A program made the translations under genes and the position numbers. Below, one piece after another: positions 1-26,682 of a stretch of DNA of 26,682 bases. Each line of letters begins with the position of its first letter. Positions within the stretch are counted from its first letter, which is position 1. Below the pieces are notes generated by a model, which saw nothing but the letters and a program-made list of their open reading frames with translations, had not been told where the DNA came from and made no database searches. Source of the DNA: a virus. The stretch is taken from IMG/VR virus record IMGVR_UViG_3300009515_000020, positions 1 through 26,682 of that record. One strand, given 5' to 3'.

Positions 1-301
1 CACCGACGTGATCGGGCCAGTCAGGTTGGCGTTGGTGGTAACGGTCGCCGCGTTGCCGGTGATCGAGCCGGTCGCCGTGCCGATGTTCGGCGTCGTGAAT
101 ACTGGAGAGACCGCTCTGACTGGAGCGCCCGTCCCTGTCGCCGTCGTCCAGGCCGGTAGAGCGCCCGTGCCGCCGCCGACCAATATCTCAGTCGTCAGAC
201 CGGCAGCCAGGGTCTGGTGCGCACCCGTGGCGGTGGTCCCGGCGGCGAGCAGACCGTAAGCCGTGGTCGAGGTGGACCGCCCTGTGCCGCCGTCGGCGAC
301 C
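1..301 (-). repeat. tail fibre module, copy c
   Basis: Third copy of the VADGGTGRSTSTTAYG ... GPITSV module. It is nearly identical at protein level to copy a and cut by the window edge just after GPITSV, so more modules probably follow to the left. Confidence 0.83.
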
Positions 302-3300
302 GCAATGTCGGTGCCGGTCCACACCCCGCTAGTGATCGTGCCAACCGAAGTCAGCGACGAGGTAACCACGGTTGCAGCCAGGACCGTGCCGGTCAGGGTG
401 CCGGCGGCAGCGGTGACGGTGATGTTGGCCGTGCCGTCGAACGAGACGCCGTTGATCGTCCTGGCGGTTTGCAAGGCGGTGGCCGTCGCTGCGTTGCCGG
501 TGATCGAGCCGGTCAGGGTGCCCGTCAAGGTGCCGGTGACGGTTAAGCCACCGCTCAGGGTCAACAGGCCGGCCGAGTGCGTCAGCGTGGCGTTGCCGGC
601 AGCGAAGTTGATGACGGCTCCGCTGGCGAAGAAAATATCGGTAAAGCCTAGACCGGACGCGCCCAGCGTCACCAGATCATCGGCGGCGGGGACGATGTTG
701 CCCTGCTCGTTGATGCGGAACGCCTCGGTCGCCTTGGCGCCTTCCGAGGTCGCGGCCACGACGTTGAAGACGATCTCACCGTTCTGGCCGGAGGCACCGC
801 CCGCTACCACGTCGATGGAAGCCACAACATTGGGACCGTTCGAGGAGGCGTCGCTGTTGTACCACTCAAGCGAACCGATAAGCTGGAACTGCGCGTTGGC
901 GGCGACGCCGCTCGACAGCCGGATGGTGCCGCCCAGCGCGTCGCGGACCTCCAGGCCGGTGCCGTTGGTGACGGCCGGCGCGGCAACGCCGATGCCGACG
1001 TTGTTGTCGATGGCGAGCACAAGCTGGGTCGTGTTGCTCCCGGTGTAGAGCCTGAGCGGGCGCAGCGTGCCGGTGCCCGAAGCCTGCGACGACAGATCGT
1101 AGTAGCCGCCCGGGCTGTTCCAGCCGGCCTGCATGTACTCGGCATTGGTCGCGGCGGCGGGCAAGCCTAGACCGTAGGCGACGAAGATCACCGGGTCGGT
1201 GCCGTCGCCGTCGTTCGAGAACAGGTTCAGCGAAGATGCCAGCCCCGTCGTCTTGCTCTGCACGGCCAGACCTGGAGTGCCCGCGTTGGTAAAGAAGTAG
1301 TCCTGGTTGGCGCCGAGCGTCAGCGTCAGCTCGGTGGCCGAGGCAACGCCCAGGACTGGGGTCACCAGGGTAGGCGAAGTAGCCCTGACCGGAGCGCCCG
1401 AGCCTGTCGCCGTCGTCCAGATCGGCAGGGCAGCAGCGCCGCCGCCCACTAGAATTTCGGTAGTGGCGCCAGCGGCCAGGGTCTGGTGCGCGCCGGTCGC
1501 AGTGGTACCGGCGGCGATCAGGCCATAGGCGGTCGTGCTAGTGCTGCGCCCGGTGCCGCCGTCGGCCACGGCTATGTCGGTGCCCTGCCACACGCCAGTG
1601 GTGATGGTGCCGACCTGGACAAGAGACGAGATGGTGACGCCGGACGCCAGCGTCGTGCCGGTCAGCGTACCGGCGGCAGCGGTGACGGTGATGTTAGCCG
1701 TGCCGTCGAACGAGACGCCGTTGATCGTCCGGGCGGTCTGCAAGGCGGTGGCTGTCGAGGCGTTGCCGGTCAGGGCGCCGATGAAGGTGGTCGTCGTCAG
1801 CGCGTTGGTAGTTGCGTTATATGTCAACTGCGCGTCGGTGGCCGGCGACAGGCTGCCCGTCGCGTCCGTACCCAGCAGCACGAAGGTCGTCGTGTCGCCG
1901 CCAGCGTCGGCCACAGTGACCGTACCCGCGTTGCCGGAAACGCTGGTCTGGTCGCCAGTGTTGGTGCCGCTGTGCGTACCGCCGTTGATCGTGGCGCTGG
2001 CGCTAACCGTCAGGGTCTGGCCGTCGGCGATGGTCAGCGTTGCCGAGGTAGCCGGCGCGGTGATCGTCAGCTTGTTGATGCTGGTCGCGCTCGCCACGCC
2101 TAGGGTAGGTGTCACCAAGATCGGGCTGGTGTTCATCACGAAGGTCGAGCCGGTGCCCGTCTGCGAAGCAACCGAGGTCGCGTTGCCAACGGACGTGATC
2201 GGGCCGGTGAGGTTGGCGTTGGTGGTGACAGTAGCGGCGTTGCCCGTAATCGAGCCTGTCGCCGTGCCAATGTTGGGCGTGGTGAATACGGGGGAGACAG
2301 CCCGCACTGGAGCACCGGAACCGGTTGCCGTCGTCCAGGCTGGCAACGCAGATGCGCCGCCGCCCACTAGAATTTCGGTGGTGGCGCCAGCGGCGAGTGT
2401 CTGATGCGGCCCGGTGGCCGTCGTACCCGCCGCTATAAGCCCGTAGGCCGTAGTCGAAGTCGAGCGTCCGGTGCCGCCATCGGCGACCGTGAGATCGGTG
2501 ATGCCAGTGATCGTGCCGCCAGTTATCGAGACAGTGTTGCTGTTCTGGGTGGCGATACTCCCGAGGCCGAGCGTAGCCCGCCCAGCCGTGGCGTCGGCGT
2601 CATCTACCAGAGAGCGGCCGAACGAGGTGATCGTGCCCTCGGCCCAGGTATCTATGCCAGTCGTATAAGCGTAGCGGTCGGCAGCGGTGCCGAGCAAGGC
2701 AATGCTGGCGAGGGTCGCGTCGAACGCCTGCACGTTCGTGCCGATCACAAGACCCAGATTGGTCCTGGCATCCGCTGCCGTGCTGGCCCCGGTGCCACCG
2801 TCGACAACAGCAAGATCGGTGATGCCGGTGATCGTCCCGCTGTCGATGTTGACGTTGGTGAGGGCCTGATTGTTCATGTCCCAGGCGCCGTTCAAAGCGC
2901 GCGTGCCATCGACCCGCAGGTACTGCGGATGGTCGTCGGCGCCCAGGTTTGTCAGGGCCGAGTGATCCGTTGGTGCCGCCTGCTCGAAATCGGTATCGAA
3001 GGCGCTTTCCACCGCCTCGAACGAGGCATTGCCTTGCCGGATGACGATGCGGCCGATTAGACGCGCGTGCCCCTCGTCGAAGATCGCCGGCGGGTCTTCA
3101 GGCTGCGGCGCGTCCAGCGCCCCACTGACGCCGGGGGAGTTCACTCGCCCGTACAAAACCGCCAGTTCGCTGTCCTGGCTGAGATAGACCCAGGCGTTGG
3201 TGTAGTTGTTAACGGTCAGGGTCGCCAGGGTGCCGGTGCCATTGTCGTACTGTGTGTTGCTGATCTGGGTCTGCCCAGGCACCGCGACATAGCCGCCAAC

Positions 3301-4767
3301 ACCGTCCCGGTAGTAGTAGGTGAAGGTGTCGGCACCCGAGGTGTCGAGAGCCGCCGTGGTGAACGACGTCACGCCCTCCCACCACGTCCCCGCCGAGACC
3401 GTGACGTTGCGGGTTCCGGTCTCGCCGATGATGCCGCCGCCCTGCCGCTCGAACGGGCGGGTGCGGCGCAACCGGCGAACGATGCCGAGCAGCGGGTCGA
3501 GAACAAGGTCGGCGGTGTTGACCGTCTTGTGCAATACGCCGCCAAGCCGGTACACGGTGCCAAGGAAGATGTTGGTCTGGAAGTCGAGCCGGCGCGAGGC
3601 ATCGACCACCACGCGGGGGCTACCACCGTTGTACTCGACGTAGACGTAGTTCTGCGCGTTGTCGGTCAGGTCGACGAGGGCGCCATCCTCTGCTGCCCAG
3701 TCGAACCAGAGCAACGTATCGGTCGCGTCGTTGGTCGCGCGGATCGTGCCGGTGCCGGCGGTCACCGTGATGGTGCCGTCGCCATCGTCGACGATGGTGC
3801 CGCCCGTAAGCACACCGGTCGAGCGGAACAGATTGTGCGCGTCCTGCACCGACCGGTAGGTAGGGGTCGGGATGCTCTCCAGGAGGATGTTGTCGGCTGT
3901 CGTGTAGTACGAGCCGTGCTGGCCGTCGAGCAGGTCGGCGTTGAGGTTGCTGACCAGGGTCGTCGAGGCCACGACGAACGGCGGCGTGCCGGTGACGACG
4001 TCGCTCTCGAACTGCTCGGCAGTGATCTTGAACGGGCCGGCGTCCCATGGAGCGGTCAGCGGGCGGGTGCCGTCGTGGCGCAGGTATTGCGGATGGTCGT
4101 CGTCGGCGAGGCCATCCATGAGGCCGTGGTCGTGCTTGTGCAGCGTCGTCGCGCCGCCGTCGGTGAGGTCCAGCCAGTTCGCTGCAAAGACTGCACGACT
4201 GGTAGCGTCCGAAGCTAGCAGATACTGCAGGTGATCGTCGTCGGCAGTGCCCAACAACAGCCCGTGATCGAGCGCGGCGTTGTGCTGCGTGACACTGGAT
4301 TGAGATATGCGCGCATCGGCGAACTGACCGCTGACGATCTCCGAAGCATCGTGCGTGTGGCCGAGCGGCGAATAGAGCTGCGCAGCCTGGTCGTCCGCAT
4401 ACGCCTGCGCAGCCTGCAGCGTCGCAGCGTCGCCTTCGTCGATGTATGCCAAGCTAGCATTCAAGCCGCCGATATAGTCGCCGGTGTTCGGGTCTTTGAT
4501 GAGCACGCCGCGGAACAGGAGTTCGTTGATGGTCTGCACGCGGCCTTCCAACGGGCCGCGTTCGCCAAGCGTAGTATCGACCACCTCCTTGAGCTGGGAG
4601 GCGGTCAAGCGAAGGCTCTCCAAGCCGGCCTGCGGTTCAGCGATGGAGAGCCGACGACGCGGCGCTTCTTCTGGGGGTCGAAGGACTAGCGAACCACCAC
4701 GGAATTGGGTTACGGCTTGCCCGCTAAGAGCAACCCCGCCACCACCCGTATAGTCGAAATCCGTCAT
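1..4767 (-). CDS. giant tail fibre protein, C-terminus beyond window (partial)
   Basis: An open frame reads from ATG 4767 to base 1 without a stop (1589 codons); the track of complete ORFs cannot show it because it has no stop here. Translation gives hallmark phage-fibre sequence. Residues about 150-240 and 640-670 carry DDHPQYLR-type repeats. A stretch reading NADLLDGQHGSYY follows, then FDATLASIALLGTAADRYAY with SLVDDADATAGRATLGL, VADGGTGRSTSTTAYG modules and two copies of TINGVSFDGTANITV. These are known from long tail fibres of many phages, where they form trimeric beta-structured shafts. It presumably binds the host surface, with the receptor-binding tip beyond the left edge. It starts 2 nt after the stop of the preceding 135-aa gene, with no strong ribosome site, so translational coupling is likely. 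Function class is near certain; receptor unknown. Confidence 0.93.
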   Translation of the reverse strand, partial: MTDFDYTGGGGVALSGQAVTQFRGGSLVLRPPEEAPRRRLSIAEPQAGLESLRLTASQLKEVVDTTLGERGPLEGRVQTINELLFRGVLIKDPNTGDYIGGLNASLAYIDEGDAATLQAAQAYADDQAAQLYSPLGHTHDASEIVSGQFADARISQSSVTQHNAALDHGLLLGTADDDHLQYLLASDATSRAVFAANWLDLTDGGATTLHKHDHGLMDGLADDDHPQYLRHDGTRPLTAPWDAGPFKITAEQFESDVVTGTPPFVVASTTLVSNLNADLLDGQHGSYYTTADNILLESIPTPTYRSVQDAHNLFRSTGVLTGGTIVDDGDGTITVTAGTGTIRATNDATDTLLWFDWAAEDGALVDLTDNAQNYVYVEYNGGSPRVVVDASRRLDFQTNIFLGTVYRLGGVLHKTVNTADLVLDPLLGIVRRLRRTRPFERQGGGIIGETGTRNVTVSAGTWWEGVTSFTTAALDTSGADTFTYYYRDGVGGYVAVPGQTQISNTQYDNGTGTLATLTVNNYTNAWVYLSQDSELAVLYGRVNSPGVSGALDAPQPEDPPAIFDEGHARLIGRIVIRQGNASFEAVESAFDTDFEQAAPTDHSALTNLGADDHPQYLRVDGTRALNGAWDMNNQALTNVNIDSGTITGITDLAVVDGGTGASTAADARTNLGLVIGTNVQAFDATLASIALLGTAADRYAYTTGIDTWAEGTITSFGRSLVDDADATAGRATLGLGSIATQNSNTVSITGGTITGITDLTVADGGTGRSTSTTAYGLIAAGTTATGPHQTLAAGATTEILVGGGASALPAWTTATGSGAPVRAVSPVFTTPNIGTATGSITGNAATVTTNANLTGPITSVGNATSVASQTGTGSTFVMNTSPILVTPTLGVASATSINKLTITAPATSATLTIADGQTLTVSASATINGGTHSGTNTGDQTSVSGNAGTVTVADAGGDTTTFVLLGTDATGSLSPATDAQLTYNATTNALTTTTFIGALTGNASTATALQTARTINGVSFDGTANITVTAAAGTLTGTTLASGVTISSLVQVGTITTGVWQGTDIAVADGGTGRSTSTTAYGLIAAGTTATGAHQTLAAGATTEILVGGGAAALPIWTTATGSGAPVRATSPTLVTPVLGVASATELTLTLGANQDYFFTNAGTPGLAVQSKTTGLASSLNLFSNDGDGTDPVIFVAYGLGLPAAATNAEYMQAGWNSPGGYYDLSSQASGTGTLRPLRLYTGSNTTQLVLAIDNNVGIGVAAPAVTNGTGLEVRDALGGTIRLSSGVAANAQFQLIGSLEWYNSDASSNGPNVVASIDVVAGGASGQNGEIVFNVVAATSEGAKATEAFRINEQGNIVPAADDLVTLGASGLGFTDIFFASGAVINFAAGNATLTHSAGLLTLSGGLTVTGTLTGTLTGSITGNAATATALQTARTINGVSFDGTANITVTAAAGTLTGTVLAATVVTSSLTSVGTITSGVWTGTDIAVADGGTGRSTSTTAYGLLAAGTTATGAHQTLAAGLTTEILVGGGTGALPAWTTATGTGAPVRAVSPVFTTPNIGTATGSITGNAATVTTNANLTGPITSV
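389..505 (-). repeat. TINGVSFDGTANITV fibre repeat, copy 2
   Basis: Second copy of the repeat at 1664-1776, preceded by TGTLTGTLTGSITGNAAT. Only a few base differences are visible over roughly 85 nt. Confidence 0.85.
1366..1570 (-). repeat. tail fibre module, copy b (shortened)
   Basis: Same module as 2192-2488 (VADGGTGRSTSTTAYG through GAPVRATSP), but it lacks the GSITGNAATVTT...GPITSV tail and continues into a different segment (TLVTPVLGVASATE). It is a partial duplicate inside the same reading frame. Confidence 0.8.
1664..1776 (-). repeat. TINGVSFDGTANITV fibre repeat, copy 1
   Basis: Encodes TALQTARTINGVSFDGTANI followed by TVTAAAGTLTGT, a motif seen in many phage side tail fibres. The DNA is almost identical to 389-505, unlike the more diverged VADGGTGRS modules, so this repeat is the likelier recombination point. 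Confidence 0.85.
2192..2488 (-). repeat. tail fibre module, copy a (VADGGTGRSTSTTAYG ... GPITSV)
   Basis: This in-frame module of about 99 codons encodes VADGGTGRSTSTTAYG, then LAAGATTEILVGGG, PAWTTATGSGAPVRA, PNIGTATGSITGN and NLTGPITS. The same module recurs at 1-301 and, shortened, at 1366-1570. Differences between copies are mostly at third codon positions, which suggests duplicated modules kept under protein-level selection. Confidence 0.85.
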
Positions 4768-4769
4768 GG

Positions 4770-5177
4770 CTAGTTTGCCGTGATCTGTGGCGTCACCCTT
4801 ACTCTATCGTTTAGAGCGGCAACCGTATACGGTCCATCTGAAAAACGCTCTACAGCAACTAGGTCGCCCGAAACGGCGCGGGTGTAGTAGTACCCGTAAA
4901 TGCGCTGCTGCGTCTGGTTCTGGCTGCTGGTGAAAATTTGCTGCGGTGCGGCAGCTTGCGACGGCGACCCAGAGGTCACGGTCCAATCCCCCGAAGCGAT
5001 TTGAATAGCTGCATAACCAACAAAATTCGCTTCAGTGTAATCGCCCAGTATGTCGGTCTGTCCCGGCTGATTGTTCGACTTGAACAAACGTAGTATCAGC
5101 TCTTCTGAACCGGCAGCCACACCTACGATGTAGTTAAGAAATACCAGCTCGCCAACAGCAGGGACTACGAGGGCCAT
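4770..5177 (-). CDS. virion-associated hypothetical protein (135 aa)
   Basis: A 135-aa protein beginning MALVVPAVGELVFLNYIVG. It is beta-rich with no membrane segment or signal peptide; a short hydrophobic N-terminus and polar, Gln-rich middle (residues about 75-95) are visible. It starts 1 nt after the stop of the 551-aa virion protein and ends 2 nt before the giant tail fibre, so it sits in a tail-structural operon. Proteins of this type and position are common in podovirus-like genomes, often as small structural or fibre-associated proteins. I do not recognise a specific domain. Its base composition is AT-richer than the fibre gene and matches the upstream 551-aa gene, suggesting the two move together. 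Confidence 0.8.
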   Translation of the reverse strand: MALVVPAVGELVFLNYIVGVAAGSEELILRLFKSNNQPGQTDILGDYTEANFVGYAAIQIASGDWTVTSGSPSQAAAPQQIFTSSQNQTQQRIYGYYYTRAVSGDLVAVERFSDGPYTVAALNDRVRVTPQITAN

Positions 5178-5178
5178 G

Positions 5179-6834
5179 CTACACCTGTGTTAGCTCGACT
5201 ACCTGTTGCGCCAGAGCGACAGAATGAACTTCTGCGTACCCGTATAACTCAACCTCCCAAATGTCAGATTTGAACCCACTCGGTAGAGGAACTTGTTCTC
5301 GGTTATGGACTAGAGCCTGAAACTTCTGCTCCCCGTCTGCGTAGACTGTAAGCTGGATTTGATCGTTATCCATCTCCTCTCCAGGGATATCCCCTTCGTA
5401 AGGTGTTAGATGTACCATGGCTACACCCATATTCACCGGTTTAGGGAGCTGAAATTCTTTTGAGCGCCAGGTCCAGGCAGAACGATCTTCTGTAATAGTC
5501 TCCCACTCGAAGACTTTGTTGCTGGCGAGTACTAGCACGTCCCCTGTACGAGGGTCTTGAATTATATTGTCGGCGTCAGGAAGCAACTCCGGGTCGATGT
5601 CGGTTATAGACCCCCCTTGTTCAGAAGGGTCTATTAAAAATCCAGCACCGGAACCTTCCAAACCAATGTATCTAGTACCGTCACGAGCAGCACGAATAGT
5701 ACTAGGGCTGTACAAATTTTCCCACTGTTCGTGCTGAATAACCGGCTTCGTTGTTATATCCAGCCCGGAGGGTGAGGCTAAAACTAATCCGTTATGGCTG
5801 GCGTAGTATACCCCTTCTGTTGCGGTAACGATGCTGCGTTTAGACAGGCAGGGTTCGACGATAGTAGATTTTACAAGAGATAAAGTTGCAGGGTGCTGCC
5901 CGAAAGCGACAGCAGGGGCACTTGTTGTAAGTATAACCACACCGTTTTGTACGGAAGCTAGGCCAACTATAGGGTAATCGACACTCAAAGTGTACTCAGG
6001 AGGCCACGCGTGCGGACGGTATGGCTCTGAAAAATACAAATCGGTGCCGCTAAATCCAGCGAGCGAACCTGAAGGCAGTTCAATAAGACCAACCATATCT
6101 TCAGGTGGGGGATACCAGTCAAATCCATCGTATTGCTCGTTCAGTGAAACTAAAGAAGTCGGATCGTTGTCGTTATAAGCTAGAGTGCCGATTGGTACCT
6201 GTACGACAAAAAAGTACGTAGCGACGCCGCTGGTAGAAGTCACCGTACGGTAAATATTTACATGAGTGATAGACCTATTTTCGCTATCTGGAGCCTCCTC
6301 CTGAATACCCGTCAAATTCCACGTACCGTCATCTAGCCCACTTGCAACCGTGGGGTCTGCAGCAGGACCGATTTCCCCTAGCTCCGTTACGAAAGCATAG
6401 GTATAAGCTCGGGTTACTTGGAGCCCTACACCTCCTGTAATTAAAATAGAGAGTTGGTTTGTTGGGCGTGGTACGCCCAAATCCCACGGGGGGTCGTCAG
6501 CAAGAACGCGGTCTTCAGTCGTATACTTAGGTACCTGCCCCGCCTCGGTAAAATAGTACCGTTCGTACGCGTCATTCACTAAAGGGCTACGGGCTACGTC
6601 CACATCTGCAGACCCGAAAGTGAGCCAGAGATCGTCAGGAGATGCGGGTATGCGGTATGCTGTCTTGACGGTATCGGGGTTGAAATCGGCTACCTCAACC
6701 ATGCCCCGGAAACCGCGGAGCGTGCCGGCTAGCAGCTCTGTATTCGTGGCTTGCTTGGCAAATTGCTGAGGGAGGAGCCGAGCCGAGCGGCGCGGCAACA
6801 TGCCACGAAAGTCGTTGATAATGAACGCAACCAC
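5179..6834 (-). CDS. virion tail protein, possibly beta-propeller hub (551 aa)
   Basis: A 551-aa protein using GTG at 6834, with a well-placed AGAGGTG ribosome site 5-6 nt upstream. The N-terminus (NDFRGMLPRRSARLLPQQFA, then NTELLAGTLRGFRG) resembles the start of podovirus structural proteins that contact the portal/tail hub. The rest has recurring beta blades, for example LPSGSLAGFSGTDLYFSEPY and TATEGVYYASHNGLVLASPS, consistent with a propeller-like fold such as that of the P22 gp10-type head-completion/hub proteins. That relationship is an inference from pattern and context. The gene is visibly AT-richer than its neighbours, with many codons ending in A/T, which suggests a separate origin. 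It lies between the four-repeat protein and the 135-aa gene in one operon. Confidence 0.75.
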   Translation of the reverse strand: MVAFIINDFRGMLPRRSARLLPQQFAKQATNTELLAGTLRGFRGMVEVADFNPDTVKTAYRIPASPDDLWLTFGSADVDVARSPLVNDAYERYYFTEAGQVPKYTTEDRVLADDPPWDLGVPRPTNQLSILITGGVGLQVTRAYTYAFVTELGEIGPAADPTVASGLDDGTWNLTGIQEEAPDSENRSITHVNIYRTVTSTSGVATYFFVVQVPIGTLAYNDNDPTSLVSLNEQYDGFDWYPPPEDMVGLIELPSGSLAGFSGTDLYFSEPYRPHAWPPEYTLSVDYPIVGLASVQNGVVILTTSAPAVAFGQHPATLSLVKSTIVEPCLSKRSIVTATEGVYYASHNGLVLASPSGLDITTKPVIQHEQWENLYSPSTIRAARDGTRYIGLEGSGAGFLIDPSEQGGSITDIDPELLPDADNIIQDPRTGDVLVLASNKVFEWETITEDRSAWTWRSKEFQLPKPVNMGVAMVHLTPYEGDIPGEEMDNDQIQLTVYADGEQKFQALVHNREQVPLPSGFKSDIWEVELYGYAEVHSVALAQQVVELTQV

Positions 6835-6845
6835 ATGCGCACCTC

Positions 6846-8147
6846 TTAGAGCGTGACGCGCTTCAGCCCCTTAACGACCTTCAACAGAGCGGCTTCGGGA
6901 TTGAACGATGCCGTGACCACGTTGTTGACGCGCGATACGGCAAGCTGTTCCTCGGCGTCAATGAGCGTGGCCAGCGCCGCGGCCACTTGGTTGCGGGTCT
7001 GACCGGACGTCACTGGATGCGACAGCGGAATTGGAGTGCCTCCGTCGATCACCAGCTCAAGCGCCGCCGTGGTGAGACCCCCCGCCGTAGCGGTGATACC
7101 GAGTACCGTGATCGTTACCTCGTCTGTGCCGCCACCGGCAACCGTAAGGCGCTGTTCGGGGTAAGCGATGTGGGTGTCGATAGCAGCGCCACTTTCCAGC
7201 GTCACCGTAATGACGTTGGCAACTGCCGAAGCAACCAGCGAGGCACTACCGTCGATATCCGCGGCCAAACCGGTGGCGGCGGCGTCAGCGTCCTCAGCAT
7301 TCTGAACGCTGTAGGTAAACTCCTGCAGCCCGCCAGCATCGACAGTGATGTCGGCCTGCACGACCGTGATATCGTCGTCCGTTGCCGGCCCGCCGGTCAC
7401 GGTAATCTGCACGGTCGTGGCGTTGGCTGCCGAACCGATCCAGGTCGCCGAAATAGACCCGGCGTTCATGGTCGTGGCAGCGCCTTGGACGCCGATAGCA
7501 ATGGTGTTGTCGGTCGGCGTCGCCGTCAGCTCGGCATGAGCGTCGATCAAGGTCGCCAGCGCAGCAGCAACCGCGTCTTCGTCCTGGCCCGTCGTCACAT
7601 CATGGCTGAAGGTATAGGGACCGCCATTGTCGGTCGTGATCGAGATCGTGACACGGTTTTCAAGGTTGCCGGATGCTGTCGCAGCCGCAACCGTCGCCGT
7701 GGTCGTCGTCTGCGGAAAACTGCCTGACAGCGACACATTCCAGAACTCAGAAACAACAGCAGACGCGGCGACGAACTCGGGCGTACCCTCGATAGATGTG
7801 AAGACCGACGGCACTGCCTGAGACGTGATAGTCATAACGGCGCCTTCGCCATCCGCAGCGAACGCCTCATGGGCGTCGATGAGGGCTACCAAGGCAGCAG
7901 CGACATCGGCAGCCGCGTCGGCTTCCTGCGCCGCATACTCGAAGTCGACGTACTCCTCATTGGTGCTGTCCCACAACGAAAGCCCCACCAGGTTTTCGTC
8001 ATCCGCCGAAGCCGGACCGCCCGAAACGGTGGCGATGACTTCAGAAGATACGGGGCCAGAACCCGTCACGCCGATGTTGAACTCGCACGGGCGATCTCCG
8101 GCAGAGTTATAGCCGTCACGCTCGATGAGATGTGCCTGAGACCGCAT
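6846..8147 (-). CDS. four-repeat beta-domain structural protein (433 aa)
   Basis: I chose ATG 8147 because AGGAGGGGG lies immediately upstream; an earlier in-frame start at 8219 has no such site and would overlap the preceding gene. The protein (MRSQAHLIERDGYN...) contains about four consecutive repeats of 90-100 residues. Each has a beta segment with GGP, then an Ala-rich helix and a VVT/ITVT strand; helix examples are ADVAAALVALIDAHEAF, DAVAAALATLIDAHAEL, DADAAATGLAADIDGSA and NQVAAALATLIDAEEQL. This alternation occurs in phage virion proteins, but I cannot assign a precise role. It sits between the lysis cassette and the tail genes; a decoration, fibre-linker or adhesion role are all possible. 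No signal peptide or membrane helix is visible. Confidence 0.8.
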   Translation of the reverse strand: MRSQAHLIERDGYNSAGDRPCEFNIGVTGSGPVSSEVIATVSGGPASADDENLVGLSLWDSTNEEYVDFEYAAQEADAAADVAAALVALIDAHEAFAADGEGAVMTITSQAVPSVFTSIEGTPEFVAASAVVSEFWNVSLSGSFPQTTTTATVAAATASGNLENRVTISITTDNGGPYTFSHDVTTGQDEDAVAAALATLIDAHAELTATPTDNTIAIGVQGAATTMNAGSISATWIGSAANATTVQITVTGGPATDDDITVVQADITVDAGGLQEFTYSVQNAEDADAAATGLAADIDGSASLVASAVANVITVTLESGAAIDTHIAYPEQRLTVAGGGTDEVTITVLGITATAGGLTTAALELVIDGGTPIPLSHPVTSGQTRNQVAAALATLIDAEEQLAVSRVNNVVTASFNPEAALLKVVKGLKRVTL

Positions 8148-8215
8148 GGCCCCCTCCTGTAAAATCTGGTTGATGCTACTAGCTAAACACGGCTTCGCGC
8201 AACAATATCTAGCGG
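8148..8215 (-). promoter_or_regulatory. leader of the four-repeat gene with a strong ribosome site
   Basis: A 68-nt gap in an otherwise overlapping operon. On the minus strand it ends with AGGAGGGGGCC directly before ATG 8147, the strongest Shine-Dalgarno in this half of the window, and contains TTGTTG and TTTAGCTAGTAGC further upstream. An internal promoter is possible but its hexamers are poor. The strong ribosome site suggests high expression of the downstream protein. Confidence 0.4.
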
Positions 8216-8395
8216 TCAAGCATCCCGCGCCGACTGCTCCCAGCGCGTTCGGGCAGCGGCGGCGCGCTGATTAACCTTCGCCCACTCGGCGTCGGCCTCT
8301 TCCTCGGTCATCGTCGCTGCCCTGCGAGCGAAGTTGGCGTACAGTTCAATCAGCTCCAGAGCGCCCGTGATTGCCAGCCCGATTGGGAACGCCAT
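8216..8395 (-). CDS. small hypothetical protein in lysis cassette (59 aa)
   Basis: A 59-aa frame starting MAFPIGLAITGALELIELYA. ATG 8395 lies 1 nt after the stop of the lipoprotein gene, and TGA is at 8216-8218. The N-terminal 20 residues are moderately hydrophobic; the rest is a charged, Ala/Arg/Glu-rich helix (TMTEEEADAEWAKVNQRAAA). Tight packing and SD-like GGAGAAG before the start support translation. It is the last gene of the lysis cassette. It could be a lysis accessory or a small inner-membrane-associated protein; I recognise no family. Confidence 0.7.
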   Translation of the reverse strand: MAFPIGLAITGALELIELYANFARRAATMTEEEADAEWAKVNQRAAAARTRWEQSARDA

Positions 8396-8396
8396 C

Positions 8397-8711
8397 TCAC
8401 TTCTCCTCGATCAGCAGAAGGATTTTGTAGACGGAGCCTTCCAAGTTCGCCAGCAAGTCCAGGGTTGCCTTCGGCCTGGGGCTGGCCTCGCAGATCGGCG
8501 CCGCCACGGCGATCACGCCATTGACGACCTTGATCTGACCGGCGCTGAGTTTGCCGTTCGCGCGCAGCACCGAGGCCGTGTTGAGGCTGGCCGAATAGCT
8601 GTCGCAGGCTATGGCCACGCGTTTGAACAGGGACAGCTCATCGGTTGGACCGGTAACGCTCGGACAGGCTGCGAGGATCAGGCAGGCGAGGACGAGGGCG
8701 AAGTATCTCAT
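8397..8711 (-). CDS. putative lipoprotein of the lysis cassette (104 aa)
   Basis: The N-terminus MRYFALVLACLILAACPSV is a classic lipoprotein signal, with lipobox LAAC and the acylated cysteine at residue 16. The mature part has two more cysteines (about 36 and 74), which could form a disulfide in the periplasm. It overlaps the upstream holin-like gene by 4 nt (ATGA) and precedes the 59-aa gene by 1 nt. In Gram-negative phages a small lipoprotein in a lysis cassette is often the outer-membrane spanin (Rz1-like) that pairs with an inner-membrane coiled-coil spanin; a candidate partner is at 9497-9781. It is less Pro-rich and longer than typical Rz1, so the spanin role is inference. Confidence 0.8.
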   Translation of the reverse strand: MRYFALVLACLILAACPSVTGPTDELSLFKRVAIACDSYSASLNTASVLRANGKLSAGQIKVVNGVIAVAAPICEASPRPKATLDLLANLEGSVYKILLLIEEK

Positions 8712-8935
8712 TTCAGGCGCTCCGCAAGTTTGGCGATGCCCTGGCGCAGGAAGCCGATGCCGAGGCCGCCGACGATCAGCGCGCCGGGCGGCAGTCCGTA
8801 GGCGCCCGTTGCCTCGCCGACCTGCGGCCAGATGACGCCGGCGATGCCGACGGCGATCATGAGCACGCTCTGGATGTAGCTCTTGAAGCCGTCGATGGGT
8901 CCGCCGTGGGCCAGTGTGTCGAGCAGGTTCTTCAT
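8708..8935 (-). CDS. holin-like two-helix membrane protein (75 aa)
   Basis: A 75-aa protein with two predicted membrane helices, about residues 20-39 (YIQSVLMIAVGIAGVIWPQV) and 50-65 (PGALIVGGLGIGFLRQ). It ends in a basic tail (KLAERLK). It starts 1 nt after the endolysin stop and overlaps the lipoprotein gene by 4 nt. Size, topology and position fit a holin or antiholin. Since 9771-10010 also encodes a two-helix protein, one may be the holin and the other an antiholin; the sequence does not decide which. Confidence 0.75.
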   Translation of the reverse strand: MKNLLDTLAHGGPIDGFKSYIQSVLMIAVGIAGVIWPQVGEATGAYGLPPGALIVGGLGIGFLRQGIAKLAERLK

Positions 8936-8936
8936 G

Positions 8937-9497
8937 TCAGTCTCCAGATAGTACGCGGGTCCGTACCCAGCCGTACAGGAAATCTTCGTTGTCGGGCCGC
9001 CCTTCGGCCAGCTCCAGGTAGCGATGTCCCTGCGAGCAGTTCAGCGCAGCCAGCAGCACTTGCTCGCCGTCCGCGCCGCGCTTGGTCAGGAACGATGACA
9101 AAGCCGTCGCCGTCTTCTGCCCGATGGCGCCGTCGACCACCAGGTCGGGGTAGTCGACCCCCTTACGGTTCAGCCCGTTCAGCCACCGCTGCAGCCAGAC
9201 ACTTGGCACGGTCGGGCCGAAGTTGACGCCGCTGTCCATGACCTCCTCGGCGATCACCTCGGAACGCAGCGTGATGAGATCGAAGCGGGGCTGCAGGTAG
9301 TACCGTTCGCGGTAGATTTTGATCGCCAGCGTGCGCGGCAGGCTCTGCATGTCGCCGTAGTAGCCTTCCCGCCGCGCCACCGCCAACGTGATGCCGTACC
9401 GGGTCGGCCCGCCCCGGTCGGACGGGTGTGCGCTGTAGTCGCCTTCGCGGGCAATGATGCCGTCGATCATGCGGGAGACGAACGCGGGGTCAGCCAT
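8937..9497 (-). CDS. endolysin, GH108-type N-acetylmuramidase (186 aa)
   Basis: The protein begins MADPAFVSRMIDGIIAREGD and continues YSAHPSDRGGPTRYGIT. This matches the glycosyl hydrolase 108 signature, with the probable catalytic Glu at residue 18. The C-terminal half (VDGAIGQKTATALSSFL, then QGHRYLELAEGRPDNEDFLYGWVRTR) fits the peptidoglycan-binding domain that usually follows. It should cleave the MurNAc-GlcNAc bond. ATG 9497 gives a TGATG 1-nt overlap with the spanin-like gene; GTG 9500 is an alternative. There is no signal peptide, so release through a holin is expected, and two candidates flank it. Confidence 0.93.
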   Translation of the reverse strand: MADPAFVSRMIDGIIAREGDYSAHPSDRGGPTRYGITLAVARREGYYGDMQSLPRTLAIKIYRERYYLQPRFDLITLRSEVIAEEVMDSGVNFGPTVPSVWLQRWLNGLNRKGVDYPDLVVDGAIGQKTATALSSFLTKRGADGEQVLLAALNCSQGHRYLELAEGRPDNEDFLYGWVRTRVLSGD

Positions 9498-9781
9498 CAC
9501 GGGCTAGTCCGCTTGCGCTCGGCCGCCAGCTCCACCGCCAGCCGGTCCATCGCCCGCTCCATTCGCTCGACGGACTGGTTGACGGCGATGAGCTGCTGTT
9601 CGACCCGCGCGATCCGCTCGCCGCTGGCCGAGTGCGAGGCCTGCAGACGATGGTCGGACAGGGCTTTTTCGGTAGCGTCCAGGCGGGCCTGGAACTGTCC
9701 CCATAGCACAGCCGCAACGACCAGTGAGGACAACAGTCCGACAGCGGCCCCGGACCAGCGGGCGAACTGCTCACTTCCCAT
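9497..9781 (-). CDS. membrane-anchored coiled-coil protein, i-spanin-like (94 aa)
   Basis: I chose ATG 9781 (MGSEQFARWSGAAVGLLSSL) over a longer in-frame start at 9997, whose extra 72 residues are Arg/Pro/Ser-rich out-of-frame translation of the holin gene. One N-terminal membrane helix (about residues 9-28) is followed by a long charged coiled coil (residues 32-90). That is the topology of an inner-membrane spanin (Rz-like) or of small holin-associated proteins. Its start lies 11 nt inside the 79-aa gene, and its TGA overlaps the endolysin ATG by one base. The spanin role is inferred from topology and place. Confidence 0.78.
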   Translation of the reverse strand: MGSEQFARWSGAAVGLLSSLVVAAVLWGQFQARLDATEKALSDHRLQASHSASGERIARVEQQLIAVNQSVERMERAMDRLAVELAAERKRTSP

Positions 9782-10010
9782 CTCGTCTGCTTTCCGTTTT
9801 ATAGCCGATACGTAAGCGACCGACCTGAGAAGCCAGCCAGCAGGCAAGCGTGTTAACCGCGACGACGACCTCGGGCGGGGCCGGGGTGACGTCCGGCCAC
9901 ATCCAATATAGGGCGGCGAACCCTCCGGCCGTGATAACACTTCCCGAAATTCCTCCGGTGCTGTTGAAGTGTTTTGGCCTGTACTTCGTAACGCCATTCA
10001 GCACGTCCAT
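9771..10010 (-). CDS. putative holin (79 aa)
   Basis: A 79-aa protein, MDVLNGVTKYRPKHFNSTGG..., with two hydrophobic helices (about residues 22-40, GSVITAGGFAALYWMWPDV, and 46-66, PEVVVAVNTLACWLASQVGRL). They are joined by a Pro-rich turn, and a basic tail follows (RIGYKTESRRDGK). This hairpin topology with a charged C-terminus is typical of class II phage holins. It is the first gene of the lysis cassette, 11 nt after the stop of the fibre-like gene, and overlaps the coiled-coil gene by 11 nt. Expected role: inner-membrane pore that triggers endolysin release. Confidence 0.8.
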   Translation of the reverse strand: MDVLNGVTKYRPKHFNSTGGISGSVITAGGFAALYWMWPDVTPAPPEVVVAVNTLACWLASQVGRLRIGYKTESRRDGK

Positions 10011-10021
10011 GCCTTAGCTTC

Positions 10022-11710
10022 CTAGGCCGACTTGCGGTGCCCCACCAGGTACGCGTCGCCTGTAAACACGGCTCCTCCGGTGAACAAAATCTGTACAGCG
10101 TCCACTGCCAACGTCGTAGCGATACACAAACCTGCCTGTTCAACTCGCATCCAGCTAGCCGTCGGAGAGCCAGCACGAGAATAACCACCACGAGTGTACA
10201 CCGATTTGTGGCCGGTCGCACTTAATTCCGACAGCTCGATCACGAGGTCCAGATACTCGTTCGCAGCGTTACCTACCCCGTCTCCGTCTCCGAAACCGGT
10301 CAGATGCATCTGCTCCTGGTCGTCAGGGTGGTAGAAGTCCGCATCGAAATTGTCGACATTGCGCCCGCTGAAACGGGACGAGTAGCTGTTGGGGTCATCC
10401 AGCCAGGTCGAGCCGGCATCGGTCGAAAACCGCAATGCCACGCCGGCTTCGTCCACATCCAGGCTACCGCGCAGGCGTAGCTCGAACTTGTAGTAGCTCG
10501 ACGTGATACCCGACGTGAAGGCAATAGTGCTAACGCCGGAAAGCCCCTGCTGGCCCTCCACAAGCGACACAGCACCGAACAGCACGCCGCCGGAACCGCC
10601 GGAGAGGCTAGCCTCGTCGGGCCAGATGACCATAGCCCAGTAGGCGCCGTCGACCAGTGAACCGCCGTTCCGCTGATTGCGAAGGTACATCGTGTCGGAA
10701 GTCCAGCTTCCGTACTGGTTCGGCACCAGCGACGTCGAACTCTCGGCGCTCTCGACGGAAAACGAGGTGAAGTAGGCTTCTCGGATATCGGGAATGTAGG
10801 CGTTGTCGACGACGACGGTCCAGCGACCGGTAGCGGTCTTGGTGACGCTGACGATGCCTACCGTTTTCTCGGTACCGCCGGGCTTCCATCGGATAGCCTG
10901 TGCCGACGTCTCCGGGGCACCTGTAGCGCCATTCACCCACTTGCCCGCAGCACTGTCGTAAATCAGCACATCGCCGTTGCTGGGCGCCGGAACCTCAACA
11001 TCGGTAAGGTCGTCGAGAGCGGTAGGAACCGAAATGTTGGCCCAAGAAACGGTGTCGACGCCATTGGTCTGCAGGACCTGGTTGACGTCGCCGAAGTCGG
11101 CTGGACCGATATCTATGTTGCCCTGTTGAGCGTCGCCGCCGTCTTGGGTGGCTGTTACAAGGGCGCCGCGGTAATTCCACTTTCGAATGTCGCTGAAGAC
11201 CAGCCCGTCTTCGTCGAGCAGCGACAGCGTAGAGGCGGCACCAAACGGTATTTCACTCCAGACCCCGGTGTAGTACATCCAGAGCGTACCGTCGTCGTCT
11301 TTGAAGAAGACCGCTCCGTCAGCTAGCGGCTCGCCGTTGTCGTCGGTCGTCGGAAGGTCCGGGCCTGGCGATAGCCAGTGCGCCCTGATCTCGCGGGTCT
11401 CATCGACCAGTACCTGCAGCAGCTCGGCGGTCGTGCGAACGCTGACAATGGTGCCGGCAGGAAAGGCGACAGGCGTTGTACCCTCTTCGCCGCGCTCGAT
11501 TGTCAAGTCGGCGACGTTGCGGTCCGTGCATTTGACGATCTCGATGTCGCCGGTAAGCCGGTTCTCCAGCGTCACCAGGAAGAACTGATCGCCCGTTGGC
11601 TCTGGAAACAGAGCTGCATCCGCGCCGGCAATGGAAGCTAGCGTGTCACTGTCGCTGATCGACCCCTGCAGCGTCGATGTGGCGTTGTTCGTGAATATGC
11701 GCTGTTCCAT
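10022..11710 (-). CDS. tail fibre/appendage protein with N-terminal adaptor domain (562 aa)
   Basis: The N-terminus (residues 1-105) has a pattern S-x-L ... LFPEPTGDQFFLVTLE ... EIVKCTDR ... LTIERGEEGTTPVAF-AG-V, also seen in the collar protein just upstream. This is a typical fibre-to-virion attachment module. The middle holds WMYYTGVWSEIPFG and a LQTNGVDTVSWANISVP segment common in phage fibre shafts. The C-terminal half is a beta-rich domain (KFELRLRGSLDVDEAGVALR, then TRGGYSR) suited to receptor or glycan binding. No catalytic motif is obvious. It follows the collar gene by 4 nt and precedes the lysis genes. Confidence 0.85.
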   Translation of the reverse strand: MEQRIFTNNATSTLQGSISDSDTLASIAGADAALFPEPTGDQFFLVTLENRLTGDIEIVKCTDRNVADLTIERGEEGTTPVAFPAGTIVSVRTTAELLQVLVDETREIRAHWLSPGPDLPTTDDNGEPLADGAVFFKDDDGTLWMYYTGVWSEIPFGAASTLSLLDEDGLVFSDIRKWNYRGALVTATQDGGDAQQGNIDIGPADFGDVNQVLQTNGVDTVSWANISVPTALDDLTDVEVPAPSNGDVLIYDSAAGKWVNGATGAPETSAQAIRWKPGGTEKTVGIVSVTKTATGRWTVVVDNAYIPDIREAYFTSFSVESAESSTSLVPNQYGSWTSDTMYLRNQRNGGSLVDGAYWAMVIWPDEASLSGGSGGVLFGAVSLVEGQQGLSGVSTIAFTSGITSSYYKFELRLRGSLDVDEAGVALRFSTDAGSTWLDDPNSYSSRFSGRNVDNFDADFYHPDDQEQMHLTGFGDGDGVGNAANEYLDLVIELSELSATGHKSVYTRGGYSRAGSPTASWMRVEQAGLCIATTLAVDAVQILFTGGAVFTGDAYLVGHRKSA

Positions 11711-11714
11711 CGGC

Positions 11715-12419
11715 CTACAGCTTCATTATGAAGACGGCGGCGTAATAGGGTGGGAGCACCCCCGTGATCGTATGCTGGTGGGCAGGCTCCTGGACAATCG
11801 CGTGCTGGTGCGAGACTGCTGAGACGTTGGTATCGGGAGCGTCATCAGTCTCAACTGCCTGTACAGCACCGCTCGCCGGCACATCCCCGCCGTGATCGTG
11901 AACACCGCCGAGATTAACAGTCCACTCATCGCTCCCACCAACATCAGCAGGATTGCGATCACCGCCAGCGCCGAGCAGAAAACGGTCGCGCAGATCGGGA
12001 GTACCTTCCGTGCCGTCGCACAAAGTCCAACCGGCCGGGATAGACCCGATGGCGCCGTGCCACATGATGATGGTGTTTTGCGGGACATTGTAGAAGTTAC
12101 CCCAAAATGCCACGAGCGCCTCCGCAGGTTCACTGTCCAAGACCAGCTCGACACGCGAGCCGAAAGCGAATGGCTGCGGCGAGGTGGCAAGCTGACCTCT
12201 GACCACGGTCAAGACATTACCAGTTCGAGCGGTCAGAAGCACGCTTTCACGCACTGCGCCGTCAGGTGAAGCCAGGGTCAGGTATATCGCATCCAGGCCG
12301 GCTGAATTAGGGTCGGGAAACAGGTTCTGGTCGGTCGATACGATATTCAACGACGTAGTGCCCGCATTCACAGCCACGACAAGCGAGGAGACGATCAGGC
12401 CGTAGACGTGAGCTGCCAT
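11715..12419 (-). CDS. tail collar-domain fibre protein (234 aa)
   Basis: Residues about 113-153 (PQNTIIMWHGAIGSIPAGWT, then LCDGTEGTPDLRDRFLLGAG) are a textbook phage tail-collar domain. They are followed by a His-rich stretch (GGVHDHGGDV ... SHQHAIVQEPAHQHTITG) that in related fibres coordinates metal ions along the trimer axis. The C-terminus LPPYYAAVFIMKL is the usual ending. Residues 1-100 share the LFPDP ... RESVLLTAR ... LTVVRGQLATSPQPF pattern with the next gene, so both probably attach at equivalent virion sites. Its ATG overlaps the TGA of the upstream 104-aa gene. Confidence 0.93.
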   Translation of the reverse strand: MAAHVYGLIVSSLVVAVNAGTTSLNIVSTDQNLFPDPNSAGLDAIYLTLASPDGAVRESVLLTARTGNVLTVVRGQLATSPQPFAFGSRVELVLDSEPAEALVAFWGNFYNVPQNTIIMWHGAIGSIPAGWTLCDGTEGTPDLRDRFLLGAGGDRNPADVGGSDEWTVNLGGVHDHGGDVPASGAVQAVETDDAPDTNVSAVSHQHAIVQEPAHQHTITGVLPPYYAAVFIMKL

Positions 12420-12733
12420 CAGTCATCCCTTACGCGAAAGTCGATCTCGACCTCTTTGATCTGCCCAATCGTAGTCGTGACGAGGAGGGTAAGGGTGTAG
12501 GTGATGCCGTCTTCGCCGCCTTCGACGAAGAACGAAAACTCTTGAGAAGTCTCGGGAACGGTAAGCTCGTCGACGCTGATCGGAGGTTCGGTCGGTATGG
12601 GGAAGGGCTGGCGCACCGCAACGCTGTCGGCTACGTCAGTGACGTACTCCGTCTCGTTGGTCATCCACGGTACCATGCTGACGACATACCGCTTCCGTTC
12701 TGCCGGCTGCTTCCTGAATGTGGCTATGCGCAT
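12419..12733 (-). CDS. putative fibre-tail adaptor protein (104 aa)
   Basis: The sequence starts MRIATFRKQPAERKRYVVSM and continues PWMTNETEYVTDVADSVAV, then a beta-sandwich-like half ending EVEIDFRVRDD. Small proteins opening with a xFxKQPAExxxYxxDxxxW-like pattern are annotated in many phages as phage fibre-tail adaptors. They sit directly upstream of collar or fibre genes, exactly as here. It ends with an ATGA overlap with the collar gene. The family match is from memory of the pattern, so I hold it at moderate confidence; a small virion protein is near certain. Confidence 0.8.
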   Translation of the reverse strand: MRIATFRKQPAERKRYVVSMVPWMTNETEYVTDVADSVAVRQPFPIPTEPPISVDELTVPETSQEFSFFVEGGEDGITYTLTLLVTTTIGQIKEVEIDFRVRDD

Positions 12734-12772
12734 CGTTTTGCTTCCCTACTTGGTCACCACACCCTACCACAA

Positions 12773-13981
12773 TCAGGGCGTTGCCTCCGTCAAGGTAATT
12801 AAGTCATCCGTCCAAGCGATATAACCGTCGTCGGGGTTCTTCTTGCCGGCAACGATTATTCGACCGTTTACCCCGTGGTCCGTTGTATATGCTGCTTTTA
12901 CGAGGTACTGGACATTCGCTGGGACACTAAGCGTATCGAAAGACAAAAAATCAGTGGTAAAAGCCAAAATTGGATCACCTCCTAAATCGTCGCACACAAA
13001 AACAATCTTTTCCATATCGGTAGCATCAATAACCCACTTAAAATTAATAACATCAGAAACACTAGTAACTACCCATGAAGAACCATCAACGCTTGTCCAT
13101 ATTGCAATAAGCGGGCTAAACCCTGTGCGTACCCCGCAAGCAATAAACAAACTTAAACGCTCAGACCATATAACGTCGATGACATTTACAACTCCCCCAG
13201 CAACAGCGGACGCCGGTGTCCAGGTATCACCATCGTCATCCGAATAGTTAAAAACGATACCCCCTGCAAGAGCAACACCACAAATAACTAAGCGAGCAAG
13301 AGAAGGTGAGTAAGCAAGACGGTTAAATATACCCGCACCGCCAGCCCCCGACGTCAAAGCATTACTGACACTCCAAGAAAGCGCATCAGGGCTAAAATGT
13401 AAATCGCCAGGTGCTTCTTGATCTGACGGTATAACGATATACCGCTGCGGAACCCTTATAAGAGCCTTGCCTCCACCGACTGGCATGTCGTTATCGAATA
13501 ACCACGACACACCATTATCGACGCTCCGCATAGATGGCGCCGGTATAGGGTTATTAACTTCAACGCCCACAGAGACAAATTGCTCATCCGTAGGGTCGTA
13601 AATAGTATCAAGCCACGCCCCTTCATCGGCGTCTGCATTTACGACTTTGGCCCACTTCTTCCCGCTAGCACTAACCATAATAGCCGGAGGACCGCCGCCG
13701 GCTGAATAAGAGTTCAGTACCCAATAGCAATTATTCCTAGCGACCCCGTATCCGAACCCGCAAAAAGAACCTGAGCCTGCTATGTCAAGAGAAGTGAGAG
13801 CTGATAACCCAGTAGCAGCAAACCAGGCATCGTCGTCTTCGCCGTAAGGACACTCGATGGGAGGCGCTACCGGAGCCGGCGGGGTAGCGACAATACCAAC
13901 GCGACGCACGACGCAGCCCTCCGCAGCCGGCGCAGTGCAGACTGGTTCACAGGCCACAACGGCTGTTTTGCAGTCGCTCAT
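12773..13981 (-). CDS. beta-propeller (BNR-like repeat) virion protein (402 aa)
   Basis: ATG 13981 (MSDCKTAVVACEPVC) gives a 4-nt ATGA overlap with the preceding gene and is preferred to 14005. After a Cys/Pro-rich N-terminus (residues 1-45) come repeated blades with Asp-box-like signatures. Examples are MRSVDNGVSWLFDND, LHFSPDALSWSVSNAL, NYSDDDGDTWTPAS, WTSVDGSSWVVTS and ILAFTTDFLSF. Such S-x-D-x-G-x-x-W motifs mark sialidase-type propellers, though no sialidase catalytic Arg triad could be identified. The gene is clearly AT-richer than its flanks after about codon 50, with many A/T-ending codons, suggesting the propeller was acquired separately. It probably acts in tail adsorption or as a tail-spike-associated protein; the substrate is unknown. 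Confidence 0.8.
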   Translation of the reverse strand: MSDCKTAVVACEPVCTAPAAEGCVVRRVGIVATPPAPVAPPIECPYGEDDDAWFAATGLSALTSLDIAGSGSFCGFGYGVARNNCYWVLNSYSAGGGPPAIMVSASGKKWAKVVNADADEGAWLDTIYDPTDEQFVSVGVEVNNPIPAPSMRSVDNGVSWLFDNDMPVGGGKALIRVPQRYIVIPSDQEAPGDLHFSPDALSWSVSNALTSGAGGAGIFNRLAYSPSLARLVICGVALAGGIVFNYSDDDGDTWTPASAVAGGVVNVIDVIWSERLSLFIACGVRTGFSPLIAIWTSVDGSSWVVTSVSDVINFKWVIDATDMEKIVFVCDDLGGDPILAFTTDFLSFDTLSVPANVQYLVKAAYTTDHGVNGRIIVAGKKNPDDGYIAWTDDLITLTEATP

Positions 13982-14238
13982 GGCGGCTCGCCCTCGCCTT
14001 CCCACTCGATCTCGTAGCTACGTCGTACCGTACACTCCCCGCAGCAGGTCACCAGCAGCGTGTTCTTCTCCTCCGACACGCAGGACGACTGGCACTCCGG
14101 CGGCACGCATATGAGGATACCCTGCAGAACGCTGACGGCTATCTCAGCGACAGCCGCCTCGAACCCACCGAACGCGTCCCACTGGATAGGATGAACGGCC
14201 TCGTGCACCAGGTAGCCATTGGTCTCGACGTCGTTCAT
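13978..14238 (-). CDS. small HEXXH-containing, Cys-rich protein (86 aa)
   Basis: An 86-aa protein with HEAVH at residues 12-16 (context YLVHEAVHPIQWDAFGGFEA), fitting the HEXXH zinc-metallopeptidase motif. Downstream acidic residues in FEAAVAEIA (E27, E32) could supply the third ligand. The second half contains six cysteines (44, 49, 53, 65, 66, 69), including CVPPECQSSC and CCGEC, which could bind metal or form disulfides. It is very short for a full peptidase, so this may be a mini-peptidase or a coincidental motif in a structural protein. It overlaps both neighbours by ATGA. Confidence 0.75.
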   Translation of the reverse strand: MNDVETNGYLVHEAVHPIQWDAFGGFEAAVAEIAVSVLQGILICVPPECQSSCVSEEKNTLLVTCCGECTVRRSYEIEWEGEGEPP

Positions 14239-14381
14239 ACCGCATTCACCGCGCTCTTACCGACCAGCGTCAGGTCTTGCGCACCTTTAAGCCGCATGAC
14301 CCAGACGCCATCGACCAGAACGTACCGCTCCGGCGGTCCGGGGGGTGGCGGCGGTGGCGGCGGCTTTACAGCCTGAACCAT
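14235..14381 (-). CDS. short octaproline-containing protein (48 aa)
   Basis: A short frame from ATG 14381 to TGA 14235-14237 encodes MVQAVK, eight prolines, then GPPERYVLVDGVWVMRLKGA and a short tail. It overlaps the 3' end of the 136-aa gene by 16 nt and the next gene by 4 nt (ATGA), the packing seen throughout this operon. The proline run makes an extended stalk in front of a small YVLVDGVWVMR beta motif. No function is recognised; a virion linker or fibre-tip peptide is conceivable. Confidence 0.65.
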   Translation of the reverse strand: MVQAVKPPPPPPPPGPPERYVLVDGVWVMRLKGAQDLTLVGKSAVNAV

Positions 14382-14776
14382 CGGAAGTCATCCAGACTAC
14401 CGGGACGAACCGTAATGCCGAACGGCTCGGCAACCAGGAACGGAAGGGTCGGCACGTCGTCCATGTAGGCCACCAGGTAGCGGGGGGAGCCCTCTCGGAA
14501 CATGACCACGGCCTGGATGATGCGTTCATGCTCGACACCGCTGAACGCCACCCCGCCGCCTACGGCATAGCCCAGCGTGCCGCTCTTGGCGCCGCCTATG
14601 TAGTTGTCGCCTTCCGCGGCAACTGTCGCCTCCGGTATGTGCGATACGAGCTGGTCCAGGTCGAGATCGGGTTCGTAGATGTCGTCGACCAGCAGCAGCC
14701 CGAAATCGTCAGCCACCCAATCCCACTGCTTGAGCAAGAACTTCTCGCGAGCGATGCCGTAGAGCGCGTTGGCCAT
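14366..14776 (-). CDS. phage structural protein (136 aa)
   Basis: The start MANALYGIAREKFLLKQWDW followed by VADDFGLLLVDD and a C-terminus with VVMFREGSPRYLVAYMDDVP matches a widespread class of small phage virion proteins. These open with a MANxLYxxGREKFL-type motif and lie between head-tail adaptors and fibre genes. The exact role is not established. It overlaps the upstream adaptor by one base (TAATG). Confidence 0.85.
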   Translation of the reverse strand: MANALYGIAREKFLLKQWDWVADDFGLLLVDDIYEPDLDLDQLVSHIPEATVAAEGDNYIGGAKSGTLGYAVGGGVAFSGVEHERIIQAVVMFREGSPRYLVAYMDDVPTLPFLVAEPFGITVRPGSLDDFRWFRL

Positions 14777-15405
14777 TAGCGTACTCGCGTACGTTGGCTC
14801 GATACGCCCGCAAAACTACGTGGAAAACGCCATGGGGCGAAGCCTCTGGTATAGCTGGCATTAGCCTGCACTCTGGCCTGCGCCCACCCCTGCCGAAATC
14901 GCGTCTGGTGGAGGACGGCAAGCTGTGCGTTCGACCAGGGGCGCGATGCTATACTGTAGAACCGTCCAAGAACCCCATCTAAAACAGCTTCGAAAAAGTA
15001 GTCGTAGATAAAGTCCGGAATGAAGCTGTCACAATCCTCGTCTTCGCAAACACTGTCGTCGAGCGTCAGAGTAACTACGATGTTCAACGCGTTTACTAGG
15101 TCGCGGGTTGGCGTATCTTTCAAAACAATCGTTCGAGGCTGCAAGATGTGGTAGCGAAACGGGACCTCGGAAATGTCGGCATAAAGAATATGGAGAATTT
15201 TCGAAACTGCGTCGTTAGGCACCATCTCGTACTCGTCGATGCCTTCTACGATATTCATCACCAAGCGGTCTCGCCATACGGTAGACCGCGTGAAGAACTC
15301 GTTGAGCGTGTTCTTCAGCTCTAGCTCTACGACAGGCGCGGTTACACCGGGGAGACGGGACATCACCGTGTCGAGCAGGCGGGCCTTGGTTCGATACACA
15401 GTCAT
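14776..15405 (-). CDS. tail adaptor protein (209 aa)
   Basis: I preferred ATG 15405 (MTVYRTKARLLDTVMSRLPG) because it makes a 4-nt ATGA overlap with the preceding gene; ATG 15417 is the longer alternative. The sequence is helical and acidic in the middle (VCEDEDCDSFIPDFIYDYFF), ending basic. Its place after a DUF6682-like adaptor and before small virion proteins suits a tail tubular/gatekeeper component of a short-tailed phage. Role inferred from position; no catalytic motif. Confidence 0.8.
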   Translation of the reverse strand: MTVYRTKARLLDTVMSRLPGVTAPVVELELKNTLNEFFTRSTVWRDRLVMNIVEGIDEYEMVPNDAVSKILHILYADISEVPFRYHILQPRTIVLKDTPTRDLVNALNIVVTLTLDDSVCEDEDCDSFIPDFIYDYFFEAVLDGVLGRFYSIASRPWSNAQLAVLHQTRFRQGWAQARVQANASYTRGFAPWRFPRSFAGVSSQRTRVR

Positions 15406-15737
15406 AGCGCCAACCACTGTTCGCGAGCGGCAACCATCAGGGCACTAGCTCGGCTATCGGGAGAAGCTTCCTCGTCTCGAATATACGCCCGTCCGGCAAC
15501 GTAGAGCGACAGTGACGGGCGATACATCTCGTCTACGGGTATCACCGAGCCGGCGACAACGGGCGTCAGCGCTTCGCGTAGCCCGACCAGGAACAGGTCT
15601 GGCCGAACGCGACGCATTTCGAGTAGCCCGTTCTCCAGCTCTCGGATCAGTTCTGCATCGGTGTAGCGATTTCCATCGGCGTCCTGCAGATGGACCCGGG
15701 CTTCAGCGATGATGTCATCAACGTCCAGGCTGGCCAT
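15402..15737 (-). CDS. head-tail adaptor, DUF6682-like (111 aa)
   Basis: MASLDVDDIIAEARVHLQDA, then RYTDAELIRELENGLLEMRR fits the N-terminal pattern of the DUF6682-type head-tail adaptors of podoviruses, helical proteins that dock on the portal ring. The rest, including MYRPSLSLYVAGRAYIRDEE, continues the family pattern. It overlaps the upstream 109-aa gene by 20 nt and the downstream adaptor by 4 nt. Confidence 0.82.
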   Translation of the reverse strand: MASLDVDDIIAEARVHLQDADGNRYTDAELIRELENGLLEMRRVRPDLFLVGLREALTPVVAGSVIPVDEMYRPSLSLYVAGRAYIRDEEASPDSRASALMVAAREQWLAL

Positions 15738-16047
15738 CTGGCATCAGCTCCGTAAGGAACTCGCTGGATCGGTTCGCTTCGTCGGGCAGAGCCCCCGTAG
15801 TGGCCGTGCCAGCTTCGGCAATTGACCCAGCCAAGTCCTCAACTTCGGAAAGAACCTCCGGTGCCGGGTCCTGTTCCTGCTCCGGTACCTGGGCAGAAGG
15901 GGCCTCGACGCCTGAAGGCGCCGCAGCCTGCACGAACTGGGCTTCTCGCTTTCGGAAACCCCTATTCCACCGGTAGAGAGCACCGCTCTTGCGGTGTTTT
16001 ACCCACTCGCCCAGCTTGAAGGTGCCCTCGATATCGTAGTCGGTCAT
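15718..16047 (-). CDS. small hypothetical protein following the capsid gene (109 aa)
   Basis: A 109-aa protein (MTDYDIEGTFKLGEWVKHRK, then SGALYRWNRGFRKREAQFV). A compact basic N-terminal half is followed by a disordered, Glu/Pro/Ala-rich tail (residues 45-109). GGAG lies 6 nt before ATG 16047. It lies directly after the capsid hairpin and overlaps the adaptor. It could be a head-completion or cement factor; no family recognised. Confidence 0.72.
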   Translation of the reverse strand: MTDYDIEGTFKLGEWVKHRKSGALYRWNRGFRKREAQFVQAAAPSGVEAPSAQVPEQEQDPAPEVLSEVEDLAGSIAEAGTATTGALPDEANRSSEFLTELMPDGQPGR

Positions 16048-16065
16048 GGCTGCTCCAGAAGTGAG

Positions 16066-16106
16066 GGGGTAGGGCCGGCAACACCTAAGTTGCCGGCCCG
16101 ATCCCC
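16066..16106 (-). terminator. strong hairpin downstream of the capsid gene
   Basis: GGGCCGGCAAC (16072-16082) pairs perfectly with GTTGCCGGCCC (16089-16099) across a 6-nt loop; outer GGGG/CCCC pairs extend it. On the minus strand it follows the capsid stop by about 25 nt. There is no T-run after it in that direction, so it may attenuate transcription or block 3' decay to raise capsid mRNA, rather than being a simple intrinsic terminator. Confidence 0.65.
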
Positions 16107-16122
16107 ACTACCCAGCCTAAGC

Positions 16123-17115
16123 TTAGGCCGGGTTGACGATGGCCTCGACCAGCGAGATGCCGTCCGTCACTTCACGACCGTAGACCTGCAGGCCGCGCAT
16201 CAGCGTACCGAAGGTCTGCTCCGACCGCAGGGTCTCCATCTTGGTGACCTGCGAAGCGAAAGTGATGCCGTGACTGTGGCCGGCGAAGATCGCCGTCTCG
16301 CCCGCCGCCAAGCCGCCGGCAGTACCCGCCGGCAGCAAGTTGGAAACGTAGAGCGTGAAGCGGTCGATCATGCCGAGACGGCCGTTGCGGGCCATGGTGA
16401 CGGTGTCGCCGGTGAGCGACGCATCCCGAAGCTCGGACCGCTTAATCATCGCCGCAAGCCATGCAGGGATAACCAGCCAGCGCCCGGTCTCCGGAATGTT
16501 CTGCTCGTCCAGCACCTGGCCCAGGCTGACGATCAGGTCGATGACCTCGGTCTCGCCAGTGCCGGGGAGGCGGGCAACCAGGTCCAGCGGCGACGTGGTG
16601 ACGCCGAGGTTGATGTTGCCCGAAAGACGACCCGCGGTGGCGCCGATGTTGTCGGCGTCAGCCTGGCCGAGCAGGAATGCCAGCACGTCGGTGTCGATGG
16701 CAATCTTCATCTGCTCGGAAGCGTCGTCGGACCACATCGACATCAGGTTGATGTCCGACTGGACCTCCATGACGTCATCGACCACGCAGTTGAAGTACTT
16801 GCCCTGGTCGATCTGCAGCTCGACGTGCGTCGAAGACGGACGCTCGACAACGAGCGCCTGATCGGCCTCGTAGTCCCGGATTGTGATCGAGGGCTTCGTC
16901 CGGATCACCACCTTGTCGCCCTGGTTCTTGATTTCGCCTTCGTAGTCGGTGTTGGCGATGGCGGCGAGGACGGTGGCGTCGTAGAACTTCTCGATCAGCT
17001 TGCCCGACCAGATGGCCGGAATGAATACGCCGGAATACTCGGTCGTCGGCCGAGCGCCGGAGTACGGGGTTGATGCAACGGGATAGGTTGCAGCACCTGA
17101 GACAGTGGTTGCCAT
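16123..17115 (-). CDS. major capsid protein (330 aa)
   Basis: A 330-aa protein with Gly/Ala-rich start (MATTVSGAATYPVASTPYSG), then YSGVFIPAIWSGKLIEKFYD and NQGDKVVIRTKPSITIRDYE. These segments are typical of the HK97-fold coat proteins of podovirus-like phages. Later LVIPAWLAAMIKRSELRDAS and GMIDRFTLYVSNLLP match the same class. ATG 17115 follows AGGAGGT by 8 nt, the best ribosome site in the operon and consistent with very high expression. It directly follows the scaffold gene (18-nt gap) and is followed by a stable hairpin. Confidence 0.94.
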   Translation of the reverse strand: MATTVSGAATYPVASTPYSGARPTTEYSGVFIPAIWSGKLIEKFYDATVLAAIANTDYEGEIKNQGDKVVIRTKPSITIRDYEADQALVVERPSSTHVELQIDQGKYFNCVVDDVMEVQSDINLMSMWSDDASEQMKIAIDTDVLAFLLGQADADNIGATAGRLSGNINLGVTTSPLDLVARLPGTGETEVIDLIVSLGQVLDEQNIPETGRWLVIPAWLAAMIKRSELRDASLTGDTVTMARNGRLGMIDRFTLYVSNLLPAGTAGGLAAGETAIFAGHSHGITFASQVTKMETLRSEQTFGTLMRGLQVYGREVTDGISLVEAIVNPA

Positions 17116-17133
17116 TGTAGGCTACCTCCTAGT

Positions 17134-18222
17134 TCAAGATTGAATACGACCGGAGTTGGCAGCGGCGAAGATTTGCGCCTCCGTCGCCCGCTGGGCTTCC
17201 TCGCGACCACGAAACGCCCCACGGCGTACGTCGTCGTAGAAAGCCGCCACTTCGGCCTGGGTCCAAAGTCGGCCTTCTTGCTGTTCCTGCCGAGCGTCGA
17301 CCGTCGTATTCCGCCCTCTACCGGGCGCTGCAAGCGTTTCGAGCCCAGGACGAGGAGCGCCTGCACCGTTGCCGTTATTGGCCGGTGCGGGCCGGTTCCT
17401 GCCTGGCTCGGCTACCCGCTGACTTAGGGTCGCGTTTTCGTTCACGTAGCCAGTGAAGAACGCAACGACACGCTTGATGTCGTTGTTCTCGAAAGCAAGG
17501 CGCAGGAGCTGTCCCCGCGGCTGGCCGGAATAGGGATCAACCTCATCCAACCAGCCGAGAAAGCCCTGATCCTTGTTAATCTCCCGCCAGTTTTCGACCT
17601 GACTGTCGAGCTGACCGAAGAGACGTTCCCGAGCAGACATCGCTACATGCTGACTGGTCTGCCGGGTTTGCTGGGTGAGCTGGCCGAGGTCCTTTTTGAG
17701 ATCGTCCAGCATTGGAGCAAGGGCTTCCCGCGCCGCTAAGCGAACGACGTCGAAAAAGTCCTTGCCGTATTCCTCCTCCATCTCCGGCGTGATGTGGCTT
17801 TCCGCCGTGCCGGTCGGAGCCTCGAAAGTTTCTTCCGCCGGTTTAGCCGCCGGGCGGGAAGCGACGTTGGCAAGCACGTTTTCCATGCTTTCGAGCCGGC
17901 CAGAAAGGTCTCGAACCTGCCCGTGCAAACGTGGAACCTCCTTGTCGTACTTGCCGCGAAGCACGTCGTACTTGTGCTTCCAGTCATCTTCAGCCGGCTC
18001 CTCAACCTCGACCTCGACCTTCGAGAACGTCGGGTTGGGAGCCGGCTCAGGGGCTGAAGATGCACCCAGATCGTCTTCTGCTTCGCTGGCGGAAGCTGCC
18101 GAGGCATCCGGTTCGACAGCGGCGTCTACATCCGCCGCCTCGTCCACGATACCCAGCGCTTCACGCTGGAGCCGATCCGCTTCAGCAGCCTGATCCGCAA
18201 TCTGTTTGGGAGCGCGTGCCAT
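17134..18222 (-). CDS. capsid scaffolding protein (362 aa)
   Basis: An acidic, Ala/Glu-rich, mostly helical protein. The N-terminal third (residues 1-80) is disordered and acidic. Residues about 83-125 form a coiled coil (DDWKHKYDVLRGKYDKEVPR, then LHGQVRDLSGRLESM). A central helical region around LAPMLDDLKKDLGQLTQQTR leads to a basic C-terminus suited to binding the coat protein. This layout, directly upstream of the capsid gene and downstream of the portal, identifies the scaffold. ATG 18222 has GGGA 6 nt upstream. Confidence 0.92.
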   Translation of the reverse strand: MARAPKQIADQAAEADRLQREALGIVDEAADVDAAVEPDASAASASEAEDDLGASSAPEPAPNPTFSKVEVEVEEPAEDDWKHKYDVLRGKYDKEVPRLHGQVRDLSGRLESMENVLANVASRPAAKPAEETFEAPTGTAESHITPEMEEEYGKDFFDVVRLAAREALAPMLDDLKKDLGQLTQQTRQTSQHVAMSARERLFGQLDSQVENWREINKDQGFLGWLDEVDPYSGQPRGQLLRLAFENNDIKRVVAFFTGYVNENATLSQRVAEPGRNRPAPANNGNGAGAPRPGLETLAAPGRGRNTTVDARQEQQEGRLWTQAEVAAFYDDVRRGAFRGREEAQRATEAQIFAAANSGRIQS

Positions 18223-18231
18223 CGTCTTCCC

Positions 18232-18438
18232 TTATCCCTTAAACAGTTTCAAGGTCATTGCCGCCTGGCGTGCCATGCCTTGAGCGACCTGCACCTTGTC
18301 GGCCGAAATGTCGACCAGCTCGGCCAGTTGCTCTGCATGGTGTACTTCAAGCTGCTTTACGACCTCCTTGAAGTCCGCGTTGCTCTGTAGCCTCTCAACC
18401 AGCTCCACAAGCCGAGGGTTTCCACCGAACGACCTAAT
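18232..18438 (-). CDS. 68-aa helical protein with apparent ATT start
   Basis: The frame reads (I/M)RSFGGNPRLVELVERLQSN, then ADFKEVVKQLEVHHAEQLAE and a C-terminus MARQAAMTLKLFKG. It has no ATG, and the only GTG lies 10 codons in without a ribosome site. The in-frame ATT at 18438 follows GGAGG at a 7-nt spacing and overlaps the TAG of the upstream gene, the usual coupling geometry here. TAA 18232 lies 9 nt before the scaffold start, and the regular amphipathic sequence supports real coding. Probably a small head-assembly protein; no family recognised. The start needs N-terminal proof. Confidence 0.68.
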   Translation of the reverse strand: MRSFGGNPRLVELVERLQSNADFKEVVKQLEVHHAEQLAELVDISADKVQVAQGMARQAAMTLKLFKG

Positions 18439-18661
18439 AGCCGCGCCTCCGCAACATCTTACCGTCGGCGTAGCGGCCGATATTCATCATCGTACTCGCC
18501 GGCTGCTGCACGCCGGGCTTATACCAGCCCGTGGCGCGACCGGCCAGGTCGTTCGACGTGACGGTCTCCGGCTCGAAACGGCTATCCAGCTCCTGGGTCT
18601 TGCACTGACGCCCACCCTTGCCGGGCTTGCGCGTCTTGCCCATGTTTACCGGCGAAGCCAT
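18434..18661 (-). CDS. small basic protein (75 aa)
   Basis: MASPVNMGKTRKPGKGGRQC, then KTQELDSRFEPETVTSNDLA. I chose ATG 18661 because it overlaps the TGA of the previous gene by one base (TGATG). A longer in-frame start at 19417 only adds antisense-like Arg/Ser-rich sequence overlapping the portal gene. It is basic, Gly/Lys-rich and probably disordered at the N-terminus, suggestive of nucleic-acid or coat contact. Function unknown. Confidence 0.72.
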   Translation of the reverse strand: MASPVNMGKTRKPGKGGRQCKTQELDSRFEPETVTSNDLAGRATGWYKPGVQQPASTMMNIGRYADGKMLRRRGY

Positions 18662-19020
18662 CAATCCCTCCCGGGGTAGTTGGTGCCGGCCTTGCCCGGC
18701 GTCACACCGCCAACCAGCCAGCCCGAACCGCCGGAACCGTTGACGCCCTCGGTAAACCGTTTGGCGGTATTCGGCGGGCGCGAAAACGTACTGCCCGACT
18801 TGGCGGACGGGTAACCCTTGGTGCCGCCACGGGTGCCGGCGAAGCCGCTGGTCTTGCCGCCGTTGTCGGCGTCGGCGGGCGGCGCCGGGAAACCCGACCC
18901 CTTGGCCGTGCTCGGGTAGCTCGTCGCAGAGCGCATGTTGGAACCGCGCCGCTGCGGATTGAAGTCGCCCGTACCGGTCTTCTTGACCCGGCCGCTGGCG
19001 TCTGCGTGGTTGTACTTCAT
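18661..19020 (-). CDS. Gly/Ser-rich hypothetical protein (119 aa)
   Basis: A low-complexity, Gly/Ser/Lys-rich protein (MKYNHADASGRVKKTGTGDF, then PQRRGSNMRSATSYPSTAKG) with no hydrophobic core, likely disordered. GAGG inside the portal stop region serves as ribosome site 5 nt before ATG 19020. It lies between portal and scaffold, where head accessory proteins are often encoded. Function unknown. Confidence 0.72.
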   Translation of the reverse strand: MKYNHADASGRVKKTGTGDFNPQRRGSNMRSATSYPSTAKGSGFPAPPADADNGGKTSGFAGTRGGTKGYPSAKSGSTFSRPPNTAKRFTEGVNGSGGSGWLVGGVTPGKAGTNYPGRD

Positions 19021-19025
19021 AGTCC

Positions 19026-21119
19026 TCAGACCCTCCTTTGCGGAGCGCGCTGGCGCTGCTCGGTGCCGGCCTGCATCGGCCGGCTGGTCGTTGGAGCCAG
19101 GCTCTGCGGTGCCTGATTGCCGGGACCGCCGATATCGCCGGTCTGGTCCCCCTGCGCCTCTCCGGCCGCGGCGGCCATAGCCGCCTGCTCCTGTTGTCGC
19201 GTTCGCGCCTCGATCTCCTCCTCGGTCGGGACGATCTTACTCCCTTTGAGACCGAGCGTACCAGAAACTTCTCGGAGGATTTCGGCGCGACCCTCCGGCC
19301 CGATGATCTGGGCATCGAGCGGGTTGGCGGTGATCTGCAGGAACTCGATCTGGCGCGCACGCTCACTCTCTTTTTGCAGCGCAACCTGAACGCCCTGCAC
19401 GTCGATGCTCTCGTCACCGCGCAGCATCGCGTCGCCGGTCAACATCAGCATGTCGTAGAGCTGTTGTAGCAACGGCTCCATGATGTCGCGGTCGACGTTC
19501 GCCGCCACGGTCTGCAAAATCTTGGCGGCGTTGCCCATCATCATGGCCAGGCCGCTAGCGGTCCGGCCGGCGCCCGAGAGCCGTTCGTTACCGGTCACGT
19601 AGCGCGGTATGGCCGAGATGTCGTCGGCGATCTGCTGGAATTTTTCGTACACGCCAAGCAACTCGGCGGCGTTGGACTTCGGCTGGAAGAAGGTTACGGG
19701 GGCCTGAGAGCTGCCCATCGGGTCGCTCTCGGCATGCCAGCGCTTCCATGGGTACATTTCATCGTCGTCGTCAACGACATGGAGCCGGTCGTCCAGTATG
19801 ACGACCTGGGGACCCGACGAGATGGAGAGGTTGTTGACCAGGGCGCGCAACGAGGCGTTGGCGACATCCTGCAGGTCGGTGAGTATGTCGGGCAGCGAGT
19901 TGCCGACGACGGTACCCGGCACCTTCTCGAAGCTGGTGATGAAGAACGGGTGGCGACGCTTCGGGTTCGGCGTTAGCTGCACCTTGATGACGTGCTGCCC
20001 GACCAGCCATGCCTGCACATGGTAGTCCCGCACCGGATCGGGAACCTGCGCCTCGGGGAAGCCCTCCTCCAGGAGCAGCTCGCCCTGGATCATCCCGTTG
20101 AACTCCATACTGTCGATCAGAGCGGACTGGTTGCGATGCGGGTCTTCGGTGTTTTCGAGGTCGGCCCGCTCACTGTCCTGACTGTCCCACCAGTCGACCA
20201 GCCCCCCACGGCCGTAGTCGGTCAGCGCGGCACGTACCGCCTCGGTGTTGTAGCCGGGCAGGTCCATCACCAGGTTGAGGTCCTGGCGTGTCAGCTTCTG
20301 ACGTTCGAGCACGTCGGCATCGGCGATGTTGTTGACCCCCGGCGTCCAGTAGACGTCGAACGGACTGACCCGGTTCCAGAACATGCGCGGCATGTCGGCG
20401 ACAACGGCCTGTCCCTCGACCCACTTGACGGTGGGCACGATGCGAACCACCGGCCCCTTCATGGCCGCGAAGGGAAAAATCGGCAGGTCGACCAGAAACT
20501 CCATCAGCGCGGTATAGAAGCCGCCTTCCACCAGCAGATCGTCCACGCGCTCGGTAGCCATTTTCGCTTCCCGGCGCGCATTCTTTATAGCGGCCTGCCG
20601 GGCAACCTTCATAAGCTGCAGGATGCGGTCCTGGATCATGCCGTCGTCGACCGGCTGACCGGCCTGCGCCAGCGCCTGGGCTTCCATCTGCACGAGCTGT
20701 ATGACGCTCTGCTCGATGTCGTCGGGTAGCGTCGGGTCCGGCGTAGCCTGGATAGACCAGGGCATTTCCTGGCTCAGGTAGACGTCACGCAGCAACGAGG
20801 TGGCGCCGCGGCACTTCACCGCGACCAGGCGGGCGTAAACCTCGGAGCCGCCGAACTTCCTGATTTCGGCCAGGATGTCGCTCTCGTACTCACCGTTGAA
20901 CATGCGCATGGCGCGCAACAGGCGCTCACGGATGCCGCTGGTCTGACGATGCTCACGCATCGTATACCACTGGTCGCGAATGTAACCGGCGAGATTGCTC
21001 GTCGCGAACTCGGTCGCTACGGCATCTTCCGCCGTCGTGCGATCTTCGATAGCCTGCCGCTCTCCGGATTGCAGTTCCTCCGGAGTAAGCACACGCACCA
21101 GTCCGCGACCGTCCGCCAT
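19026..21119 (-). CDS. portal protein (697 aa)
   Basis: A large protein with features of podovirus-type portals. An N-terminal helical region (RDQWYTMREHRQTSGIRERL, then RAMRMFNGEYE) leads to a middle containing PRMFWNRVSPFDVYWTPGVN and FFITSFEKVPGTVVGNSLPD, which are typical. The C-terminal barrel/crown region is helical (EFLQITANPLDAQIIGPEGR) and ends in a Gln/Ala/Pro-rich disordered tail (about residues 640-697). Portals form the dodecameric ring for DNA entry and tail docking. It starts 51 nt from the divergent small-terminase start and heads the structural operon. No clear ribosome site precedes ATG 21119. Confidence 0.93.
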   Translation of the reverse strand: MADGRGLVRVLTPEELQSGERQAIEDRTTAEDAVATEFATSNLAGYIRDQWYTMREHRQTSGIRERLLRAMRMFNGEYESDILAEIRKFGGSEVYARLVAVKCRGATSLLRDVYLSQEMPWSIQATPDPTLPDDIEQSVIQLVQMEAQALAQAGQPVDDGMIQDRILQLMKVARQAAIKNARREAKMATERVDDLLVEGGFYTALMEFLVDLPIFPFAAMKGPVVRIVPTVKWVEGQAVVADMPRMFWNRVSPFDVYWTPGVNNIADADVLERQKLTRQDLNLVMDLPGYNTEAVRAALTDYGRGGLVDWWDSQDSERADLENTEDPHRNQSALIDSMEFNGMIQGELLLEEGFPEAQVPDPVRDYHVQAWLVGQHVIKVQLTPNPKRRHPFFITSFEKVPGTVVGNSLPDILTDLQDVANASLRALVNNLSISSGPQVVILDDRLHVVDDDDEMYPWKRWHAESDPMGSSQAPVTFFQPKSNAAELLGVYEKFQQIADDISAIPRYVTGNERLSGAGRTASGLAMMMGNAAKILQTVAANVDRDIMEPLLQQLYDMLMLTGDAMLRGDESIDVQGVQVALQKESERARQIEFLQITANPLDAQIIGPEGRAEILREVSGTLGLKGSKIVPTEEEIEARTRQQEQAAMAAAAGEAQGDQTGDIGGPGNQAPQSLAPTTSRPMQAGTEQRQRAPQRRV

Positions 21120-21170
21120 GACGAGAAGCTAGGTTATTTTCTAGGCAACCGCAACAAGATATAGTAAGCC
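21120..21170. promoter_or_regulatory. divergent portal / terminase promoter region
   Basis: A 51-bp gap between two divergent operons must hold start signals for both unless they are transcribed from elsewhere. On the plus strand TATAGT (21160-21165) lies only 5 nt before ATG 21171, so a transcript from it would be nearly leaderless. TTTTCTAGG (21137-21145) also occurs at 24171-24179 in the other divergent region and may be a shared element. Neither start codon has a good Shine-Dalgarno. Confidence 0.4.
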
Positions 21171-21638
21171 ATGAGCATGATGCTACCGCTCCCTCTCACC
21201 ATCTCGCCCGACAGCGCCTCCAACACGCTGGCCCTGGAGCTGGTGGCCCGGCTCGAACCGGCCTCGTCGGTCCTGGCCCGTTACGGCATCACGCCGGAAG
21301 AAGCCGAACGCCTGCTGGCCACACCGACTTTCAAAGCCCAGCTTCGCGAAGCGCACCAGTTCTGGAACTCGCCGGAAAACCGCGAGGAGCGCATCCGCAT
21401 CAAGGCGGCGATGATGTCGGAAGACGCGCTGCCGGAGATGCACATGCTGCTGCACGACGGCGAGAAGCCGATGACGGCACGCGTCGACCTGTTCAAAACC
21501 ATCAACCGGCTTGCCGGTCTGGACAAGACGGCGGAAGGCGCGGTCGGTACCGGCGGCTTCCGCATCGTTATGAACTTCGGTTTCGAAGACCGCCCGCAAG
21601 TTCTGGAAGGCCGTGCCATCGACGTAGACAGCCAGTAG
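21171..21638 (+). CDS. terS: terminase small subunit (155 aa)
   Basis: A helical protein of typical size immediately upstream of terL (10-nt gap). ARLEPASSVLARYGITPEEA, then ERLLATPTFKAQLREAHQFW resembles the N-terminal DNA-binding region of small terminases. AAMMSEDALPEMHMLLHDGE, then MTARVDLFKTINRLAGLDKT matches the oligomerisation part of the podovirus-like class. It recognises the packaging site and regulates the large subunit. It could begin at 21171 or at ATG 21177 or 21180. Confidence 0.87.
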   Translation: MSMMLPLPLTISPDSASNTLALELVARLEPASSVLARYGITPEEAERLLATPTFKAQLREAHQFWNSPENREERIRIKAAMMSEDALPEMHMLLHDGEKPMTARVDLFKTINRLAGLDKTAEGAVGTGGFRIVMNFGFEDRPQVLEGRAIDVDSQ

Positions 21639-21648
21639 GCGCTCCCTC

Positions 21649-23046
21649 GTGGAATACACCCCGACGAAGACGCTGTCCAAATTCCACGCCTCGACGGCAC
21701 TGGCCCGTTTCGTCATCGGGCCGCTGGGCTCAGGCAAGTCGCACGCCATGATAATGGAGCTGCTGCGCCGGGCATGCGCGCAGGAACCCGACCGGCACGG
21801 CATCCGCCCGACCCGCTTCTCGATCACCCGTAACACGCTGCCGCAGATCAAGCAGACCTGTCTGGCCGACATCCAGCAGCTCTTCAGCGAGATGGGCATC
21901 ATCCACTATAAGGTGTCCGACCAGACCGTCTCGCTGCGCCTGGAACTGCCGGACCAGAGCCGGGTCGAGAGCGACTGGCTGCTGATGCCCATCGAGAAGG
22001 CGGAAGACACCAGAAAGCTTCTGTCGTTGCAGCTCACCGGCGCCTGGTGCTCGGAGTTCCGCGAGCTGAACTACGGTATCGCCGCCGCGGTGCTGGGTCG
22101 TGTCGGGCGCTACCCGTCACCGGCTCGCGTGCGCCCGACATGGCGCGGTCTGGTGGCCGAGAGCAACCCGTTCTCCGAAGGCTCGGACTGGTATCGCAAC
22201 CTGGTCCTGGAGCTGCCCCAGCGCTGGGCGTTCTGGAAGCAGCCCGGCGGCCTCGACAGCGAAGCCGAAAACCGCAACAACCTCGACCCCGACTACTACG
22301 AGCGGCTGGTCGAAGGCATGGACGAAGAGTGGGTCAAGGTGCACGTCCACGGCCAGTATGGCGACGACATGTCGGGGCAGGCGGTCTGGGGCCGCGCTTT
22401 CGACTACGCCTACCACACGGCCGACGACCTGCTGGTCAACCCGATCCTGCCGATGATGATCGCCATGGACCTCGGGCGGACCCCGACGGCGCTACTCTGT
22501 CAGGTGGATACGCGGGGCCGCCTGCTGGTGTTCAAGGAGATCGTCAGCGAGGACATGGGGCTGAACCAGTTCATCGAAGAACTGCTGGTCCCGGTCCTGT
22601 TCGAAAACGACTACCGCACGGCGACCAAGTTCGTCGTCGTGGACCCGGCAGCCCGCATCAAGTCGCAGCTCAGCGAAGAGACCGCTTTCGACGTTTTCAA
22701 GAACCACGGTTTCGCCGCGCACGGCGCGGTGACCAACGACATACCGCCGCGCCTTCGGGCAGTCGAAGGGCTGATGCGCCAGAACCGCGGCGACAGCGCC
22801 GCCCTGCTGATCGACCGCAACCGCTGCCCCTCCCTGATCCGCGCCATTCGCCACGAGTACCGCTACAAGCGCAAGAAGACCGGCTCGCTGGACGACAAGC
22901 CGGACAAGCTGCATCCCTGGTCGGACCTCGCCGACGCCCTGCAGTACGCCTGCCTGAGCGTCAACGCCAACCTGCCCGGGCGGGTGATGCGCCTGGCGAC
23001 GCCACGACCCGCGCGGCCGAAGATTACCGCCAAGGGGTGGACCTAA
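21649..23046 (+). CDS. terL: terminase large subunit, ATPase/nuclease (465 aa)
   Basis: GTG start at 21649. Walker A GPLGSGKS at residues 24-31; a Walker-B-like segment TGAWCSEFREL at about 130-140 with the acidic pair position; then the RNase-H-type nuclease with D274 (MMIAMDLGRTPTALL), D332 (KFVVVDPAARI) and D426/D429 (HPWSDLADALQYA). All expected catalytic acids are present. It packages genome DNA into the prohead through the portal and cuts concatemers. It ends 2 nt before the converging sulfotransferase-like gene, with no terminator hairpin between them. Confidence 0.96.
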   Translation: MEYTPTKTLSKFHASTALARFVIGPLGSGKSHAMIMELLRRACAQEPDRHGIRPTRFSITRNTLPQIKQTCLADIQQLFSEMGIIHYKVSDQTVSLRLELPDQSRVESDWLLMPIEKAEDTRKLLSLQLTGAWCSEFRELNYGIAAAVLGRVGRYPSPARVRPTWRGLVAESNPFSEGSDWYRNLVLELPQRWAFWKQPGGLDSEAENRNNLDPDYYERLVEGMDEEWVKVHVHGQYGDDMSGQAVWGRAFDYAYHTADDLLVNPILPMMIAMDLGRTPTALLCQVDTRGRLLVFKEIVSEDMGLNQFIEELLVPVLFENDYRTATKFVVVDPAARIKSQLSEETAFDVFKNHGFAAHGAVTNDIPPRLRAVEGLMRQNRGDSAALLIDRNRCPSLIRAIRHEYRYKRKKTGSLDDKPDKLHPWSDLADALQYACLSVNANLPGRVMRLATPRPARPKITAKGWT

Positions 23047-23048
23047 CG

Positions 23049-23816
23049 CTACCATAGCAGGTTGGAGTAGCCGGCATAGTTCAGCCAGGGCTTGATTTCT
23101 TTCTGGGCCGGCCGGCTGTAGCGCAACCACTCCCAGGCATCCGGCAGCGCTTTCTTTATGGGAGCGACGTCACCGGCGGCATAAGCGGCATGCAGCGGCG
23201 TCGACGTACGCCAGGTTTCGCGGCGGGACCGCCAGGTCGCGACAAAGTCGTGGATGTAGTACCGGACGTCGTCCCGATAGACGTCGTTTCCGGGAAGCCC
23301 TCCGCGCAAGAGGACGTGCCCCAACAACCCTGCGCGCTTTTCGGCGGTAAGCTCTTCGCTCGCCAGGTCGAGGGGGACCAGGGCCGCGTTCAGCTTGTCG
23401 AACCGTTCCGGCGCCTCGTTCCAGCTCTGCCTGTCGATGCGGCTGCCGCGGGCATGATGGCTGATAGCCACCGCCAGGGGGTCCCTGAGCGGCACCAGGG
23501 GGCGCAGTCCGGTCAGCAAGACGGCGGCGTCGATAGACGGCGAGGAGCCGGCCAGCAGATGCGTCCAGTGCACGAGGAACCTGTCGTTGCGACGGGTTTG
23601 GCGTTTTACGGGAGCGGCAAGCATCGGCGTGACGCCGGCGGCACCGGGACAGGCGGCCAGGAAGTCGAGTAGGAACCGGGTACCGGTGTGCGGTAGGGAT
23701 AGTAGAAAGACGGGCCGATGGGGATTTGCACCCTCACCGGCCCGCTTCTGCATCGGAGAACCGCGACCACCGTAATTGTCGAGGCTACCGAAGGACACCA
23801 CTCCGTCGGTCGACAT
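23049..23816 (-). CDS. sulfotransferase-like protein (255 aa)
   Basis: Residues 35-53 (PVFLLSLPHTGTRFLLDFL) fit the 5'-phosphosulfate-binding P-loop of PAPS-dependent sulfotransferases, although the usual PKSGT lysine is His43. Residues 105-120 (RPLVPLRDPLAVAISH) fit the 3'-phosphate motif (R111, S119). Length suits a compact sulfotransferase. It would transfer sulfate to a hydroxyl or amine; the acceptor is unknown. AGGGA precedes ATG 23816, which is 3 nt after the RHH stop, so the two genes form an operon converging on terL. A different P-loop kinase-like role cannot be excluded. Confidence 0.75.
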   Translation of the reverse strand: MSTDGVVSFGSLDNYGGRGSPMQKRAGEGANPHRPVFLLSLPHTGTRFLLDFLAACPGAAGVTPMLAAPVKRQTRRNDRFLVHWTHLLAGSSPSIDAAVLLTGLRPLVPLRDPLAVAISHHARGSRIDRQSWNEAPERFDKLNAALVPLDLASEELTAEKRAGLLGHVLLRGGLPGNDVYRDDVRYYIHDFVATWRSRRETWRTSTPLHAAYAAGDVAPIKKALPDAWEWLRYSRPAQKEIKPWLNYAGYSNLLW

Positions 23817-23819
23817 GGA

Positions 23820-24038
23820 CTATCCCTTTTCCGGCAACTTGTCAATCACAGGTCCGACGGTAGCGGCGAGGCCGGCGGCAGCCTGCCGCCCCCAGTGGTT
23901 GAGGTAGAGGTCGAGCGCTCGTCGGAGATGCTCGCTGACGGGGAGACCAGTCCGCTTCGAGACTTCTTCGAGCAGGCTCATCTGGGTCTGGCCGAAGTAG
24001 AAGTTACCGCGAACCATGGGGGTGTCTGACTTGGACAT
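23820..24038 (-). CDS. ribbon-helix-helix DNA-binding protein (72 aa)
   Basis: A 72-aa protein with a beta strand at about residues 11-17 (GNFYFGQ), helix 18-29 (TQMSLLEEVSKR), turn TGLP, and helix 33-47 (PVSEHLRRALDLYLNHW). This order and spacing are those of CopG/Arc-type RHH regulators, which bind DNA as dimers through the strand. A short C-terminal tail (AAAGLAATVGPVIDKLPEKG) may mediate dimer contacts. GGAG lies 8 nt before ATG 24038. The upstream region carries repeats that could be its operators, suggesting autoregulation; this is inference. Confidence 0.78.
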   Translation of the reverse strand: MSKSDTPMVRGNFYFGQTQMSLLEEVSKRTGLPVSEHLRRALDLYLNHWGRQAAAGLAATVGPVIDKLPEKG

Positions 24039-24072
24039 GAGGAAGGCTCCGGGAGGTTGTGCGTTTCTGCGG

Positions 24073-24136
24073 CTGAGTGTTTCTGCGATTGGGCGGCTGA
24101 GTGTCTCTACGGCTGAGTGTCTCTACGATTGGGCGG
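24073..24136. repeat. direct repeats CTGAGTGTYTCTRCG
   Basis: Three copies start at 24073, 24097 and 24113, spaced 24 and 16 bp; a degenerate fourth (GCGTTTCTGCGG) is at 24061. Copies 1 and 3 are followed by ATTGGGCGG. The irregular spacing resembles operator sites rather than coding repeats. Confidence 0.8.
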
Positions 24137-24137
24137 T
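24127..24137. repeat. inverted repeat GATTGGGCGGT, left arm
   Basis: The 11-bp sequence GATTGGGCGGT has its exact reverse complement ACCGCCCAATC at 24342-24352. The arms enclose 204 bp holding the AT-rich core and both palindromes. Confidence 0.75.
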
Positions 24138-24282
24138 TGCGCCAAGTGGGTCTAGCATACTTATGTTTGGTTTTCTAGGAAAATTGTGGGTAGGGTACCT
24201 AAACGTCCCGCTGACGCCGGACCGCCTGGCCAACCGGGGGTGGGGGTTTGGCCTGTATGAGGCACTAGGCGCCCCTCTATGG

Positions 24283-24309
24283 ATAAGGTGACGCGCCGCG
24301 TCACCTTAT
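24283..24309. repeat. dispersed palindrome, copy 1 (longest arms)
   Basis: ATAAGGTGACGCG, centre C, CGCGTCACCTTAT: 13-bp perfect arms around the 17-bp core GTGACGCGCCGCGTCAC (24288-24304). It can form a stable hairpin or bind a dimeric protein. A TATGAGGCACTAGG direct repeat (from 24256 and 24307-24320) precedes this copy and the next, so the pair arose by duplication of a unit of about 40-50 bp. Confidence 0.85.
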
Positions 24310-24325
24310 GAGGCACTAGGGCAAA

Positions 24326-24344
24326 GGTGACGCGCCGCGTCACC
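24326..24344. repeat. dispersed palindrome, copy 2
   Basis: GGTGACGCG, centre C, CGCGTCACC: 9-bp arms, identical core to copy 1, 39 bp downstream. It lies about 25 nt upstream of the 269-aa gene start. Confidence 0.85.
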
Positions 24345-24352
24345 GCCCAATC
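24342..24352. repeat. inverted repeat GATTGGGCGGT, right arm
   Basis: Exact reverse complement of 24127-24137, located just upstream of the ribosome site of the 269-aa gene and overlapping the end of the second palindrome. Confidence 0.75.
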
Positions 24353-24369
24353 ATCGAAAGGAAATCCCG

Positions 24370-25179
24370 ATGGCTACCGACAAGAACGCAATCCCCAAGC
24401 TAGTGACGACCTGGGCGGGCAACCTCGCGAAAGCGGCCGGCGAAGCGGAAACGCTCGGCGCCAAGTCGGCGACCCGCATCATTGACGAACTGGCGAAGGC
24501 CGGCGAGGCGTTGGCGAAGGCCGGTATCGTGGTCGACAGCCCGGCCTTGAAGAGGGCACTCTTCGACCCGATGTTGGATGCTCGCCACGTCGCGAGTGGC
24601 GAAACGGCGCGCAAGCCTCGCTATTACGAGGCAACGCTCGTCGTGACGCGCTACGCGGAGGTCAAGATTGCCTCCGAGTACGCGGAAAAGGTTCACGCCG
24701 CCAACGCCGCCGACCTCAAATCGGGAAAGGGTGTGGGCGACTTGACCTACAAAGCGCTCAGGTTCCTGAGGAAGTGCGAGACGTCTAAGACCCGCCCGAC
24801 CCTGGGCGGGTTCCGGGAGGAACTTGGCGTCACCCCGGAAGCGCTGGAGAAGCGCGCCAGCGACGAGGCTACGGCGAAGGCCGAGGCCGAGGCGTTGAAA
24901 AAGTTGTCGCCTCAGGAGCGCTTCGCCAGGACCCTGGCCGAGAGGTTCGGCGGCGACGGCTTCGACCAGAAGTCGGTGCAGGCGGCGCTCGCCGCCGTCC
25001 GCGCGATCAAGGACGTCGCCAAGGTGAAGGCCGAGGCGAAGGCCGAGGCGAAGGCCGAGGCCAGCGCGCCGGTCACGCTAGATGAGATCATCGAACCGCC
25101 GGCGGCACAGTCTCAGGCTGAGCTAATCGCTCAGGTGGTGGCCCAGGCTGTGACAATGGCGCTCGCCGCCAGGAAGTGA
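24370..25179 (+). CDS. hypothetical Ala/Lys/Glu-rich protein of the early region (269 aa)
   Basis: ATG 24370 follows AAAGGAAA at suitable spacing. The N-terminal 60 residues are helical and Ala-rich (LAKAAGEAETLGAKSATRII). A compact middle domain (about 80-165) includes YYEATLVVTRYAEVKIASEY and DLTYKALRFLRKCET. The C-terminal part is a charged coiled coil with a KAEAKAEAKAEA run (about 219-231) and an amphipathic tail. No catalytic motif was seen and no family recognised. The stop codon TGA lies inside palindrome copy 3, and a strong terminator follows, so this is a single-gene transcription unit downstream of the repeat-rich control region. Confidence 0.8.
   Translation: MATDKNAIPKLVTTWAGNLAKAAGEAETLGAKSATRIIDELAKAGEALAKAGIVVDSPALKRALFDPMLDARHVASGETARKPRYYEATLVVTRYAEVKIASEYAEKVHAANAADLKSGKGVGDLTYKALRFLRKCETSKTRPTLGGFREELGVTPEALEKRASDEATAKAEAEALKKLSPQERFARTLAERFGGDGFDQKSVQAALAAVRAIKDVAKVKAEAKAEAKAEASAPVTLDEIIEPPAAQSQAELIAQVVAQAVTMALAARK
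25027..25062 (+). repeat. three tandem 12-bp repeats (KAEA)
   Basis: AAGGCCGAGGCG repeats three times in tandem (last copy ends GCC), encoding KAEA x3 in the 269-aa protein. A prime site for repeat-number change between relatives. Confidence 0.9.
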
Positions 25180-25192
25180 CGCGCCGCGTCAC
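25176..25192. repeat. dispersed palindrome, copy 3 (contains a stop codon)
   Basis: Exact core GTGACGCGCCGCGTCAC. Bases 25177-25179 are the TGA stop of the 269-aa gene, so the element is fused to the end of the coding sequence. Confidence 0.88.
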
Positions 25193-25196
25193 CAGG

Positions 25197-25240
25197 AAGC
25201 GACCCGACCGGGAGTTTGCCCGGTCGGGTCGCTTTCTTTT
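25197..25240 (+). terminator. intrinsic terminator after the 269-aa gene
   Basis: AAGCGACCCGACCGGG (25197-25212) pairs perfectly with CCCGGTCGGGTCGCTT (25219-25234) around loop AGTTTG, followed by a T-rich run TTTCTTTTGTGTTTT. A classic strong rho-independent terminator on the plus strand, 17 nt after the stop codon. Confidence 0.95.
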
Positions 25241-25301
25241 GTGTTTTGAGCACTCGGCCTTTTGATGATAGCGCTTAATGCTAGCTAAAGTGGTGCGCTC
25301 C

Positions 25302-25633
25302 AATTATCCATTTTCCTATCCAACAGGGGTCAAAAAATGGATAGTAAAATGGATAATTACTTATTTTCTCGTTCGTTTACGGGAACGAGGGCAATAATAA
25401 GATTTTGGCCCTCTAATTATCCATATTTTATGGATAATTAAAAAAAATGGATATGATAATGGATAATTGGAAACACCTGCAAAACTGCCATATATATATA
25501 AAATATCATCTAATTATCTATTATCCATGTTTTTCCGGAATATACTACGTAGAGGCAAAAAAGTTGGAGCCTCCAACTTTTTTAGCCTAAGGGGTCTTAT
25601 TCGGGAAAAAAAATGGATATTTGGATAATATAA
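25302..25633. repeat. TGGATA iteron array (ATGGATAATTA consensus)
   Basis: Sites in either orientation: 25302-25311, 25337-25345, 25349-25359, 25414-25424, 25430-25440, 25447-25455, 25459-25469, 25511-25521, 25521-25528, 25613-25620 and 25621-25630. Two pairs (25337/25349 and 25447/25459) repeat with a 12-bp period. 25414-25424 and 25430-25440 form a perfect inverted pair, TAATTATCCAT and ATGGATAATTA, with a 5-bp spacer. Confidence 0.85.
25555..25587. terminator. bidirectional terminator-like hairpin
   Basis: AAAAAAGTTGGAG, centre C, CTCCAACTTTTTT (25557-25583), with flanking GGC/GCC. The T-run on either strand makes it able to terminate transcription from both sides, insulating the iteron island from the downstream genes. 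Confidence 0.85.
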
Positions 25634-25687
25634 CCATTCTAAGGTATATCATGCCCACTGGAGTACCACCGAGATACAACCTACAGT

Positions 25688-25735
25688 ACGACCGCCAAAT
25701 GGCGCACCGGTCGTGCTTCCCATTCACGCGCCAAA
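25688..25735 (+). promoter_or_regulatory. structured leader of the coiled-coil membrane protein gene
   Basis: ACGACCG pairs with CGGTCGT across about 12 nt, and TGGCGC pairs with a distal GCGCCA in the same stretch, so two alternative hairpins are possible before ATG 25751. This could be a 5' leader with competing folds. It may instead be coding if translation starts at ATG 25651. Confidence 0.3.
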
Positions 25736-25750
25736 TCTGGGAGCATCCCA

Positions 25751-26070
25751 TGACGACCCTACAGCAAGTTACCGCCTTAACTAACGACCTCGTTCGTGTA
25801 AACGAGGAACTTTCTAAACTCGACCTGCAGCGCGACAAGCTGGTGACGCGCCGCGTCACCCTGCGTGACGCCATCGCCGAGCAGCGGCTCGCCCTGGATG
25901 GCGAGCTTGACGCCCTGGCCGGTTACGACACCGACCAGATCGTTTCCCCGCCCACCCGCGCGCCGGAGGCCACACTGGCGCTCCAGGGTAGACTTCTCAA
26001 TGCCGGCATGATCGTCGCTGGCATCGTCGTCGCGGTCGGCGTCGTCTTTGCCCTGGTCCACCCCGCCTGA
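25751..26070 (+). CDS. coiled-coil protein with C-terminal membrane helix (106 aa)
   Basis: I chose ATG 25751 (MTTLQQVTALTNDLVRVNEE) with GGGAG 6 nt upstream; ATG 25651 with TAAGG is possible, but the added residues look non-coding. Residues 1-50 form a charged coiled coil, and residues about 80-104 (LLNAGMIVAGIVVAVGVVFA) one membrane helix, giving a tail-anchored topology. Palindrome copy 4 lies in frame and encodes VTRRVT (about residues 32-37) within the coiled coil. Function unknown; an early membrane-associated phage protein is plausible. Confidence 0.75.
25842..25860. repeat. dispersed palindrome, copy 4 (inside a coding sequence)
   Basis: GGTGACGCG, centre C, CGCGTCACC, with core identical to the intergenic copies, lying within the 106-aa gene and read in frame as VTRRVT. 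Exact conservation inside a gene implies recent insertion or selection on the DNA itself. Confidence 0.88.
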
Positions 26071-26079
26071 GGACAGACT

Positions 26080-26133
26080 ATGCTAGACTTCATCGTTTTC
26101 ATCATCCGCCTGCTGACGGATACCTTGACCTGA
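26080..26133 (+). CDS. possible 17-aa hydrophobic microprotein
   Basis: MLDFIVFIIRLLTDTLT, ATG 26080, TGA 26131-26133. GAGG lies upstream inside the end of the preceding gene. It would be a single short membrane helix between two plus-strand genes. Such minute ORFs arise by chance easily; only the ribosome site and hydrophobic content speak for it. Confidence 0.3.
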   Translation: MLDFIVFIIRLLTDTLT

Positions 26134-26158
26134 GCCACGCCACAACCCGGAGGCCGAC

Positions 26159-26662
26159 ATGCCACCCGAGAACCCAACCGGCAAGCCGCGCACCTTCTAC
26201 GTCGTGCTTGTCCACAACACGAACTGCCATGAGGTTCACTGCTTCACCGCGAACCGCGTCCAGGCGGACGCCTGCTTCCTGGAGTGTGCCGAGCGCAACG
26301 AGGCCATGGACGAACGGCACTACCTCACCATGGCGACCCTCGACAACACGACGTCCGAAGAGGCCGCGGTATCGCTGCGCTTCCTGATGGAGGCCAGCCT
26401 CTACGACCTCGTAGAGGCCCGCTGGCTGCCCTGGTGCCCTGACATGGACTTCCCCATGCCCGAGGGCGCCATCGACGCCAGGCGGCTCTCCGAGGGCTGG
26501 GAACAGGCCGCTCAGCTCGGTCGTGACGTGGGCAAATACCTCTCCCGCGACCGTATCGACCCGCCGTACATGACCGACGGCAGCCGACCGCCGCAGGAAA
26601 CCGTCGACCACGCCGACGCGCTGCTCTCTGCCCTGATGGCGAAGCACGCCTCGAAGCACTAG
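26159..26662 (+). CDS. hypothetical protein (167 aa)
   Basis: ATG 26159 follows GGAGG with 5-nt spacing. The protein begins MPPENPTGKPRTFYVVLVHN, then TNCHEVHCFTANRVQADACF, an alpha/beta-looking N-terminal domain with several Cys/His, followed by an acidic middle (DERHYLTMATLDNTTSEEAA) and a helical C-terminus. No membrane segment or known motif. It is the third gene of the plus-strand early cluster, followed by a palindrome half-site. Function unknown. Confidence 0.82.
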   Translation: MPPENPTGKPRTFYVVLVHNTNCHEVHCFTANRVQADACFLECAERNEAMDERHYLTMATLDNTTSEEAAVSLRFLMEASLYDLVEARWLPWCPDMDFPMPEGAIDARRLSEGWEQAAQLGRDVGKYLSRDRIDPPYMTDGSRPPQETVDHADALLSALMAKHASKH

Positions 26663-26673
26663 CACTCCACCCA

Positions 26674-26682
26674 GGTGACGCG
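26674..26682. repeat. dispersed palindrome, copy 5 (truncated by window end)
   Basis: GGTGACGCG, the exact left arm of the palindrome, is the last sequence of the window, 12 nt after the stop of the 167-aa gene. Its position matches copy 3 at the end of a gene, so a full copy probably continues outside. Confidence 0.7.

Follow-up and report, generated by a model that had tools for sequence, protein, structure and literature searches.

A candidate iteron replication origin in a phage fragment whose relatives encode a SaPI-Rep-like primase-helicase

What is the role of a short AT-rich island in an otherwise GC-rich phage genome, in which a single word recurs many times in both orientations? Such an island lies close to the right end of virus record IMGVR_UViG_3300009515_000020, a fragment of 26,682 bases that was analysed at its full length and is referred to here as the window. 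It has a GC content of 33.75%, against 61% for the whole record, and the GC content of 300-bp stretches across the record falls to its minimum here (30%, at 25331). A preliminary description had read it as a replication origin or a control element of a phage. The region is organized as follows.

24370 to 25179, plus strand: open reading frame of 269 amino acids left of the island, with no family match and no relative found
25194 to 25237, plus strand: terminator-like hairpin 3' of the preceding frame, then T-rich DNA (inverted-repeat search and terminator scan)
25241 to 25640, no strand: AT-rich intergenic island, GC minimum of the record, proposed replication origin
25301 to 25322, minus strand: iteron pair 1, tandem, 12 bp apart (sites 25310 and 25322)
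25337 to 25359, plus strand: iteron pair 2, tandem, 12 bp apart, inverted relative to pair 1 (sites 25338 and 25350; inverted repeat I2)
25414 to 25440, no strand: iteron pair 3, perfect inverted pair TAATTATCCATA-TTT-TATGGATAATTA, 12 + 12 nt (25414-25425 and 25429-25440; inverted repeat I11)
25447 to 25469, plus strand: iteron pair 4, tandem, 12 bp apart (sites 25448 and 25460)
25490 to 25524, no strand: most AT-rich tract of the record, with 30-bp windows at 90% A+T in a composition scan, proposed melting site
25511 to 25528, minus strand: iteron pair 5, TAGATA and TGGATA, 7 bp apart (motif matches)
25557 to 25583, no strand: 13-nt perfect inverted repeat in A/T runs, possible bidirectional terminator (inverted repeat I10)
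25613 to 25627, plus strand: iteron pair 6, 8 bp apart (sites 25614 and 25622)
25621 to 26070, plus strand: open reading frame right of the island, its likely start, as we infer, the ATG at 25750, with no family match (frame list and family search)

Between 25305 and 25627 the island holds 11 exact TGGATA sites, seven on the plus strand and four on the minus strand, beside a single TAGATA variant at 25515, whereas 2000 dinucleotide shuffles of its 400 bp gave a mean of 0.42 copies and never more than 5. Its best 8-mer is present in 7 copies, against a maximum of 4 in dinucleotide shuffles (n = 2000), and a search of the window with ATGGATAATTA, allowing up to two mismatches, returned 12 matches where 1.27 ± 1.20 were expected, nine of them inside the island. 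The earlier account of an AT-rich island with many TGGATA iterons is therefore borne out, as is the perfect inverted pair that it reported. The 12-bp period ascribed to the paired sites holds for three pairs (25310/25322, 25338/25350 and 25448/25460), while the remaining pairs are inverted or spaced 7-8 bp apart; the iterons are asymmetric and their spacing ranges from 7 to 12 bp. The AT tract is flanked by pairs 4 and 5, the latter overlapping the end of the tract, and more pairs lie farther out. Terminators had been placed on both sides of the island; the left one was recovered at the edge, while the stem-loop proposed for the right falls within the island, left of the last iteron pair, and was not flagged by a consensus terminator scan. 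Searches for tRNAs and Rfam families gave no match, nor did a DNA search of the island region against phage records. The exact pair ATGGATA-N5-ATGGATAATT found 20 matches in viral contigs, none with an island-like cluster and none in a contig encoding marker proteins of the group.

Detection of a portal/adaptor, a major head protein and a large terminase supports the view that the record belongs to a phage, and it is probably a fragment of a podovirus-like genome of about 60 kb. About 2.3 kb separate the end of the large terminase gene from the island, and the window stops just past the latter, ahead of the replication genes. A peptide-pattern search for relatives of the 269-amino-acid left frame and of the terminase found none. 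Among annotated phages, Rhizobium phage RHph_TM3_14A and its sisters come closest (capsid protein 65% and terminase 42% identical), with Pseudomonas phage Rollin a more distant relative; Rollin and RHph_TM3_14A are both about 61 kb in length. Searching viral contigs with the capsid protein returned at least 596 relatives. The long ones share a gene order in which leftward structural genes are followed by terS and terL (mostly rightward), a variable stretch, and a rightward cluster encoding an ATPase, a metallopeptidase-like protein, PolA, RecB-like and VRR nucleases, an SNF2 helicase and a primase-helicase of about 1000 amino acids. Two relatives appear in Bradyrhizobium draft genomes as separate contigs of 60,568 and 61,049 bases, in keeping with a prophage outside the chromosome or with phage DNA that was carried over. 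The 60.5-kb Escherichia coli plasmid record pSTEC648_2 (CP061838.1) has phage lysis genes and the same order of PolA, helicase and DUF927 genes, and is probably a phage-plasmid; a search of E. coli genomes with its DNA found no further copy.

In most of the relatives examined, too, the stretch from terL to the replication genes includes an AT-rich island. It is the GC minimum in 22 of 24 records, window included, a count that is partly circular since some islands had been located by their low GC. In about 16 relatives, short and often paired repeats are clustered significantly when compared with local shuffles, with tandem spacings of 7 to 12 bp and copies in both orientations. Measured against the refuting condition of the preliminary description, a lack of iteron conservation in relatives, the result is mixed: island and repeat architecture recur, while the word itself changes from phage to phage, with TTGTACAAT in G005, GGAAGTAT in G008 and G009, TCAAGTGTC in G019, TTAAGAATT in G007 and G012, ATCTACA in G017, TTTGCATA in Rollin and TGTAGCA in pSTEC648_2. 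The exception is G016, a genome that is circular by a 60-base terminal repeat and the only relative to share TGGATAATTA; its TGGATAATTA and TGGATCATTA sites are much like those of the window. G002 and G006, whose primase-helicases are sisters, have words that resemble each other, GACAATTA and GGACAGTTA. In the seven relatives where both parts were mapped the words are concentrated in one island, away from the primase-helicase gene, except for one stray copy within that gene in pSTEC648_2. The cluster of RHph_TM3_14A is weak (p = 0.068, shuffle test), and no clear cluster was found at the place examined in G001, G010, G011, G014 and G022. A short element near GAAATCATTG or TAAGTCATTG is common to the islands of G001, G005, G011, G015 and MN988472.1, whose iterons otherwise differ. 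A GC-skew check, proposed in the preliminary description, did not point one way: the global extremum lies within 5% of the island in 9 of 11 records, but with opposite signs among relatives, and gene orientation also switches nearby. In pSTEC648_2 the cumulative skew is lowest at the iteron island and highest on the opposite side, and gene orientation switches at the same places.

A search for an initiator gene found none in the 26.7-kb window, but all relatives of more than 52 kb have one DUF927 protein each, of about 970-1040 amino acids in the phages and 865 in pSTEC648_2, typically with a winged-helix-like domain at its C-terminus. Its AEP primase domain matches the PrimPol of S-2L (Z 16.4, rmsd 3.3 over 180 residues), and profile searches with the helicase part matched SCCmec Cch (5dgk), the best match, and 8tch, which is named SaPIBov1 initiation protein (Rep) in the Foldseek result. 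The structural model resembles SaPIbov1 Rep with a Foldseek E of 1.6e-5 and a Z of 10.2 over residues 405-982, but at an rmsd of 17.6; the helicase core was modelled with low confidence, the C-terminus with fair confidence and a winged-helix-like order of elements. SaPI Rep is reported to use its C-terminal domain to recognise the short iterons of its origin, and Cch to be a relative of SaPIbov1 Rep (PMC7581432); in primases of this type the winged-helix domain at the C-terminus may serve in origin recognition (PMC5862659). The similarity of islands follows that of the primase-helicases, with rho 0.43 (p 0.0025) for the C-terminus and rho 0.45 for the rest of the protein. Co-variation specific to the C-terminal domain is therefore rejected, the correlation being real but equal for both parts, and common ancestry accounts for it no less well than recognition. 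The protein of pSTEC648_2 lacks the C-terminal domain, though that record has repeats. The gene at 42239-45322 of MN988472.1 is annotated as a putative integrase and is actually a primase/DUF927 helicase; no integrase-family match was found in that phage, and a VapE-like helicase was found in none of 23 records. In many relatives a gene near the island, lying left or right of it, encodes a mostly helical protein of about 240 amino acids, the g28 family (for example L006:18372-19100 and L042:1791-2474). Members tested gave no Pfam, PHROG or fold match and no homologue was found in the window, and g28 was rejected as the iteron binder.

We consider it reasonably probable, at roughly two chances in three, that the island is the iteron replication origin of the phage, bound by a primase-helicase and laid out as in SaPI and other PICI elements, with the initiator gene roughly 20 kb away. 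By this analogy, the paired short iterons of the TGGATAATTA type would be bound by a phage-encoded protein whose gene lies outside the fragment and whose proposed parts are an AEP primase, a DUF927 helicase and a C-terminal winged-helix-like domain. Assembly of this protein on the iterons would melt the AT tract at 25490-25524, where, as suggested for it by SaPI Rep, it may then work as helicase and primase. By analogy we infer three things: such an initiator is also encoded by the window phage, the iterons are its binding sites, and copying begins at the island.

Several known systems resemble this arrangement in part. In phage P4 the alpha protein is a primase-helicase recognising short (type I) iterons at the origin, and replication needs a second site, crr; the likeness, iterons together with a primase-helicase, is one of general scheme. 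SaPI and PICI origins likewise have short iterons in both orientations beside an AT tract, always as two sets around an AT-rich region (PMC6092414), and the relatives encode a homologous helicase. The differences are that the Gram-positive PICI origin is immediately 3' of the initiator gene (PMC6092414), a position not seen in the seven mapped relatives, that primase and helicase are fused here, and that the element is a whole phage of about 60 kb instead of a satellite. SCCmec provides the DUF927 helicase Cch, the best profile match of the relatives' protein, and its Cch2 binds short direct repeats at a putative origin (PMC7581432); SCCmec is, however, an integrated cassette, and Cch2, whose repeats were the ones tested, comes from another helicase family. 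The iteron plasmids RK2, P1, F and R6K share direct repeats, initiator-bound in the plasmids, and an AT-rich region, but their iterons are of 17-22 bp in regular arrays (PMC4980987) and no RepA-type gene was found here.

The most serious competitor, which we regard as improbable though worth weighing, is that the iterons are operators, bound at several sites by a phage regulator where the early genes begin. The island is directly upstream of rightward frames, and of the region's four promoter-like matches three overlap with iterons, although these matches are weak (9 of 12 bases); in G013 and G015 an array of CTGGTCGTATC or TGTACAATG words lies near the downstream frame, beside the AT-rich repeats. 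These second arrays (G013 27855-28164, CTGGTCGTATCTGTACGA; G015 30440-30860, TGTACAATG-type) are possibly operators. The control-element half of the preliminary reading is weakened by a separate palindromic repeat, present in the window and in many relatives, that looks more operator-like than asymmetric iterons of variable spacing. In the window the GTGACGCGCCGCGTCAC palindrome has four perfect copies (24287-24305, 24326-24344, 25176-25192 and 25842-25860) and a half copy at 26674-26682, all within the last 2.4 kb and two directly upstream of the frame at 24370; they are possible repressor sites. The half copy stands at the contig end, and a repeat of this kind may explain why assembly stopped there. 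TTACC-N5/6-GGTAA or TTACTC-N4-GAGTAA is dispersed in many relatives and can reach 68 copies in a genome, whereas hardly any control palindromes of matched composition occur; TTACC-N5/6-GGTAA has 18 to 68 copies per record in MN988472.1, G001, G005, G011, G016, G017 and G026, and 10 of the 34 copies in MN988472.1 are intergenic, though only 10% of that record is non-coding. G014 has twenty TTACT-N5/6-AGTAA palindromes (mostly TTACTC-N4-GAGTAA) along its record, often 1-3 kb apart. Since the palindromes of the window and of the relatives look like repressor or stoperator sites, the asymmetric iterons are left for another role, an argument by exclusion and not proof.

The other readings are far less probable. 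A parS-like centromere of a phage kept as a plasmid, which we think very unlikely, would agree with the ParA-like proteins of G009 and G011, with ParB_N matches in G006 (above cut-off) and pSTEC648_2 (weak), and with the relative found as a contig of about 60 kb in a Bradyrhizobium draft genome. Yet most island-bearing relatives have neither ParA nor ParB and none was found in the window, itself a fragment; among the 12 longer relatives two have a ParA-like protein and one a ParB_N match over the cut-off. The ParA-like genes suggest plasmid-like maintenance in part of the group. The DnaA box is TTATCCACA, and the reverse complement TTATCCAT of the sites resembles it, so that the host initiator might start replication here; this too is very unlikely, as all sites read TTATCCA followed by T or A and never CACA, in departure from TTWTNCACA, and the relatives' words bear no relation to DnaA boxes. 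Scarcely more than a slight chance attaches to a pac/cos packaging site or other terminase target, for while the island is close to the large terminase gene in the window, relatives place it anywhere between about 1 and 8 kb from terL, with intervening genes.

The origin half of the preliminary reading is thus the best supported, in part and by analogy, by position, layout and the SaPI-Rep-like primase-helicase of the relatives. It is favored by an iteron cluster far beyond chance, by AT-rich islands at the same map position in relatives, by the presence of the DUF927 protein in all those longer than 52 kb, by the iteron type shared with G016 and the similar words of G002 and G006, and by the lack of ParA in 10 of 12 longer relatives. 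Counting against it are the missing initiator gene in the window and the position away from rep, the relatives with a weak cluster or none, the repeats of pSTEC648_2 beside a protein without the C-terminal domain, the opposite signs of GC skew, and island similarity that tracks the C-terminal domain and the remainder of the protein equally well.

Different words at the same island position suggest a private replication address for each phage. More broadly, and as a tentative proposal that we hold to be somewhat doubtful, these widespread, little-described podovirus-like phages of about 60 kb may carry origins built as modules, with a SaPI-Rep-like primase-helicase that diversifies jointly with its iterons and acts over roughly 20 kb, giving each phage a private replication code. 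If this is true, the code could decide incompatibility between co-infecting phages or satellites, and the many natural pairs of word and initiator would make the recognition code of such helicases testable.

Follow-up and report, generated by a model that had tools for sequence, protein, structure and literature searches.

The dispersed partition sites of phage N15 are a few inverted repeats spread over part of its genome. In the published accounts of Cluster A mycobacteriophages, the stoperators (the sites of the L5 repressor) number more than 20 and up to 30 per genome, are dispersed over promoter regions and short intergenic spaces, and are asymmetric 13-mers that follow the direction of transcription and are recognised by a monomer, their motifs differing between phages (PMC9283540, PMC6550527). 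By the same accounts, dispersed silencing sites are best documented in actinobacterial phages (PMC9283540, PMC6550527). The palindromic elements of Rickettsia, as described in PMC10969869, are about 150 bp long, code for a conserved peptide and are inserted in frame. Among open-access titles and the opening lines of abstracts, no recognised account of dispersed palindromes in the phages considered here was found, which is a weak negative.

The window, the whole stretch of DNA analysed here, is a virus record of 26,682 bases and represents a fragment. Its structural genes, among which the portal, major capsid protein and endolysin were matched, run leftward and its terminase genes rightward, while an early-type arm begins at 24370 and continues past the right end of the record (Table 1). 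A 19-letter palindrome, GGTGACGCGCCGCGTCACC, with the structure GGTGACGCG-C-CGCGTCACC (a 9+1+9 dyad), is found at 25842-25860 and is referred to as copy 4. The sequence-only reading held this copy to be the same as the intergenic copies, which is borne out for copies 1 and 2 (19/19 bases equal) but not for copy 3, which is equal at 18/19 bases and is not purely intergenic, the TGA within it ending the 269-aa gene (stop codon 25177-25179). When up to three mismatches are allowed, the window contains eight matches, representing four places that are each counted on both strands, against a mean of 0.06 and a highest value of 2 in 100 shuffles of the window. All four full copies fall inside 1.6 kb and share their centre base on the + strand, and copy 1 lies at the core of a longer perfect inverted repeat of 27 nt (24283-24309). 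The final bases of the record, 26674-26682, are identical to GGTGACGCG, the left arm of a probable fifth copy.

Table 1. Positions of the palindrome copies and of neighbouring features within the window.
Feature	Position	Strand	Context
Palindrome copy 1	24287..24305		Upstream of first rightward gene, early-type arm
Palindrome copy 2	24326..24344		Starts 44 nt before start codon of 269-aa gene
Palindrome copy 3	25175..25193		One mismatch; overlaps stop codon of 269-aa gene
Palindrome copy 4	25842..25860	+	In frame within 106-aa gene, residues 32-37
Probable copy 5, partial (left arm GGTGACGCG)	26674..26682		Just past stop codon of 167-aa gene (26660-26662)
106-aa gene carrying copy 4	25750..26070	+	No detectable homologue
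269-aa gene	24370..25179	+	First gene of rightward early-type arm; copies 1-2 before it, copy 3 at its end
72-aa ribbon-helix-helix protein (PF12651)	23820..24038	-	Divergent from 269-aa gene; candidate DNA-binding protein
Intrinsic-terminator-like hairpin	25194..25237	+	Immediately 3' of copy 3

Several other features of this part of the window may be recorded. The motif TATGAGGCACTAGG precedes copy 1 and recurs before copy 2 (24256-24320), as if a unit had been duplicated. The AT-rich intergenic region at 25270-25640 contains repeated and inverted ATGGATAAT motifs (for example at 25302-25322/25338-25358 and 25414-25440) and looks like an origin or promoter region, and within it a 27-nt perfect inverted repeat, AAAAAAGTTGGAGCCTCCAACTTTTTT (25557-25583), forms a hairpin resembling a two-way terminator. 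A 255-aa protein encoded at 23049-23816 matches nothing in PHROG, in Pfam or in the compared records. The assembly may have broken at position 26682, since the record stops where the left arm of a palindrome copy stops.

That copy 4 is read in frame, as had been proposed from the sequence, is confirmed, with the codons GTG ACG CGC CGC GTC ACC coding for VTRRVT. The 106-aa ORF has a codon-position GC content of 0.76/0.41/0.77, the same profile as the portal, capsid and terminase genes, and therefore looks coding. Its product has no confirmed homologue in viral_contigs (62 pattern matches checked) or among 49 records and no PHROG or Pfam match, the ORF having been taken in these analyses from 25753, one codon after the ATG.

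The palindrome is neither a host repeat nor a common viral sequence. An exact 17-mer is present in eight viral stretches and the 19-mer in 52 bacterial or archaeal stretches, with one site in each of the eight and in each of the 52, so that the many copies per bacterial genome that characterise REP-type host repeats were seen in none of the 52 matching genome stretches. None of the eight viral loci is related to the window, the highest total being 46 bits (L009). With a looser 14-base pattern, none of the viral matches listed has more than two copies, with two copies occurring in L257 and L307 (the stretches being parts of contigs), and 76 loci from these listed matches yield five window-protein matches, one of which is a 32% TerL match in L266. 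In L257 (1613-1661), a viral contig without a window-protein match, two GTGACGC-N3-GCGTCAC dyads are situated 32 bp apart, in the manner of a tandem operator.

The nearest annotated phage, as judged by three proteins, is Rhizobium phage RHph_TM3_14A (RHph; TerL 42%, portal 54%, capsid 65%), which has Rhizobium etli as its host. TerL alone gave no viral relative (two pattern matches, none confirmed), whereas a two-sequence capsid alignment recovered at least 580 confirmed matches in IMG/VR, of which the best 80 loci were used. Thirty-four of the contigs behind these loci, taken mainly by length and mostly genome fragments, make up a set of 36 records together with RHph and a Photobacterium plasmid, with near-duplicates kept in. 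The portal suggests that the phage lineage is podovirus-like. In 17 of the 36 records a repeated TTAC/TTAT-type dyad of the record's own exceeds the maximum of 10 shuffles. The other 19 have no such family by the exact criterion, including the long contigs G002 and G013, which carry many core genes; in G025 and G042 a family of this type emerges once mismatches are allowed. The five richest records contain 44-60 sites in 48-65 kb, or roughly one per kilobase, and with up to two mismatches their site counts far exceed the shuffle means (G004 60 versus 0.7, G022 59 versus 0.7, G035 60 versus 1.6, G024 50 versus 1.5 and RHph 44 versus 1.3). The dyad of RHph, GTTACC-N6-GGTAAC, is unlike that of the window and occurs at 44 places; its exact form is found 15 times in the 61-kb phage genome and in none of three bacterial genomes of 5.6-5.7 Mb. 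Among viral loci with a minimum length of 8 kb, dispersed exact families of at least three copies are present in 15 of 51 from the lineage (13 of the 15 being of the TTAC/TTAT type) and in two of 47 unrelated ones; 51 bacterial or archaeal loci, with a minimum length of 6 kb, contain none.

Five further records exceed the shuffle maximum with non-TTAC families, namely the Photobacterium plasmid (a weak AGACTA-N8 family, 3 versus 2), G011 (3 versus 2), G016 (4 versus 2), and G008 and G014 (both 2 versus 1). The G016 repeat was set aside as likely coding, because its centre is fixed and asymmetric. With mismatches allowed, GC-rich motifs are also more numerous than in any of three shuffles, for instance in G002 (CGTCGA-N5, 31 versus at most 20), in G011 (39 versus 26), in G014 (17 versus 7) and in G037 (24 versus 9), as well as in some other records. 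About ten small early proteins with an AMLLG-like motif, apparently a paralogous family, are encoded at 21650-25026 and later in RHph (L013).

Among the 44 sites of RHph, 23 are located in genes, eight on gene edges and 13 between genes, in a genome that is 90% coding. The sites concentrate at gene boundaries, 17 of the 44 having a stop codon and 13 a start codon no more than 10 nt away, against a null of 2.5 each, the two counts overlapping where gene ends are adjacent. The consensus V-T frame accommodates 16 of the 23 in-gene sites, another frame six, and the consensus-stop frame one, which is mutated; copy 4 of the window is likewise in the V-T frame. In the closest pair tested, G024 against G017, fourfold positions in the in-gene half-sites are identical at 44/46, compared to 1742/2799 (62%) in the rest of the genes (p 1.7e-7), while the reverse direction, G017 against G024, gives 44/46 versus 1631/2666. 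Spacer positions in this pair are identical at 20/28. No silent-position conservation is observed in more diverged pairs (RH/G010 3/6, G010/RH 6/11, RH/G022 3/8 and G022/RH 4/12), as expected if the sites turn over. The sequence-only reading had offered an internal binding site as one explanation of copy 4, and this receives indirect support from the dispersed dyads in the genes of the relatives and from the silent-position conservation in the one close pair.

No relative shares the palindrome of the window, in which the half-site is GTGAC rather than GTTAC, and the window copies would belong to the same kind of system by virtue of what is shared: the lineage genes and a GTNAC-N7-GTNAC layout (GTGAC-N7-GTCAC in the window). 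The window has its N7 spacing in common with G034, G035 and G029, and exact GTAACC-N6 dyads in L232/L233 indicate that the third base of the half-site is variable. The early arm of the window has four sites in 2.6 kb, or 1.55/kb, compared to 1.0-1.7/kb in four relatives, the early-arm limits of which were set by hand. Relative to the first rightward gene, the window has sites at -83 and -44 and one on the stop codon; among the relatives, the equivalent gene has a site within 100 nt upstream in 5/11, within 130 nt downstream in 6/11 and both in 3/11. The structural 24.2 kb of the window (1-24200) has no clear site. A 12-base core gives seven degenerate matches there versus 1.8, a weak excess that is reached by 2/120 permuted motifs, and the 18-base dyad gives none at three mismatches, one versus 0.36 at four and eight versus 3.0 at five. 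The closest analogue is G007, in which all seven sites, five of them identical (TTACTCGCGAGTAA), fall within the first 3.6 of 14 kb, so that its set too is confined to the early region; they adjoin a gene of the g28 type and a divergent gene with a weak ribbon-helix-helix match (E 0.003).

The g28 family is a candidate for the site binder. In all 11 loci fetched with g28, the GTTACC-N6 dyads number 10-39; the query, however, was RHph-like, two of these loci are contigs already used, and the encoded protein is identical between L232 and L233 and nearly so between L234 and L235. The association is weak evidence, since the 11 loci are closely related and G001, which has a g28 member, contains only two exact dyads. 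The g28 protein is modelled as all-helical (mean pLDDT 82.6, pTM 0.61), and its Pfam matches are weak, being below the cut-off or above E 0.007. A Foldseek comparison against the PDB gave a best E of 1.1 and a second comparison a Z of at most 6.1, leaving a known fold possible, while two matches in BFVD (E <= 0.001) are both phage proteins without a known function in the table. No g28 member is detectable in the window or in G046. The 269-aa gene is the positional equivalent in the window, without detectable homology to g28, and its product has no confirmed homologue in viral_contigs (423 pattern matches) or among the phage records. Ribbon-helix-helix matches are present in nine of 49 records, and a protein of this type was rejected as the general site binder, with only G029 and G007 matching among the 17 site-family records. 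HTH_7 matches occur in five of 29 records, all under the cut-off, with none in the window, and when 65 RHph proteins were compared with Pfam (25 of 33 families listed), a few helix-turn-helix matches emerged, which are not tied to the sites.

On balance, we consider it reasonably probable that copy 4 is one of a set of phage-specific, dyad-symmetric sites that are dispersed over the genome and bound by a dimeric, probably phage-encoded protein; that it is a DNA-level binding site belonging to a dispersed set is, taken by itself, likely. Most likely, a phage-encoded dimeric protein with sequence specificity would bind the dispersed dyads, and the bound protein would repress or block transcription of the early arm in an operator- or stoperator-like role or, as the next likely outcome, would organise the genome. 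Transcriptional silencing is a plausible output, if short of probable, and genome organisation or segregation a somewhat unlikely one. The site is carried within codons, copy 4 being read as VTRRVT and the third frame containing the TGA that is used as a stop at copy 3, and the gene tolerates the palindrome because two of the three frames are open. A hairpin in the transcript, serving as attenuator, terminator or processing site, could make use of a 9-pair stem, and the shared centre base on the + strand and the location of copies 1-3 upstream or at the end of a gene, with a terminator-like hairpin following copy 3, would agree with this. Copies 1, 2 and 4, however, have no T run downstream, the mismatch in copy 3 is uncompensated, and the sites of the relatives are found in genes of both strands. 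Their dyad partner columns also vary close to independently, which favours a dyad recognised as DNA by a dimeric protein, although one column pair exceeds independence (G022 columns 7/12, 54 versus 42.3) and double changes are masked by the choice of sites with few mismatches. An RNA hairpin seems quite unlikely. Copy 4 could also resemble the other copies for protein-level reasons or by accident. VTRRVT would suit a charged helical surface, yet with the chance level of 0.06 matches and a probability of 0.0037 that this peptide takes exactly these six codons (codon usage from four genes of this phage), such an origin is highly improbable.

Identical copies within a gene and between genes would also be produced by a short palindromic mobile element, of the Rickettsia type or MITE/REP-like, that inserts in frame. 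Across 826 site-homologue pairs, homologues have a gap at 33% of the in-gene sites compared to 13% of control windows, and a gap of at least four residues at 15.5% compared to 3.6%; four-residue gaps occur 31 times in the homologue versus six times in the site-bearing protein, and at 11 of 131 sites most homologues lack at least four residues. This is not the case at the other 120, however, and gap lengths show no peak at six residues (13 versus 6.2 expected, an excess smaller than at three or four), while gaps exceed the control in both directions, as in loops. Some insertion, or a location in loops, may thus apply to the in-gene sites of the relatives. The Rickettsia-type element entertained in the sequence-only reading is disfavoured by the length of only 19 bp and by the single copy in all 52 bacterial or archaeal and all eight viral stretches, and the mostly independent variation of the half-sites also argues against mobility, making a mobile element improbable. 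If the sites served instead to organise or segregate the phage genome, through condensation, partition or nucleoid-like looping rather than transcription control, their presence in late as well as early regions of the relatives would be accounted for, as would the more even than random spacing in RHph, G022, G004, G024 and G035 (CV 0.54-0.76, p 0.035 to below 0.0002). The Photobacterium plasmid, with its related capsid gene and a ParA gene, points the same way. Against this, spacing is not regular in G034 and G046, the other two of the seven records tested, site density is greater in the early arm in all four relatives compared, the clear copies in the window are confined to the early arm, and the plasmid has no TTAC-type family. 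This role in place of transcription control appears rather unlikely. Returning to the favoured set of protein-bound sites, we would only tentatively extend it to a system common to the phage lineage, in which a protein on evenly dispersed dyads of about 17 bp, some within codons, would silence or fold the whole genome and its specificity would diverge as in immunity groups; the binder may be the all-helical g28 family or a positional substitute.

Among the known systems, the Rickettsia palindromic elements resemble the palindrome in being repeats that occur in frame inside genes and elsewhere, and differ in their length of about 150 bp against 19 bp here (27 nt at copy 1). The partition sites of the N15 type are likewise scattered inverted repeats, and a scan of ten window proteins against PHROG and Pfam revealed no partition protein. 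The likeness to the Cluster A stoperators lies in the many sites over one phage genome and in their phage-specific motifs, whereas the sites here are dyads of 14-19 bp, 23 of the 44 in RHph are located in genes, and the phages belong to a different lineage. A second, unrelated lineage with dyad-symmetric sites, many of them located in genes and constrained at the DNA level, would point to repeated origins of this layout and to protein sequences that bend around a genome-wide binding grammar. Since an isolated phage, RHph_TM3_14A, carries 44 predicted sites, this can be tested directly. The sites described here are thus stoperator-like but dyad-symmetric; as they are symmetric, they are not members of the Cluster A stoperators, though they may work like them.
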